A stretch of DNA of 54,064 nucleotides from Acetivibrio sp. MSJd-27 (lineage in GTDB: Bacteria > Bacillota > Clostridia > UMGS1840 > HGM11507), in assembly GCF_018918095.1 (NCBI RefSeq), contig NZ_JAHLPV010000016.1, positions 1 to 54,064 of the forward strand. Reading direction: 5' to 3'. The notes beneath the pieces were generated by a model, which was not told where the DNA came from, ran no database searches, and saw only the letters and a program-made list of their open reading frames with translations. This document shows, piece after piece, positions 1 through 54,064 of the stretch. A program made the translations under genes and the position numbers. How positions within the stretch are numbered: position 1 is the stretch's first letter; each line of letters begins with the position of its first letter.

Positions 1-49
1 CTTTTGCTTTGCGTGCGATTTCCTCCGGCGTTCTTTTTCTTCTTGGCAT
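1..49 (-). CDS. 5' end of an unidentified gene, cut by the window edge
   Basis: Sixteen codons run leftward from ATG at 47-49 and leave the window. The peptide begins MPRRKRTPEEIARKAK, very basic and in the style of transposase or small DNA-binding N-termini, but too short to assign. A strong GGAGG lies seven bases upstream of the ATG. The unusual promoter and stem-loop in front of it (next entry) is the kind of arrangement used by transposase genes to avoid expression from outside transcription, which is why I suspect a mobile-element gene. That is inference; a resident DNA-binding protein is equally possible. Confidence 0.45.
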   Translation of the reverse strand, partial: MPRRKRTPEEIARKAK

Positions 50-53
50 AGTA

Positions 54-103
54 AAACCTCCAAACTCAGTATTTATTATATACCTGTTTGGAGGTTTACA
101 CAA
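54..103 (-). promoter_or_regulatory. Promoter inside a 12-bp stem-loop that can hide the ribosome-binding site
   Basis: On the minus strand there is a TTGTGT -35 (98-103), a 17-base spacer and a perfect TATAAT -10 (75-80). A perfect 12-bp inverted repeat has arms at 54-65 and 86-97, with a 20-base loop. The arm at 54-65 carries the GGAGG of the leftward gene. The opposite arm lies in the promoter spacer, so RNA started at this promoter (about 67-68) lacks it and has a free ribosome site, whereas RNA entering from further right would fold and hide it. An alternative reading is a repressor operator. Confidence 0.5.
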
Positions 104-119
104 TCTTTGTAAAAGACTC

Positions 120-154
120 GAAGATGCTTCCCACCTTATAGGTGAAACATCTTC
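120..154 (-). terminator. Stem-loop downstream of the cotJ operon
   Basis: GAAGATG pairs with CATCTTC, and CACC with GGTG around a TTATA loop. It lies about 100 bases past cotJC. The T-rich side is better on the plus strand; on the minus strand only a short CTTTTA follows, so it may act in either direction or only weakly. Confidence 0.45.
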
Positions 155-249
155 TTTTATTTATATATGGCAGATTAATCATACCGAATTATTTTATGCA
201 TCTGTCTTTGTCTAGGTTAGCGTTTTCATTATTAGGTTCTTTATCTGAA

Positions 250-870
250 TTAACACTTTTTCCTTTTGCATTCGCATTTGTCGAATTCAGGATTAAATGC
301 ATAAAAGTTTTTGGAATCCAGATTGTCCTGTACAACGCGGAGTGCTTCACCAAAGCGCTGAAAATGCACAATTTCTCGTTCTCTAAGAAATTTAATTGGT
401 TCACGAACATCGGGATCATCTACCAGCCTTAGGATGTTATCATAAGTGGTACGGGCTTTTTGTTCAGCAGCCAAATCTTCCGTTAAATCGGTGATGACAT
501 CCCCTTTTGATTGGAAATAAGTTGCTGTAAATGGTGCTCCGGATGCAGCAACGGGATATAATCCGGTTGTATGATCTACAAAATAAGTATCAAATCCACT
601 TTTCTTAATTTCATCAATGGATAAGCATTTTGTCAGCTGATAAACAATTGCACAAATCATTTCAATATGTGCCAGTTCTTCTGTTCCAATATCGGTAAGA
701 ATACCTTTTACCTCACCATATGGTGCAGTGTATCGCTGTGCAAGATAGCGCTGTGAAGCCGCCAATTCGCCGTCCGGCCCGCCAAATTGGGTGATGATCA
801 CCTTTGCCATAGATGGGTTTGGATTCTTTATATTGACTGGAAATTGCAATTTTTTTTCATATGCCCACAT
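250..870 (-). CDS. cotJC: Spore coat protein CotJC, manganese-catalase family
   Basis: 206 residues. The N-terminus and the stretch GTEELAHIEMI are typical of CotJC and of the ferritin-like manganese catalase fold, where Glu and His residues bind a di-metal centre. It is an inner spore-coat protein deposited in the mother cell. The protein is slightly longer than the Bacillus version and ends in a Cys/Lys-rich tail (CECKRKKC) that could cross-link or bind metal. ATG start with AAAGGGG nine bases upstream. Last gene of the cotJA-cotJB-cotJC operon, three bases after cotJB. Confidence 0.93.
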   Translation of the reverse strand: MWAYEKKLQFPVNIKNPNPSMAKVIITQFGGPDGELAASQRYLAQRYTAPYGEVKGILTDIGTEELAHIEMICAIVYQLTKCLSIDEIKKSGFDTYFVDHTTGLYPVAASGAPFTATYFQSKGDVITDLTEDLAAEQKARTTYDNILRLVDDPDVREPIKFLREREIVHFQRFGEALRVVQDNLDSKNFYAFNPEFDKCECKRKKC

Positions 871-873
871 AAT

Positions 874-1170
874 TTATACCCCTTTCTCCCATGGCCATGG
901 ATCGTTTATCCAGGTCCAGCTTTCTGTACTCGTGACATCATTGCGTGTAATCGGACCGTATTTTTCTGTGTATTCCATATGAAGTTCATGGCGTAGTTTA
1001 CGGTACATTTCATAATATGTCAGCGCTTTTTTACATCTGGGATGGGTGTCAAGGAAGAGATTGACTTCCTGAAGGGCGAAATCCACTACTTGAATTTTAC
1101 GCAGCAGAGCGATTTTTTCACTCTCCATGCTGTCGCATTTTTTTCCGCAATTGTTTGGGTTATTTTCCAC
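874..1170 (-). CDS. cotJB: Spore coat protein CotJB
   Basis: 98 residues. The core (KIQVVDFALQEVNLFLDTHP, then the Tyr-rich middle and the end WTWINDPWPWEKGV) is the CotJB family pattern; it is a small protein needed with CotJA to place CotJC in the coat. I use the GTG at 1168-1170 because GAGGAGG lies nine bases upstream; starting at the internal Met (about residue 15) would remove a Cys-containing lead. It overlaps the end of cotJA by 11 bases, implying translational coupling. Confidence 0.92.
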   Translation of the reverse strand: MENNPNNCGKKCDSMESEKIALLRKIQVVDFALQEVNLFLDTHPRCKKALTYYEMYRKLRHELHMEYTEKYGPITRNDVTSTESWTWINDPWPWEKGV

Positions 1171-1378
1171 AGGGTACGGCCTCCTCTCCTATGAACGGAA
1201 GATCCAGCTCCGGGAAAATTGTTCCTCGGCAGATTCCTACATCCGGATCATATGTTTTGTTCCACATCTGCATAGGGACATAGGCCATAGCCAAGGCTTG
1301 CCTTGGATCTGCAAAAATGGGATCTTCATTTGTGATATCAATTTCATCTCTGGAAATCTCGTAATTTGTTTCTTCCAC
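1160..1378 (-). CDS. cotJA: Spore coat associated protein CotJA
   Basis: 72 residues with the family pattern PRQALAMAYVPMQMW...Y..G...G.IFPELDLPF. First gene of the cotJ operon. GTG start at 1376-1378 with AAAGGAG eight bases upstream. Expression is expected only in the sporulating mother cell under sigma-E or sigma-K; a weak candidate promoter is annotated upstream. Confidence 0.93.
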   Translation of the reverse strand: MEETNYEISRDEIDITNEDPIFADPRQALAMAYVPMQMWNKTYDPDVGICRGTIFPELDLPFIGEEAVPCGK

Positions 1379-1888
1379 TTATATTGCTCCTTTCGTACTC
1401 TTGCAGCCTTTTGCTGGCTACATTATTATTTTATGAGCATACATCTTTCTTGTGCTTGGACACGCGAAAGGTGATGAATAGAATTGTTTCAAACATAATT
1501 CATTCACAATAAATGAATGGAAACAATCCTTGTTTTTTTAAAAAGCAATCAATAAAAGAATGAGACAAGATGTACCGAAAGGCAAAAATCATCCATCTTA
1601 GAGATGCCATATTTTATTTATTTGAATATTTTTTCATTTAGGATAGTAGAATTTTATATTTTTTGTTATAATTATAGAGAAAAGCAAGGTATTCCTAGCC
1701 TCTGCAGATAGTATTTGCTGATGCAAATCTCTATCTGAAACCCTTGACAAAACCTTGAAACGCGGGAATCAATTCATTTTTAAACGGGAGCACAATCTTC
1801 TGCTGAATCGTTGCATAATAGGCAATATCCCTTTATTGAACAAATAAAAAGATAAAATAAAAAACAGTAAAACAAAAGAAGGTATGTT
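1379..1888. other. 510-base divergent spacer between cotJA and the TudS-like gene
   Basis: No gene seen. For cotJA, a minus-strand CATAAAATA (1427-1435) with GT/AC 16 bases upstream (1452-1453) fits the loose sigma-K pattern, but this is weak. A hairpin at 1705-1738 (CAGATAG...CTATCTG with ATTTGC/GCAAAT inside) has no T-run. The stretch 1789-1822 (containing CTTCTGCTGAA) resembles 28578-28612 in another spacer, so part of this region may belong to the dispersed repeat family described in the findings. Confidence 0.35.
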
Positions 1889-2335
1889 ATGATAATACTT
1901 AGCAAATGTTTGGCCGGTTGCAAGTGCCGTTATGACGGAAATGATAATAAAGTGGACTGGTGCATAGCACTGAAGGAAAAATATGAGATACTGGAAGTTT
2001 GCCCGGAGGTATTGGGAGGGCTGCCCATACCAAGAATTCCTTCAGAACGGTTGGGGGACAGAGTGATAAACAGAAAGGGAGAAGATGTGACAGCCGCTTT
2101 TTGCAGGGGAGCAAAAAAGGCTTTGAAAGCGATAGAAAGCAGAAAAGAGATTATAGCTGTGCTGAAATCTAAAAGTCCTTCTTGTGGCAGCGGTGAGATT
2201 TACGATGGAAGTTTTACCGGAACGCTGAAAGAAGGAGACGGAATTTTTGCGGAATTGTTAAAAGAAAAAGAAATTCCTGTTTTTTCAGAGTTGCAGGAGA
2301 AAGAAGTGCTGAAGTACCTTGCAGATAAGAAGTAA
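1889..2335 (+). CDS. TudS-like desulfidase / DUF523 protein
   Basis: 148 residues, the normal length for stand-alone DUF523 proteins. Three conserved Cys fit the [4Fe-4S] ligands of thiouracil desulfidase TudS: C7 in SKCLAG, C38 in EVCPE, and C99 in KSKSPSCGSG. The cluster activates sulfur for removal from thiolated uracil. Extra Cys at 11 and 13 are not part of the known set. ATG start with a modest GAAGG. The activity assignment comes from the family; the substrate here is not shown. Confidence 0.8.
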   Translation: MIILSKCLAGCKCRYDGNDNKVDWCIALKEKYEILEVCPEVLGGLPIPRIPSERLGDRVINRKGEDVTAAFCRGAKKALKAIESRKEIIAVLKSKSPSCGSGEIYDGSFTGTLKEGDGIFAELLKEKEIPVFSELQEKEVLKYLADKK

Positions 2336-2493
2336 AGAGACGAATGAAATTTTACTCGGTTTAAAATGAATAAAAAATCCATTTTAGTGACATTTCTATA
2401 AAAAAGCTATGTTAAAAATATATAAAGATGATGTCGGATAATTGGATAAATTGATGAAAAAAAGGATGAAAAGACAGAATTTTATTTAGAAAC

Positions 2494-2522
2494 TTGCAAA
2501 TAGGTGTAATTCATTATAAAAT
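2494..2522 (+). promoter_or_regulatory. Sigma-A promoter of the purine permease
   Basis: TTGCAA (2494-2499), a 17-base spacer, TAAAAT (2517-2522), 35 bases before the start codon. No purine riboswitch core is visible in the leader. Confidence 0.6.
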
Positions 2523-2557
2523 AAATAAAGAAATAAAATATGTAAGGAGTGTAGGTC

Positions 2558-3928
2558 TTGGAAAAACTTTTTAAACTCAAAGAGCATGGCACAGATGTCA
2601 AGACTGAGATGATTGCTGGTGTTACTACCTTTTTATCAATGGTGTACATATTAGCTGTCAATCCCTCGATCTTGTCTGCAGCAGGAATGGACAAGGGAGC
2701 GGTATTTACTGCGACTGCAGTATCCGCTGTTCTCGCAACACTTTGTATGGCGTTTTTTGCAAATTATCCGGTGGCTTTGGCTTCCGGTATGGGGCTGAAC
2801 GCTTATTTTGCTTTTTCTGTTTGTGTGCCTATGGCAAAGGCAGGCGTTACGGATCCGTGGCAGATCGCATTGACAGCGGTTTTGGTGGAAGGTATTATTT
2901 TTATTATCCTTTCCCTGTTTAAATTTAGAGAAACCTTGGTTAACAAGGTTCCTGCAAACCTGAAATTTGGAATTACCGCCGGTATCGGGTTGTTTATTAC
3001 CATTGTAGGCTTAAAAGGTGCAGGGATTGTTATCGGTGATTCCTCTACTCTGGTCGCAATGGGAAATGTATTATCTCCCCAGTTTATTCTGGCTTTGGTT
3101 GGGTTGCTTCTGATTGGGATCATGCATCACTACAAAGTGCCGGGGGCAATTTTGTGGGGAATTTTAGCGACTTGGGTTCTTGGAATGATTGCACAGCTTT
3201 GCGGTTGGTATGTTGTTGACATTGAAAAAGAGGCATATTCTCTTTTCCCAAGCTTTAAAGATTATAGCTTCCTTCCCGCGGCTCCTAATTTCTTTAAATT
3301 CAATTTCAGCTATGTGACAAGTCATCTTCCTGAATTTATTGTAATTGTGTTCTCTTTCTTATTTGTTGATTTGTTCGACACTGTGGGAACTTTGATCGGG
3401 GTTGCGGATAAAGGAGGCCTTTTGGACAAGGACGGCAATCTTCCGAAAGCAGGCGGCGCTTTAATGGCTGATGCTGTGGGAACGGTTGTCGGTGCATGTC
3501 TGGGTACCTCAACTGTTACTAGCTATGTAGAGAGCAGCGCTGGTGTTGCACAGGGCGGACGTACTGGCTTGACAGCGGTTACGACTGCAGTACTGTTTGC
3601 TGTTGCTTTGTTCCTGTCGCCTATCTTTCTGGCGATTCCCGGATTTGCCACAACTCCGGCACTGGTATTTGTCGGTTTATTAATGATGAGTTCCGTAAAA
3701 AAAATGACATTCGACGGAGACATTGCTGATACCATCGGCGGCTTTGTCGCAATTGTTATGATGCCGTTTACCTATTCCATCGCAAACGGTATTATGTATG
3801 GAATTCTATCTTGGGTTATTCTCAAGGTTTGCACGGGGAAAATCAAAGAAGTTCATCCGGTTATGTGGGTATCCTTCGGTTTGTTTGTACTGCGTATTAT
3901 CACGCTGGCCATCCCGGCAATCGGTTAA
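2558..3928 (+). CDS. NCS2 family purine (adenine/guanine/hypoxanthine) permease
   Basis: 456 residues with about 12-14 hydrophobic segments. Signatures of the AzgA/PbuG branch of NCS2 transporters: GLNAYFAF in the first third, DTVGTLIGVADKGG near residue 275, and TSYVESSAGVAQGGRTG near 320. It imports purine bases by proton symport. The start is TTG at 2558, nine bases after AAGGAG. The next gene, 20 bases downstream, is a phosphoribosyltransferase, so import and conversion to nucleotide are probably coupled. Confidence 0.9.
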   Translation: MEKLFKLKEHGTDVKTEMIAGVTTFLSMVYILAVNPSILSAAGMDKGAVFTATAVSAVLATLCMAFFANYPVALASGMGLNAYFAFSVCVPMAKAGVTDPWQIALTAVLVEGIIFIILSLFKFRETLVNKVPANLKFGITAGIGLFITIVGLKGAGIVIGDSSTLVAMGNVLSPQFILALVGLLLIGIMHHYKVPGAILWGILATWVLGMIAQLCGWYVVDIEKEAYSLFPSFKDYSFLPAAPNFFKFNFSYVTSHLPEFIVIVFSFLFVDLFDTVGTLIGVADKGGLLDKDGNLPKAGGALMADAVGTVVGACLGTSTVTSYVESSAGVAQGGRTGLTAVTTAVLFAVALFLSPIFLAIPGFATTPALVFVGLLMMSSVKKMTFDGDIADTIGGFVAIVMMPFTYSIANGIMYGILSWVILKVCTGKIKEVHPVMWVSFGLFVLRIITLAIPAIG

Positions 3929-3948
3929 GGAAAGGAAGCATAGCTATT

Positions 3949-4503
3949 ATGAATTATCATTTGAAAGTGGCAGGGCTGGAACGTGAGCTGCCTCTTTGCA
4001 AGGTTGCGGATGACTTTTATATTGCCGCTTTCATCATGTTCGGCGATGTGGAAATCACGGTAAACAGCGCCAGAGAACTCTTGAAAAAAGCGCCTGAATT
4101 CGATGTTTTAATTACTGCGGAATCAAAAGGGATCCCGCTTTTGTATGAGATGGCGAAACAGGCAGGAAAAAATTATTATATCGTTGCAAGAAAAGGTCCA
4201 AAACTCTATATGCGCGATGTGATTCATACAAAAGTCGATTCCATTACTACCGATCATCAGCAGATTTTATGCATCGGTGCGGAAGAGGCGCAAGCAATGA
4301 GAGGGAAAAGAGTGTTGGTTGTAGATGATGTTATCAGCACAGGAGAATCTCTCGCCGCATTGGAAACCTTGATCAATCAGGTTGGGGGAAACATTGTTGG
4401 AAAAATGGCAGTTCTTGCAGAAGGCGATGCAATTGGCAGAACGGATATCACTTATCTTGCACCTCTGCCGGTGTTCCATGCTGACGGAAGTGAGATAAAA
4501 TAA
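3949..4503 (+). CDS. Adenine/purine phosphoribosyltransferase-like protein
   Basis: 184 residues from ATG 3949, preceded by a GGAAAGGAAG tract. The PRPP-binding motif VLVVDDVISTGES is near residues 120-132, and a type I PRTase fold is expected. Such enzymes transfer phosphoribose from PRPP to a purine base. It resembles Apt-like PRTases that lack a precise assignment. Position behind a purine permease supports salvage of adenine, guanine, hypoxanthine or xanthine; the base cannot be read from the sequence. Confidence 0.82.
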   Translation: MNYHLKVAGLERELPLCKVADDFYIAAFIMFGDVEITVNSARELLKKAPEFDVLITAESKGIPLLYEMAKQAGKNYYIVARKGPKLYMRDVIHTKVDSITTDHQQILCIGAEEAQAMRGKRVLVVDDVISTGESLAALETLINQVGGNIVGKMAVLAEGDAIGRTDITYLAPLPVFHADGSEIK

Positions 4504-4515
4504 CGTTGTTATAAT

Positions 4516-4550
4516 AAAAGCCGTTACAATATTTTTGTAACGGCTTTTTA
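4516..4550 (+). terminator. Intrinsic terminator of the purine salvage operon
   Basis: Fourteen-bp stem (AAAAGCCGTTACAA with TTGTAACGGCTTTT), five-base loop, ending in T residues. Confidence 0.92.
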
Positions 4551-4969
4551 CTATTGGGTATTTTGGAAAGTTTGAAAAAATTAGAGGCTATTTAGGCAAA
4601 ATGTAGAGAGATGTATGGGTTTATATCTTCCATAAGAGATATTTAACGTTTCAACGGGAGATTGCACTCTAGTCAAAAATTCCGAACGCCTGAAGAGGCA
4701 GTGACATCTTGCTTTGCATTATAAAAATACAAAAAATATTTTGACTAAAATGTTAAAAAGTATTGTTGAAATCAACTAATTCAACACACTGTATTTCGGC
4801 AAATTTGAACAAAATGTGAATTTCTTTATTTTTTAATTAAATTTAACGAAAAGCCTTTCAATTTGCATACGGATAGTGTATACTATAAAGCGGAGAACGA
4901 TGGGACAATCTACTTGTTAATTTTATGACAATCATAAAGTATATTTAAAGGAAGAAAGGAGTCTATTTC
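4551..4969 (+). promoter_or_regulatory. Long upstream region of pckG with promoter and dyad
   Basis: 419 bases without a gene. Best promoter: TTTCAA (4856-4861), 17-base spacer, TATACT (4879-4884), giving a leader of about 80 bases. A dyad TGTTGAA-N9-TTCAACA lies at 4764-4786, upstream of the promoter, and could be an activator or redox/catabolite regulator site. A short GCCT/AGGC hairpin lies near 4690. None matches a riboswitch class I can name. The length suggests pckG is regulated. Confidence 0.5.
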
Positions 4970-6721
4970 ATGACTAATAACAAGAAAGTATTGACTTGGT
5001 TAGATGAAATGACAAAAATGTGTCAGCCTGACAAAATTGTTTGGATTGACGGCAGTGAATCCCAGCTGGATGAGCTGAGAAAAGAATCTGTTGCAACAGG
5101 TGAAATGATTGAACTCAATCAGGAAAAATTACCTGGCTGCTATCTGCACAGAACGGCAGAAAATGATGTAGCAAGAGTTGAAGGCAGAACTTTCATCTGT
5201 ACTTCCAAAGAAGAAGATGCTGGCCCGACAAATAACTGGATGGCTCCTAAAGATGCTTATGAAAAATTATCCAAGTTATATGAAGGATGCATGAAAGGCA
5301 GAACCATGTATGTAATTCCTTTCATCATGGGTGTGAAGGGATCACCTTTTGCAAAGGTCGGTATTGAATTGACTGACAGTATTTATGTTGTATTAAACAT
5401 GAATATCATGACCAGAATGGGAAAAGATGCATTGGAAGAAATCGGTGAAGACGGCGATTTTACAAAGTGCCTGCATGCAAAAAAAGATGTAAATCCGGAA
5501 GATAGATATATCGTTCAGTTCCCGGAAGATAACACTATCTGGAGCATCAATTCTGCTTATGGCGGAAATGTTCTGCTGGGCAAAAAATGTTTTGCACTCA
5601 GAATTGCTTCCTATCTCGGCAAACAGCAGGGATGGATGGCAGAACATATGCTGATTCTCGGACTGACCAATCCTCAGGGCGAAAAACATTATATTGCGGC
5701 CGCTTTTCCGAGTGCCTGTGGTAAAACAAATCTGGCTATGTTGATCCCGCCGGAAGCACTGAAAGGTTATAAAGTAGAAACCGTCGGTGATGACATTGCG
5801 TGGCTGAAAATCGGCGAAGACGGTAGACTTTGGGCGATGAATCCCGAAGCTGGTTTCTTCGGAGTGGCTCCTGGCACAAGTTCCAAAACGAACTACAATG
5901 CATTGGCTACGACTAGAAAGAACACAATTTTCACAAACGTTGCTCTGACAGATGATGGTGAAGTCTGGTGGGAAGGCATGGATGGCGACGCACCGGCTCA
6001 TGCAATTGATTGGTTAGGAAAAGAATGGACTCCTGCTTCCGGTACGAAAGCGGCTCACCCGAATTCCAGATTTACCGCTCCGGCTGCACAGTGTCCCTGC
6101 ATTTCACCGGATTTTGAAAACAAAGCAGGCGTTCCGATTTCTGCTATCGTATTCGGTGGAAGAAGAGCAAAAACTGCTCCGCTGGTATATCAGGCTCGCG
6201 ACTGGGAACACGGCGTATTTGTAGGTGCTACCATGGCTTCTGAAACAACGGCAGCAGCAGCAGGCGCTGTAGGTGTTGTAAGACGTGATCCAATGGCGAT
6301 GATTCCGTTCTGCGGTTACAATATGGGTGACTACTTTGCTCACTGGCTGGAAATGGGGAAGAAGATCCCGAATCCGCCGAAAATTTTCCATGTTAACTGG
6401 TTCAGACTGGATGACAACGGCAAATTCATGTGGCCTGGCTTTGGTGACAATCTGAGAGTATTAAACTGGATCGTTGACCGTTGTGATGGAAAAGCAGATG
6501 CTGTTGAAACAGAAATCGGCTATCTACCGAAAGTTTCCGATATCAATGTGGACGGCTTGGATTTGGATGAAGCTACCTTGAAAGAGCTTCTGTCGGTTGA
6601 TAAAGAAGTTTGGAAAAGCGAACTTGCCGGTATGAAAGAATTCTTTGCAAAATTTGGTGACAGATTACCTGAGGGAATCAAACATCAGTTGAATCTGCTG
6701 GAAGAGAACTTAAATAAGTAA
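4970..6721 (+). CDS. pckG: Phosphoenolpyruvate carboxykinase (GTP)
   Basis: 583 residues, close to the usual ~600. It interconverts oxaloacetate plus GTP with PEP, CO2 and GDP. The GTP-type signature FPSACGKTN (about 246-254) contains the P-loop and the hyper-reactive Cys250. [21 protein letters not shown] follows at about 400, and the nucleotide-binding region [13 protein letters not shown] at about 445. ATG start with AAAGGAG. Monocistronic, between two strong terminators. In fermentative anaerobes this enzyme can run toward oxaloacetate with GTP formation; direction cannot be read here. Confidence 0.96.
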
Positions 6722-6767
6722 AATTTTATGATAAAAGAGGTAAACAAAACGCTTACCTTTCAGACTA

Positions 6768-6813
6768 ACGAAAAAGGCATGTATTCGCTTAAACGAATAC
6801 ATGCCTTTTTCGT
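6768..6813 (+). terminator. Very strong, probably bidirectional terminator after pckG
   Basis: Twenty-bp perfect stem (6768-6787 with 6794-6813), six-base loop, T-run on the right arm and A-run on the left. It lies between convergent pckG and the GNAT gene and can serve both. Confidence 0.92.
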
Positions 6814-6848
6814 ATTATTTCTTGCAGTTTCCACAACATTTATAGATT

Positions 6849-7256
6849 CTATATCAATTCTTTCATAAAGATAATTTCAAGAGGCTCTCTTTTGAGTATC
6901 AATGAACCGACATCCGTATATTTCAGTTTTCGATAAAAATACTGTGCGGTCTCGGTTGAAAGAGTTGAGGTCATTGCAATGGAATAACGTTTTTCTTTCA
7001 TTCGTTTTTCCCAAAACATAACAAGTTCTTTGCCATAGCCTCTACTACGGTAATTCTGCAATAAATAAAGCATATTTATAAAAGGCGTATTGTCCCAAAA
7101 CATTCCCCACCGCAGCCATCCAATAGGATGTTCCTCTTCTTCTGCAATGAGGATTCTGCCCAATGAAATAACACAATACAGCTCTTTTTCAGAGATATGG
7201 TTATCATATTTTAAAAGAAAGCCCGCATCGCGCTTGATTGCCGTTCTTATTTTCAT
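6849..7256 (-). CDS. GNAT family N-acetyltransferase
   Basis: 135 residues. The acetyl-CoA pyrophosphate-binding motif A is visible as QNYRSRGYGKEL near residues 67-78, followed by the usual C-terminal YRKLKYTDVG element. The acceptor is unknown. ATG start with TTGAGG nine bases upstream. Transcribed alone from the divergent promoter at 7284-7312. Confidence 0.82.
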   Translation of the reverse strand: MKIRTAIKRDAGFLLKYDNHISEKELYCVISLGRILIAEEEEHPIGWLRWGMFWDNTPFINMLYLLQNYRSRGYGKELVMFWEKRMKEKRYSIAMTSTLSTETAQYFYRKLKYTDVGSLILKREPLEIIFMKELI

Positions 7257-7283
7257 AGTTTAATCCTCAAAACTTTTCTTTTC

Positions 7284-7312
7284 ATTATATAATGACACCG
7301 GCCGAAAATCAA
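7284..7312 (-). promoter_or_regulatory. Promoter of the GNAT gene
   Basis: Minus strand TTGATT (7307-7312), 17-base spacer, TATAAT (7284-7289). The -10 lies in a perfect 12-base palindrome, CATTATATAATG (7283-7294). The rest of the 321-base divergent spacer (to 7577) shows no convincing gene. Confidence 0.6.
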
Positions 7313-7510
7313 TTGCTTTTGGTGGTGAATTTTCATCTGATGCAGAATTTCAATAGATGGTGTTACAAATCGAATAAAGAAGAGTGGCTGAACAGTCAAC
7401 TTCAACACAAAAACAGGAAAGACACAGTATTCTCTATGAATGAGATAACACATACAATATTGTTTCAGCAAACGTTATGATAATTTAGCAGAAAATTTAG
7501 TAAAAAAAGC

Positions 7511-7570
7511 TTGACATTGCAGAAATAATATATTATTATAATAAAAGTGTAAAGGATATTAACTTTACAC
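7511..7570 (+). promoter_or_regulatory. Promoter of ylxM-ffh with a downstream dyad
   Basis: Perfect TTGACA (7511-7516), 17-base spacer, TATTAT (7534-7539). Immediately downstream is a perfect 8-bp inverted repeat, GTGTAAAG-N8-CTTTACAC (7547-7570), placed at the expected transcript start. It could be an operator or a short 5' hairpin. Confidence 0.7.
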
Positions 7571-7577
7571 AAATTGT

Positions 7578-7967
7578 ATGAAGTATGTGATTGATATGGC
7601 AAAAAACTTTCGCATTTGCATATTGCTAGACTATTATAAGGCCATGCTGACGGAAAAGCAGGCAGAAGTCATTGATTTATACTATAATCAGGATTTGTCT
7701 CTTGCTGAGATCAGCGAATTGATGGATGTGACAAGACAAGGAATCCGCGATCATATTAAACGCGGTGAGGAATCCTTGATGCATCTGGAAGAAAAGTTAC
7801 ATCTGGCTGAAAAAGCTGAATTTGAACAGCAGCGGTTTGACCAAATGCACAGTGTGATTGAAGAACTTGCTTATTTGAATCAGGTTCAGATTCATCATCC
7901 ACAGATCACCCGTAACACAAAAGAGCTGGAACAGCTTCTTGAGGAATTGAATGGAGTGAATGAATAG
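7578..7967 (+). CDS. ylxM: YlxM-like helix-turn-helix protein of the SRP operon
   Basis: 129 residues. The N-terminal helix-turn-helix reads LTEKQAEVIDLYYNQDLSLAEI, then DVTRQGIRDHIKRGEE, as in sigma-70 region 4-like YlxM/SRP-associated proteins. The C-terminal half is coiled coil. YlxM stimulates the SRP GTPase cycle in streptococci. The start is uncertain: neither ATG 7578 nor ATG 7596 (MAKNFRI) has a normally spaced ribosome site, and 7596 would give the more usual length. It ends directly against ffh. Confidence 0.85.
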   Translation: MKYVIDMAKNFRICILLDYYKAMLTEKQAEVIDLYYNQDLSLAEISELMDVTRQGIRDHIKRGEESLMHLEEKLHLAEKAEFEQQRFDQMHSVIEELAYLNQVQIHHPQITRNTKELEQLLEELNGVNE

Positions 7968-9293
7968 ATGGCTTTTGATAACTTAAAAGACCGCCTGAGT
8001 GATATTTTTGGAAATTTAAAGAAAAAAGGAAAGTTGTCCGAATCCGATGTGAAAGCTGCAATGCGTGAGATCCGTCTTGCTCTTCTGGAGGCGGATGTGA
8101 ACTATAAGGTAGCAAAAGAATTTGTTTCAAAGGTGTCCGAAAAGGCAATCGGGGAAAAGGTAATGGAAAGTCTTACCCCGGGGCAGCAAGTCATCAAGAT
8201 TGTGAACGAAGAGCTCTGTGAGCTGATGGGCGGGACCAATGAAAAAATTAGATTTTCCGACGCTCCTCCGACTGTTATCATGTTGGTTGGATTGCAGGGA
8301 GCGGGAAAGACAACGACCTGTGCGAAACTTGCCGGAATTTTGAAGAAACAGGGCAAACGTCCTCTTTTGGCAGCGTGCGATGTATATCGACCGGCTGCTG
8401 TTGATCAGCTTATCACGGTTGGGTCTTCCTTTGATGTACCGGTGTTTTATGATAAAGATTCCAAAGATCCGGTTGCAATTTCAAAAAGAGCGTTGGAAAC
8501 TGCGAAAAAAGAATTGAATGATGTCTTGATTGTCGATACGGCTGGTCGGCTTCATATTGACGAAACGTTGATGGAGGAGCTTTCCAATATCAAGAATGCA
8601 TTAAATCCTTCCGAAATTCTTCTTGTTATCGATGCTATGACAGGTCAGGATGCTTTAAACTCTGCCACGGCCTTTAATGAGCAGCTGGATTTATCCGGCA
8701 TTATCGTCACGAAGCTAGACGGCGATGCCCGTGGGGGAAGTGTACTTTCTGTCCGTGCGGTTACCCACAAGCCGATTAAATATGTCGGCATGGGAGAGAA
8801 ACTGAATGAGTTGGAGCCGTTTCATCCTGATAGAATGGCATCGAGAATATTGGGAATGGGCGATGTGCTTACCCTAATAGAAAAAGCTGAACAGGCTTTT
8901 GACGAGAAGAAAGCCAAGGAACTGGAAAAGAAAATGAAGGATCAGAGCTTTACCTTTGAAGATTTCCTTGACCAGTTGGATCAGCTGAAAAATATGGGAC
9001 CCTTGGATAATATGCTTTCTATGATTCCGGGAGTGAACAAGAAGGCTTTAAAAGGAATTGACTTGGATGAAAAACAATTTGATCGGACCAAAGCGATCAT
9101 TCTTTCTATGACAGTGAAGGAGCGCCAAAATCCTCAGATTATCAACTATTCCAGAAAACAGAGAATTGCGAATGGAAGCGGTACTACGCTGCAGGAAGTC
9201 AACGGACTTTTAAAACAGTTTGAGCAGATGAAAAAAATGATGAAGCAATTTTCAAAAAAGAAAATGCCAAGAGGCATGAAGGGATTTTTTTAA
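7968..9293 (+). CDS. ffh: Signal recognition particle protein Ffh
   Basis: 441 residues, usual length. N-domain 1-95. The G-domain has G1 GLQGAGKTT (108-116), DTAGR near 187 and [10 protein letters not shown] near 245. The M-domain has the Met-rich, RNA- and signal-peptide-binding C-terminus ending [11 protein letters not shown]. It binds 4.5S RNA and delivers nascent membrane and secretory proteins to FtsY. ATG directly follows the ylxM stop, with GGAG inside the ylxM end. Confidence 0.98.
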
Positions 9294-9349
9294 TCGTTTA
9301 TCTTGATATTTTATATAAAGTATCACAGCTTATGGAGGTGAAAAATACA

Positions 9350-9592
9350 ATGGCAGTTAAAATCAGATTGAAAAGAATGGGTGCGAAAAAAGCTCCTTTC
9401 TACAGAGTGGTTGTTGCTGATTCCAGATTTCCCAGAGATGGAAGATTTATCGAGGAAATCGGTATCTACAATCCGATGAAAGATCCGTCTGAATTCAGTG
9501 TTGATTCTGAAAAAGTTCAGAAATGGATCAAAAACGGCGCTCAGCCCACAGATACTGTAAGAAATCTTCTGAAAAAGAATGGTATTCTCTAA
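9350..9592 (+). CDS. rpsP: 30S ribosomal protein S16
   Basis: 80 residues beginning [19 protein letters not shown], the S16 signature. The start is ATG 9350, ten bases after GGAGG; an in-frame ATG at 9332 overlaps that ribosome site and is not used here. Part of the ffh-rpsP-khpA unit. Confidence 0.97.
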
Positions 9593-9613
9593 TACCAGAA
9601 GGAGGTTTTTCAG

Positions 9614-9844
9614 GTGAAAGATCTATTAATCTTCCTTGCAAAATCACTGGTGGACACTCCAGATGAAGTACAGGTAGTTGAGAAAGAAACAGACAATGGT
9701 ATTCTTTTTGAACTGCATGTGGCGCCTTCTGATATGGGAAAAGTTATCGGCAAGCAAGGGAAAAATGCGCAGGCAATCAGATGTCTGATGAAAGCGGCAT
9801 CGTCAAAAGAAAACAAAAAAGTTTCTGTTGACATTGTCCAATAA
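9614..9844 (+). CDS. khpA: KH-domain RNA-binding protein KhpA
   Basis: 76 residues, one KH domain with the GxxG loop in GKVIGKQGKNAQAIR (about 42-56). Partner of KhpB/Jag in broad RNA binding, affecting cell division and elongation. GTG start at 9614 with AAGGAGG. Position between rpsP and rimM is conserved in Firmicutes. Confidence 0.94.
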   Translation: MKDLLIFLAKSLVDTPDEVQVVEKETDNGILFELHVAPSDMGKVIGKQGKNAQAIRCLMKAASSKENKKVSVDIVQ

Positions 9845-9852
9845 GCAGATTC

Positions 9853-9880
9853 AGAGTGGGCATATTTGCCCACTCTTTTG
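9853..9880 (+). terminator. Intrinsic terminator after khpA
   Basis: Ten-bp stem (AGAGTGGGCA with TGCCCACTCT), four-base loop and a four-T tail. The 227 bases from here to rimM hold no gene. An AGGAGG at about 9889 is followed by no start codon at a usable distance. Confidence 0.8.
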
Positions 9881-10107
9881 CTAGGTATTAGGAGGTTTAA
9901 TCCAAACAATCTTCCCTTTTTTGATTTTGTATTTTTTAAATTGTTGGTTTTGCAAGACATAGCTATGCTTGTGATATCAAAAAGTAAAATGTGGAGAGCT
10001 GTTTCGAAGAGAGAATTTTTTTGAAGTTTTAAAATTCAAAAACTTTTCTATGAAAGCGGTATTGTGTTTCACTTTCCAGTAGCTAGCTCAGGAAGGAGGT
10101 TTGCCGG

Positions 10108-10605
10108 ATGGAACGAAAGAAGATTACAATTGGCAGGATAGTCAATACTAGGGGACTTAAAGGAGAAGTAAAAGTTCTTCCCATGGTTGATGATTTGGAT
10201 TTGTTCGAGTCAATTGAATATGTAATGATTGACGGAAAAAAATTTGAAATGGAAGGGACAAAATATTTTAAAGGGAATGCGATTTTAAAGCTTTCTGGCA
10301 TCGATACAATAGAGGAAGCAGAGAATTATAAGACCAAAAAAATTGATATCTTTGAAGAGGATTTGCCCGCTTTGGAAGAGGGCGTGTATTATGTGAAAGA
10401 TTTGCTTGGCCTTACGGTGGAAACCGAGGAGGGGGAGAAACTTGGAAAAATTATTGATGTCTTTAAAACGGGAAGCAATGATGTCTATACTGTAAAACAG
10501 GCAGACGGCAAAGAAATTTACCTTCCCGCGATAAAAGACGTTGTGCAAAAAATTGATCTGAAAGAAAAAAAAGTGACTGTAAAATTAATTGAGGGGCTTC
10601 TATAA
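10108..10605 (+). CDS. rimM: 16S rRNA processing protein RimM
   Basis: 165 residues. The N-terminal RimM domain starts ITIGRIVNTRGLKGEVKV; a PRC-barrel-like C-domain includes YYVKDLLGLTV and IYLPAIKDVV. It assists 30S head maturation and binds S19. ATG with GGAGG. Its TAA overlaps the ATG of trmD by one base. Confidence 0.96.
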   Translation: MERKKITIGRIVNTRGLKGEVKVLPMVDDLDLFESIEYVMIDGKKFEMEGTKYFKGNAILKLSGIDTIEEAENYKTKKIDIFEEDLPALEEGVYYVKDLLGLTVETEEGEKLGKIIDVFKTGSNDVYTVKQADGKEIYLPAIKDVVQKIDLKEKKVTVKLIEGLL

Positions 10606-11333
10606 TGCGTATTGATATTTTGACGCTGTTTCCTGAAATGGTGCGTGCTGTTCTCGGCGAGTCCATCACTGGACGGGCTTTAAAGAACAGCTTATATGAA
10701 CTGAACACAGTCAATATCCGTGACTTCACGGCGGATAAGCATCGAAGGGTAGATGACTCTCCTTATGGCGGCGGCTCAGGGATGGTGATGGAAGCACAGC
10801 CGATCTATGACGCCTATGTTTCTGTGTATTCACCTGACGCAAAGGTCATTTATCTTTCACCGCAGGGCAGGCCTTTCTGTCAGCAGAAAGCGAGAACGCT
10901 TTCGGAAGAGAAGCATCTGATTCTTTTGTGCGGGCACTACGAAGGTGTAGACGAACGCGTACTGGAGGAGATAGTAGACGAAGAAATATCTTTGGGAGAT
11001 TTTGTTTTGACTGGAGGGGAAATTGCGGCTTGTGCCGTGTGTGACGCAGTTTTGCGATTGATTCCGGGCGTACTTGGAAATAATGCTTCCTCTTTTGAGG
11101 AATCTTTTGAAGATAATTTGCTGGAATATCCTCAGTATACCAGGCCGGAAGAAGTATTGGGAAGACGGGTTCCAGAAGTATTGCTCTCTGGACATCACAA
11201 AAATATCGAGCGTTTTCGGCGGGAAAAGTCACTGGAACGTACTTTTTATAAAAGACCTGATTTACTGGAAAAAGCAGATTTGACGAGAACAGATTTGGCA
11301 TTTCTGGAAACACTCAAAAAAAATACAAAATAA
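10605..11333 (+). CDS. trmD: tRNA (guanine-37-N1)-methyltransferase
   Basis: 242 residues of SPOUT family. IDILTLFPEM at the start, GGGSGMVM, and the AdoMet knot LLCGHYEGVDERV...EEISLGDFVLTGGE. It methylates G37 of tRNAs and prevents frameshifting. Coupled to rimM by the TAATG overlap. Confidence 0.97.
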   Translation: MRIDILTLFPEMVRAVLGESITGRALKNSLYELNTVNIRDFTADKHRRVDDSPYGGGSGMVMEAQPIYDAYVSVYSPDAKVIYLSPQGRPFCQQKARTLSEEKHLILLCGHYEGVDERVLEEIVDEEISLGDFVLTGGEIAACAVCDAVLRLIPGVLGNNASSFEESFEDNLLEYPQYTRPEEVLGRRVPEVLLSGHHKNIERFRREKSLERTFYKRPDLLEKADLTRTDLAFLETLKKNTK

Positions 11334-11346
11334 TATCAAAAAAAGC

Positions 11347-11375
11347 TTGATTTATGATGGCATTTGTGTTATTAT
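11347..11375 (+). promoter_or_regulatory. Promoter of rplS
   Basis: TTGATT (11347-11352), 17-base spacer, TATTAT (11370-11375). It gives rplS its own start with a leader of about 75 bases. Confidence 0.65.
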
Positions 11376-11390
11376 ATTATGGTGTAAAAA

Positions 11391-11432
11391 GGGGATTCCT
11401 CTGATAGAAGCGTTAGCTATTAATGAATTCCC
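11391..11432 (+). ncRNA. Structured rplS leader, L19-leader-like
   Basis: An outer 8-bp stem (GGGGATTC 11391-11398 with GAATTCCC 11425-11432, one G-U pair) encloses a 6-bp stem (TGATAG 11402-11407 with CTATTA 11417-11422, one G-U pair) with a nine-base loop. It starts just after the predicted transcript start and ends about ten bases before the GGGAGG of rplS. Firmicutes rplS genes often carry an autoregulatory L19 leader; I cannot confirm the match to that family by eye. Confidence 0.5.
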
Positions 11433-11456
11433 AGGCAAGAAGGGAGGAAATAGAGA

Positions 11457-11798
11457 ATGGATATCATTAAATCTATTACTGCAGACCTTATTAGAACTGA
11501 TTTGCCTGAACTGAAAATTGGTGATACAGTAAGAGTCTTCGTAAAAGTAAAAGAGGGTAATAGGGAGCGTCTTCAGGCATTTGAAGGCACTATTATCAAA
11601 AAACAGCACGGCGGTATCGCAGAGACATTTACCGTTCGCCGTGTATCTTACGGTGTAGGCGTTGAAAGAACCTTCCCGGTGAATTCACCCAATATCGGTA
11701 AAATTGAAATTGTCAGAAAAGGTAAAGTTCGCCGCGCGAAGCTGTACTATCTGAGAGACAGAGTCGGAAAAGCTGCGAAAGTCAAAGAAAAAATCTAA
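11457..11798 (+). CDS. rplS: 50S ribosomal protein L19
   Basis: 113 residues with [23 protein letters not shown] and [21 protein letters not shown], the L19 pattern. GGGAGG precedes the ATG. It lies at the 30S-50S interface of the ribosome. Confidence 0.97.
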
Positions 11799-11807
11799 TA
11801 ACGCAAG

Positions 11808-11844
11808 AAAGGGGGCTGATCGAATTGGCTCCCTTTATGTTTTT
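11808..11844 (+). terminator. Terminator or attenuator between rplS and lepB
   Basis: Nine-bp stem (AAAGGGGGC 11808-11816 with GCTCCCTTT ending 11836, one G-U), then ATGTTTTT. The lepB ribosome site follows right after, so this may set the rplS:lepB ratio. Confidence 0.6.
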
Positions 11845-11854
11845 GGAGGCTTAT

Positions 11855-12571
11855 ATGGACGAAAATAAAAAAGAAATAAATGATAAAAATTGCGAAAACA
11901 GCGAAATAGAGGAGTACAATCAATCAGAAGAAGAATCTTCCGATGAGACTGTCTCTGAGATTCAGGATGCTCCGATAAATCCGGAGACGCACCCCGACGA
12001 AAAGGATAAGAAAAAGAAACGCGGGGCTTTGAGAGAAGTGATGGACTGGGTTATTTCTATCGCAATCGCTTTGATTGCGGTTATCCTGATCAATCAGTTT
12101 TTGTTGATTCAGGTTTTAGTTGACGGCTCCAGTATGGTGCCGACCTTGCACGATGGCGACCGTTTATTTGCATATCGCATTGGGTATGAACCAAAATACG
12201 GAGATATTGTTGTGCTGGATCCGGAGCAAACAGACGGCAGTGTAAAAGGGAAGCTAATGTTCAACCGGGTATTGTATATTAAGCGCGTTATAGCGACTGA
12301 AGGGCAAACGATTGATGTAAAGGGCGGCAAAGTATATATCGATAATCAACCCATTGCGGAGGATTACATTGCACCGGGAGCTGTTACAAAAAATGGTACA
12401 ACGGAACTCCCTCTTACTGTTCCCGAAGACTGTGTTTTTGTGATGGGGGATAACCGGGAACACTCCAAGGACAGCCGCGATCAAAGCGTTGGTATTGTGA
12501 GTGAGGACAGGTTGGTAGGAAAAGCCTTTTTCCGCCTGTTTCCGTTCAATGTATTCGGACCGGTAAGCTGA
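11855..12571 (+). CDS. lepB: Signal peptidase I
   Basis: 238 residues from ATG 11855, six bases after GGAGG. In-frame starts upstream lie in the terminator and lack a site. The first ~57 residues are acidic and then basic cytoplasmic sequence, longer than usual. One membrane segment spans about 65-84. Catalytic Ser93 is in GSSMVPTL and the Lys general base about K143 in YIKRVIA; GDNREHSKDSR is the conserved box E. It cleaves Sec/SRP signal peptides on the outer face of the membrane. Confidence 0.95.
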   Translation: MDENKKEINDKNCENSEIEEYNQSEEESSDETVSEIQDAPINPETHPDEKDKKKKRGALREVMDWVISIAIALIAVILINQFLLIQVLVDGSSMVPTLHDGDRLFAYRIGYEPKYGDIVVLDPEQTDGSVKGKLMFNRVLYIKRVIATEGQTIDVKGGKVYIDNQPIAEDYIAPGAVTKNGTTELPLTVPEDCVFVMGDNREHSKDSRDQSVGIVSEDRLVGKAFFRLFPFNVFGPVS

Positions 12572-12602
12572 AAAAACGGCATGAATGCTTTTATCGAAAA
12601 AC

Positions 12603-12642
12603 AAATAGCGGGAATTTCCATCCGGAATGCCCCGCTATTTTC
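12603..12642 (+). terminator. Intrinsic terminator after lepB
   Basis: Ten-bp stem (AAATAGCGGG with CCCGCTATTT) around a loop that can itself pair, then TTTT. Confidence 0.8.
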
Positions 12643-12693
12643 ATAGTATTCAAGAAAACAAAATTTTCTTTTTTAGAAGAGAGGAAACAGAAA

Positions 12694-13548
12694 ATGAATA
12701 TTAATTGGTTTCCCGGACATATGGCCAAGACAAGGCGTTTGATTCAGGAACACTTAAAACTGGTTGATGTAGTGGTAGAAATTCGGGATGCAAGAATCCC
12801 TGCGTCATCCGGTAACCCAATGATTGAGGAGCTGCTGGGAACGAAACCGCGGGTAATTCTCTTAAATAAATATGATATGGCGGATGATGAAATCACTCAA
12901 AAATGGATTTCCTATTTTCAGTCTGTTCACACAAAGGTTCTTTTGACCGATTCCATATCCGGAAAAGGATTGGATAAAGTGGTTGGTGCTGTGAAGAGTC
13001 TGGTTCCTGAAAAAATGGAAAAGTATAAGGAAAAAGGAATGCGTTTTATTCCCAAGATGATGGTGGTTGGAGTCCCCAACGTGGGAAAATCCTCCTTTAT
13101 TAATAAACTCACTGGGAAGTCCAGTGCAAAAACGGGGGATAAACCGGGAGTAACCACTGCAAAGCAATGGATTCGGATTCAGAATGAAATTGAGCTTCTT
13201 GATACACCTGGTATCCTGTGGCCAAAATTTGAAGAGCCGGAAGTCGGACAGAAGCTGGCATTTACTAGAGCGATTAAGGATGAGATTTTAGATATTGAGG
13301 AATTGTGTTTCTTCTTTCTTAAATGCCTGATTCAGCAAGGATATCAAAAAAATATTGAGCAGCGGTATAAGATAGAAATTCCGGAAGGAATGGAACCATA
13401 TGCATTGATGGAGATGATTGGAAAAAAACGCGGTTTTGTAATCCGCGGCGGCGAGATTGATATGGTACGCACGGCAAATACTGTGATGGATGAATATCAG
13501 AGCGGAATGCTCGGAAAGATTACACTGGAGAAACCGGAGGATGTGTGA
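12694..13548 (+). CDS. rbgA: Ribosome biogenesis GTPase RbgA (YlqF)
   Basis: 284 residues. Circularly permuted GTPase: G4 NKYD (about 50) comes before G1 GVPNVGKSSF (about 128) and G3 DTPG (about 172). The N-terminal WFPGHMAKTRR is family-specific. It promotes late 50S assembly. GAGAGGA precedes the ATG. It overlaps rnhB by one base. Confidence 0.96.
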   Translation: MNINWFPGHMAKTRRLIQEHLKLVDVVVEIRDARIPASSGNPMIEELLGTKPRVILLNKYDMADDEITQKWISYFQSVHTKVLLTDSISGKGLDKVVGAVKSLVPEKMEKYKEKGMRFIPKMMVVGVPNVGKSSFINKLTGKSSAKTGDKPGVTTAKQWIRIQNEIELLDTPGILWPKFEEPEVGQKLAFTRAIKDEILDIEELCFFFLKCLIQQGYQKNIEQRYKIEIPEGMEPYALMEMIGKKRGFVIRGGEIDMVRTANTVMDEYQSGMLGKITLEKPEDV

Positions 13549-14153
13549 TGAGCCTGATTGATTTTGACAGAGAAATGATCGCTCAGGGATACCCTGTTAT
13601 AGCTGGCGCGGATGAAGCAGGCAGGGGACCGCTTGCTGGCCCCGTTTTTGCCTGTGCCGTCATTATGCGCGATGATGAGATTATCGATGAAGTCAACGAT
13701 TCCAAAAAACTGACAGAAAAAAAACGGGAAGCGTTGTATGATATCATTTTGGAGCATGCTGTTGACTATTGCGTTGCCTCTGTGGATGAAAAAACAATTG
13801 ATGAGATCAATATATTAAATGCGACAATGCTGGCATTTAAAAATGCACTCAACGGGTTAAAAAAGGTGCCTAATCTAAGCCTCATCGATGGCAATCAAGA
13901 CAGAGGAATCACAATTCCCCATCGGTGTATTATAAAAGGCGATGCTTCTTCTTATCATATCGCCGCAGCATCTATCCTTGCCAAGGTCAGCAGGGATCGT
14001 TATATCAGACAACAGGCTGAAAAATATCCCCAATACGGTTTTGAAAAACATAAGGGTTATGGAACGAAAGCTCATATTGAGGCAATTCGCCGATATGGAC
14101 TTTGTGAAATTCACCGCAAGACATTCTGCACAAAATTTGTGAACGGTGAATAG
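13548..14153 (+). CDS. rnhB: Ribonuclease HII
   Basis: 201 residues from ATG 13548, six bases after GGAGG and overlapping the rbgA stop; a GTG three bases earlier is too close to the ribosome site. DEAGRGPLAGP carries the first catalytic Asp-Glu (about 22-23); LIDGN and ASILAKVSRD supply the other acidic residues. It removes RNA from RNA-DNA hybrids and single ribonucleotides. Confidence 0.96.
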   Translation: MSLIDFDREMIAQGYPVIAGADEAGRGPLAGPVFACAVIMRDDEIIDEVNDSKKLTEKKREALYDIILEHAVDYCVASVDEKTIDEINILNATMLAFKNALNGLKKVPNLSLIDGNQDRGITIPHRCIIKGDASSYHIAAASILAKVSRDRYIRQQAEKYPQYGFEKHKGYGTKAHIEAIRRYGLCEIHRKTFCTKFVNGE

Positions 14154-14154
14154 G

Positions 14155-14529
14155 ATGAATAGAAAGCAGAAAATTGGAAAAATAGGGGAGGAAAAGGCCT
14201 GCAGCTATCTGAAGAGACATGGTTTTGAACTTCTGGAACGGAATTACCGGATCCGTGGAGGGGAAATCGATATTGTCACAAAGGATGGTGATGAACTTGT
14301 TTTTGTTGAGGTAAAGACAAGAACGGATCAACAGTTTGGAATGCCGGCCGAAGCGGTGACACGCTCAAAGCAGAGACACTTGATTGACACAGCGCGGTAC
14401 TATATTCATCAAAAACAGTTCTATCAGACAGCGGCAAGATTTGACGTAATCGAAGTGATGATTGACCAGACAGGTATCTTTCATAAAGTTACCATAAATC
14501 ATATAAAAAATGCTTTTATGCTTTCTTGA
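14155..14529 (+). CDS. yraN: YraN/UPF0102 family endonuclease-like protein
   Basis: 124 residues from ATG 14155, immediately after rnhB. Restriction-endonuclease-like core: GEEKACSYL at the start, GGEIDIV and FVEVKTR (PD-(D/E)xK-type Asp, Glu, Lys). Function in the cell is unclear; it is commonly found beside rnhB. A GTG at 14146 inside rnhB is an alternative start. Confidence 0.9.
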   Translation: MNRKQKIGKIGEEKACSYLKRHGFELLERNYRIRGGEIDIVTKDGDELVFVEVKTRTDQQFGMPAEAVTRSKQRHLIDTARYYIHQKQFYQTAARFDVIEVMIDQTGIFHKVTINHIKNAFMLS

Positions 14530-14544
14530 GAGGTGAAACCATCT

Positions 14545-15477
14545 ATGTATAATATCATTGATGCACATTGCGATACGGCTTATGAACTTTATAAAATTCT
14601 TGGAGATCTGAATGCAAACCAATTATCGTTCAGTATTGATAAGATCAAAAAATATCATTCTTATATTCAGTTTTTTGCCGTTTGGTCCGATCCGGTATAC
14701 ATAGGCGAACAATCTCTGCACATGGCGAAAAAAATCATTGAGTATCTAAAGTACCAGCTTACACTGTATCAGGTCCCGATTATTTTAAACCGTTGCGACT
14801 TGGAAAAATACCGGGATACGAAGGGATTAAAATGCTTTCTTACCGTGGAGGGCGGGGAGCCGGTCGGAGAGGATATCTGCAATTTGGATTTGCTGTATGA
14901 AATGGGGGTCAGACTTATGACACTTACCTGGAACGGCATCAATGCCATTGGATGCGGCAGTATGTCAGGCTGGGAAAAGGGGCTGACCGATTTTGGAAAG
15001 CAGGTTGTGAGACGGATGAATCAACTGGGAATGACAGTAGATGTCTCCCATTTAAATGAAGCGGGCTTCTATGATGTTATGGAGATTACACAAAAACCGG
15101 TGATGGCGAGCCACTCCAATTCCAAATTTCTTCATCCGCATAAGCGGAACCTGTCTGATGAACAATTTTTAGAATTAGTAGAAAATAATGGAGTTACAGG
15201 TATTAACATCTATCCACTGTTTTTAGGAAAAGAGGAAAATCTTTCTGTCATGGTACGGCATATTGAACATTTTCTTTCTTTAGGCGGAGAAGACCATATT
15301 GGTATCGGCACAGATTTTGACGGGATTGACCGGACGATTCCCGAAATACAGGACGCTTCTCAAATGGAGAATCTGATAAACCGGCTTTTACAGTTGAATT
15401 ATAGTGAAACTGTCATAAAAAAGATATCCTTTGAGAATGTATATCGGGTAATATATGAAAATTTGAATAATGAATGA
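14545..15477 (+). CDS. Membrane dipeptidase family (M19) metallopeptidase
   Basis: 310 residues from ATG 14545, nine bases after GAGAGGTG. Zinc-binding motif DAHCDT at 7-12, metal-bridging region TVEGGEPVG near 110, DVSHLNEAGF, ASHSNSK, and GIGTDFDGI near 255. It hydrolyses dipeptides, including D-configured ones. No signal peptide or membrane anchor is seen, so it is probably cytoplasmic despite the family name. Confidence 0.9.
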   Translation: MYNIIDAHCDTAYELYKILGDLNANQLSFSIDKIKKYHSYIQFFAVWSDPVYIGEQSLHMAKKIIEYLKYQLTLYQVPIILNRCDLEKYRDTKGLKCFLTVEGGEPVGEDICNLDLLYEMGVRLMTLTWNGINAIGCGSMSGWEKGLTDFGKQVVRRMNQLGMTVDVSHLNEAGFYDVMEITQKPVMASHSNSKFLHPHKRNLSDEQFLELVENNGVTGINIYPLFLGKEENLSVMVRHIEHFLSLGGEDHIGIGTDFDGIDRTIPEIQDASQMENLINRLLQLNYSETVIKKISFENVYRVIYENLNNE

Positions 15478-15497
15478 ATGAAAATTGCAAAAAAGTA

Positions 15498-15526
15498 TTG
15501 AAAAGTCTGTTAAAAAGGTGTAGAAT
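15498..15526 (+). promoter_or_regulatory. Promoter of the aminotransferase gene
   Basis: TTGAAA (15498-15503), 17-base spacer, TAGAAT (15521-15526). Confidence 0.7.
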
Positions 15527-15577
15527 ATCTTTAAAATGCAATTTGATAGAATAAAATTTTCATTGGGGGATTTTGAA

Positions 15578-16777
15578 ATGAACTTACACATTAGTCAGAA
15601 AGCAAGTTCCATATCGCCTTCCGCAACATTGACAATTGATGCGAAATTTAAAAGTATGAAAGCGGAAGGAATTGATGTTGTCGGATTCGGAGCAGGGGAA
15701 CCTGATTTTGATACGCCGCAGCATATCAAAGATGCAGCGATTAAAGCCATCAATGATGGTTTTACAAAGTACACGCCGGCTTCCGGAATGCTGGAACTGA
15801 AAAAGGCAATATGTGAAAAATTTAAACGGGATAATGCCCTTGACTATACACCTGCCAATATTGTCGTATCCAACGGAGCAAAGCACTCTTTGGTAAATGC
15901 TTTCAGTGCAATCTGTGATCCGGGTGACGAGGTAATTATTCCTGCGCCATACTGGGTCAGTTATCCGGAGATGGTCAAGCTGGCAGACGCAGTACCTGTC
16001 ATCATTGAGACAAGAGAAGAGGATCACTTTAAATTTACCGTGGAGGAACTTCATGAGGTTGTCACAGAAAAGACCAGAGCGATTGTTTTAAACAGCCCCA
16101 GCAACCCTACTGGTATGGTGTATACAAAGGAAGAACTAAGAAAAATTGCAGATTATGCAGTGGAAAAAAATTTATATATCGTTTCGGATGAAATCTATGA
16201 ATCTCTTATTTACGATGGGGAAGAGTCAGTCAGCATCGCTTCTTTCAATGATCGGATCAAGGATTTGACCATCGTCGTTAACGGCGTTTCAAAAACCTAT
16301 GCGATGACCGGATGGCGGATTGGCTATACTGCTTCCAACGAGGCAATTGCAAAAGTGATGTCAAATGTGCAGAGCCATGCGACATCCAATCCCAATTCCA
16401 TCGCACAGGTTGCCGCTATTGAAGCTTTAAGAGGTCCTATGGATACTGTTTGGGAGATGAAAAAAGCTTTTAAAGAACGCCGCGATCATATGGTAAAACG
16501 GGTTAACGAAATAGAAGGTGTTTCCTGTAAGATGCCTCAGGGTGCTTTTTATATCATGATGAATATTGAAAAACTGCTGAACAAAGAATACTATGGTGTC
16601 TTTGTAAAGGACAGCGATGCGTTCTGTACATTGCTTCTGGAAAAAGGAAAACTGGCGCTTGTCCCGGGAAGCGGTTTCGGCGCACCGAACTTCGTCAGAT
16701 GGTCCTACGCAACCAGCATGGAAAACATTGATGAAGGTTTGAATCGGCTTGAAAAGTTTATTACAAACCAATTATAA
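15578..16777 (+). CDS. Class I pyridoxal-phosphate aminotransferase, aspartate type
   Basis: 399 residues from ATG 15578 (GGGG eight bases upstream). Fold type I features: FGAGEPDFDTP, NGAKHSL, SPSNPTGMVY, SDEIYE, and the PLP lysine in NGVSKTYAMTGWRIGY (about residue 235). This matches the AspC/AspB Iγ subgroup, which moves amino groups between aspartate and 2-oxoglutarate. Substrate is inferred from family. Confidence 0.9.
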   Translation: MNLHISQKASSISPSATLTIDAKFKSMKAEGIDVVGFGAGEPDFDTPQHIKDAAIKAINDGFTKYTPASGMLELKKAICEKFKRDNALDYTPANIVVSNGAKHSLVNAFSAICDPGDEVIIPAPYWVSYPEMVKLADAVPVIIETREEDHFKFTVEELHEVVTEKTRAIVLNSPSNPTGMVYTKEELRKIADYAVEKNLYIVSDEIYESLIYDGEESVSIASFNDRIKDLTIVVNGVSKTYAMTGWRIGYTASNEAIAKVMSNVQSHATSNPNSIAQVAAIEALRGPMDTVWEMKKAFKERRDHMVKRVNEIEGVSCKMPQGAFYIMMNIEKLLNKEYYGVFVKDSDAFCTLLLEKGKLALVPGSGFGAPNFVRWSYATSMENIDEGLNRLEKFITNQL

Positions 16778-16790
16778 ATAGCAGCAGACA

Positions 16791-16821
16791 AGCTCACTTA
16801 TTCAAGTGAGCTGTTTGTATT
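16791..16821 (+). terminator. Stem-loop between the aminotransferase and purB
   Basis: Nine-bp perfect stem (AGCTCACTT with AAGTGAGCT), four-base loop, followed by GTTTGTATTG; the T-tract is interrupted, so termination may be partial. Confidence 0.55.
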
Positions 16822-16842
16822 GTGAAAGGAGAACAGAAGAAA

Positions 16843-18282
16843 ATGGCTGATAATTCAGTTTACGAAAGTCCGTTGAATACCAGATATGCCAGCAAAGAAA
16901 TGCAGCATATTTTCAGTAACGATACCAAATTTAAGACTTGGAGAAAACTTTGGATCGCCCTGGCGGAATGTGAGAAAGAATTGGGTCTTCCCATCACACA
17001 GGAGCAGATTGACGAGCTGAAAGCATTTCAGGGGGATATCAACTACGATGTGGCCCGGGAGCGGGAAAAACTGGTGCGGCATGACGTGATGTCCCATGTG
17101 TACGCTTACGGAGTACAGTGTCCCAATGCGAAGCCAATTATTCATCTTGGGGCCACTTCCTGCTATGTTGGTGACAATACCGATCTGATCATCATGCGGG
17201 ATGCATTGAAGCTGGTAAAAAAGAAGCTGATAAACGCCATTAAGCAGCTTGCGGATTTCGCGGATGAATATAAGGATCTGCCCACTTTGGGCTTCACCCA
17301 TTTTCAGCCTGCGCAGCTTACAACAGTGGGGAAGAGAGCTTCCCTGTGGCTCTATGATTTGTATCTGGATTTGGAGCAGCTGGATTTTGTGATTTCCTCA
17401 CTTCGCTTTAGGGGGGTGAAGGGAACAACCGGCACACAGGCCAGTTTTATGGAACTGTTTGACGGAGATTCCGACAAAGTGAAAAAACTGGACAAGATGG
17501 TAACTGCGAAAATGGGATTTCAGGAAGCTTATCCGGTAACAGGACAGACGTATTCCAGGAAGGTTGATGCGCTTGTTCTGAATGCTTTGTCCTCCATTGC
17601 ACAGAGTGCGCATAAATTTGCTTCCGACATTCGTTTGCTGCAGCATCTAAAAGAAGTGGAAGAACCCTTTGAGAAAAGCCAAATTGGATCCTCTGCGATG
17701 GCATATAAGAGAAATCCCATGCGCAGTGAACGCATCTGTTCCCTTGCAAAATATGTGATGACGGATGCAATGAATCCTGCAATGGTCTATGCGACTCAGT
17801 GGTTTGAAAGAACATTGGACGACTCTGCCAACAAAAGAATTGCAGTTCCCGAAGCTTTCCTGGCGGTAGACGCTATTTTAAATATTATGATCAACGTCAC
17901 GGATGGTTTGGTGATTCATCCAAAAGTGATTGAGAATCGAATCCTCTCTGAGCTTCCTTTCATGGCAACGGAAAACATTATGATGAGTGCGGTAAAAAAG
18001 GGAAAAGACCGGCAGGATCTGCATGAGGCGATTCGGGAACATTCTATGATGGCGGCAAAGGTCGTAAAGGATGAAGGAAAGCCAAACGATCTGATAGAAC
18101 GGATTCTTGCGGATCAGGAAACCTTTGATTTGACAAAGGATGATTTAAAGGATATCATGAAGCTGGAGAATTATATCGGAAGGGCACCGCAGCAAGTTTC
18201 TGAATTGCTTGATGAGGTTATCAAGCCGGTTCTTGAAGCGAATGAGGAACTGCTTGGTGTTGATGTTGAATTGAAAGTGTAG
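16843..18282 (+). CDS. purB: Adenylosuccinate lyase
   Basis: 479 residues, the long clostridial form. [12 protein letters not shown] near 105, [10 protein letters not shown] near 158, and the superfamily signature [10 protein letters not shown] near 287-296. Acts twice in purine synthesis (SAICAR and adenylosuccinate cleavage). The start is ATG 16843 with GAAAGGAG at a long spacing; an upstream in-frame GTG lies next to the site. Confidence 0.96.
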
Positions 18283-18292
18283 GTGTTAAGAG

Positions 18293-19069
18293 ATGAAATA
18301 TGGTTTTGTAGGGGCTGGAAACCTGGCTTCGTCCGTCATTGACGGCATGGTATCCTCCGGTCAGTATCAAAAGGATGACATTGTTGTGTTTGATACAAGT
18401 GAGAGTGTAAAAGCTTCATACCGCGATAAAGGGTTCCGCACGGTCGACGGCACAGGTGATTTGGAAAATGACTGTGACTTCATTTTTCTGACAGTCAAAC
18501 CCCATATTTATCCAATGATACTGTCCCAGCTGAAGGGAGACAAAGTGTATGTCTCTGTCGCGCCGGGCGTAACCATTGAAGAGATCCGAAAGAATATGGG
18601 CAGGGATGCAAAGATTGTGAGGACGATGCCGAATACTCCTGCAAAAGTTTCTGCGGCTATGACGGTAATGTGTCATTCCGACAACATCTTGGAGGAAGAA
18701 TTTTCTGCCGTCCGAGCGGTATTCCAGAGTATTGGCAAGGTCAAAATTCTGGAGGAGGATTTGCTGAATGCCAGCGTTGCGGTAAGCGGAAGCAGCCCAG
18801 CTTACGTTTATATGATGATTGAAGCGATGGCAGATGGGGCCGTGATGCAGGGAATCGACCGGAAAACGGCTTATGAATTAGCCGCTCAGTCTGTATACGG
18901 AGCGGCGAAAATGGTCTTGGAAACAGGAGAGCATCCAGGTGTGCTGAAGGACAATGTATGTTCTCCGAAAGGAACAACCATCGCGGCTGTGTATGAGCTT
19001 GAAAAACGCGGGTTTCGCAGTGCTCTGATCGGTGCAATGGAAAAATGCTATGAAAAAATGAAAAAATAA
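18293..19069 (+). CDS. proC: Pyrroline-5-carboxylate reductase
   Basis: 258 residues. N-terminal Rossmann motif FVGAGNLASS, TVKPHIYP, RTMPNTPA near 107, and the C-terminal dimer signature SGSSPAYVYMMIEAMADGAV. Last step of proline synthesis using NAD(P)H. It follows purB by ten bases. Confidence 0.95.
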   Translation: MKYGFVGAGNLASSVIDGMVSSGQYQKDDIVVFDTSESVKASYRDKGFRTVDGTGDLENDCDFIFLTVKPHIYPMILSQLKGDKVYVSVAPGVTIEEIRKNMGRDAKIVRTMPNTPAKVSAAMTVMCHSDNILEEEFSAVRAVFQSIGKVKILEEDLLNASVAVSGSSPAYVYMMIEAMADGAVMQGIDRKTAYELAAQSVYGAAKMVLETGEHPGVLKDNVCSPKGTTIAAVYELEKRGFRSALIGAMEKCYEKMKK

Positions 19070-19085
19070 ATAGGCATACAAGCCG

Positions 19086-19135
19086 CCCCTTTTGTATATA
19101 TTGTAACACAATACTTTTTACAAAAGGGGTTTTTT
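19086..19135 (+). terminator. proC terminator whose right arm is the spoIIM ribosome site
   Basis: Outer 11-bp stem CCCCTTTTGTA (19086-19096) with TACAAAAGGGG (19119-19129), inner ATTGT/ACAAT stem, six T. The AGGGG of the right arm sits eight bases before the spoIIM ATG. Confidence 0.9.
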
Positions 19136-19137
19136 AT

Positions 19138-19758
19138 ATGCCTATAAAGGAAACTGTGAGGTACCATTTTCGAAGTAATCTGTTCAAATATGTTTTTTTG
19201 TCTGCTATTTTTATCCTCGGAATCATTTCCGGCACCTATGTTGTGATGCGGTATGATTTAAATGAAGTCAAGGATGTCACCGTTTTTATGGATGATTTTT
19301 TCAAGATTTTTTCTCAGGGATCTGTGGATTATCAAGCTATTTTCAAAACATCTATTCTAAATATGACGAAAGAATTTTTGATGGTATGGCTTTTGGGATT
19401 CACTGTGATCGGTGTGCTCGGTATCGTTCTTCTTGTATTCCGCCGGGGCTTTTTGATCGGCTTTGTCTCCGCATTTTTTATTAAGGTTTATACGGCAAAG
19501 GGAATTGGCATTTCCTTGGCTCTGTTTTCCGCACAAGCTATTTTATATATTCCGGTTCTTTTTATTTTAAGTATTTTTGCTTTCGAATTTTCTATGCTTT
19601 TGCTCAATATGGTAACCGGGAAGATGAAATATAAAACGGATATCAAAAAATTTATTCTGTTTTATACCTGCGTTATGATCTGCGCAATTCTAATTGGCTG
19701 TGTCTATGCGCTGAGCGAAACTTATATTGTTCCCTATTTGCTGAAAATAATTATGTAA
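19138..19758 (+). CDS. spoIIM: Stage II sporulation protein M
   Basis: 206 residues with about five membrane segments (for example FLSAIFILGIISGTYVV at 20-36). Component, with SpoIID and SpoIIP, of the engulfment peptidoglycan-degrading machine in the mother cell; normally under sigma-E. The only ribosome site is in the terminator arm just upstream. Followed by xerD, as in many sporeformers. Confidence 0.93.
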   Translation: MPIKETVRYHFRSNLFKYVFLSAIFILGIISGTYVVMRYDLNEVKDVTVFMDDFFKIFSQGSVDYQAIFKTSILNMTKEFLMVWLLGFTVIGVLGIVLLVFRRGFLIGFVSAFFIKVYTAKGIGISLALFSAQAILYIPVLFILSIFAFEFSMLLLNMVTGKMKYKTDIKKFILFYTCVMICAILIGCVYALSETYIVPYLLKIIM

Positions 19759-19949
19759 ACTTAACATAAAATGATAAGTTTGTGAATTGTGTATAAAATT
19801 TTATGTCTAATTTTGTTGAACTTTGAAAGAGATTTCTCAAAAAAACGCTGTACATTGGTCTATGTTTTATGTAAAATAGAATCATGACAATTTCAGGTGC
19901 TGTATCACATCGTTGGCAGGCTGTGAACGCACCGGACAGAGGTGCAAGG

Positions 19950-20831
19950 ATGAATTCTCAAATTATTGATTTTTTAGATTTTATGGAAATCGAAAAAAGT
20001 CTGAAGACCAACACGCTGGATTCCTATCGCAGAGATTTACATATTTTCAGCGAATATTTAGAGGAAAAAGGGATATGCTACAGTGCGTGTGAGACACAGG
20101 ATATTGTAGGTTATCTGGATCACTTAAAGGATGAGGGGAAGGCACAGAGTACCGTATCCAGGAATCTGGCTTCGATCCGCGCCTTTTATAAATATCTCTA
20201 CGATACATGTACACTGGATTGCGATCCTGCAAAATCGGTGCGGTATGAGAAAGTGGAACGAGGAAAAATCTGCGTTCTTACCGGAAAGGAGATCGATCGG
20301 CTTTTAGACCAGCCGGATACCAATTGTTTTAAAGGGCTTCGGGACAAGGTGATGCTGGAGGTCCTGTATGCTACCGGCATCAAAGTGAGTGAACTGCTGG
20401 ATTTAACATATGAGGATATCAACCTTCATGTAGGATACATTGTATGCCGGCATGATGGGAAAGAAAGAGTGATTCCTCTGCATCACGAAGCAGTTGAATA
20501 TTTAAGGGTATATATTGCACGGCTTCTGGACGGAGATCATATGAAAAAGGATAAGCATATTTTTATCAATCTGAGCGGAACCAGAATGTCCCGGCAGGGA
20601 TTTTGGAAGATTGTCAAGGAATATGCGGCAAAAGCGAAAATACATAAGGAAATTACTCCTCATACCTTGCGTCATTCCTTTGCGGCGCATCTTTTACAGA
20701 ACGGAGCGGATTTAAAATCCATCCAGGAGATGCTGGGACATTCGGACATTTCTACCACAAAAGTATACAGCCAGTTTGTTAAGACAAAATTTCAGGACGT
20801 CTATAACCGGGCGCATCCGAAAGCAAAATAG
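19950..20831 (+). CDS. xerD: XerD-like tyrosine recombinase
   Basis: 293 residues from ATG 19950 (GAGGTG six bases upstream). N-terminal SAM-like DNA-binding domain about 1-90, catalytic domain 105-293. HTLRHSFAAHLL, LGHSDISTT and the Tyr in KVYSQF are present. Oddly, the first catalytic Arg, normally in GxRVSEL, is Lys here (GIKVSELL). Chromosome dimer resolution at dif is expected from its length and its spoIIM neighbour, but the substitution needs care. Confidence 0.88.
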   Translation: MNSQIIDFLDFMEIEKSLKTNTLDSYRRDLHIFSEYLEEKGICYSACETQDIVGYLDHLKDEGKAQSTVSRNLASIRAFYKYLYDTCTLDCDPAKSVRYEKVERGKICVLTGKEIDRLLDQPDTNCFKGLRDKVMLEVLYATGIKVSELLDLTYEDINLHVGYIVCRHDGKERVIPLHHEAVEYLRVYIARLLDGDHMKKDKHIFINLSGTRMSRQGFWKIVKEYAAKAKIHKEITPHTLRHSFAAHLLQNGADLKSIQEMLGHSDISTTKVYSQFVKTKFQDVYNRAHPKAK

Positions 20832-20840
20832 GAGAAGAAA

Positions 20841-22166
20841 ATGGACATCTTTCATGTTTTATCAAAAAAAATAAAAGGCGGTGTTTTGAACGAAGACGAA
20901 ATTCGGTTTTTCGTCGACAGCGTCACAAATGGTAGAATGGAAGATTATCAGATTTCAGCCATGCTGACAGCAATGTATATTCATGGTTTGACCTGTGAAG
21001 AATTGTTTTCTCTCACAGAACGAATGGCCTATTCCGGAGATTTTATGCCGTTGGCAGAAGATCCTATGCTGGTGGACAAACATTCCTCCGGTGGGGTTGG
21101 AGACAAAATATCCTTTATCTGTTCTCCACTGATTGCATCATTAGGGATGAAAATCGCTAAAATGTCGGGAAGAGGGCTTGGACATACCGGGGGAACGATT
21201 GACAAGCTGGAAGCCATTCCGCAGATAGACATCAATCTTTCAACAGCTGCCTTTCAGCATGTGCTTGATGAAGTTGGCTGTGTGATAAGCGGTCAGACCG
21301 GAAATTTTTGTCCTGCAGATAAAAAGATGTATGCACTGCGGGATGTGACAGCTACTGTAGACAGCCTGCCTTTGATTGCCTCCAGTATTATGTCGAAAAA
21401 GATTGCCTCAGGAGCAAAAAATATTATACTGGATGTAAAATGCGGCCATGGTGCATTTATGAAAGATTTGCGGCAGGCGCAGTCCCTGGCACATCTGATG
21501 CTGGATATTGGCAGCTCTTTTCAGAGAAATATGGTGGTTTTAATTACCGATATGAATGAACCCTTGGGATGCTGTGTGGGCAATGCGCTGGAAGTGATAG
21601 AGGCTACAGAAGTTTTAAAGGGAAAAGAAATTGCAGATTTGAAGGAAATTTCGGTGGCGATTGCAGGATATGCGATGGTTTTGACCGGTTTGGAAGCAAA
21701 TCCTGAGAAAGCAATGCATAAAGCGGCTGAACATTTAAAAAACGGCAAGGCATTTTCTAAATTTCGTCAGATGATCACGATGCAAAAGGGGGATCCCTCT
21801 TTTCTTGAGGATTATGAAAGACTACCGCTCTGTAGAAAACGTGTGGAGGTGACAGCACCTGTTTCCGGCTATATCAAAGATATTGATTCGGAATTGATAG
21901 GGATCGCTTCCATGCTTGCTGGAGCCGGAAGGGAGAAAAAAGAGGATACACTTGATTATGGCGCAGGTATCCTTTTCAATAAAAAAATTTCTGATCCGGT
22001 GAAGGAAAATGAAGTTCTGGCCACTCTTTTTTGTGAGGATGAGAAAAGAGCTTTGGAAGCAAAAAGTGTTATACTGGATGCATTTCAGATCGATCGGTTT
22101 CGGCCGGAAAGAAAAACAAAAATTTTAAAGGTTATGTCTAATATAGAATTGGAAGGGGACGCTTAG
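20841..22166 (+). CDS. pdp: Pyrimidine-nucleoside (thymidine) phosphorylase
   Basis: 441 residues. KHSSGGVGDK near 81-90 is the signature; SGRGLGHTGGTIDKLEA follows at about 111. It splits uridine, thymidine or deoxyuridine with phosphate into base and (deoxy)ribose-1-phosphate. GGAG precedes the ATG, nine bases after xerD, so the two are probably cotranscribed. Confidence 0.94.
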   Translation: MDIFHVLSKKIKGGVLNEDEIRFFVDSVTNGRMEDYQISAMLTAMYIHGLTCEELFSLTERMAYSGDFMPLAEDPMLVDKHSSGGVGDKISFICSPLIASLGMKIAKMSGRGLGHTGGTIDKLEAIPQIDINLSTAAFQHVLDEVGCVISGQTGNFCPADKKMYALRDVTATVDSLPLIASSIMSKKIASGAKNIILDVKCGHGAFMKDLRQAQSLAHLMLDIGSSFQRNMVVLITDMNEPLGCCVGNALEVIEATEVLKGKEIADLKEISVAIAGYAMVLTGLEANPEKAMHKAAEHLKNGKAFSKFRQMITMQKGDPSFLEDYERLPLCRKRVEVTAPVSGYIKDIDSELIGIASMLAGAGREKKEDTLDYGAGILFNKKISDPVKENEVLATLFCEDEKRALEAKSVILDAFQIDRFRPERKTKILKVMSNIELEGDA

Positions 22167-22179
22167 CGTCTCCTTTTTT
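22155..22179 (+). terminator. Terminator overlapping the pdp stop codon
   Basis: GGGGACGC (22155-22162) pairs with GCGTCTCC (22166-22173); the TAG stop spans the loop; six T follow. Confidence 0.85.
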
Positions 22180-22561
22180 GATACAACTGAGGACAATATG
22201 TCTCCCTCCTCTTTCGATGACGGTTTCCATATCCTCATCAAGCAGGGGTATAATCTCCCGCTTCGTGCGGCACTGCCGTGAGGGCCTTATCCTCGTTGAA
22301 TGACAGGAGAAGGCCTTATGAGAGAGTTACATGGTTTCGGGTATAAATTTGAAGGTTTATAAGAAAATTTAAAATGTTTAAGGGCAGGTGTTCTCTTCAC
22401 TTTTCAGACAGTGTTCACCCACTCGCTGAAAACGCTGAATGACGGTTCCTTTATGAAATCAGGATGTAAAATGGTATGGAACAATAAAAACTTTATTTTA
22501 TCATTGAAATATTAAAATTATAAATTTTTTTGAACGATTCAACAGAAGTGAGGCAAATTTA
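22180..22561. other. Spacer with coding-like remnants, no intact gene
   Basis: On the minus strand, 22180-22314 stays open for about 45 codons and reads like protein (for example REIIPLLDEDMETVIERGG), running into the pdp terminator; I do not recognise it. A second coding-like minus stretch lies near 22385-22440. A GCCTT/AAGGC hairpin is at 22284-22314. This suggests the decayed edge of an inserted segment. Confidence 0.3.
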
Positions 22562-22590
22562 TTTACACCTGTAAGGTGAAATGATATAAT
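22562..22590 (+). promoter_or_regulatory. Strong promoter of the GltD-like gene
   Basis: TTTACA (22562-22567), 17-base spacer, perfect TATAAT (22585-22590). Leader of about 100 bases. Confidence 0.8.
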
Positions 22591-22594
22591 AACC

Positions 22595-22699
22595 TCACGT
22601 GCCTCTAAGCCGTTGAGAGCGGGTAGGGATGCGGAGAGCTTTGAATCCTTATTATGTGCCTATCAGGCGGAACCGATAAACAGGAGGAAATATTACAGT
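22595..22699 (+). promoter_or_regulatory. Structured 5' leader, candidate riboswitch of unproven class
   Basis: GC-richer than its surroundings and full of pairings: GCCT (22601-22604) with AGGC (22665-22668), GTAGG (22623-22627) with CCTAT (22659-22663), GGAT (22627-22630) with ATCC (22645-22648). The core CTCTAAGCC at one end and GCCTATCAGGCGGAACCG at the other remind me of molybdenum/tungsten-cofactor riboswitches. The ribosome site AGGAGG follows at once. The class is an impression, not a proven match. Confidence 0.35.
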
Positions 22700-23965
22700 A
22701 TGTCACTTCATATTATTGATGAAGCAAAAAGATGCCTTCATTGTAAAAAGCCGCAATGTGCCAAGGGATGTCCAATCAATACAAATATTCCCGAAATGAT
22801 AAAAATGCTTTTGAAAGGTGAAATTAGAGAAGCTGGGGATATGCTTTTTTCGAATAATCCTTTGTCTCTTTTGTGTTCCTTTGTATGTAACCATGAAAAG
22901 CAATGCGAGGGGCACTGCGTTCTCTCAAGAAAAGGTCAATCGGTTCACATCAGTACAATTGAAAATTATATCTCCAATTACTTTTTAAATTTTCCCATTC
23001 AGAAATATACTGGTGAGAGAAAAGAAAAAATTGCAATTATTGGTTCCGGACCAGCTGGATTAACCATTTCGATTATTCTTGCACAGAGGGGATATGATAT
23101 CACAATATTCGAGTCGAGAGAAAGGATAGGCGGTGTTTTAAGATACGGAATTCCTGAATTCAGACTGCCCAAAACAGCTCTTGAAAAATACACGGATAAA
23201 TTGCTCGAACTGGGGATTAAAATTCGGCCGAATACGGTTATCGGTCATGGTGGTCTCGTGATAGATGATCTCTTCAGAGACGGATATAAGGCTATCTTTA
23301 TAGGTACTGGAGTGTGGAAGCCCAATTCTCTTGGTATCAAAGGAGAAAGTCTTGGAAATGTGCATTTTGCAATTAATTATCTGAAAAATCCTGATGTCTA
23401 TCATCTAGGGCAGAGCGTTATTATCATCGGCGCGGGAAATGCAGCGATGGATGTTGCCCGGACAGTGGTAAGAAAAGGGGTAAGAGATATTACCGTGTTT
23501 TTTATTATGGGAGAGGAACAGCTTACTGCAAGTAAGAGTGAAGTAGCCTACGCGATCGTGGAAGGAATCAAATTTGAATACTTTAAATCTCCTGTAGAAA
23601 TAACAGACCGAGGAGTTGTGTTTTCTGACACAAGATTGATACAAAAGGTTGACGGTTCCGTATGGTATGAAAATATAGAAAATACAACTCAATTATATGA
23701 GGCTGACAGTGTGATTGTATCTATCAGTCAAGGCCCCAGAAATTATATTGTTGCTACAACCGAAGGGCTTCACACCGATCAAAAAGGACTGATTGTAGCG
23801 GATGGAGCAGGCAGGACAACTCGTGAAGGAATCTTTGCATCCGGAGACGTTGTAAGCGGTGCAAAAACAGTTGTAGAAGCAGTTAACTATTCAAAGAAGG
23901 TAGCGGATTCCATGGAACAGTATGTCATTTCTCTAAGACACGGCAAGAAAGGAAAAGGAGTATAA
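22700..23965 (+). CDS. Stand-alone GltD-like NAD(P)H flavoprotein oxidoreductase
   Basis: 421 residues. The N-terminal Fe-S region has CLHCKKPQCAKGCP (about 14-27) and a second Cys set CSFVCNHEKQCEGHC (about 63-77). The FAD motif is GSGPAGL (about 118), the NAD(P) motif GAGNAAMD (about 247), and the C-terminal FAD contact FASGDVVSGAKTVVEA. This is the small-subunit fold of glutamate synthase, but no large subunit is nearby, so it is probably an electron-transfer flavoprotein for another partner. AGGAGG precedes the start at a slightly long spacing. Confidence 0.85.
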   Translation: MSLHIIDEAKRCLHCKKPQCAKGCPINTNIPEMIKMLLKGEIREAGDMLFSNNPLSLLCSFVCNHEKQCEGHCVLSRKGQSVHISTIENYISNYFLNFPIQKYTGERKEKIAIIGSGPAGLTISIILAQRGYDITIFESRERIGGVLRYGIPEFRLPKTALEKYTDKLLELGIKIRPNTVIGHGGLVIDDLFRDGYKAIFIGTGVWKPNSLGIKGESLGNVHFAINYLKNPDVYHLGQSVIIIGAGNAAMDVARTVVRKGVRDITVFFIMGEEQLTASKSEVAYAIVEGIKFEYFKSPVEITDRGVVFSDTRLIQKVDGSVWYENIENTTQLYEADSVIVSISQGPRNYIVATTEGLHTDQKGLIVADGAGRTTREGIFASGDVVSGAKTVVEAVNYSKKVADSMEQYVISLRHGKKGKGV

Positions 23966-24024
23966 CCTTGCCAATAATGTCTCCTGTTTTTGTAAAGGAA
24001 CGGGGAGAGCAAACTTCCGCAGTC

Positions 24025-24060
24025 AAAAACACACCCCAAGACTCTGAGGGGTGTGTTTTC
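24025..24060. terminator. Bidirectional terminator between convergent genes
   Basis: Twelve-bp stem (AAAACACACCCC with GGGGTGTGTTTT), ten-base loop, T-runs on both strands. It serves the GltD-like gene and the GH109-like gene. Confidence 0.92.
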
Positions 24061-24079
24061 ATACCAAATTAAATAGATT

Positions 24080-25369
24080 TTACTCTTCGATAATCTCTTC
24101 CAGACAATACTTTCCTCTTATGTAGGGCTCGCGGTTCATCCATCTTCCGCAAGTGAAATCCGGAATGGGAACCGGTGCGCCGTTTAATAACACCGATTGT
24201 TCGGAAAGAACGGAAATACACATCCAAGATGCCGTGTCATAAACGTCAATGGGAGTGTTTGTCTGTGCTTTCACACTCTCAAAGAAAGCACGGAATACCA
24301 TCCAATCCATACCGCCGTGACCGCCCTTGATTTCGTTTTTCTTGGCTTCCTGCCAGATGGGATGATCATATTGAGTATGGTATGTATCGGCGTTGCCCCA
24401 TTGTTCCTTCCAATTTTCATCATATTTATTATGCTGTCCATCGATGAAAATGGAGTCGGTTTGTTCCTCATATCTTCCTTTGGTTCCGCAGACAGTAAAA
24501 CCGCGGCAGTATGCGCGGGGGAGAGTTGTGTCCAGAGTCATTACGATGGTTTGACCACCGGCACATTTTACAGTGGTGGTGACAATATCACCCTGATGGA
24601 AAACAGCGTTTTTTAAGGAAGAATTTAAATGTTTCGGATCCCCCTCTTTATAATAATACGGAAGTGACAGACGATCCATATTGTCATTCACATATTGTGC
24701 CATTCCGGCTGACTTTGAAGAAACTGAGGTTAATGACAGCATTCGGTTGCCGCGATTGATATTGAGAAGTTTTGCGATGGGACCCAGTTCATGTGTATTA
24801 TAATTATCACAGTTTCGGTTCAGATAATTTCTTAAACGATAATGTCGTTTTTCAATCCCTGTGGCGATTTCATCTCTCAAATCGTGATGATATCCTCCGG
24901 CACAGTGGACAATCTCACCGAACAGACCTTTTTTCACCATATTAAGTATCATAAGCTCCGTTTTGCCATAACAGCAATTTTCAAGCATCATACAGGGCAT
25001 TCCGGTTTTTTCCGAGGTTCTGACCAATCTCCAGCACTGCTCGATATCATATGCACCGCCTACTTCTATCCCAACATATTTTCCCGCTAGCATAGCCTCG
25101 CAGGCGATGTCGATATGAGATTCCCAGGCACAGGTAATCACAATGGCGTCAATTTCCTCTATTTTGAGAACTTCTCTATAGTCGGTGGAAGCAAAGACAT
25201 TTGGATTTCCAGCTTCTTCAGATAATTTGCGCGCTTCCTCCATCCTGTCCTCATAGCTGTCACATACCGCGCGGATTTCCACATCATCCATGGGAAGCAT
25301 AACATCCTTTAACAGGGAGGTTCCGCGATTTCCAAAACCAATGACGCCGATTTTAATTTTTCCCTTCAA
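24080..25369 (-). CDS. Gfo/Idh/MocA family protein, GH109 glycosidase-like
   Basis: 429 residues. N-terminal NAD-binding Rossmann domain (IGVIGFGNRGTSLL). The central ENCCYGKTELMILNMVKKG, the YHHDLR stretch and THELGPIAKLLNINRGNRM are typical of family 109 alpha-N-acetylgalactosaminidases, which use bound NAD for a redox-assisted hydrolysis. No signal peptide, so a cytoplasmic enzyme acting on imported sugars. TTG start at 25369, eight bases after GGAG. Divergent from an AraC regulator that probably controls it. A plain sugar dehydrogenase is the alternative. Confidence 0.75.
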   Translation of the reverse strand: MKGKIKIGVIGFGNRGTSLLKDVMLPMDDVEIRAVCDSYEDRMEEARKLSEEAGNPNVFASTDYREVLKIEEIDAIVITCAWESHIDIACEAMLAGKYVGIEVGGAYDIEQCWRLVRTSEKTGMPCMMLENCCYGKTELMILNMVKKGLFGEIVHCAGGYHHDLRDEIATGIEKRHYRLRNYLNRNCDNYNTHELGPIAKLLNINRGNRMLSLTSVSSKSAGMAQYVNDNMDRLSLPYYYKEGDPKHLNSSLKNAVFHQGDIVTTTVKCAGGQTIVMTLDTTLPRAYCRGFTVCGTKGRYEEQTDSIFIDGQHNKYDENWKEQWGNADTYHTQYDHPIWQEAKKNEIKGGHGGMDWMVFRAFFESVKAQTNTPIDVYDTASWMCISVLSEQSVLLNGAPVPIPDFTCGRWMNREPYIRGKYCLEEIIEE

Positions 25370-25421
25370 AATTTTTCTCCTCTTTTCTATTGCATATTTT
25401 TATATGATTTGCTATAGTGAT

Positions 25422-25450
25422 ATTATATGATAACTTATTTTGAATTTAAA
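25422..25450 (-). promoter_or_regulatory. Promoter of the GH109-like gene
   Basis: Minus strand TTTAAA (25445-25450), 17-base spacer, perfect TATAAT (25422-25427). Confidence 0.6.
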
Positions 25451-25498
25451 TAAGGAAAAAGGGAAAAAACATTCAAAATCGGATATATGGAGGAGAGA

Positions 25499-26332
25499 AT
25501 GCAGGACGGATGGAATACACTGGATCATTTGCTGAGCATTGAGGCGCTCTATACTGCTTTTGAGAAAAAATGTGATAAAGATTTTTATTTTGCAGGGGAA
25601 ATGCATGATTTTTGGGAATTTGTCTATGTGAAACAGGGAGAAGTTGGAGCCGCAGCAGATGATGTGGTTTACAAACTCTCAAAAGCACAGATTATTTTTC
25701 ACAAACCAATGGAATTTCACAGATTATGGGCGGAGTCGGGGACCGAGCCGGAGGTGTTTATCATGTCTTTCAAAATGAGCGGACAAGGAGCATTCGATTT
25801 GGAAAACAGAGTTTTTCAGCTGAACTATGAAACAGAGACACTGCTGCATTCTCTTATCTCTCATATTAACAAGGCATTTGAGCCTTCCGAAAAAGGGGGG
25901 CTGGAAAGAAAAGAGGGTATTGAGTGGGTTGATTTTCAGCTGGTGGCAAATGATCTGGAACGGTTATTTTTGATCATTTTGAAAAAAAATTCTGTTTTAG
26001 ATACCAAAAATCATACACAAAGCGCTCGGAATTACAGTTTGATTGTGCAGCAGATTGAAGAGCATCTTTTTGAGCCGCTTTCTCTGAATAAAGTTGCGGA
26101 GCTTTGCAATATGAGTATTAGCACAGTAAAAAAAACGTTTGCAAAATACGGCGGGCAGGGGGTAATGAAATATATCAATCAGAGAAAAATTTCCGAAGCG
26201 GTGTCGCTTTTGCAGAATGGGAAAAATGTGACTGAGGTTAGTGATATCCTGGCCTTTTCTACCCAGAGTTACTTCAGCACCGTTTTTAAGCAGTTCACTG
26301 GAACAAAGCCTTCTGAATATATGCGGCGATGA
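25499..26332 (+). CDS. AraC family transcriptional regulator
   Basis: 277 residues from ATG 25499, which has GGAGG at the right spacing; an ATG 12 bases earlier has no site. N-terminal cupin-like sensor (EMHDFWEFVYVKQGEV, then FHKPMEFH). C-terminal double helix-turn-helix: LSLNKVAELCNMSISTVKK, then VTEVSDILAFSTQSYFSTVF and the end GTKPSEYMRR. Divergent from the GH109-like gene, so probably its sugar-responsive regulator. Confidence 0.9.
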   Translation: MQDGWNTLDHLLSIEALYTAFEKKCDKDFYFAGEMHDFWEFVYVKQGEVGAAADDVVYKLSKAQIIFHKPMEFHRLWAESGTEPEVFIMSFKMSGQGAFDLENRVFQLNYETETLLHSLISHINKAFEPSEKGGLERKEGIEWVDFQLVANDLERLFLIILKKNSVLDTKNHTQSARNYSLIVQQIEEHLFEPLSLNKVAELCNMSISTVKKTFAKYGGQGVMKYINQRKISEAVSLLQNGKNVTEVSDILAFSTQSYFSTVFKQFTGTKPSEYMRR

Positions 26333-26398
26333 AAGGGTAATAAAATCTTCCAAACAGGCATACATATTACCATCGATGAAAAACTGGAGGTATATGAT

Positions 26399-27550
26399 AT
26401 GGGCTGTTTTGGAAAAAAGATTCTTTTTTTGACAATTGTATTCTGCATGCTGACTCCCTCTCTGGGCTTGGCGAATCAGTCACCGGTATTGGAGGTAACG
26501 GCGCCAAGTGCAGTACTGATGGAAGCTTCTACAGGAAAGCTTCTTTATGAGAAGGAATGCCATGTGGAACGGCCGATTGCCAGCGTTACAAAAATTATGA
26601 CGGTACTTTTGATTATGGAAGCAATCGATAATGGTTCCTTAAAATATGACGATATGGTAACGGCCAGTGAATATGCATCAAAAATGGGAGGTTCCCAAAT
26701 CTATCTGGAGGCCGGAGAAAAGATGAGTGTGGAGAATATGCTCAAGGCAATTCTGGTATCCAGCGCAAATGATGCTTGTGCGGCTATGGCGGAACATCTT
26801 GCCGGAAGTATGGAGACGTTTGTTGCAAATATGAATAAACGTGCAAAGGAATTGGGGATGGAGAACACTAATTTTATTAATACAAATGGTTTGGATGTGG
26901 AAAACCATTATTCCTGTGCCTACGATGTGGCTCTAATGTCCAAAGAACTATTGAAACATCCGGATGTAAAGAAGTACACCACAATTTGGCAGGATAGTCT
27001 TCGCGATGGATCTTTTGTCCTTTCCAACACCAACAAGCTGATTCGGTTTTATGATGGAGCGACCGGTTTAAAGACGGGATATACTACAAATGCGAAGCAT
27101 TGTTTGTCCGCTACAGCAAAAAAAAATGAGATGGAGCTGATCGCTGTTGTTTTGGCAGCTCCCACTTCCAATGACCGGTTCAATGACGCAAAAAAACTGT
27201 TGGATTTCGGGTTCGCAAATTACGAAATAAAGCAGGGAATTGAAAAAGAAGTAGAGGTCGGAGAGATCAAAGTTGAAAACGGAAAGTCAGATATTTTAAA
27301 GTTGGTAACCGGCAGCGGATTTTCCGCTTTGGACGAAAAGACAAATAAAAGTGAAATAAAAAAGAATATCGAAATACCGGATTCTATACTAGCTCCCGTT
27401 GAAAAGGGGCAGGTGATCGGCCAGATGAAGTTTTTAAAAGGGGAAGAGGAACTCGGTTGTATTGATTTGATTGCAGCAAATGAGGTGCCGAAAAAGACTT
27501 ATTTCGATATTTTAAACCGTATGGTTGAAACCTGGTTTTGTATGGTTTGA
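26399..27550 (+). CDS. dacF: D-alanyl-D-alanine carboxypeptidase, DacF type
   Basis: 383 residues. Signal peptide 1-25 ending GLA. Penicillin-binding motifs: SVTK (catalytic Ser near 62), SAN (near 121) and KTG in GLKTGYT (near 225); C-terminal PBP5-like beta domain and an amphipathic end. Low-molecular-weight PBP trimming peptidoglycan stems. In many sporeformers dacF leads into spoIIA-sigF; here a convergent amidase follows instead. GGAGG precedes the ATG. Confidence 0.92.
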   Translation: MGCFGKKILFLTIVFCMLTPSLGLANQSPVLEVTAPSAVLMEASTGKLLYEKECHVERPIASVTKIMTVLLIMEAIDNGSLKYDDMVTASEYASKMGGSQIYLEAGEKMSVENMLKAILVSSANDACAAMAEHLAGSMETFVANMNKRAKELGMENTNFINTNGLDVENHYSCAYDVALMSKELLKHPDVKKYTTIWQDSLRDGSFVLSNTNKLIRFYDGATGLKTGYTTNAKHCLSATAKKNEMELIAVVLAAPTSNDRFNDAKKLLDFGFANYEIKQGIEKEVEVGEIKVENGKSDILKLVTGSGFSALDEKTNKSEIKKNIEIPDSILAPVEKGQVIGQMKFLKGEEELGCIDLIAANEVPKKTYFDILNRMVETWFCMV

Positions 27551-27556
27551 TGCATC

Positions 27557-27602
27557 AGGGGCTTCATTCTGTCATAAAGCAAAATGACAGAGCGAAGCCC
27601 CT
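27557..27602. terminator. Terminator between convergent dacF and the amidase
   Basis: AGGGGCTTC pairs with GAAGCCCCT and inside it TCTGTCAT with ATGACAGA. Long stable stem but poor T-runs; likely bidirectional. Confidence 0.7.
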
Positions 27603-27623
27603 TGCTGAAATTCACAAAGAATA

Positions 27624-28364
27624 TTAAACTATCTTGATAAAACGGCTGCTGGCATATCCTACGACTCCATTATAATCTACAACATACCAATCCTGATATT
27701 TTCCTAAAATAGTGATAGGATTGTTATTGTAAGCTCTGCCAATCACAGGGGAATAGATATTCGGTTTGCTGCGAATATTGAGATATCCGCTTGTGATGGC
27801 AACCATTCCATTTTGCTTTGGCTGCGGCGTAACCAAAGGAATTCCAAAATATTCTGTTAGTGATAAAGCAAGATTTCTAGCAATTGCAGGGATATTATTT
27901 TTAATCCAGTTGGCGTCATTCTCATTGTCGTGATAGGCGAGTTCAATTAAGTTGGCCGGGGCTCTTGTTTTGGAAACTTCCCCGATAGAAGTGGTTGAAA
28001 CCGCGCGTACCAAACCTGGAATCGGATAAATTGTTTTCAAATTACGCACAAAAATAGAAGCTGCGCGCTGTCCTCTGGTGCTGCCGGGATAGTAATAAAC
28101 ATCGGTACCCCGCTTACTGCCGTAACGGCCTTCTGGAGCCGCGTTGGAATGCAGTGCGAGATAAAAATCATAGTTTCCTTCATTGGCCTGGCGGATAGAG
28201 GAAGCTGCTGTCATTTGGGGCGTGTTGCGAGTATATTGTATTCCGCTGGACTGCAGATAGGGAACTAATGCGTCCGCCAGAAGATTCATATAGTATTCTT
28301 CTGTCCCTCCGTTGACATATAAATTATTTTCCTGAGTAGATGGACTTAAGTATATTCTTGGCAT
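27624..28364 (-). CDS. N-acetylmuramoyl-L-alanine amidase (Amidase_3) with SH3b domain
   Basis: 246 residues. Amidase_3 domain 1-175 with GGTEEYYMN (zinc Glu), LALHSNA (zinc His) and LIELAYHDNENDANW (catalytic Glu); SH3b domain about 185-246. The N-terminal IYLSPSTQ replaces the usual DPGHGG, so the first zinc His is missing at its normal place, as I recall for a clostridial subfamily. No signal peptide: released by lysis, holin or sporulation rather than Sec. GGAG precedes the ATG. Confidence 0.85.
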   Translation of the reverse strand: MPRIYLSPSTQENNLYVNGGTEEYYMNLLADALVPYLQSSGIQYTRNTPQMTAASSIRQANEGNYDFYLALHSNAAPEGRYGSKRGTDVYYYPGSTRGQRAASIFVRNLKTIYPIPGLVRAVSTTSIGEVSKTRAPANLIELAYHDNENDANWIKNNIPAIARNLALSLTEYFGIPLVTPQPKQNGMVAITSGYLNIRSKPNIYSPVIGRAYNNNPITILGKYQDWYVVDYNGVVGYASSRFIKIV

Positions 28365-28769
28365 GATTTCACTCCTTTTCTTAATATCATAAAAATAAGA
28401 CTTTTCATGATAACCTCATGGAACAAAACGAAATCAGGGGTTTCTGTGTTCCGAAAAACATTAAATTATAACAAGATGAAACGTTTTTTCTGCACATTGT
28501 GCGCAAAAGGCACGATACAATCGCTTCAACCTCGCTTTGCTGTCTTACGTCTTTGCATGCGGCAAGTACCGCTTCCTTTTTCAGCGTAAGTGCAACCTTC
28601 TGCTGAAGTGCTGCATTTTTAATACCTTAAAGTTCTGTAAGGCTATTATATCATAGTCACAAGCCGCATTGTGGCGAAGTGGCATGATTCAATCGTTCTC
28701 CAAACTTCTTGACATTTTCAATGCCTTAGAAGTTTGTGAGGTTATTATATCATATGAAAAAGAAAGAGT
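28365..28769 (-). repeat. Spacer with tandem, degenerate TATAAT-containing units
   Basis: No accepted gene. Two imperfect copies of about 34 bases (28618-28652 and 28719-28753 on the plus strand; each contains TATTATATCAT) lie 100 bases apart. Read on the minus strand each starts with TATAATA and ends near CGATTG(A/T)ATC. A third TATAAT closes the last unit at 28465. Part of the last unit is open in one minus frame but lacks a start codon. Confidence 0.5.
28465..28510 (-). repeat. Dispersed promoter-like repeat, copy E (upstream of the amidase)
   Basis: Minus strand: CCTTTTGCGCACA... to TCTTGTTATAAT, with a GCACA/TGTGC dyad. Extended -10 TGTTATAAT at 28465-28473, about 100 bases before the amidase ATG. 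Closely similar to copy B over CGTTTCA(A)TCTTGTTATAA. Confidence 0.6.
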
Positions 28770-29645
28770 TCATGTTCTTTGTTTTGGATTGACATGGACC
28801 ATACAATGCTTGACTGCTTCAAAATTTCTTTCAACCGCAGTATGAACATTTTCTGCAATATTGTGCGCTTGTTCCAGTGACAATTGATCGTCAGCACTTA
28901 TTTCAATGTCCACATAAATTCTGGCTCCAAACAGTCTTGTTTTAATTTCATCCACATCATCAACACCGTCTTGATTCAATGCCGTTTCAGAAATTTTTTT
29001 GCAGATTGCCTCATCGCATGCCCGATCGACCATTTTGTCAATTGAATCTTTAAAAATGCGGCCGGCAGCTTTAATAATTAACAGGCAGATCACTGCGGAA
29101 GCAATGGGATCCAGAACAGGAAAACCTATTCTGGCACCGAATATTCCGATAAAACTGCCAATAGATGAAAGAGCGTCGGAACGGTGATGCCAGGCGTCTG
29201 CCATCAATGCACCGGAGCGTATTTTTAAAGCGGCATCCCTTGTATACCAATACATCCATTCTTTTACGGCTATTGAAATAATTGCTGCGATTAGGGCGGG
29301 TAATCCAGGACTGTGCAATTGTCCTGCCATTCCTTGTATGATTTTGCGAAAGGCCTCATATCCGATTCCTGCTCCCACCGCAAACAATGCCGCTGAAAGA
29401 AGAATGGAAGCGACACACTCAAAGCGTTCATGGCCATAAGGATGTTTTTGATCGGAAGGCTTATTTGACATGTGAATTCCAGCCATGACGATAAAAGTGG
29501 TGAATACATCTGAAATGGTGTGAACAGCGTCTGAAATCATAGCGCCTGAGCGACTAATAATTCCGGCTGCAAGCTTTAAAATGGATAAAATCATATTAAC
29601 GACAATGCTGATAACGGATACATGAATTGCCAAATTTTTTTTCAT
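28770..29645 (-). CDS. Cation diffusion facilitator family transporter
   Basis: 291 residues from the ATG at 29643-29645, five bases after AGGAGGGAG (an upstream in-frame GTG overlaps that site). Six membrane segments. Metal site residues: DAVHTISDVF (TM2) and DAWHHRSDAL (TM5); HPYGHERFE in the loop. The C-terminal cytoplasmic domain includes DVDEIKTRLFGARIYVDIEI. Exports Zn2+, Mn2+ or Fe2+ against protons; the ion is not evident. Confidence 0.92.
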   Translation of the reverse strand: MKKNLAIHVSVISIVVNMILSILKLAAGIISRSGAMISDAVHTISDVFTTFIVMAGIHMSNKPSDQKHPYGHERFECVASILLSAALFAVGAGIGYEAFRKIIQGMAGQLHSPGLPALIAAIISIAVKEWMYWYTRDAALKIRSGALMADAWHHRSDALSSIGSFIGIFGARIGFPVLDPIASAVICLLIIKAAGRIFKDSIDKMVDRACDEAICKKISETALNQDGVDDVDEIKTRLFGARIYVDIEISADDQLSLEQAHNIAENVHTAVERNFEAVKHCMVHVNPKQRT

Positions 29646-30054
29646 AAACTCCCTCCTGCACACTTTTTATAACCCTGCTGAAAGTCTCGCCTTTTGCAGG
29701 GGTGAACGCTTTTAAGGCATCTTTTGCTGCACAAAAACAATTTCGTCTTGTTATAATATAGAAAATTATCTGGATTTGTGTATCTTTTTGCTCAGTTAAA
29801 TGAAATATTTAAAGAAAATAAATGCTTGACTGCGAAATTTACCACGAATAATAAACTTTTTTTGTTTAAAGAGCGGGATAAAAAAGAGATTGCCGGACAA
29901 AATAGGTATAAAGCACTCTTCCTTTTCATAGAATGGATTATGTTATATGTGCATGTTACGGGTTCGTACAGAAGTGCAATTTAATTTTCTGCAAAACACG
30001 CAATTCTTGGGTTGTTTTGTGTACAATCTGATTTACGAAGAGAAGGGGATTCAA
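29646..30054. other. 409-base divergent spacer between the transporter and spoIIP
   Basis: Contains a CCCTGC/GCAGGG dyad (29673-29701), repeat copy A (29721-29757) and A/T-rich sequence. A 68-codon frame from GTG 29778 lies downstream of copy A; its peptide has no recognisable feature. No clear sigma-E promoter for spoIIP identified. Confidence 0.35.
29721..29757 (+). repeat. Dispersed promoter-like repeat, copy A
   Basis: CTTTTGCTGCACAAAAAC, then TTTCGTC and the extended -10 TTGTTATAAT (TATAAT 29752-29757). Its upstream part (TTTTGCAGGGGTGAACGCTT) also resembles the region before copy B. Confidence 0.55.
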
Positions 30055-31242
30055 TTGAGAAGAACGAAAGCATATGTTGTCATCAATGCCAGAAAAACCG
30101 CAAAAGCGGGATTGATCGCCGCTGTCATCATCGGCCTTCTTTGGATGATGATGTCAAAGCCGTTTGCGGATTTGACTTGGACATCCGTGAAGAAAGCTAC
30201 TTTGGAAAAAGATAAATATGAAGAAATATCACCATTATTTGCAGTAAAAAATTCGGCGGAGGGGGAAAACGCAGAGGATACCCCTTTTCGCTGGCTTAAT
30301 ATTCTAATAAATAAAAGAGTTGAAAAACCTGCAAGCCTGCTTGCAAGTGAAATATTTGCAGTAAGCGGTATCAAGCCAGCGCTTGCTGCAGCACACCAAT
30401 ATGTGAATGAAGGAAACTTTTACTTTGAACCTCCGAAAAAAAATGAAAAGCGTGAGGTTGATGTTCCAAATAAAAAAGAACCTGGACCAGCAGTGGAAAC
30501 AACAATCGCCTCCATAAAAAATACAGATGAACTGTCCAAAAAGGGAATTACAATCAAAAATAATACAACTTATAATATTGATTACAATAAATTGTTTAGC
30601 GAACCGCTGAAACTCACAAAACCGAAAAATGGTGAACCTCAAGTTCTCATTGTACATACCCATGGTACGGAAAGTTACAATCCCGATACCAGAAGTGAGG
30701 ATATCTCCAATAATATGATAAGAGTAGGGGATGAGATGGAAAAGGTGTTTAAAGAAAATGGCATCAATGTGATTCACTCCCAGATTATGCACGACATTCC
30801 CCAGTATAATAATTCATACCGCAAAGCGCTTAATACGATTGAGGCCACATTAAAAGAGCATCCGTCCATTCAAGTTGTGCTGGATATTCACAGGGATGCA
30901 ATGACAAATAAGAATGATGAAAAGTTTAAAGTCGTGGCCAATATAAACGGTGAAAAAGTAGCGCAGGTAATGATTGTTGTGGGGACAAATCAGATGGGAC
31001 TTCCAAATGATCATTGGCAGGAGAATCTAAAATTTGCAATGAAATGTCAGGAATCCATCAATCAATCTTATCCAGGGTTAACCAGGCCAATTGATTTAAG
31101 GCAGGAACGGTTTAATATGCATGCGACTTTGGGGTCACTTATTATTGAAGTGGGAACCCATGGAAATACACTTGAGGAGGCTGTAAAGTCGGGGGCATAC
31201 ACGGCGGAGGCTATCAGCAAGGTGCTTAATGGGGTAAAATAA
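30055..31242 (+). CDS. spoIIP: Stage II sporulation protein P
   Basis: 395 residues from TTG 30055, six bases after AAGGGG; ATGs further upstream lack sites and would precede the membrane segment with unrelated sequence. One N-terminal membrane helix (about 18-33). The C-terminal amidase/endopeptidase domain has VLIVHTHGTESYNP, DIHRDAM and LIIEVGTHGN. It cuts peptidoglycan during engulfment with SpoIID and SpoIIM. It is unlinked to gpr here. Confidence 0.93.
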   Translation: MRRTKAYVVINARKTAKAGLIAAVIIGLLWMMMSKPFADLTWTSVKKATLEKDKYEEISPLFAVKNSAEGENAEDTPFRWLNILINKRVEKPASLLASEIFAVSGIKPALAAAHQYVNEGNFYFEPPKKNEKREVDVPNKKEPGPAVETTIASIKNTDELSKKGITIKNNTTYNIDYNKLFSEPLKLTKPKNGEPQVLIVHTHGTESYNPDTRSEDISNNMIRVGDEMEKVFKENGINVIHSQIMHDIPQYNNSYRKALNTIEATLKEHPSIQVVLDIHRDAMTNKNDEKFKVVANINGEKVAQVMIVVGTNQMGLPNDHWQENLKFAMKCQESINQSYPGLTRPIDLRQERFNMHATLGSLIIEVGTHGNTLEEAVKSGAYTAEAISKVLNGVK

Positions 31243-31291
31243 AAAGTTTTTCGGTTCGAAAAACGCAGCCGCGCTCCGCACGCTGTTTTTT
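31243..31291 (+). terminator. Two hairpins and T-run after spoIIP
   Basis: GTTTTTCG/CGAAAAAC around GTT directly after the stop, then a GC-rich AGC-GCG / CGC-GCT hairpin followed by six T. Confidence 0.65.
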
Positions 31292-31300
31292 GAAACATGC

Positions 31301-31338
31301 AATTGCGCACGATTCCGCGCAATTTCCTATGTTATAAA
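31301..31338 (+). repeat. Dispersed promoter-like repeat, copy F (divergent member)
   Basis: AATTGCGC/GCGCAATT dyad followed by TCCTATGTTATAAA (TATAAA 31333-31338). Aligns with copy A over CAATTTC...TGTTATAA. Lies about 220 bases before tyrS. Confidence 0.4.
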
Positions 31339-31498
31339 AAAGCTTTTCTTTCAGAAAACACATTGTACACTATTTTTTGAAATAAGCAGATAACAAAAAG
31401 ATGTTTTCCATATCTTACAGGTGCCGGTAAACACTTCCCCTTTTCAGAGAATACGAAGTCTTCCTTTGAACCCTTTTCATCTGGATCGTGCAAAATAC

Positions 31499-31527
31499 TT
31501 GAAAACATTGGTTGAAGATGTTAGAAT
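31499..31527 (+). promoter_or_regulatory. Promoter of tyrS
   Basis: TTGAAA (31499-31504), 17-base spacer, TAGAAT (31522-31527). The leader is only about 27 bases, so no T-box can fit downstream of it. Nothing else recognised between 31339 and 31498. Confidence 0.75.
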
Positions 31528-31560
31528 AGTAAAAGCGAATCAATTTGAGGAGGATAAATA

Positions 31561-32781
31561 ATGAGTGTTTTCGATGAACTGAAGGCGAGAGGGCTGATCG
31601 CCCAGATGACCCATGAGGATGAGATCAGAGAACTTTTGGAAAAAGAAAAGGTAACTTTTTATATAGGTTTTGACCCGACGGCAGACAGCCTTCACATAGG
31701 ACATTTTTTGCAGATGGTCGTTATGGCTCATATGCAGAGAGCTGGTCACCGCCCCATTGCCATTATCGGAGGCGGGACTGCCATGGTGGGTGATCCTTCC
31801 GGAAGGACGGATATGCGTCAGATGATGACGCCGGAAACGATTCAGCACAATGCAGACTGCTTTAAATCACAGCTTTCTAAATTGGTGGACTTTTCTGACG
31901 GAAAAGCCCTGATGGTTAACAATGCAGATTGGCTGATGGATTTAAACTATATCGAATTTTTGAGAGAGATTGGAGTCCATTTTTCCGTCAACCGCATGCT
32001 GACTGCAGAATGCTTTAAAACCAGATTGGAAAAAGGGCTGTCTTTCATTGAATTTAATTACATGCTTATGCAGAGTTATGACTTTTTGAAATTATACCGT
32101 GAGTATGGCTGCAAGCTGGAATTAGGAGGAGATGACCAGTGGTCCAATATTCTGGGAGGAATTGAACTGGTTCGCCGCTGTGAATCTGCTCAGGCATATG
32201 GGATGACCTTTACACTGCTGACCACTTCCGAAGGCAAGAAAATGGGGAAAACACAGAAGGGAGCCTTGTGGCTTGATCCGGAAAAAACATCTCCCTATGA
32301 ATTTTATCAGTATTTCCGGAATGTGGATGACAAGGATGTTATCAATTGTATGAAGTTAATCACTTTTATGCCGCTGGATGAGATTGCGGCTTATGAAAAA
32401 CTGGAAGGCAGCGCGATTAATGAAGCAAAAAAACGTCTGGCTTTTGAAGTGACAAAAATGGTACACGGCGAAGAGGAAGCGAAAAAAGCACAGAATGCAG
32501 CACTCGCTCTGTTTGCAAAGGGAGCGGCGGCGGAAGTACCTTCTGTGCATGTCACAAAAGATGATATCAAGGATGGCATTGGAATCGTTGATTTGCTTGT
32601 TTTGTCGAAATTGACGCCTTCCAAGAGTGAAGCGCGAAGAGTGGTTCAGCAGGGAGGCGCTTCGGTAAATGAGAAAAAGATTACCGACTTGAAAGCAGTA
32701 ATTCAACCAAGTGAGTTTAAAGACGGCAGTATCCTGATTAAAAAGGGAAAAAAATCATTCGTAAAAATGATAATTGATTAA
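31561..32781 (+). CDS. tyrS: Tyrosyl-tRNA synthetase
   Basis: 406 residues. Class I motifs: HIGH as LHIGHFLQM (about 47-55) and KMSKS as KMGKTQKG (about 227-234); Tyr-binding [13 protein letters not shown]-terminal S4 RNA-binding domain ([17 protein letters not shown]). GAGGAGG precedes the ATG. Confidence 0.97.
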
Positions 32782-32818
32782 GCATTGGAACAATATTTTG
32801 ATGCTTTAAGTGAAAAAG

Positions 32819-32855
32819 TCTCCTTTTTGCTGATACAGCCGAAAGGAGATTTTTT
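32819..32855 (+). terminator. tyrS terminator whose right arm is the yitT ribosome site
   Basis: TCTCCTTT (32819-32826) pairs with AAAGGAGA (32842-32849), inner GCTG/CAGC stem, then six T that touch the yitT ATG at 32856. GGAG lies seven bases before that ATG. Confidence 0.9.
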
Positions 32856-33749
32856 ATGAATGTACAAAAGAAAGTCAAAAGTATTTTAATCGATACGCTC
32901 CTGCTTACCGCTGGCAGTTTTATTTTTGCAGTTTCCGTCAATACGTTTACTGCACCTAATAATATTGCGCCGGGAGGTATGACGGGTATTGCAACCATGA
33001 TAAATTATTTGACCCAAGCTCCCATTGGTCTTATGATTTTCCTGCTGAACGTTCCGATCTTGCTTTGGGGATTCTTTGCCGTTGGCTTTCGGTTTATTGC
33101 AAAAACAGTGGGAGCTATCATTCTGTCCTCCTTTATTATTGATTTTACTGCAGGGATTCTTCCTGTTTATCATGGAGATAAAATCCTTACAGCTATTTAC
33201 GGGGGTGTGTTGGCCGGAGTGGGATTGTCGATGTTTTTTATCCGGGGTGCAACCACAGGGGGAACAGATTTGGCCGCAAGTTTGCTGAAACGGCATTTAC
33301 CGCATCTTTCTCTCGGAAAGCTTATCCTGATTATCGATTTTGTTATTGTGCTTCTTTCCGCATTGGTTTATCGAAACTTTGAAAGTCCGCTGTATGCCAT
33401 CATTGTTATATTTTTGACATCTAAGGTAATAGATGCGATTCTCTATGGAGTGGATGACGGAAATGGCAGAATGATGTTTATTATTTCACCGAAAAATAAA
33501 GAAATTTCCCAGAGGATTATGTCCGAAATCGGGCGCGGTGTTACCGCTTTAAAATCAGTGGGATGCTACAGTGAACAGGAGGGCTTTGTTTTACTCTGTG
33601 CAGTATGGCGGCAGGAAATTTACAGAACCTACGCGGTGATTCATGAAATCGATCCGGATGCTTTTATTATTGTGGGAGAAGCGGGGGAAATCAGTGGCGA
33701 GGGATTCCAGAAGCTTCAAATTGCAGAGCCAGCTAAGAAAAAGAAATAA
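32856..33749 (+). CDS. YitT family membrane protein
   Basis: 297 residues. Five membrane segments (DUF161) with GGMTGIATMINYLT and FIRGATTGGTDLAASLL, then a cytoplasmic DUF2179 domain (about 215-290; GRGVTALKSVGCYSEQ). Function unknown in the family. Its ribosome site is embedded in the tyrS terminator. Confidence 0.9.
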   Translation: MNVQKKVKSILIDTLLLTAGSFIFAVSVNTFTAPNNIAPGGMTGIATMINYLTQAPIGLMIFLLNVPILLWGFFAVGFRFIAKTVGAIILSSFIIDFTAGILPVYHGDKILTAIYGGVLAGVGLSMFFIRGATTGGTDLAASLLKRHLPHLSLGKLILIIDFVIVLLSALVYRNFESPLYAIIVIFLTSKVIDAILYGVDDGNGRMMFIISPKNKEISQRIMSEIGRGVTALKSVGCYSEQEGFVLLCAVWRQEIYRTYAVIHEIDPDAFIIVGEAGEISGEGFQKLQIAEPAKKKK

Positions 33750-33755
33750 GGAGAG

Positions 33756-33789
33756 GGATTCTGTTCCGTTGTGAATGGAATCTTTTTTT
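33756..33789 (+). terminator. Terminator after yitT
   Basis: GATTC (33757-33761) with GAATC (33778-33782), followed by seven T. The spacer to ilvE (33790-34156) also holds a C7T4 run at 33864 and a GCAAA/TTTGC hairpin near 34033-34063. Confidence 0.7.
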
Positions 33790-34089
33790 GTTTCTCATGC
33801 CAAAAAAAGCTCTTAGCTTTCCAAGAAGGGCGGTAAATGAAAAAATGCAATGATATTCATAGGCCCCCCCTTTTCTTTTTAGCAGGAAAACTGACAAAAA
33901 AATGCACAAAATCAGAGTTATTTACCCGTAATTATTGATTTTTCTTGAAAAATGTTGCATAATAAAAAAAGATTATTATAACTTCGCAAAATCTGCCTCT
34001 TCCTTTCTATAAGTTGTCGAGTACGACTTTTGAGGCAAACGGCGGATTCATATTTGCCGCTTTGCGAGGCTGAAATGCTTGCATGGCGC

Positions 34090-34127
34090 CTTTTTGCAGG
34101 CAAAAAGCGTTTCAATCTTGTTATAAA
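34090..34127 (+). repeat. Dispersed promoter-like repeat, copy B = probable ilvE promoter
   Basis: CTTTTTGC-AG-GCAAAAAG dyad, 14 bases, then extended -10 TTGTTATAAA (TATAAA 34122-34127). Transcript start would be about 23 bases before the ilvE ATG. Confidence 0.6.
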
Positions 34128-34156
34128 TAAATGATATATTGAGAGGAGTTTTCAAA

Positions 34157-35224
34157 ATGGAAAACATCAAAAAGGTATTGACCAAAAATCCGAAAGTGAA
34201 ACCGGATCAGAAACATCTGGGTTTTGGCGATTACTTTACGGATCACATGTTTATCATGGACTATACGGAAGGGAAAGGCTGGCATGATCCCAGAATCGTC
34301 CCTTATGCACCGCTTTCCATTGATCCTGCGGCTATGGTTCTTCACTATGGTCAGGCAATTTTCGAGGGAATGAAAGCGTACCATACGGAAGATGGAAGAG
34401 TCTTATTGTTCCGCCCCAGAAAAAATATGGAACGGGTGAATATTTCAAATGATAGGCTTTGTATCCCGCAAATTGATGTAGATTACTGTGTAGAGTGCAT
34501 CAAAGAATTGATCAAAGTGGAAAAAGACTGGATTCCGACAGAACCGGGAACTTCTTTATATATCAGACCTTTCATCATTGCAACCGATCCTCATTTGGGG
34601 GTAAGGCCTGCCAATACATATCAATTCATTGTAATTCTCTCACCGGTCGGAGCATATTATAAAGAGGGAATCAATCCGGTTAAAATCTATGTGGAGCCTT
34701 TCTATGTAAGGGCGGTAAAAGGGGGAATAGGCTTTGCAAAGACACCCGGAAACTATGCGGCTTCCCTGAAAGCACAGGTAGAGGCAAAAGAAAAAGGCTA
34801 TACGCAGGTTCTCTGGCTCGATGGTGTGGAGAAAAAATATATTGAAGAAGTCGGCACGATGAACGTATTTTTTGTGATTGGTGACGAAGTTCTGACGCCT
34901 TCCTTGGAAGGAAGCATACTTGCCGGTATCACCAGAATGTCCACCATAGAATTGTTAAAGTCTCTTGGCTTAAAAGTGACAGAGCGCAGAATAACCATTC
35001 AGGAAATTATTGACGCAAACAAAAACGGTACGCTAAAAGAAGCTTTTGGCACAGGTACTGCAGCTGTTATTTCTCCGATTGGAGAATTATATATGGACGG
35101 AACGGTGATTCCTATCAATGAAGGAAAAATCGGCCCTCTGTCCAAAAAAATCTATGATACGATCACAGGGATTCAATCCGGTAAGATCGAAGATACGTTC
35201 CACTGGACAACATTAGTAGAATAA
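34157..35224 (+). CDS. ilvE: Branched-chain amino acid aminotransferase
   Basis: 355 residues, the long fold-type IV class. HYGQAIFEGMKAY near 60, FAKTPGNYAASLKAQ carrying the PLP lysine near 197, EEVGTMNVFF near 236, GTGTAAVISP near 310. Last step of Leu/Ile/Val synthesis, or first of their breakdown. ATG 34157 follows GAGAGGAG; an upstream in-frame start overlaps that site. Confidence 0.95.
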   Translation: MENIKKVLTKNPKVKPDQKHLGFGDYFTDHMFIMDYTEGKGWHDPRIVPYAPLSIDPAAMVLHYGQAIFEGMKAYHTEDGRVLLFRPRKNMERVNISNDRLCIPQIDVDYCVECIKELIKVEKDWIPTEPGTSLYIRPFIIATDPHLGVRPANTYQFIVILSPVGAYYKEGINPVKIYVEPFYVRAVKGGIGFAKTPGNYAASLKAQVEAKEKGYTQVLWLDGVEKKYIEEVGTMNVFFVIGDEVLTPSLEGSILAGITRMSTIELLKSLGLKVTERRITIQEIIDANKNGTLKEAFGTGTAAVISPIGELYMDGTVIPINEGKIGPLSKKIYDTITGIQSGKIEDTFHWTTLVE

Positions 35225-35246
35225 AAAAGAAAAAGGGAGGGATAAG

Positions 35247-35744
35247 ATGAGCACCAGCTTGAATTTGAAAAAAACCTTATTTGGTCTGAAACCGTCTGAA
35301 GTACAAGCTTATCTGCAATCTGTTTCGAAGGAAATTGAAGAGAAAATTTCCTATAAAATCGAGGAGATTGAAAAGCTCAAAAAACAGAACGAACAGTATT
35401 TGGATCAGATAAAAGCATTGCAGTTCAAGGTTGACAAGGCTGCTCAGGAAAAAGAACGGATTGCCGAAGCTTTCCTGAAGGCGGAGAATAGTGCAAACGA
35501 GATTATGCATTCCGCGCAGCAGGACGCTGAAAAAATGGTAAGCGAGGCTAGGGGAAAAGCAAATCAGATAATCAGCGAAGCGGAAAAAAAAGTGGCGGAA
35601 TACCAAGCGGAAATGGATCGAAAGTTCAAGAGGCAGCAAATGGAATTGGAGGCACAAAAAAGAGAGATTCTTGTGATGAGAGAGAACATCACAAGAACCC
35701 TCGAAAAGTTTGACGATACCCTCGGAAAAATTGTCGAATTATAA
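35247..35744 (+). CDS. DivIVA-like coiled-coil protein
   Basis: 165 residues. The N-terminus FGLKPSEVQAYLQSVSKE resembles the membrane-binding lipid motif region of DivIVA/GpsB proteins, followed by almost continuous coiled coil (about 25-150) with a low-complexity Ala/Glu/Lys heptad pattern. Likely a pole or septum scaffold, but the similarity is limited to the short N-terminal motif. It starts 22 bases after ilvE with AAAGGGAGGG and may share its transcript. Confidence 0.65.
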   Translation: MSTSLNLKKTLFGLKPSEVQAYLQSVSKEIEEKISYKIEEIEKLKKQNEQYLDQIKALQFKVDKAAQEKERIAEAFLKAENSANEIMHSAQQDAEKMVSEARGKANQIISEAEKKVAEYQAEMDRKFKRQQMELEAQKREILVMRENITRTLEKFDDTLGKIVEL

Positions 35745-35818
35745 AAAAATTATCTGCTGTAACCCTATTTATAAAGCACGTTTTGGCAGTTGTGAATAAA
35801 GTTTACCCCCATTTAAAT

Positions 35819-35847
35819 TTGACAAATTGGTCATTTTGATGTATAAT
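35819..35847 (+). promoter_or_regulatory. Perfect consensus promoter of the NlpC/P60 gene
   Basis: TTGACA (35819-35824), exactly 17 bases, TATAAT (35842-35847). Confidence 0.92.
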
Positions 35848-35880
35848 GACAACTGTTGAAAAATTTAAAATGGTGGTGAG

Positions 35881-36759
35881 ATGGTGAAAGTCTTAAGAAA
35901 AGTACTGCTGTTGGTGGCTCTTTTTCTTGTTTTAATGGTAACCGCAGCATATGCTGTCGATTATGGTATGGTCACTACAGATGTACTGAATTTTAGAGCT
36001 GGACCCGGTACGAACTACGAAATAATTGGTCAACTGAGAAGGGGCGAAGTGGTCCGGATCATTGGAAACGGTGGAAACAATTGGGTGGAAATTGTTCACA
36101 ATGACCGGCAGGGATATGTTTCTCTGGCATATTTAAGTGTTAGGAGTGACGGTGAAACCGACCGCGGCAGCGTAAACAGAACTGCACAGGATGGTTATGT
36201 CACGGCAAGCGCCTTGAATATGAGAAGCGGACCTTCTACGAACAGCAGTGTTTTAAGGGTTTTGGGAAATGGACAAGGTGTTTCTGTGGTTGAGGATCTT
36301 GGAAACGGTTGGTCCCGGATTAGTGTTGACGGTCAAAATGGTTATGTGTCCAATTCTTACATAACAATTGGACAAGCCTCCAGCGGATCGGCAAAAGGGG
36401 ATCAGGTTATTGCATTTGCCAAAAGATTTTTAGGCACTCCTTATCGTTATGGTGGAATGTCGCCTGCAGGCTTTGACTGTTCCGGATTTACCAAGTACGT
36501 ATTCTCTAATTTTGGTATCAATTTAGGTAGAACAACCTATGATCAGGTAAACAACGGAAGTTATGTCAATAAAGCAAATTTGCAGGCTGGCGATTTGGTT
36601 CTGTTTAAGCAGGGCAGCGGTGTGGATCATGTCGGCATCTACTGTGGAAACGGAACGTTTATTCATTCTACCAGACCTGGTGATGTGGTAAAGGTTGACT
36701 CATTAAACAGTGGTTACTACAGCAGATATTATCATTCCGGAAGAAGAGTCATTTATTAA
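35881..36759 (+). CDS. Secreted SH3b-SH3b-NlpC/P60 peptidoglycan hydrolase
   Basis: 292 residues. Signal peptide 1-25 (AAYA cut site). Two SH3b domains (about 28-90 and 101-162), each with LNxRxGPxTN. NlpC/P60 domain 172-292: catalytic Cys in FDCSGFTKYV, His in DHVGIYCGNG, third residue in FIHSTR. It cleaves gamma-D-Glu-meso-DAP-type bonds outside the cell. The perfect promoter suggests high constitutive expression. Confidence 0.93.
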   Translation: MVKVLRKVLLLVALFLVLMVTAAYAVDYGMVTTDVLNFRAGPGTNYEIIGQLRRGEVVRIIGNGGNNWVEIVHNDRQGYVSLAYLSVRSDGETDRGSVNRTAQDGYVTASALNMRSGPSTNSSVLRVLGNGQGVSVVEDLGNGWSRISVDGQNGYVSNSYITIGQASSGSAKGDQVIAFAKRFLGTPYRYGGMSPAGFDCSGFTKYVFSNFGINLGRTTYDQVNNGSYVNKANLQAGDLVLFKQGSGVDHVGIYCGNGTFIHSTRPGDVVKVDSLNSGYYSRYYHSGRRVIY

Positions 36760-36769
36760 TTACATAGTG

Positions 36770-36800
36770 GAAAAGGGCGCTTTTTGGAGCGCCTTTTCTT
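36770..36800 (+). terminator. Terminator after the NlpC/P60 gene
   Basis: GAAAAGGGCGC with GCGCCTTTTC (one G-U or bulge), eight-base loop, ending TTTTCTT. Confidence 0.8.
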
Positions 36801-36842
36801 CTATCTTTTTTAAAAATGTAAACAAATGGATTGGGTATTGCT

Positions 36843-38990
36843 ATGAAGCGTGTTTATTATCTTTTCGCCTTTATATCCGGAGTGGCTGCGTTTGGATATT
36901 TTAATTTATGGCAGGGTATCTTGTTTGCAATATTGCTCCTGATTGTTACCCTTTTTCAGCATCTCTCCAGCCGGAGAATTCTGGCGGTTACTTTATTGTT
37001 TCTTGTGGGAGGAACCTATTATCTTACCTATCATTCTGTAATGAACAGTGCGGTCGAATCCTTTGCTTCGCATGAGAAATCCGCAACACTGAAGATCGTT
37101 TCTCAACCGGAAACAACCTCCGGCGGAAACACCAGATTGATTTGCAAAGTGAGCGGGAAACCATTTAAGATTTTAATGTATATCCGGGGAAAAGCGCATG
37201 ATATGACCTATTTGGATACTGTAAAGGTGAATGACTTTACATACTATTATACCTCTGAAAATTCTTATGGCGAATATTTGAACAGCAGCAATATCTTCGG
37301 AAATATCACAATCGATGCAGAACAAGCGTTGCTTTTGAAAAGAGCACATCCCTATCATCCTTTACGCCTATTTTCCGATTGCAGAAATCATTTGCTCAAA
37401 ATTCTGAAAACATATTTTGAAGAGGACAGTTATCAGCTGATTGCCGGCATCCTTTTAGGGGATAAATCGGAGCAGACCGATTCCTTCCGAGAAATCATGT
37501 CGGTGTCCGGTGTTTCTCATGTTGTCGTTGTCTCCGGACTCCATTTTGGCATATGGATGATGATGATATCCGGCTTTTTGCTGCGTTTGCGGCTATCCTT
37601 GAGAAAGCGTTCGATTCTGATGATTGGAGCAACCATATTTTTTGCCTTCTTTATGGGGATGACTCCCTCGATCATCCGTGTATCTGTCATGCTGATTCTG
37701 ACCTTTCTCTGTGATCTTTTTCTTATGAATCATGATGATAAGATTGCGGTTGTTATTCTTTCGGCTTTTCTTTCCGTGATAGGAAATCCCAATATGATTT
37801 TAAGCGTTAGCTTTCTCCTTTCTTATGGAGCTGTTTTGGGAATTCTTTTGTTCAGTGAAAAGATTTCAGAGAGGCTGAACAAATGGAAAGTCAGCTTCAA
37901 ACCACTCAATGGAATTATCTCCGCTTCCCTTGCTGCACAGATTCTGACATTTCCATTTTTGGTATTTTATTTTAACCAGTTCTCCATTGTATTTTTGCTG
38001 GGAAACCTTTTGGTGTGTTTGATACTGCCTTTTTTGATGGGATATGGCCTTTTCTTTTGGATAACAGCCTATTTTTTCCCTGTTCTTGGCTCTGCCGTTG
38101 CCTATCCGCTGCGGATATTCCTTGATGTGATTACAGGGGGACTGAAGCTGATATGCAGAATTCCCTGCGCCGCCATTCCGGTTTATGAGGTGGATAAGGG
38201 AATTATTATTTTTTATTTTCTCCTGCTTTTTCTTTTCTGTAAAGTAAAATGGCGGGGAAAGTTTATTGTCATCCTTGGATTTTGCTTCTTATTTACCACC
38301 TTCTTTTTCTCTCCAATAAATCTTGTCGGAAACGGAACGGATCTGATATGCCTTAATATTTCAGATAATACGGCTTATCTTTTCCGAACCAAACAGAACA
38401 AAACAATTTTATTGGATTTGTCGTCTGACTTCGAAAGAAAAGAGTATCACAGACAAGCTTTTATAGAAGCTGTCAATCGACATGCCGGCGGAAAAATAGA
38501 CTGTTATATTGCAGGGGGAAAGGAACAGGCAAAAATGCTTGGAGAAATAGACGATACCATCCATGTCGGCGTTGCTTTTATGCCGGAAGCGGTCAGGGAA
38601 ATAACGGACAATGAAAATAGGATTCATTATTTTAACGAAGATACAACCGTTGAGATGGAGAATATCAAAATAACGCTGTTTTGCCAAGAGAAAGATGGCC
38701 TGGTCACAACGGCTGTCATTGACTATTTCGGGAATCATCTTCTGGCCTCTTCCAAAATGAACGAAAAACGATATGCGCAGTTGAAAACAGATTATTACGA
38801 TATCGTTATGATAAACCGCTATATCTCAACGGTCTATCATAAAATTTATGGTTCTGTAGCCGAATGGAATGCGGATAAAATCATATACAACTTAAAAGAG
38901 AAAAATAAAATTTCCGATTGCTATAACATAGGTTTTTATGATAGAATAAAAATAAAGCTATTTCCAGAAAAAAATTTTGTGGTAAAGTAG
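36843..38990 (+). CDS. comEC: ComEC/Rec2 family DNA uptake channel with degenerate C-terminal domain
   Basis: About 715 residues from ATG 36843 (a TTG 12 bases earlier is possible; ribosome site weak). N-terminal DUF4131-like part, then the competence domain (about 185-460) with many membrane helices, including GVSHVVVVSGLHFG, which is diagnostic. The C-terminal region after about 485 should be a metallo-beta-lactamase-like nuclease domain, but no HxHxDH is visible; only GTDLICLNISDN and LLDLSSD hint at the fold. holA follows after nine bases, as is common. Confidence 0.88.
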   Translation: MKRVYYLFAFISGVAAFGYFNLWQGILFAILLLIVTLFQHLSSRRILAVTLLFLVGGTYYLTYHSVMNSAVESFASHEKSATLKIVSQPETTSGGNTRLICKVSGKPFKILMYIRGKAHDMTYLDTVKVNDFTYYYTSENSYGEYLNSSNIFGNITIDAEQALLLKRAHPYHPLRLFSDCRNHLLKILKTYFEEDSYQLIAGILLGDKSEQTDSFREIMSVSGVSHVVVVSGLHFGIWMMMISGFLLRLRLSLRKRSILMIGATIFFAFFMGMTPSIIRVSVMLILTFLCDLFLMNHDDKIAVVILSAFLSVIGNPNMILSVSFLLSYGAVLGILLFSEKISERLNKWKVSFKPLNGIISASLAAQILTFPFLVFYFNQFSIVFLLGNLLVCLILPFLMGYGLFFWITAYFFPVLGSAVAYPLRIFLDVITGGLKLICRIPCAAIPVYEVDKGIIIFYFLLLFLFCKVKWRGKFIVILGFCFLFTTFFFSPINLVGNGTDLICLNISDNTAYLFRTKQNKTILLDLSSDFERKEYHRQAFIEAVNRHAGGKIDCYIAGGKEQAKMLGEIDDTIHVGVAFMPEAVREITDNENRIHYFNEDTTVEMENIKITLFCQEKDGLVTTAVIDYFGNHLLASSKMNEKRYAQLKTDYYDIVMINRYISTVYHKIYGSVAEWNADKIIYNLKEKNKISDCYNIGFYDRIKIKLFPEKNFVVK

Positions 38991-38999
38991 GGGTCAGAC

Positions 39000-40004
39000 A
39001 TGTTTTCAAAGGAATTGGATAAAAGATTGAAAAGCGGAGTAGTCGATCCAGTTTACCTCTTTTACGGGAATGAGGATTATGTAAAAGAAGTATACGTGGA
39101 ACGGATCAAAGAAATCGTCCTTCAGAATGATATGATGGAAATGAACTTTCATCCGATCAAGGAGAACATTACAAAGGAAGAATTGACGGAATTAATCGAC
39201 TCAGTCCCTATGATGTGTGATAGAAAACTGATTTACTTAAACGGGCTGGGGATTGTGAAATCCGGGTTAAAACAGGAGATCAAGGATACTGTTATGGATA
39301 TCCTCGCAGACATCCCACCCTATGCCGTGATTATTATTAAGGAAGATACCATTGATAAAAGGCAAAAAGCATTGCTCAAGCAGATTGAAAAAAAAGGAGT
39401 GATTGTAGAATTCCCTTATCTTTCAGAAAATGATATGATCACTTTTGTCAATCGGGAAGTAGGCAAGTATGGAAAGAAGATCAAAAAAGAGGATATTGAA
39501 TATCTGATTTACCTTTGTGATACTTCCATCAATGCGATTCTGCGTGAGGTGGAGAAGCTGTGCAACTATGTCGGGGACGCGCAGATTATCACAAGAGAAG
39601 ATATTGATAAGATGGTCAAAAAATCGATTGAAACCAGAATTTTTGAATTGTCGGATGCTATGGTCTCAAAAAACAAAACGCTTGCCTATCAAATACTAAG
39701 TGAGCTGAAGCTGTTCAAATTTCAGTATCCGGCAGCAACCCTGCTGTCACTGATCGCAAGGCATATGATTGGAATATATAACATGAAAATCAATTCCGAT
39801 GTTTACGCAACATCAGAGAAGATGAAATATCTGGATGGTAAGGTTCCCCCTTTCGTTGTCAATAAGTATATCAAACAGGGAGCGAATCTTTCCGCCGATT
39901 CGTTAAAATCATTCATCAAGGAAATTTCAAAGCTGGATATTCAGACAAAGAGCAGCGGGCTGGACGGATACCTTGCTGTTGAAAAGTTGATTGCCTCTTT
40001 TTAG
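39000..40004 (+). CDS. holA: DNA polymerase III subunit delta
   Basis: 334 residues. N-terminal LFYGNEDYVKEVYVERIKE, central SENDMITFVNREVGKYGK, and the C-terminal collar domain. Delta opens the beta clamp during loading. Follows comEC closely in the conserved comEC-holA order. Confidence 0.92.
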   Translation: MFSKELDKRLKSGVVDPVYLFYGNEDYVKEVYVERIKEIVLQNDMMEMNFHPIKENITKEELTELIDSVPMMCDRKLIYLNGLGIVKSGLKQEIKDTVMDILADIPPYAVIIIKEDTIDKRQKALLKQIEKKGVIVEFPYLSENDMITFVNREVGKYGKKIKKEDIEYLIYLCDTSINAILREVEKLCNYVGDAQIITREDIDKMVKKSIETRIFELSDAMVSKNKTLAYQILSELKLFKFQYPAATLLSLIARHMIGIYNMKINSDVYATSEKMKYLDGKVPPFVVNKYIKQGANLSADSLKSFIKEISKLDIQTKSSGLDGYLAVEKLIASF

Positions 40005-40037
40005 GTTTATAGTCAAACTGGCTATAAACCTTTTTTT
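40004..40037 (+). terminator. Terminator overlapping the holA stop
   Basis: Nine-bp stem GGTTTATAG with CTATAAACC, then seven T; its first base belongs to the stop codon. Confidence 0.9.
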
Positions 40038-40047
40038 CTGCGGATAG

Positions 40048-40076
40048 TTGAAAAGAAAGGGAATTACTGCTATAAT
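40048..40076 (+). promoter_or_regulatory. Promoter of the P-type ATPase gene
   Basis: TTGAAA (40048-40053), 17-base spacer, TATAAT (40071-40076). Confidence 0.8.
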
Positions 40077-40119
40077 TTTGGAAGAGGGTTTTTGGGAGTT
40101 ACCATAGGAGGTATTTGAC

Positions 40120-42507
40120 ATGATGAGACAAAAGGATGAACCTGACGGTCTAAGAGGATTAAATGCCCGGGAAGTGAAAGAACGGAATGATCGGGGTCAA
40201 AGAAACATTGCTGTGGTGCCATCCTCCAGAAGCACAAGGCAGATTGTAGCGGAGAACGTCTTTACTTATTTCAACCTGATATTTGCAGTGCTGGCAGTTC
40301 TTCTGATATTAGTAGGATCTTTCCGTGATCTGACTTTCCTTCCCGTGATCATTGCGAACACATTGATTGGAATTGTTCAGGAGATCCGTTCAAAGAAAGT
40401 ACTGGACAAGCTGACTGTACTTAATGCCCCAAAGGCACAGGTCCTGCGTGAGGGGGCTTTACATACCATCCAGTCGGAAGATTTGGTTTTGGATGATGTT
40501 GTACATTGGGAGGCAGGAAATCAAATTTGCGCAGATGCTGTGGTTTTGGAGGGGGAGGTACAGGTTAATGAATCTCTTTTGACCGGTGAGGCGGATGAAA
40601 TTTCCAAAAAAACAGGAGACTCGCTGATGTCAGGCAGTTTTATTGTTTCGGGAAGCTGTTATGCCCGGTTGGAGAAAGTGGGAAAAGATTCCTATATCTC
40701 ACGGCTTACGCTGGAGGCTAAGGCAGAGAAAACAAGAGAACAGTCAGAGATGATGCGTTCTCTCACGAAATTGATAAAAATGGTGGGCTTTGTCATCATT
40801 CCTATCGGGTTGATTATGTTTCTGGAGCATCATTTTCTGATGGGAGAGACGATACGGGGAAGTGTGGTATCCATGGTTGCCGCCTTACTTGGAATGATAC
40901 CAGAGGGTTTATATCTGCTGGCAAGTGTCGCTCTTGCAGTCAGTGTGATCCGTCTGGCACAAAAAAGAGTGCTGGTTCACAATATGTCCTGTATTGAAAC
41001 GTTGGCTAGAGTGGATGTGCTGTGTGCTGATAAAACCGGAACCATAACGGAAAATACAATGCAGGTAAATGATCTGATCCCGCTTGACGGCAGGGAGAAG
41101 GAATCACTGAAACGAACAGTGGGGGATTTTGTCCGGAATATGGACAGGGACAATATTACCATGGAAGCCATGCAGGAATACTTTAAGGAAAATTCAGAGC
41201 GCAAAGCGTTGTCTGTCACATCCTTTTCTTCCGCTTATAAATACAGCAGTGCTTCTTTTGAAGAAGGCGCATACGTATTGGGAGCTCCGGAATTCGTGCT
41301 CCAGAGCCAGTATGAGGAATACCGTGAGGTTATCGAGGAATATTCGGAACAAGGATATCGTGTGCTGATCTTTGCTCTTTATCACGGTGTGATTGACGGC
41401 GGACCGCTCACGGAGCATGCAGAGGCATTAGGGCTGATCCTTCTTTCCAATCCCGTCCGCAAAGAGGCGGCGGAAACGTTTCACTACTTTGCGCAGCAGG
41501 GGGTTGAAGTAAAAGTCATATCCGGCGATAATCCCATGACGGTATCGGAGGTGGCAAAACAGGCGGAAATCCCGCATGCGGAACATTATATTGATGCATC
41601 TAAATTGACCAGTGAAGAAATGATTGATGAAGCGATATTAAAATATACTGTTTTCGGACGCGTCACACCGGAGCAAAAAAAACAGTTTGTTTTATCTTTG
41701 CAGAAAATGGGAAAAACGGTTGCAATGACCGGCGATGGCGTCAATGATGTCTTGGCATTGAAAAGGGCGGATTGCAGTATTGCAATGGCTTCCGGCAGTG
41801 ACGCAGCTACCCACGCGGCACAATTGGTTTTACTGGATTCTGATTTTTCCTGTATGCCTTCTGTGGTAGCGGAAGGACGAAGAGTAGTCAACAATATCCA
41901 GAGATCCTCCTGCTTGTTTCTGGTGAAAAATATTTTTTCTTTTTTGATGGCATTATTTTCTATGATATTTTTAGTGGATTATCCGTTGATGCCATCACAA
42001 ATTTCACTGGTCAGCATGTTTACCATTGGTGTGCCGGCTTTTTTCCTCGCACTGGAACCCAATCACAGTATCATCAAAGGCAATTTTCTGCATAATGTTT
42101 TGTTTGCGGCTTTCCCTGCGGGACTTACCAATTTTATTGCTATTGGCGCCATGGTTGTATTCGGGAAAGTATTTGAAGTGGATTCCCTTGTGATTTCTAC
42201 CTGTTCAACTGTGCTTCTGGCTGTTGTCGGCCTGATGATTCTGTTCCAAATCAGCAAACCGATGAATGCGCTTCGGTGGACAATTTGGCTTGCAATGATG
42301 GCAGGGCTGATTTTTTCCAGCTTCTTTTTGAGTGATCTGTTCAGCATTTATCCCTTATCTTTAGAAGGCGGAATGCTGCTGGTTGTATTTGCTATTGTAA
42401 CAGAGCCTATCTTCCGTTACATCACTATTTTGTTTGAAAAAGCTCGGCAATTCATTCAATATTTAAAAAGAAAATTCAGAGGAATGCGGAATATCGGAAC
42501 AAATTGA
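40120..42507 (+). CDS. Cation-translocating P-type ATPase
   Basis: 795 residues. Actuator loop VNESLLTGEADE, M4 motif IPEGLYLLASVALAVS, phosphorylation site CADKTGTITENT (about 305), hinge TGDGVNDVLALKRADCSIAM (about 545). About ten membrane helices. PEGL in M4 and the short nucleotide-binding domain resemble the CtpE/YkgB-like calcium or cation exporter group rather than copper or potassium pumps. AGGAGG eight bases before the ATG. Ion specificity is inferred only. Confidence 0.9.
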   Translation: MMRQKDEPDGLRGLNAREVKERNDRGQRNIAVVPSSRSTRQIVAENVFTYFNLIFAVLAVLLILVGSFRDLTFLPVIIANTLIGIVQEIRSKKVLDKLTVLNAPKAQVLREGALHTIQSEDLVLDDVVHWEAGNQICADAVVLEGEVQVNESLLTGEADEISKKTGDSLMSGSFIVSGSCYARLEKVGKDSYISRLTLEAKAEKTREQSEMMRSLTKLIKMVGFVIIPIGLIMFLEHHFLMGETIRGSVVSMVAALLGMIPEGLYLLASVALAVSVIRLAQKRVLVHNMSCIETLARVDVLCADKTGTITENTMQVNDLIPLDGREKESLKRTVGDFVRNMDRDNITMEAMQEYFKENSERKALSVTSFSSAYKYSSASFEEGAYVLGAPEFVLQSQYEEYREVIEEYSEQGYRVLIFALYHGVIDGGPLTEHAEALGLILLSNPVRKEAAETFHYFAQQGVEVKVISGDNPMTVSEVAKQAEIPHAEHYIDASKLTSEEMIDEAILKYTVFGRVTPEQKKQFVLSLQKMGKTVAMTGDGVNDVLALKRADCSIAMASGSDAATHAAQLVLLDSDFSCMPSVVAEGRRVVNNIQRSSCLFLVKNIFSFLMALFSMIFLVDYPLMPSQISLVSMFTIGVPAFFLALEPNHSIIKGNFLHNVLFAAFPAGLTNFIAIGAMVVFGKVFEVDSLVISTCSTVLLAVVGLMILFQISKPMNALRWTIWLAMMAGLIFSSFFLSDLFSIYPLSLEGGMLLVVFAIVTEPIFRYITILFEKARQFIQYLKRKFRGMRNIGTN

Positions 42508-42532
42508 ATAACAAAATAACCTCTTTACTCAT

Positions 42533-42547
42533 ATGATATTGTATCAT
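42533..42547. promoter_or_regulatory. Dyad upstream of the subtilisin gene
   Basis: ATGATA-TTG-TATCAT, perfect 6-bp arms. Possible operator; it contains ATG 42546, which I do not take as a start. Confidence 0.3.
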
Positions 42548-42569
42548 GGGATGTAGGGAGGTTTTTCCT

Positions 42570-43478
42570 TTGGTACGACTTGACAGCTTTATCGTAAAGG
42601 AAACCAATGCCGGAATGCGGGGACAGGTAGTTCCCTATGGAATCAGGATGGTTGGAGCTCCCCTGGAGTGGAAAGAGACAATGGGAGAGGGGATAAAAAT
42701 CGGTGTCATTGATACTGGAATCGATAAAAATCATCTTGATCTGAGAGACAGAATCCGGGATTACAGAAACTTTACGGGAAAAGATATTAAAAATGTAGAA
42801 GATGAAAACGGTCATGGCACCCATGTTTGTGGAAGCATTTGTGCCAGTAATACGGGAAACGGGATTGTCGGTGTAGCGCCGAAAGCAGAACTGTATGTCG
42901 CAAAGGCGTTTGACCGGGACGGTGGTTCTTCGGAAGAAAAGATTATCAACGCGCTGTATTGGCTGGCGGAAAAAGAAGTACATATTATAAATATGTCCTT
43001 TTCCTCCAATGAATACACGGATAAATACCGAGACGTTATGCAGGAGATTTATATGAAAAATATCGTCATGGTGGCGGCGGCAGGAAATCAAGGGGAAATG
43101 GGCATTGGATATCCTGCCAAATTTCCTACAACAATAACGGTTGCTGCGGTAGACATGATGAAACGTACGACTTCCTTTTCATCGGTTGGAGACGAAATTG
43201 ATGTCTGTGCTGCTGGAAAGGATGTCTATTCTACTTATCCCAATAATAAGTATGCTCTGCTTAGCGGAACCTCAATGGCAACCCCGCTCATTTCCGGTTC
43301 TGCCGCGCTGTTTCAAGGAAAGGCCATGCTTCGCTATGGGAAACTGCTGTATCCGGAGCAAATCCGCCTGCTTCTGCAGATGTATTCCGAAGATTTGGGA
43401 GAATACCAAAGGGATCAAAATTATGGATACGGTTTATTCTCTTTTGGGCGAGTGTTTGGGAAAGATAGGGTATATTAA
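42570..43478 (+). CDS. Subtilisin-like serine protease (S8), intracellular type
   Basis: 302 residues from TTG 42570, eight bases after GGGAGG; ATG 42546 overlaps the dyad and has no site. Catalytic Asp in GVIDTGID (about 48), His in NGHGTHVCGS (about 83), Ser in SGTSMATPLISG (about 240). No signal peptide and a short N-terminal propeptide-like VPYGIRMVGAP, as in intracellular subtilisins. Likely cytoplasmic turnover, perhaps stationary phase. Confidence 0.92.
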   Translation: MVRLDSFIVKETNAGMRGQVVPYGIRMVGAPLEWKETMGEGIKIGVIDTGIDKNHLDLRDRIRDYRNFTGKDIKNVEDENGHGTHVCGSICASNTGNGIVGVAPKAELYVAKAFDRDGGSSEEKIINALYWLAEKEVHIINMSFSSNEYTDKYRDVMQEIYMKNIVMVAAAGNQGEMGIGYPAKFPTTITVAAVDMMKRTTSFSSVGDEIDVCAAGKDVYSTYPNNKYALLSGTSMATPLISGSAALFQGKAMLRYGKLLYPEQIRLLLQMYSEDLGEYQRDQNYGYGLFSFGRVFGKDRVY

Positions 43479-43506
43479 AACAGTTGTTTTTTCCACTTTA
43501 TGGTGA

Positions 43507-43543
43507 CTTTTGCCTTGCAAAAGTATATTTATCTTGTTATAAT
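43507..43543 (+). repeat. Dispersed promoter-like repeat, copy C = probable esterase promoter
   Basis: CTTTTGC-CTT-GCAAAAG dyad, 14 bases, extended -10 TTGTTATAAT (43538-43543); TTGCAA (43515-43520) inside the dyad is at exactly 17-base spacing. Nearly identical to copy D. Confidence 0.65.
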
Positions 43544-43576
43544 AAAAAACACAAATGAAAAAAGGGGAAATAAAAA

Positions 43577-44365
43577 ATGGCTTTAATAAAATGTGATTTT
43601 TTTGCGGAGAGCTTAGGAATGTGCAGTTCCATGTATGTTGCGATTCCTCAAAAGGGTACCAACGGGCAGATTGGCATCAAGAATGTTTGTCATGACGGAA
43701 AATTCAAAAGCTTGTTGCTTTTGCACGGACTTTCGGATGATCAGAGTATCTGGCTGAGAAGAACATCCATTGAGCGGTATGCTTCTGAATATGGCATTGC
43801 GGTTATCATGCCCTGCGGAGGCAAAAGCTTTTATACCAATATGAAATATGGAAGTGACTTCTATACATATATTGCAAAAGAAGTTCCGGCTGTTGCACGG
43901 GAATTTTTCCAAATATCCGGGAGAAGAGAAGATTCTTTTGTTGCCGGAATTTCTATGGGAGGATACGGCGCTTTGAAAATTGGTTTGAAAGAGAGTGATT
44001 CTTTCAGTGCAGCGGCTGGAATTTCCAGTGTGGCTGATATTGTGCAGAGAAGTCAGCCAAAGGGGGAGGGAGAGATTGATTTTTCAAACGTATTGACTCC
44101 CGTTTTTGGCGAAGAGATGGATATTCCTGCGGAAGAAGATCTTTTCCAACTTGCAGAAAAGAAAGGGAAAGACGGCGCACCGCTTCCGAAAGTGCTCATG
44201 TGCTGCGGTACAATGGACTATATGTATCAGGATAATCTGCGGTTAAAGGAACATTTTGAGGCATTGCCGTTTGACTTCACCTTTGAGGAGGCAGAGGGGA
44301 AAGGGCATAGCTGGGAGTATTGGGATGCAGCAATCCAGCGTGTATTAGAATGGCTGCCGCTGTAA
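43577..44365 (+). CDS. Esterase D / FrmB-like alpha/beta hydrolase
   Basis: 262 residues. Oxyanion-hole region LLLLHGLSDD, nucleophile elbow GISMGGYGALK (about 125), Asp in CCGTMDYMY (about 218), His in GKGHSWEYW (about 244). Resembles tributyrin esterases and S-formylglutathione hydrolase-like enzymes; cytoplasmic. AGGGGAAAT precedes the ATG. Confidence 0.87.
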   Translation: MALIKCDFFAESLGMCSSMYVAIPQKGTNGQIGIKNVCHDGKFKSLLLLHGLSDDQSIWLRRTSIERYASEYGIAVIMPCGGKSFYTNMKYGSDFYTYIAKEVPAVAREFFQISGRREDSFVAGISMGGYGALKIGLKESDSFSAAAGISSVADIVQRSQPKGEGEIDFSNVLTPVFGEEMDIPAEEDLFQLAEKKGKDGAPLPKVLMCCGTMDYMYQDNLRLKEHFEALPFDFTFEEAEGKGHSWEYWDAAIQRVLEWLPL

Positions 44366-44410
44366 AATAGTGAGAAAAAACGCCGGGCAATAGGCGGAAG
44401 TTTATAGGAA

Positions 44411-44453
44411 AGGAAGATTCCGCAGGATTAAAGTCTTGCGGAATTCCTTTTTT
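44411..44453 (+). terminator. Terminator after the esterase
   Basis: ATTCCGCA with TGCGGAAT extended by AGGA/TCCT, 12-base loop, six T. Confidence 0.85.
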
Positions 44454-44612
44454 ATTGGGGATATTAGTTGTCTTGTATGAAAAATCGCTGATAAAGTTAA
44501 AACTCAATTGTTTGTTTTTGGATTTTTGTTATTTGCTTTTTCCTGCTCGTTTGACTGCGGTAAAAATGTAATATTATTTGAAAAAGATATTTGTTTTATT
44601 TTTTCAAAAACG

Positions 44613-44641
44613 CCCCCCAAATTTTTAACCACTGTTTCGTA
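44613..44641 (+). promoter_or_regulatory. Candidate sigma-I type promoter
   Basis: A run of six C (44613-44618) followed by AAATTTTT and, 19 bases later, CGTA (44638-44641). Sigma-I promoters are known for a C-tract -35 and a CGAA/CGTA-like -10. sigI itself lies 2.5 kb downstream. TATACAAT just after could instead be a sigma-A -10. Apart from this and the terminator, 44366-44688 holds no gene. Confidence 0.5.
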
Positions 44642-44688
44642 TTATACAATACAAGCGGCTTGAATTAAAAATACGAGGGGGAACCATT

Positions 44689-46281
44689 ATGAAATTATCG
44701 CGAAAAATGATGAGTTTTCTTTTGACGGCACTCATGGTATTAATTCTGCTTCCGGCTGCTGCTATGAAGATCGGCGCATCCAATATGTATGAAAACAGCG
44801 ACTTTATCGAAACGGAACAACCGGAACTCAGTGAGGAATCGAAACAGTTGATTTCCCTGTATCAAAAAAATCCCACTGTGGAAAATTATCTGAACCTTCG
44901 GAATAATGTCATAGACAATTACAATGCTGTGCTTGAACGGAAAGAAGCTAAACTTGCCGAATTGAAAACGGAAACGGCAGGGAAACCCGGCGGTGATGCA
45001 ATTGTTGCTGAGATGGAAGAAATTGTTCAGGAGATGTATATAACCTACTGGAGTCGTATCAACAGCAGTATGCTCCGTTTCACCGATACACGGCTTTTGA
45101 AATGGAAAATTTCCAATGCGGCGCAGTATGAGTATATCCCTGTTATGGGCGCAGGGGAAAGCATTTATGTCAAACGCACATCTGTTACAAACGCGGAATA
45201 TGCAGAGTTTGTCACGGCAACAGGTGCACAAGCTCCGTCCAACTGGTCGGACGGGACTTATCCCGCAGGAGAGGACAATTATCCTGTAAATTTGGTTTCC
45301 TATGAGGACGCGGAAAACTATTGCGATTGGCTGACCGAACAGGACGGTGTGGATACCTATCGTTTGCCCAATGAAAGCGAATGGGAACTGGCGGCAGGAC
45401 ATATGCCGAAAGACGCTGATTTTAACTGCGGTGTCAATGACGGCAGAACGCCGGTTGAACAGTATGCTGACGTTACCAGAGGCGCACATGGCGCGATTGA
45501 TTTTTGGGGAAATGTTTGGGAATGGACATCAACCGTGAGAGACAATTCTAATGGGATAACCACGTTGGGCGTCAAGGGCGGTTCTTGGAAATCCTCCAGA
45601 ACAGATTGCCGTACCGAGTGCCGTGAGGAAGGCCGAGACGATTCGAGGGGCTATGAAGATGTGGGCTTCCGCGTAATTCAAGTATTAAACGGAATCGAGC
45701 CTGAACAAAAAGTAGAGCTTGCAACTCTTGCTTCTCCTGTTGTATCAGCAACATCTACAGCACCGGACAGTATTACATTATCGTGGCAGCCGGTTGACGG
45801 CGCAATAGAATATCAGCTTTTTGAGTATTTTGAAGAAACAGGACTTGTGCAAATGCTTGAAACGACAAAAGAAACATCTGTTACAATGCGTGATTTGGTA
45901 ACGGGCAGTACACACCAATATATTGTTCAGCCAATCGCTTACATTGAAATTGCAGATAATGTATCTTCGGAAAACAGCGTTGTGGCAACCTGTGGCCAGG
46001 AAACTAATACAGCCGATTGGCAAACCGCCATTGTATTGCAGATAGACAATCCCATGCTGACTGTAAACGGTGAGGAAAAAAATATTGATGATAACGGTAC
46101 TGTTCCGCTTTTGATGAACGACAGGACGCTTGTTCCGATTAGAGCCATAGTGGAAGCAATGGGCGGAACGGTAGAATGGAATCAGGACTTACAAACGGCT
46201 GTACTTATGATGAATGGGATTGAAATACGTCTTGTAATAGACAGCACCATCGCATATTTGAATGGAGAAGAAAAAATTTAG
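44689..46281 (+). CDS. Secreted FGE-sulfatase-fold protein with FN3-like and stalk regions, frame broken at 3' end
   Basis: 530 residues. Signal peptide 1-30. Helical linker 40-125. SUMF1/FGE-like domain about 145-340 (VTNAEYAEF, YRLPNESEWELAA, GNVWEWTS, KGGSWKSSRTDC, GFRV). One Cys of the canonical formylglycine-enzyme pair is Ser, so true FGE activity is doubtful. FN3-like region 350-420. Copper-amine-oxidase-type stalk begins at about 455 (LMNDRTLVPIRAIVEAMGG) and stops early at TAG 46279. The missing half lies in the -1 frame. GAGGGGG precedes the ATG. Confidence 0.85.
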   Translation: MKLSRKMMSFLLTALMVLILLPAAAMKIGASNMYENSDFIETEQPELSEESKQLISLYQKNPTVENYLNLRNNVIDNYNAVLERKEAKLAELKTETAGKPGGDAIVAEMEEIVQEMYITYWSRINSSMLRFTDTRLLKWKISNAAQYEYIPVMGAGESIYVKRTSVTNAEYAEFVTATGAQAPSNWSDGTYPAGEDNYPVNLVSYEDAENYCDWLTEQDGVDTYRLPNESEWELAAGHMPKDADFNCGVNDGRTPVEQYADVTRGAHGAIDFWGNVWEWTSTVRDNSNGITTLGVKGGSWKSSRTDCRTECREEGRDDSRGYEDVGFRVIQVLNGIEPEQKVELATLASPVVSATSTAPDSITLSWQPVDGAIEYQLFEYFEETGLVQMLETTKETSVTMRDLVTGSTHQYIVQPIAYIEIADNVSSENSVVATCGQETNTADWQTAIVLQIDNPMLTVNGEEKNIDDNGTVPLLMNDRTLVPIRAIVEAMGGTVEWNQDLQTAVLMMNGIEIRLVIDSTIAYLNGEEKI

Positions 46282-47027
46282 ATACAGCGCCGATTCTTAT
46301 AAACGACAGAACATTGTTCCCCATTCGGTTTGTAGCAGAAAGTTTTGGATTTGATGTAACTTGGGACGAGCAGAACAGGATTGTAACAATAGGCTATAAT
46401 GGTCAAACAATGAAAAATTCCGCAACACTTTTATATCAAGGATAAGGAAGTATTCGTATTGTAACTGCCGAAGAAAAGGTTATCTATATTGACCCCTATG
46501 CTGGGGAGGGCTACAACCTCCCCGCTGATTTAATTTTGGTAACACACGGGCATTCCGACCATAATGCTTTGGAAAAAATAGAAAACCGAAACAGCGATTG
46601 TGTCATTATAACACAGAGCGAAGCAATACAGGACGGGGAGCATCAAATGTTTGATTTGGGCTATGTTCAAGTAGAAGCTGTGGAAGCGGGATATAATGAT
46701 ATGCACGATGTAAAAGAGTGTGTTGGGTATGTACTAACTTTTTCTAACGGTAAGTCGGTCTATGTTTCGGGAGACACCTCAACAACACGGCAAATGTCAG
46801 AAATGGCACAAATGCAGATTGATTATGCGTTTTATTGCTGTGACGGCGTATTTAATATGGGATTGGACGAAGCCGCTCTTTGTGCCCAAATGGTTGGTGC
46901 GAAACACAATATCCCCTATCACATGACAGGCAGAACGCTAAAAACCTATGATAGAGAAATTGCGGAACAATTTTCTGCACCCAATCGGCTGATTGTTGAC
47001 TCCGGAGAGAAAATTGAGATTGTATAA
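46282..47027 (+). pseudogene. Detached stalk half plus metallo-beta-lactamase-fold domain
   Basis: From about 46275, the -1 frame continues the stalk (INDRTLFPIRFVAESFGFDVTW) to TAA 46443, and after that stop the same frame reads GSIRIV...IYIDPYAG, THGHSDHN (zinc motif HxHxDH), SGDTS, and ends at 47027. This is a UlaG/YycJ-like metallo-hydrolase domain. Two lesions (frameshift near the A-run 46271-46276 and the in-frame stop) separate it from the gene upstream. No good start exists for the MBL part alone; an ATG-less TTG/GTG start inside would lose the N-terminal strand. Confidence 0.7.
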
Positions 47028-47050
47028 AATGGTCTTTAACCATAGCCATA

Positions 47051-47089
47051 TTGAAAATATTTGTGTTATGTTCAAATATTCAATAAAAT
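47051..47089 (+). promoter_or_regulatory. Promoter of sigI within an inverted repeat
   Basis: TTGTGT (47061-47066), 17-base spacer, TAAAAT (47084-47089). TTGAAAATATTTG (47051-47063) pairs with CAAATATTCAA (47073-47083) with a two-base bulge, overlapping the -35 and the spacer. No C-tract sigma-I promoter is seen directly before sigI. Confidence 0.5.
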
Positions 47090-47119
47090 GTAGTCAAGCA
47101 ACAAGGAAGTGAGAAACAA

Positions 47120-47815
47120 ATGGAAACGGCTGAAAAAATAATACGGGCACAGGCAGATAATGTAGCGCGGGAGTTATTTATCAAGGAAAATATGGCATTT
47201 ATTTATAGCTGTGCTGCACAGGTAGCCGGACACTTTGTCGATGAAAGCGATGATGTGTTTTCTGAGGCTTTAGCCGCCTTCCATGACGCTCTCACAAACT
47301 ACGAGGAAAGAAAAGGTCATTTTCATGCGTTTGCGAAGACTTGTATTCAAAACAGGATTAAGGATTATTACCGTGCACAAAACCGTCATAGACACATAAT
47401 CCCGTTCAGCAGTCTTGCGGCGGAGAATAGTAACGGCGAAGAAACTGCTTTTGAAGTGGAAGATAAAAATACAGGGACTTCTGAAACCGCTTTTGAAATT
47501 TATTCTCTGAAAGCGGAGCTGGAATCGTTTAGAATATCATTTTTTGAGCTTCCAAAAGCTGCGCCGAAATCGAAAAAGACGCGGGATGCCTGCGTTGATA
47601 TTGTACGATATATTACGGGCAGCAAAGAACTGCTTGCTACCGTATATAATAAAAAGGTTTTGCCGGTAAAACAAGTACTCTCTGATTTAAAAGTGAACAA
47701 AAAAATACTGGAACGGCATAGAAACTATTTAATTATGGGAATTTTAATTATAAATGGAAATTACGAAATATTATCAGAATATTTTGATTCCGAATACAGG
47801 AGGTGGAAACAATGA
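47120..47815 (+). CDS. sigI: RNA polymerase sigma factor SigI
   Basis: 231 residues. Sigma-70 region 2-like N-terminal half (ESDDVFSEALAAFHDALTNYEERKGHFHAFAKTCIQNRIKDYYR split over 45-90) and the SigI-specific C-terminal domain: LPKAAPKSKKTRDACVDIV, LPVKQVL, KKILERHRNYLI, then NGNYEIL near the end. SigI controls heat or cell-wall/polysaccharide responses and is held by RsgI at the membrane. Ends overlapping rsgI by four bases (ATGA). Confidence 0.92.
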   Translation: METAEKIIRAQADNVARELFIKENMAFIYSCAAQVAGHFVDESDDVFSEALAAFHDALTNYEERKGHFHAFAKTCIQNRIKDYYRAQNRHRHIIPFSSLAAENSNGEETAFEVEDKNTGTSETAFEIYSLKAELESFRISFFELPKAAPKSKKTRDACVDIVRYITGSKELLATVYNKKVLPVKQVLSDLKVNKKILERHRNYLIMGILIINGNYEILSEYFDSEYRRWKQ

Positions 47816-48717
47816 AGGGGACTGTGATGGATATTCAAAACGGCCGGGCGGTTGTTTTTCAGAAAAACGGAGATATGACCGAAGTGAAAGACAAAGGGTA
47901 TCAAATCGGACAAACCATCAATATCACAATCTATCCGTACAAAAAGTTTATGGTAATGGCAGCCTGCTTTATGCTGATTTTTATCACAGGCGTTTCGGGA
48001 TATGAGGCGGCATACCGTACGCCGTCCGGCTATATCTATGTAGATATTAACCCAAGCATGCGTCTAGATGTAAACTGCTTTGACAAGGTTATTTCCGTTG
48101 TTCCATTAAATGAGGATGCTGCGGGACTTATAAAAGACTATCCGCTTCGAGCGGCCGATACGGAACAATGTATTGACGAAATTGTATTTGCCTGCCGTGA
48201 AAAAGAATATTTGAATAATCATGATAAAGATATTGAATTGAATGTAGTCACAAAGAAATCAAACTTAAACAATCGCGTTCATATGGTATCGGAAAAGCTG
48301 AAAAAGGATAATTGGAAGGTCTCTGTGCTTAATGTGGACAAAGAGGAAAATGACAAAGCAATGAGATACCGAACGTCTCCAAAAAGGCTCAAAGCGGTTG
48401 AAGAATATACAAACGCATTCGGTGGAACACTTGAGGACAATTTTGCGGCATTAAAGGATACAACAAACAATGACATCTATGCGGAGCTTGAGGCGGCTGG
48501 TTATACAATGGAGATGGACAGCAAAAACGGCTTTGAGCAGAAACCGCAGGACGGAAAATATAAATCTTCGCCCGAACGGCTGAAAGCTGTGAAAGAATAT
48601 ACGGATATGTTCGGCGGAAGTTTGGAGGAAAATATGAAAGCCCTAAAAAGTATCGGCATACAAGAAATATATGCTGCAATGGAAAGCCAAACGCCAATTA
48701 CAATTTTTTCGAATTAA
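47812..48717 (+). CDS. rsgI: Anti-sigma-I factor RsgI with a tandem-repeat ectodomain
   Basis: 301 residues from ATG 47812, eight bases after AGGAGG. N-terminal cytoplasmic RsgI domain (1-42; GTVMDIQNGRAVV), one membrane helix (about 46-63), then the conserved extracellular segment VDINPSMRLDVN with the Asn80-Pro81 bond where RsgI proteins self-cleave. The rest carries two repeats, about 185-227 and 249-291 (SPxRLKAVxEYTxxFGGxLExNxxALK). No known carbohydrate-binding module is visible. Confidence 0.92.
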   Translation: MKGTVMDIQNGRAVVFQKNGDMTEVKDKGYQIGQTINITIYPYKKFMVMAACFMLIFITGVSGYEAAYRTPSGYIYVDINPSMRLDVNCFDKVISVVPLNEDAAGLIKDYPLRAADTEQCIDEIVFACREKEYLNNHDKDIELNVVTKKSNLNNRVHMVSEKLKKDNWKVSVLNVDKEENDKAMRYRTSPKRLKAVEEYTNAFGGTLEDNFAALKDTTNNDIYAELEAAGYTMEMDSKNGFEQKPQDGKYKSSPERLKAVKEYTDMFGGSLEENMKALKSIGIQEIYAAMESQTPITIFSN

Positions 48718-48765
48718 GAAAATATGTGTGATTTTATTGTGAAATTCAAATACATTTGTTGATGT

Positions 48766-48807
48766 AAAAAGAGATAAAGACTCATATTACGGTCTGTATC
48801 TCTTTTT
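48766..48807. terminator. Terminator after rsgI
   Basis: AAAAAGAGATA pairs with TATCTCTTTTT, inner AGAC/GTCT; T-runs on both strands, serving rsgI and the convergent NUDIX gene. Confidence 0.88.
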
Positions 48808-48870
48808 GCATTCAGTCTATCGGTAATAGAAATCATTTTGATACTTTTTTATTATTCCGGCGTTTTCTGA

Positions 48871-49503
48871 TCAGTCAAATAATACTTCCCATGATGTGCT
48901 CTGTGCAGCCTTGAGACACATTGCAATCTGCTCTCTTGTATTTTTTCCTTCTGACAGCGGCGGAAGATTCTCCAGGGAAAAATATCCGCTGTCTACTGTT
49001 TCAATATTTTTCTGAAATGCTCCGCCCAGCAGCTTGCATAATACAAATACTTTACAGACACCATAGGGGATAGGAGGAGTATTGTGAAGATTTCTATCCT
49101 GAACAGCGATAAGACGATAGGCTTCCACATCAAGCCCGGCTTCCTCCCGTGTCTCCTTCTCGGTGTTTGTTTTTATTGAGAGATTAACATCCACCCAACC
49201 GCCGGGCAAAGACCATCTTTCATCCTTTTCCTGTACAAGCAGAATTTTATTATCCTGAACCAAAACCGCCCTTGTGTCTATTTTAGGTGTTTGATATCCC
49301 TCTTCATTGCAAAACAATTCCCTGATTTTTTCTGTGGATATCCCTGTTTTATAGCTTAGCATTTGGGCGGAAATATCACGAATCCGTTCAAATCGTTCCA
49401 AATCAAAGGGATCTTTGGAATAATACAGGCCTGCCTGCGACAAAGCCTGAAGTTCCTGTGCCCATCCCAGCCAAGGCTCGTTGATGAGAATATCATGATT
49501 CAT
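48871..49503 (-). CDS. NUDIX hydrolase with N-terminal NUDIX_N-like domain
   Basis: 210 residues. N-terminal helical part 1-70 (WAQELQALSQAGLYYSKDPFD), NUDIX domain 75-200. The Nudix box GGWVDVNLSIKTNTEKETREEAGLD keeps REEAG but has Leu where the first Glu usually is, as in ADP-ribose/NUDIX_N subfamilies. Hydrolyses nucleoside-diphosphate-linked compounds; substrate unknown. GAGGAGG precedes the ATG. Confidence 0.85.
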   Translation of the reverse strand: MNHDILINEPWLGWAQELQALSQAGLYYSKDPFDLERFERIRDISAQMLSYKTGISTEKIRELFCNEEGYQTPKIDTRAVLVQDNKILLVQEKDERWSLPGGWVDVNLSIKTNTEKETREEAGLDVEAYRLIAVQDRNLHNTPPIPYGVCKVFVLCKLLGGAFQKNIETVDSGYFSLENLPPLSEGKNTREQIAMCLKAAQSTSWEVLFD

Positions 49504-49523
49504 TTTTTATCCTCCTCTTTTTG

Positions 49524-49554
49524 AAAAAGGAGACAGATAAACTGTCCCCTTTTC
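49524..49554 (-). terminator. Terminator after galU
   Basis: GACAG/CTGTC core extended by AAAAGG/CCTTTT with one mismatch; on the minus strand it ends in a T-run. Lies just before the NUDIX ribosome site. Confidence 0.75.
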
Positions 49555-49654
49555 ATTCAATATCTTTATAAGTGCTTCCATTTTGCAAACAGGGGAAAGA
49601 AATCACCGATTGCTCATAAATTTCAATCCTACCATTTGTAGAAATGTGGAACCA

Positions 49655-50527
49655 TCACAGAGAAGAGATGATCTCTTTTAAGTATTCAGAAAATACATCT
49701 CCTAAATCATCTCTGCGCAGAGCATATTCCACCATGGCTTGCAGATAGCCGAATTTATCCCCTACATCATATCTTCGCCCGATAAAATCATATCCATATA
49801 CCTTTCCGCTTTCACAGAGCATTTTAATTGCATCTGTCAGCTGAATTTCTCCTCCAGCGCCCGGTTTTGTTTTCTCCAGTGCATCGAAGATTTCAGGTTC
49901 TAGAATATATCTTCCCAGCACCGCAATATTCGAAGGTGCTTCCTCTTTCTTAGGCTTTTCCACCATATCTTTTACGCGGTATACTCTGTCTTCAACTTTA
50001 GAACAGTCTAAAGCACCGTATTTTGATATATTGTCATAAGAGACGGTCTGTACGCCGAGAATTGTTCCTGGATGTTTTTCATAAACGTCAATCATCTGTT
50101 TCAAGCACGGCACTTCACTGTGTACAACGTCATCTCCCAACAGTACCGCAAATGGTTCACCGGCTGCAAAGGTTTTCGCATGATAGACTGCATGGCCGAG
50201 CCCCTTTTGTTCCTGCTGACGTATGAATTGAACGTTCACCATATCAGAGATTTTTCGAAGTTCTGATATTACCTGAGTTTTTCCGCTTTTTGTGAGTGCG
50301 CATTCCAACTCCACATTGATATCGAAATGATCTTCAATTGCTTTTTTTGAGCGGCTTGTAATGATGAGCAGGTCTGTAATTCCTGATTGAACGGCCTCCT
50401 CTACGATATACTGAATGGTCGGTATATCGATGATTGGAAGCATTTCCTTAGGCATTGCTTTGGTAGCCGGCAAAAATCGAGTCCCCAAACCGGCTGCCGG
50501 AATGACAGCTTTCGTAATCTTTTTCAC
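49655..50527 (-). CDS. galU: UTP-glucose-1-phosphate uridylyltransferase
   Basis: 290 residues from GTG (50525-50527), eight bases after AAAGGAG. Nucleotidyltransferase motif KAVIPAAGLGTRFLPATKAMPKEMLP split at 6-31, QQEQKGLGHAVYHAK near 103, LLGDDVV near 128, MVEKP, GRYILEP. Makes UDP-glucose for cell-wall and glycolipid precursors. Its start overlaps the stop of the upstream ttcA-like gene (GTGA), so the two are coupled. Confidence 0.95.
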   Translation of the reverse strand: MKKITKAVIPAAGLGTRFLPATKAMPKEMLPIIDIPTIQYIVEEAVQSGITDLLIITSRSKKAIEDHFDINVELECALTKSGKTQVISELRKISDMVNVQFIRQQEQKGLGHAVYHAKTFAAGEPFAVLLGDDVVHSEVPCLKQMIDVYEKHPGTILGVQTVSYDNISKYGALDCSKVEDRVYRVKDMVEKPKKEEAPSNIAVLGRYILEPEIFDALEKTKPGAGGEIQLTDAIKMLCESGKVYGYDFIGRRYDVGDKFGYLQAMVEYALRRDDLGDVFSEYLKEIISSL

Positions 50528-51267
50528 GATTTGTACTCCTTTAAATTTATTTTTTTGTCTAAACCCCATCCGTCTATCCCCGAACGGATCAAGGCGCCGA
50601 AAACTCTTTTTTTCACGCCTCGGTTGTCCTTATTCATTAAGTTTAACATATCTTTCATATCTTGTCGAGTGGTTTTTCCGTTTGCCGGACACGGATTATG
50701 CATAATAGGGAACTGCATCCTTTTTACAATACTTCTGATTTCCTTTTCCGGTGCGTAGATGAGGGGACGGATCTGATACACGTCAGCCCTTGTTAAATGG
50801 GTTACAGGAGAAAAACAGCCGATTCTCCCTTCATATAAGAGACATAAAAAGAAGGTTTCTACTACATCATCATAGTGATGTCCCAGCGCAATTTTGTTGC
50901 ATCCATGTTTTTTTGCCAGATCATTTAAGGCGCCCCTTCGCATCTTTGCGCAAAGAGAACAAGGATTGCTTTCTTTTCTGATATCAAAAATAACTTCCTT
51001 AAAATTTGTTTTTTCGACAATATAAGGGATTGCTCTCTCTTCACAAAGAGCTGCAAGCACAGAAGCGTCAAAACCTTCAAATCCCATATCAAGTGTTAGG
51101 CCGATTAACTCAAACTTTTTTGGATAAAACCGCTGCAATTCCTTTAATGCCAGTAAAAGTGTTACACTGTCCTTGCCGCCGGAAACGCCCACTGCAATTT
51201 TATCTCCCTCCTCAATCATATGATAATCTTCGACCGCCCGGCGCATATAACTTAAAATTTTTCTCAT
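50524..51267 (-). CDS. TtcA-family tRNA 2-thiolation / PP-loop ATPase
   Basis: About 247 residues from ATG 51265-51267; a GTG nine bases earlier is equally possible because the ribosome site is weak. PP-loop GVSGGKDS near 28-35, CSLC (Cys pair, near 103) and NPCPANGK (third Cys, near 195) to bind an iron-sulfur cluster. Thiolates C32 of tRNA in the best-known members. First gene of the ttcA-galU pair. Confidence 0.88.
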   Translation of the reverse strand: MRKILSYMRRAVEDYHMIEEGDKIAVGVSGGKDSVTLLLALKELQRFYPKKFELIGLTLDMGFEGFDASVLAALCEERAIPYIVEKTNFKEVIFDIRKESNPCSLCAKMRRGALNDLAKKHGCNKIALGHHYDDVVETFFLCLLYEGRIGCFSPVTHLTRADVYQIRPLIYAPEKEIRSIVKRMQFPIMHNPCPANGKTTRQDMKDMLNLMNKDNRGVKKRVFGALIRSGIDGWGLDKKINLKEYKS

Positions 51268-51303
51268 TCGTTTCACTCGTTTTCTTTATCGTTCTTGAGA
51301 TTC

Positions 51304-51340
51304 ATTATAACAATATAAAAACACTTTTGCAAGGCAAAAG
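51304..51340 (-). repeat. Dispersed promoter-like repeat, copy D = probable ttcA promoter
   Basis: Minus strand CTTTTGC-CTT-GCAAAAG dyad, 14 bases, TTGTTATAAT (TATAAT 51304-51309), TTGCAA at 17-base spacing. Differs from copy C at only a few positions. The rest of the 352-base spacer to rplM holds no gene. Confidence 0.65.
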
Positions 51341-51544
51341 CTATGATAAAAGCGTTTCAACTATACAAGAAGGAGATATCTGCTTTCCGTCTTTTATAGC
51401 CTGCAATAGCCATTCTTAAACTTAAAAAGGATAATCTTTCAAAAGAAAAAGTAAAATGGAGATTGAGTATAATCTAGAAAAACAGAGATTAAGAGAGAAA
51501 AATAGAGTTCACAAGTTATATATTGAAAAAATGAAAAAAACATA

Positions 51545-51573
51545 TTGACAAAACGGATAAGATGTATTAAACT
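51545..51573 (+). promoter_or_regulatory. Promoter of rplM-rpsI
   Basis: TTGACA (51545-51550), 17-base spacer, TAAACT (51568-51573). Confidence 0.75.
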
Positions 51574-51619
51574 AGGTAAAGTAAAAATAAAGGATCGAAG
51601 AACAAAGGAGGCAAAACTT

Positions 51620-52051
51620 ATGAAAAGCACATACTTGGCAAAACCAAATGAGCTTGAAAAGAAATGGTATATCATAGATGCTGCCGGTAAACCTTTGGGA
51701 AGGGTTGCAACAACAGTTGCTACCATCCTGAGAGGTAAGCATCGTCCCACATATACCCCAAATGTTGACTGCGGAGATCATGTTATTGTGATCAATGCGG
51801 AAAAAGCAATTTTAACCGGCAATAAGATGGAAAGCAAAATGTATTATAGACATACCGGATATATTGGCGGACTGAAAGCGGTATCTTATAAGGATTTAAT
51901 GTCCTCTAAACCGGAAAAAGCATTTATGCTGGCTGTAAAAGGTATGCTCCCTAAAAATTCTTTAGGTAGAAAAATGCTGACAAATTTAAGAGTATACAGA
52001 GGGGAAGAGCACAAGCATGAAGCTCAGAACCCGATTGTATACAACGGTTAA
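51620..52051 (+). CDS. rplM: 50S ribosomal protein L13
   Basis: 143 residues from ATG 51620 after GGAGG; the frame stays open upstream but that part is leader. L13 patterns [27 protein letters not shown] and [11 protein letters not shown]. Confidence 0.97.
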
Positions 52052-52069
52052 GAAGGGAGGATTATTCGA

Positions 52070-52468
52070 ATGGCTAAAGTGATAGAAAGTTACTATGGTA
52101 CTGGAAGAAGAAAGTCTTCCGTAGCAAGAGTGCGTTTGGTTCCCGGAAACGGAAATATTACAATCAATAATAGAACGATTGACGATTATTTTGGATTGGA
52201 AACGTTAAAGGTGATTGCTCGTCAGCCCCTTACACTGACAAAGACTGAGGGGAAGGTTGACGTTATCGTTCGTGTAAACGGCGGCGGATTCACCGGACAG
52301 GCAGGCGCTATCCGGCATGGTATCGCAAGAGCGCTTCTGAAAATGGACGCTGAACTGAGACCGGAGCTGAAAAAAGCAGGCTTCCTGACCCGTGACCCAA
52401 GAATGAAAGAAAGAAAGAAATACGGTCTAAAAGCGGCACGTCGTGCACCGCAGTTCTCAAAACGTTAA
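52070..52468 (+). CDS. rpsI: 30S ribosomal protein S9
   Basis: 132 residues with [16 protein letters not shown] at the start, [19 protein letters not shown] in the middle and the basic tail ending APQFSKR that contacts P-site tRNA. Eighteen bases after rplM with GGGAGG. Confidence 0.98.
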
Positions 52469-52504
52469 TCGTACGTTTCACAGCGATATTCAAAACAGAT
52501 AGGT

Positions 52505-52537
52505 AAAACCTCTCAGGGAAATCCTGAGAGGTTTTTT
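52505..52537 (+). terminator. Terminator after rpsI
   Basis: Thirteen-bp perfect stem AAAACCTCTCAGG with CCTGAGAGGTTTT, five-base loop, six T. Confidence 0.95.
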
Positions 52538-52595
52538 GAGAAAATGACACATGTAATTGAACAAAAAGACTGTCTTAGAAAGTTAGGTTTATAGC

Positions 52596-53768
52596 ATGGC
52601 TTCACTTTTATTAGCTATTATATATTTGGCGTTTATCACTTTGGGGCTTCCCGATTCGCTGTTGGGGGCTGCCTGGCCCAGTATGTATCAGGAGATAGGT
52701 GCATCTGTATCATGGGCGGGAATTCTTTCGATGATTACGGCAGCAGGAACTATTATCTCCAGCTTAGCAAGTGATAGAATAATTCGCAAACTGGGTGCTG
52801 GACGGGTTACCGCCATTAGTTCATGTATGACAGCAGTCGCTTTGTTCGGATTTTCCACCAGCCGTTCTTTCTGGATTTTATGCCTTTGGGCTGTACCATA
52901 TGGATTGGGTGCTGGCAGCATTGATGCGGCGTTAAATAATTTTGTAGCGCTTCATTATCCGGCAAGACATATGAGTTGGCTGCACTGCATGTGGGGGATT
53001 GGCGCCAGTGCGGGCGCTGTAATTATAGGCTGGGCGATTGCAGAAGGATTCCATTGGAATGGAGGCTATCAGGTCACCTCTATTTTGCAGTTCGTTCTGA
53101 CAATTACCCTTTTTCTTTCTTTGCCTCTTTGGAAAAGAGTAGCTGGTTCTTATGCGGAAAGAGAGCCGAAACAGCAGAAGTCTGCCGTCTATAAGCTTTC
53201 TCAGATTATAAAGAGGAAGGGCGTAAAAGAGGTTTTGATTTTCTTTTTTTGCTATTGTGCTTTAGAGTCTACGGCAGGTATGTGGGCGGCGAGCTATTGT
53301 ACGATTTATCGCGGTATCACACCAGAGCAGGCAGCACGGTGGGCAAGCTTGTTTTACTTAGGAATTACAGCGGGAAGATTTGTCTGTGGTTTTCTTACCG
53401 TGAAAATAAATGACAAAAACATGATTCGTTTGGGTCAGGGATTGACTGCAGTGGGGTTGCTGCTTGTTATGCTTCCGCTTGATAAAAGTTTTCTTTTCAC
53501 TGGATTGATTCTGATCGGATGTGGCTGCGCGCCTATCTATCCTTCTATTATACATGAAACCCCTGTTAATTTTGGGAAAGACTTGAGTCAATCAATTATA
53601 GGTGTACAGATGGCTGCGGCTTATGTTGGGACCTGTTTGATACCTCCAATATTTGGTCTGTTGGCACAATTTGTCGCTATTTCGATGTATCCCTTTTTCT
53701 TAGTGATACTGTTGGTTATAATGGTAGTTATGTCGGAAAAGCTGCATATTTTAACGACAAAAAGGTGA
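52596..53768 (+). CDS. Major facilitator superfamily transporter
   Basis: 390 residues with about 12 membrane helices. GLPDSLLGAAWPSMYQEIG in helix 1, SDRIIRKLGAGRV in the loop 2-3 signature position, YGLGAGSIDAALNNFVALH in helix 4, and a second-half repeat GRFVCGFLTVKI. Resembles FucP/YfkF-like uncharacterised MFS members; substrate unknown. Weak ribosome site (TTAGG). Confidence 0.85.
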   Translation: MASLLLAIIYLAFITLGLPDSLLGAAWPSMYQEIGASVSWAGILSMITAAGTIISSLASDRIIRKLGAGRVTAISSCMTAVALFGFSTSRSFWILCLWAVPYGLGAGSIDAALNNFVALHYPARHMSWLHCMWGIGASAGAVIIGWAIAEGFHWNGGYQVTSILQFVLTITLFLSLPLWKRVAGSYAEREPKQQKSAVYKLSQIIKRKGVKEVLIFFFCYCALESTAGMWAASYCTIYRGITPEQAARWASLFYLGITAGRFVCGFLTVKINDKNMIRLGQGLTAVGLLLVMLPLDKSFLFTGLILIGCGCAPIYPSIIHETPVNFGKDLSQSIIGVQMAAAYVGTCLIPPIFGLLAQFVAISMYPFFLVILLVIMVVMSEKLHILTTKR

Positions 53769-53794
53769 AATATATATTGCATGAAAAAAACAGC

Positions 53795-53833
53795 AATCGT
53801 CATGGAATTGAGATGATTCCATGACGATTTTTT
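53795..53833 (+). terminator. Terminator after the MFS gene
   Basis: Fourteen-bp perfect stem AATCGTCATGGAAT with ATTCCATGACGATT, seven-base loop, T-run. Confidence 0.93.
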
Positions 53834-53843
53834 GTATCACGAA

Positions 53844-53866
53844 AACCACCAGCTAAGCTGGTGGTT
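53844..53866 (+). mobile_element. Left-end hairpin of an IS200/IS605-family element
   Basis: AACCACCAGCT and AGCTGGTGGTT form a perfect 11-bp palindrome 95 bases before the transposase ATG. Sub-terminal hairpins of this kind are recognised as single strands by Y1 transposases. The exact element end is not determined; it probably lies just left of the hairpin, next to the MFS terminator. Confidence 0.7.
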
Positions 53867-53960
53867 CAAAAGAGGCTTATGCCGATGAGGAATAAAAAAC
53901 CTATGTTAAAATAGAAGCGGGTCTAGTCAGCCGCAACAAAATAATATAGGGGGTATCAAA

Positions 53961-54064
53961 ATGAAGATTGATACAAAAAGCAGTTTATCACACACAACAT
54001 GGAATTGCAAGTATCACATAGTATTTGCACCAAAATATCGGAGACAAATAATATACGGAAAAAT
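53961..54064 (+). CDS. tnpA: IS200/IS605 family transposase TnpA, 5' part only
   Basis: The first 34 codons before the window ends. Reads SLSHTTWNCKYHIVFAPKYR, the highly conserved N-terminus of Y1 HUH transposases (the HUH and catalytic Tyr lie beyond the edge). AGGGGG precedes the ATG. Confidence 0.93.
   Translation, partial: MKIDTKSSLSHTTWNCKYHIVFAPKYRRQIIYGK

Follow-up and report, generated by a model that had tools for sequence, protein, structure and literature searches.

Described sigma-I/RsgI systems

Much of the work on sigma-I in clostridia concerns cellulosomes, and known examples are the biomass-sensing pairs of Clostridium thermocellum, including SigI1, SigI6, RsgI1 and RsgI2, in which sigma-I is released through proteolysis of its anti-sigma factor RsgI (PMC12203970). 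Published sigma-I promoters combine an A-tract and a CGWA element with a specificity region, which in some cases is rich in C (PMC6056542, PMC10575876). In SigI6, a role has been described for K170/H171/R172, and a basic/His motif of the C-terminal domain enters the minor groove of the A-tract. In Bacillus subtilis, sigma-I regulates mreBH and lytE, in an account where a stalk gene is not named (PMC7478892), and RsgI has been proposed to sense gaps in the cell wall via a disordered tail (a proposal cited in PMC13059805).

The window analyzed here is a 54,064-nucleotide stretch of a contig of Acetivibrio sp. MSJd-27 (NZ_JAHLPV010000016.1). It contains a locus that resembles the C. thermocellum pairs in sigma-I homology, the RsgI N-terminal domain, the self-cleaving periplasmic domain, the C-rich/A-tract/CGWA promoter and the sigI-rsgI operon, but differs in lacking a carbohydrate-binding ectodomain, in the presence of a secreted stalk gene before sigI, and in the absence of a predicted regulon of exported enzymes. 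We consider it likely that this locus is a self-amplifying sigma-I/RsgI envelope-signalling operon with a stalk gene in first position, and that this first gene is broken in MSJd-27. Its features, all on the forward (+) strand, are as follows:

44416..44445, +, terminator-like intrinsic hairpin with a T tract (13-pair stem, CCTTTTTT tail), setting the operon apart from the upstream esterase gene
44613..44646, +, promoter of the sigma-I type (C6 and an A/T tract, with CGTA 19 nt after the last C and TTATA following it)
44689..46281, +, 5' part of the first gene, encoding a signal peptide, a helical region, the FGE-fold domain, an FN3-like segment and stalk domain 1, and ending at a TAG within the stalk region
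46263..46445, +, what is left of stalk domain 2, read in a different frame (PF07833, E 5e-13), coding to about 46442 and followed by TAA
46446..47027, +, MBL-fold segment, UPF0173-like, with THGHSDH (PF13483, E 5e-12) and without a start codon of its own
47120..47815, +, sigI, sigma-I factor of 231 aa (NCBIfam SigI; solved SigI6/SigI1; ERHR motif)
47812..48717, +, rsgI, anti-sigma-I factor of 301 aa (RsgI_N, a single transmembrane helix, a DINPS-bearing SEAL domain and two helical hairpins)

The sigma-I/RsgI pair

The first-pass annotation had named the last two genes sigI and rsgI, and profile matches, homology to solved structures and an AlphaFold model identify them as genuine members of these families. 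The best NCBIfam SigI model matches the sigI product with E 7e-50, and because these scores lie under the curated cut-offs the protein is regarded as a divergent member of the family. It contains sigma region 2 and a C-terminal domain homologous to those of solved SigI factors, the closest structures being SigI6 (E 4e-25 over residues 12-222) and SigI1. Its ERHR motif, invariant in the sigI clade of the window, aligns in sequence with the ERNK of SigI6.

The rsgI start codon (ATG, 47812) overlaps the sigI stop codon as ATGA. Its product combines an N-terminal inhibitory domain, one transmembrane helix and a SEAL/periplasmic domain carrying an N-P site, and is matched by RsgI_M (E 5e-25) and by RsgI_N (20.3 bits, under the cut-off of 25); no other RsgI_N-type match is present in the genome. 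For the AlphaFold model (mean pLDDT 89), the best structural match is to the B. subtilis RsgI SEAL domain (8t9n); the periplasmic domain of C. thermocellum RsgI2 (8hdj) also matches, and the match to the N-terminal domain of RsgI1 (6ivs) is weak. The C-terminal part consists of a duplicated helical hairpin (SPxRLKAVxEYTxxFGGSLExN), which occurs once in the relatives L063 and L100. The earlier description of rsgI as a new type is thus mildly favored by the duplicated hairpin, and not by the SEAL domain, which is ordinary.

A sigma-I type promoter heading the operon

The promoter motif and coordinates proposed in the first pass are correct: a C6 tract (44613-44618) is followed, after a 19 nt spacer, by CGTA (44638-44641), giving a C-rich/A-tract -35 region and a CGWA -10 element at the near-constant spacing of published sigma-I promoters. 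A genome-wide search for C6-N19-CGTA, suggested at that stage, finds two exact copies in 3.05 Mb, the second of which lacks the A/T tract. The combination of C-tract, A/T tract and CGWA is conserved at the head of the operon in four other lineages (L098, L099, L100 and L101), with TGTA replacing CGWA in L099, and it lies 32-43 nt ahead of the start of the first gene in these loci versus 47 nt in the window. Of 84 more distant sigI loci for which 300 nt or more of upstream sequence is available, 23 carry a strict form of the motif within 450 nt upstream of sigI, compared with 1.48 expected from dinucleotide shuffles. The assignment of this element as a sigma-I type promoter heading a stalk-sigI-rsgI operon is therefore well supported at the sequence level, as is the regulatory link from sigma-I to the operon, which had initially been put forward as an inference. 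The hairpin at 44416-44445 is consistent with a 5' boundary and is taken as supportive only, because comparable sites are no more frequent in the region than expected by chance.

A sigma-A start site at the downstream TATACAAT would have argued otherwise. AT-rich sequence directly after CGWA is a shared feature of the relatives' promoters, so TATACAAT is better assigned to the conserved element than interpreted as a sigma-A box of its own, and promoter prediction calls no sigma-70 type promoter at this position; a sigma-A start here is unlikely on sequence. A weak internal promoter may additionally serve sigI.

Exact and relaxed pattern searches, which would miss more divergent targets, find a single strong sigma-I site in the genome, that of this operon, with the remaining matches at or near control frequency. 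Two 3-mismatch matches (C1 250193 and 252659) upstream of a duplicated stalk gene were not counted as sigma-I targets, because both lie in the duplicated copies of a single intergenic stretch, and a sigma-A reading also fits. The genes in question (L226; C1:250338-251117 and C1:252805-253581) encode two near-identical, signal-peptide-like stalk proteins of about 259 aa, an apparent duplication in which the upstream regions, with a weak C-tract...CGAATAATA match, were copied as well.

The damaged first gene

The first-pass annotation described the gene behind this promoter as encoding a secreted FGE-stalk-MBL protein. The modules are encoded in that order: the first reading frame contains a signal peptide (read directly from the sequence), an FGE fold (PF03781, E 8e-24), a weak FN3 match below the Pfam cut-off, and stalk domain 1 (Cu_amine_oxidN1, PF07833, E 3e-16), and the second stalk domain and the MBL fold follow. 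They do not form a single protein, however. The first break is a TAG (46279-46281) inside the stalk region beside an A6 run, beyond which stalk domain 2 continues in another frame; the second is a TAA (46443-46445) in the frame of stalk domain 2, after which the MBL segment continues in the same frame. The TAA falls in an otherwise conserved YQG-H-GS motif, where intact relatives have H (YQGHGS) and sometimes Q or R. The MBL segment contains no ATG, GTG or TTG before 46536, a position already within the fold, and thus, despite its HxHxDH-type metal motif, does not amount to an expressible MBL-fold hydrolase. Because of the frame change and the stop, at most a truncated FGE-FN3-stalk protein of 530 residues would be made, and the best reading of the sequence is that the lead gene is decaying in strain MSJd-27.

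These lesion calls rest on one draft assembly of 104 contigs, the relatives searched all coming from other genera, and since the frame change sits at the A6 run, a sequencing error is possible for the first lesion. That both breaks are assembly errors, the gene being intact in the living strain, is nevertheless unlikely, as the TAA lies at a separate site that is not a homopolymer, and two independent errors about 165 nt apart would have to have struck a single gene. An explanation that we regard as quite improbable is that the gene is functional as it stands, a programmed frameshift at the A6 run, together with readthrough or reinitiation, yielding the full FGE-stalk-MBL protein as a sigma-I output. 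Apart from the breaks themselves, the flanking domains are well conserved, the MBL part shares 63% identity with an intact relative, and the composition is normal, all of which would fit a working gene; but two separate breaks would need to be bypassed, no canonical slippery heptamer lies in frame, the TAA occupies the conserved His/Gln/Arg position, and the MBL part has no start codon.

The name formylglycine-generating enzyme does not suit the FGE fold. In these enzymes a catalytic cysteine pair follows GGS (GGS-x2-C-x4-C). The window protein carries GGSWKSSRTDC, in which the position of the first catalytic Cys is occupied by Ser, so that one cysteine of the pair is lacking. Among solved structures, those closest in sequence are EgtB-type enzymes and the FGE-like domain of ToxD. 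Only one clear relative besides that of the window is found in 391 genomes of the class, and it does not adjoin sigI.

Intact proteins built from the same modules are encoded elsewhere: L215 is a signal peptide-FGE-stalk-stalk protein, L212 a signal peptide-stalk-stalk-MBL protein, and L080 and L089 are stalk-stalk-FGE-flavodoxin-like proteins. These secreted proteins share their building blocks with the first gene of the window, but they are intact, differ in module order and do not adjoin sigI, no sigI having been found near them in those stretches. The L080 and L089 proteins (L080:4472-6301, L089:1596-3404) come from other clostridia, and their C-terminal part is unusual in placing an exported flavodoxin-like module on a stalk. 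An MBL domain of the same family also occurs in a single frame after a long PT-rich repeat protein (L190:1-2061). In the MSJd-27 genome itself, the stalk region of the window has 49 matches, its own included, many of them in reading frames of 800-1,100 aa across many contigs, which suggests a general role for the stalk domain as a surface module in this organism.

Conservation of the stalk-sigI-rsgI arrangement

A survey of 84,980 species genomes gave the best 80 sigI loci. In all five of the nearest sigI-rsgI relatives (L097-L101, L098 and L101 being identical to loci L061 and L062), the gene directly upstream of sigI encodes a protein with two stalk (Cu_amine_oxidN1) domains at its C-terminal end, whereas this is the case in none of 84 other loci with at least 300 nt of upstream sequence; these counts use a profile built from matches to the window's own stalk, so a highly divergent stalk gene could escape them. 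The relatives' proteins have in common a signal peptide (except that L097 is cut by its contig end), a linker of low complexity, a helical hairpin and the two stalk domains, and a structure model of one of them has about 100 low-confidence residues followed by the hairpin and by a pair of beta domains resembling the copper amine oxidase N-terminal domain.

In the sigI tree, the window, L097-L101 and L063 form one seven-member group (SH-aLRT 96). Unlike in L097-L101, the stalk gene of L063 is located further downstream; there (L063:11291-15427) the sigI-rsgI pair is followed by a 915 aa repeat-rich secreted protein and a stalk protein, which may make up a further output set. The five sigI-linked stalks cluster together (SH-aLRT 95.5). 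The stalk domains of the window fall in a different subfamily, the L080-L096 family (100/98), and orthology with the other sigI-linked stalks is not claimed; the AU test does not reject a joint clade (p 0.32). With the tree placing them in another subfamily and a single clade nonetheless compatible with the data, an ancestral stalk gene may possibly have been replaced by the FGE-stalk-MBL gene. Horizontal transfer of the operon is likewise not claimed, its composition being ordinary.

With 49 stalk matches in the genome and the window stalk belonging to another subfamily, the neighborhood might be a coincidence, which we judge very improbable: the five-of-five versus none-of-84 distribution, the same promoter ahead of the gene wherever upstream sequence of the relatives is available, and the clustering of the five sigI-linked stalks all argue against it. 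Because distant relatives keep both the layout and the promoter, the stalk-sigI-rsgI pairing is considered real. The gene-pairing check suggested in the first pass therefore succeeds for the stalk domain and fails for FGE and MBL, which are not shared. The initial emphasis on an FGE-stalk-MBL output of sigma-I does not hold up, since the gene is broken, FGE and MBL are not shared with the other operons, and the intact FGE-stalk and stalk-MBL proteins elsewhere do not lie beside sigI; FGE-stalk-MBL is a decaying, lineage-specific form of the first gene of the operon. Among the papers accessible to the search, none dealt with stalk-domain function or with stalk-sigI operons.

Proposed mechanism and signal

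The sequence itself shows what the genes are, how sigI and rsgI overlap, that the promoter and the pairing are conserved, and where the first gene is damaged; from established knowledge we infer cleavage of RsgI, autoregulation and, by analogy, an envelope signal. The cytoplasmic N-terminal domain of RsgI would bind and silence sigma-I, and the SEAL domain on the outer face would cleave itself at Asn-Pro. A signal from outside would then pull the SEAL halves apart, leading to intramembrane and cytoplasmic proteolysis and to free sigma-I; an M50 protease encoded in the genome is a strong candidate for the intramembrane step. Freed sigma-I would transcribe its own operon from the C-tract/A-T-tract/CGTA promoter, producing the surface protein together with more sigma-I and RsgI. 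In the clade, this surface protein would be a secreted protein with tandem stalk domains, placed in the relatives after a long disordered linker.

The least likely reading of all, that RsgI is a cellulosome-type polysaccharide sensor and the operon controls glycan-degrading enzymes, draws on the signalling core shared with C. thermocellum (PMC12203970), but Pfam finds no carbohydrate-binding or glycosidase domain in the window RsgI, whose ectodomain consists of the SEAL domain and the two hairpins, none is seen in the relatives' upstream genes, and the pattern searches reveal no second strong promoter site in the genome.

The best reading is that the operon is a conserved, non-cellulosomal branch of the known sigma-I/RsgI system. 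Because the first gene of the clade makes a secreted tandem-stalk protein, the signal is probably the state of the cell envelope rather than plant polysaccharide. In the relatives, low-complexity stretches are present on both RsgI and the stalk protein, and the long low-complexity RsgI tails of L097-L101 resemble the tail with which B. subtilis RsgI is proposed to probe the wall for gaps (cited in PMC13059805). The window RsgI is without a long low-complexity tail, and has two ordered helical hairpins where the B. subtilis protein has its tail. More tentatively, the stalk protein might be a dedicated third component, secreted, wall-spanning and made under sigma-I control, that feeds back on the ectodomain of RsgI or restores the wall condition to which RsgI responds, an idea that we hold to be possible rather than probable. 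If true, stalk-sigI-rsgI would be an envelope-sensing module in its own right, with no relation to polysaccharide digestion.

The damaged first gene is a warning that the FGE-stalk-MBL mosaic is not itself the conserved output, while the one layout shared by six lineages makes the arrangement directly testable. The operon also offers a regulatory context for the stalk (Cu_amine_oxidN1) domain, which is common but unexplained. It hints at a branch of sigma-I signalling that is not tied to cellulose digestion, and, beside the cellulosomal systems, points to a separate and probably envelope-related role for sigma-I.
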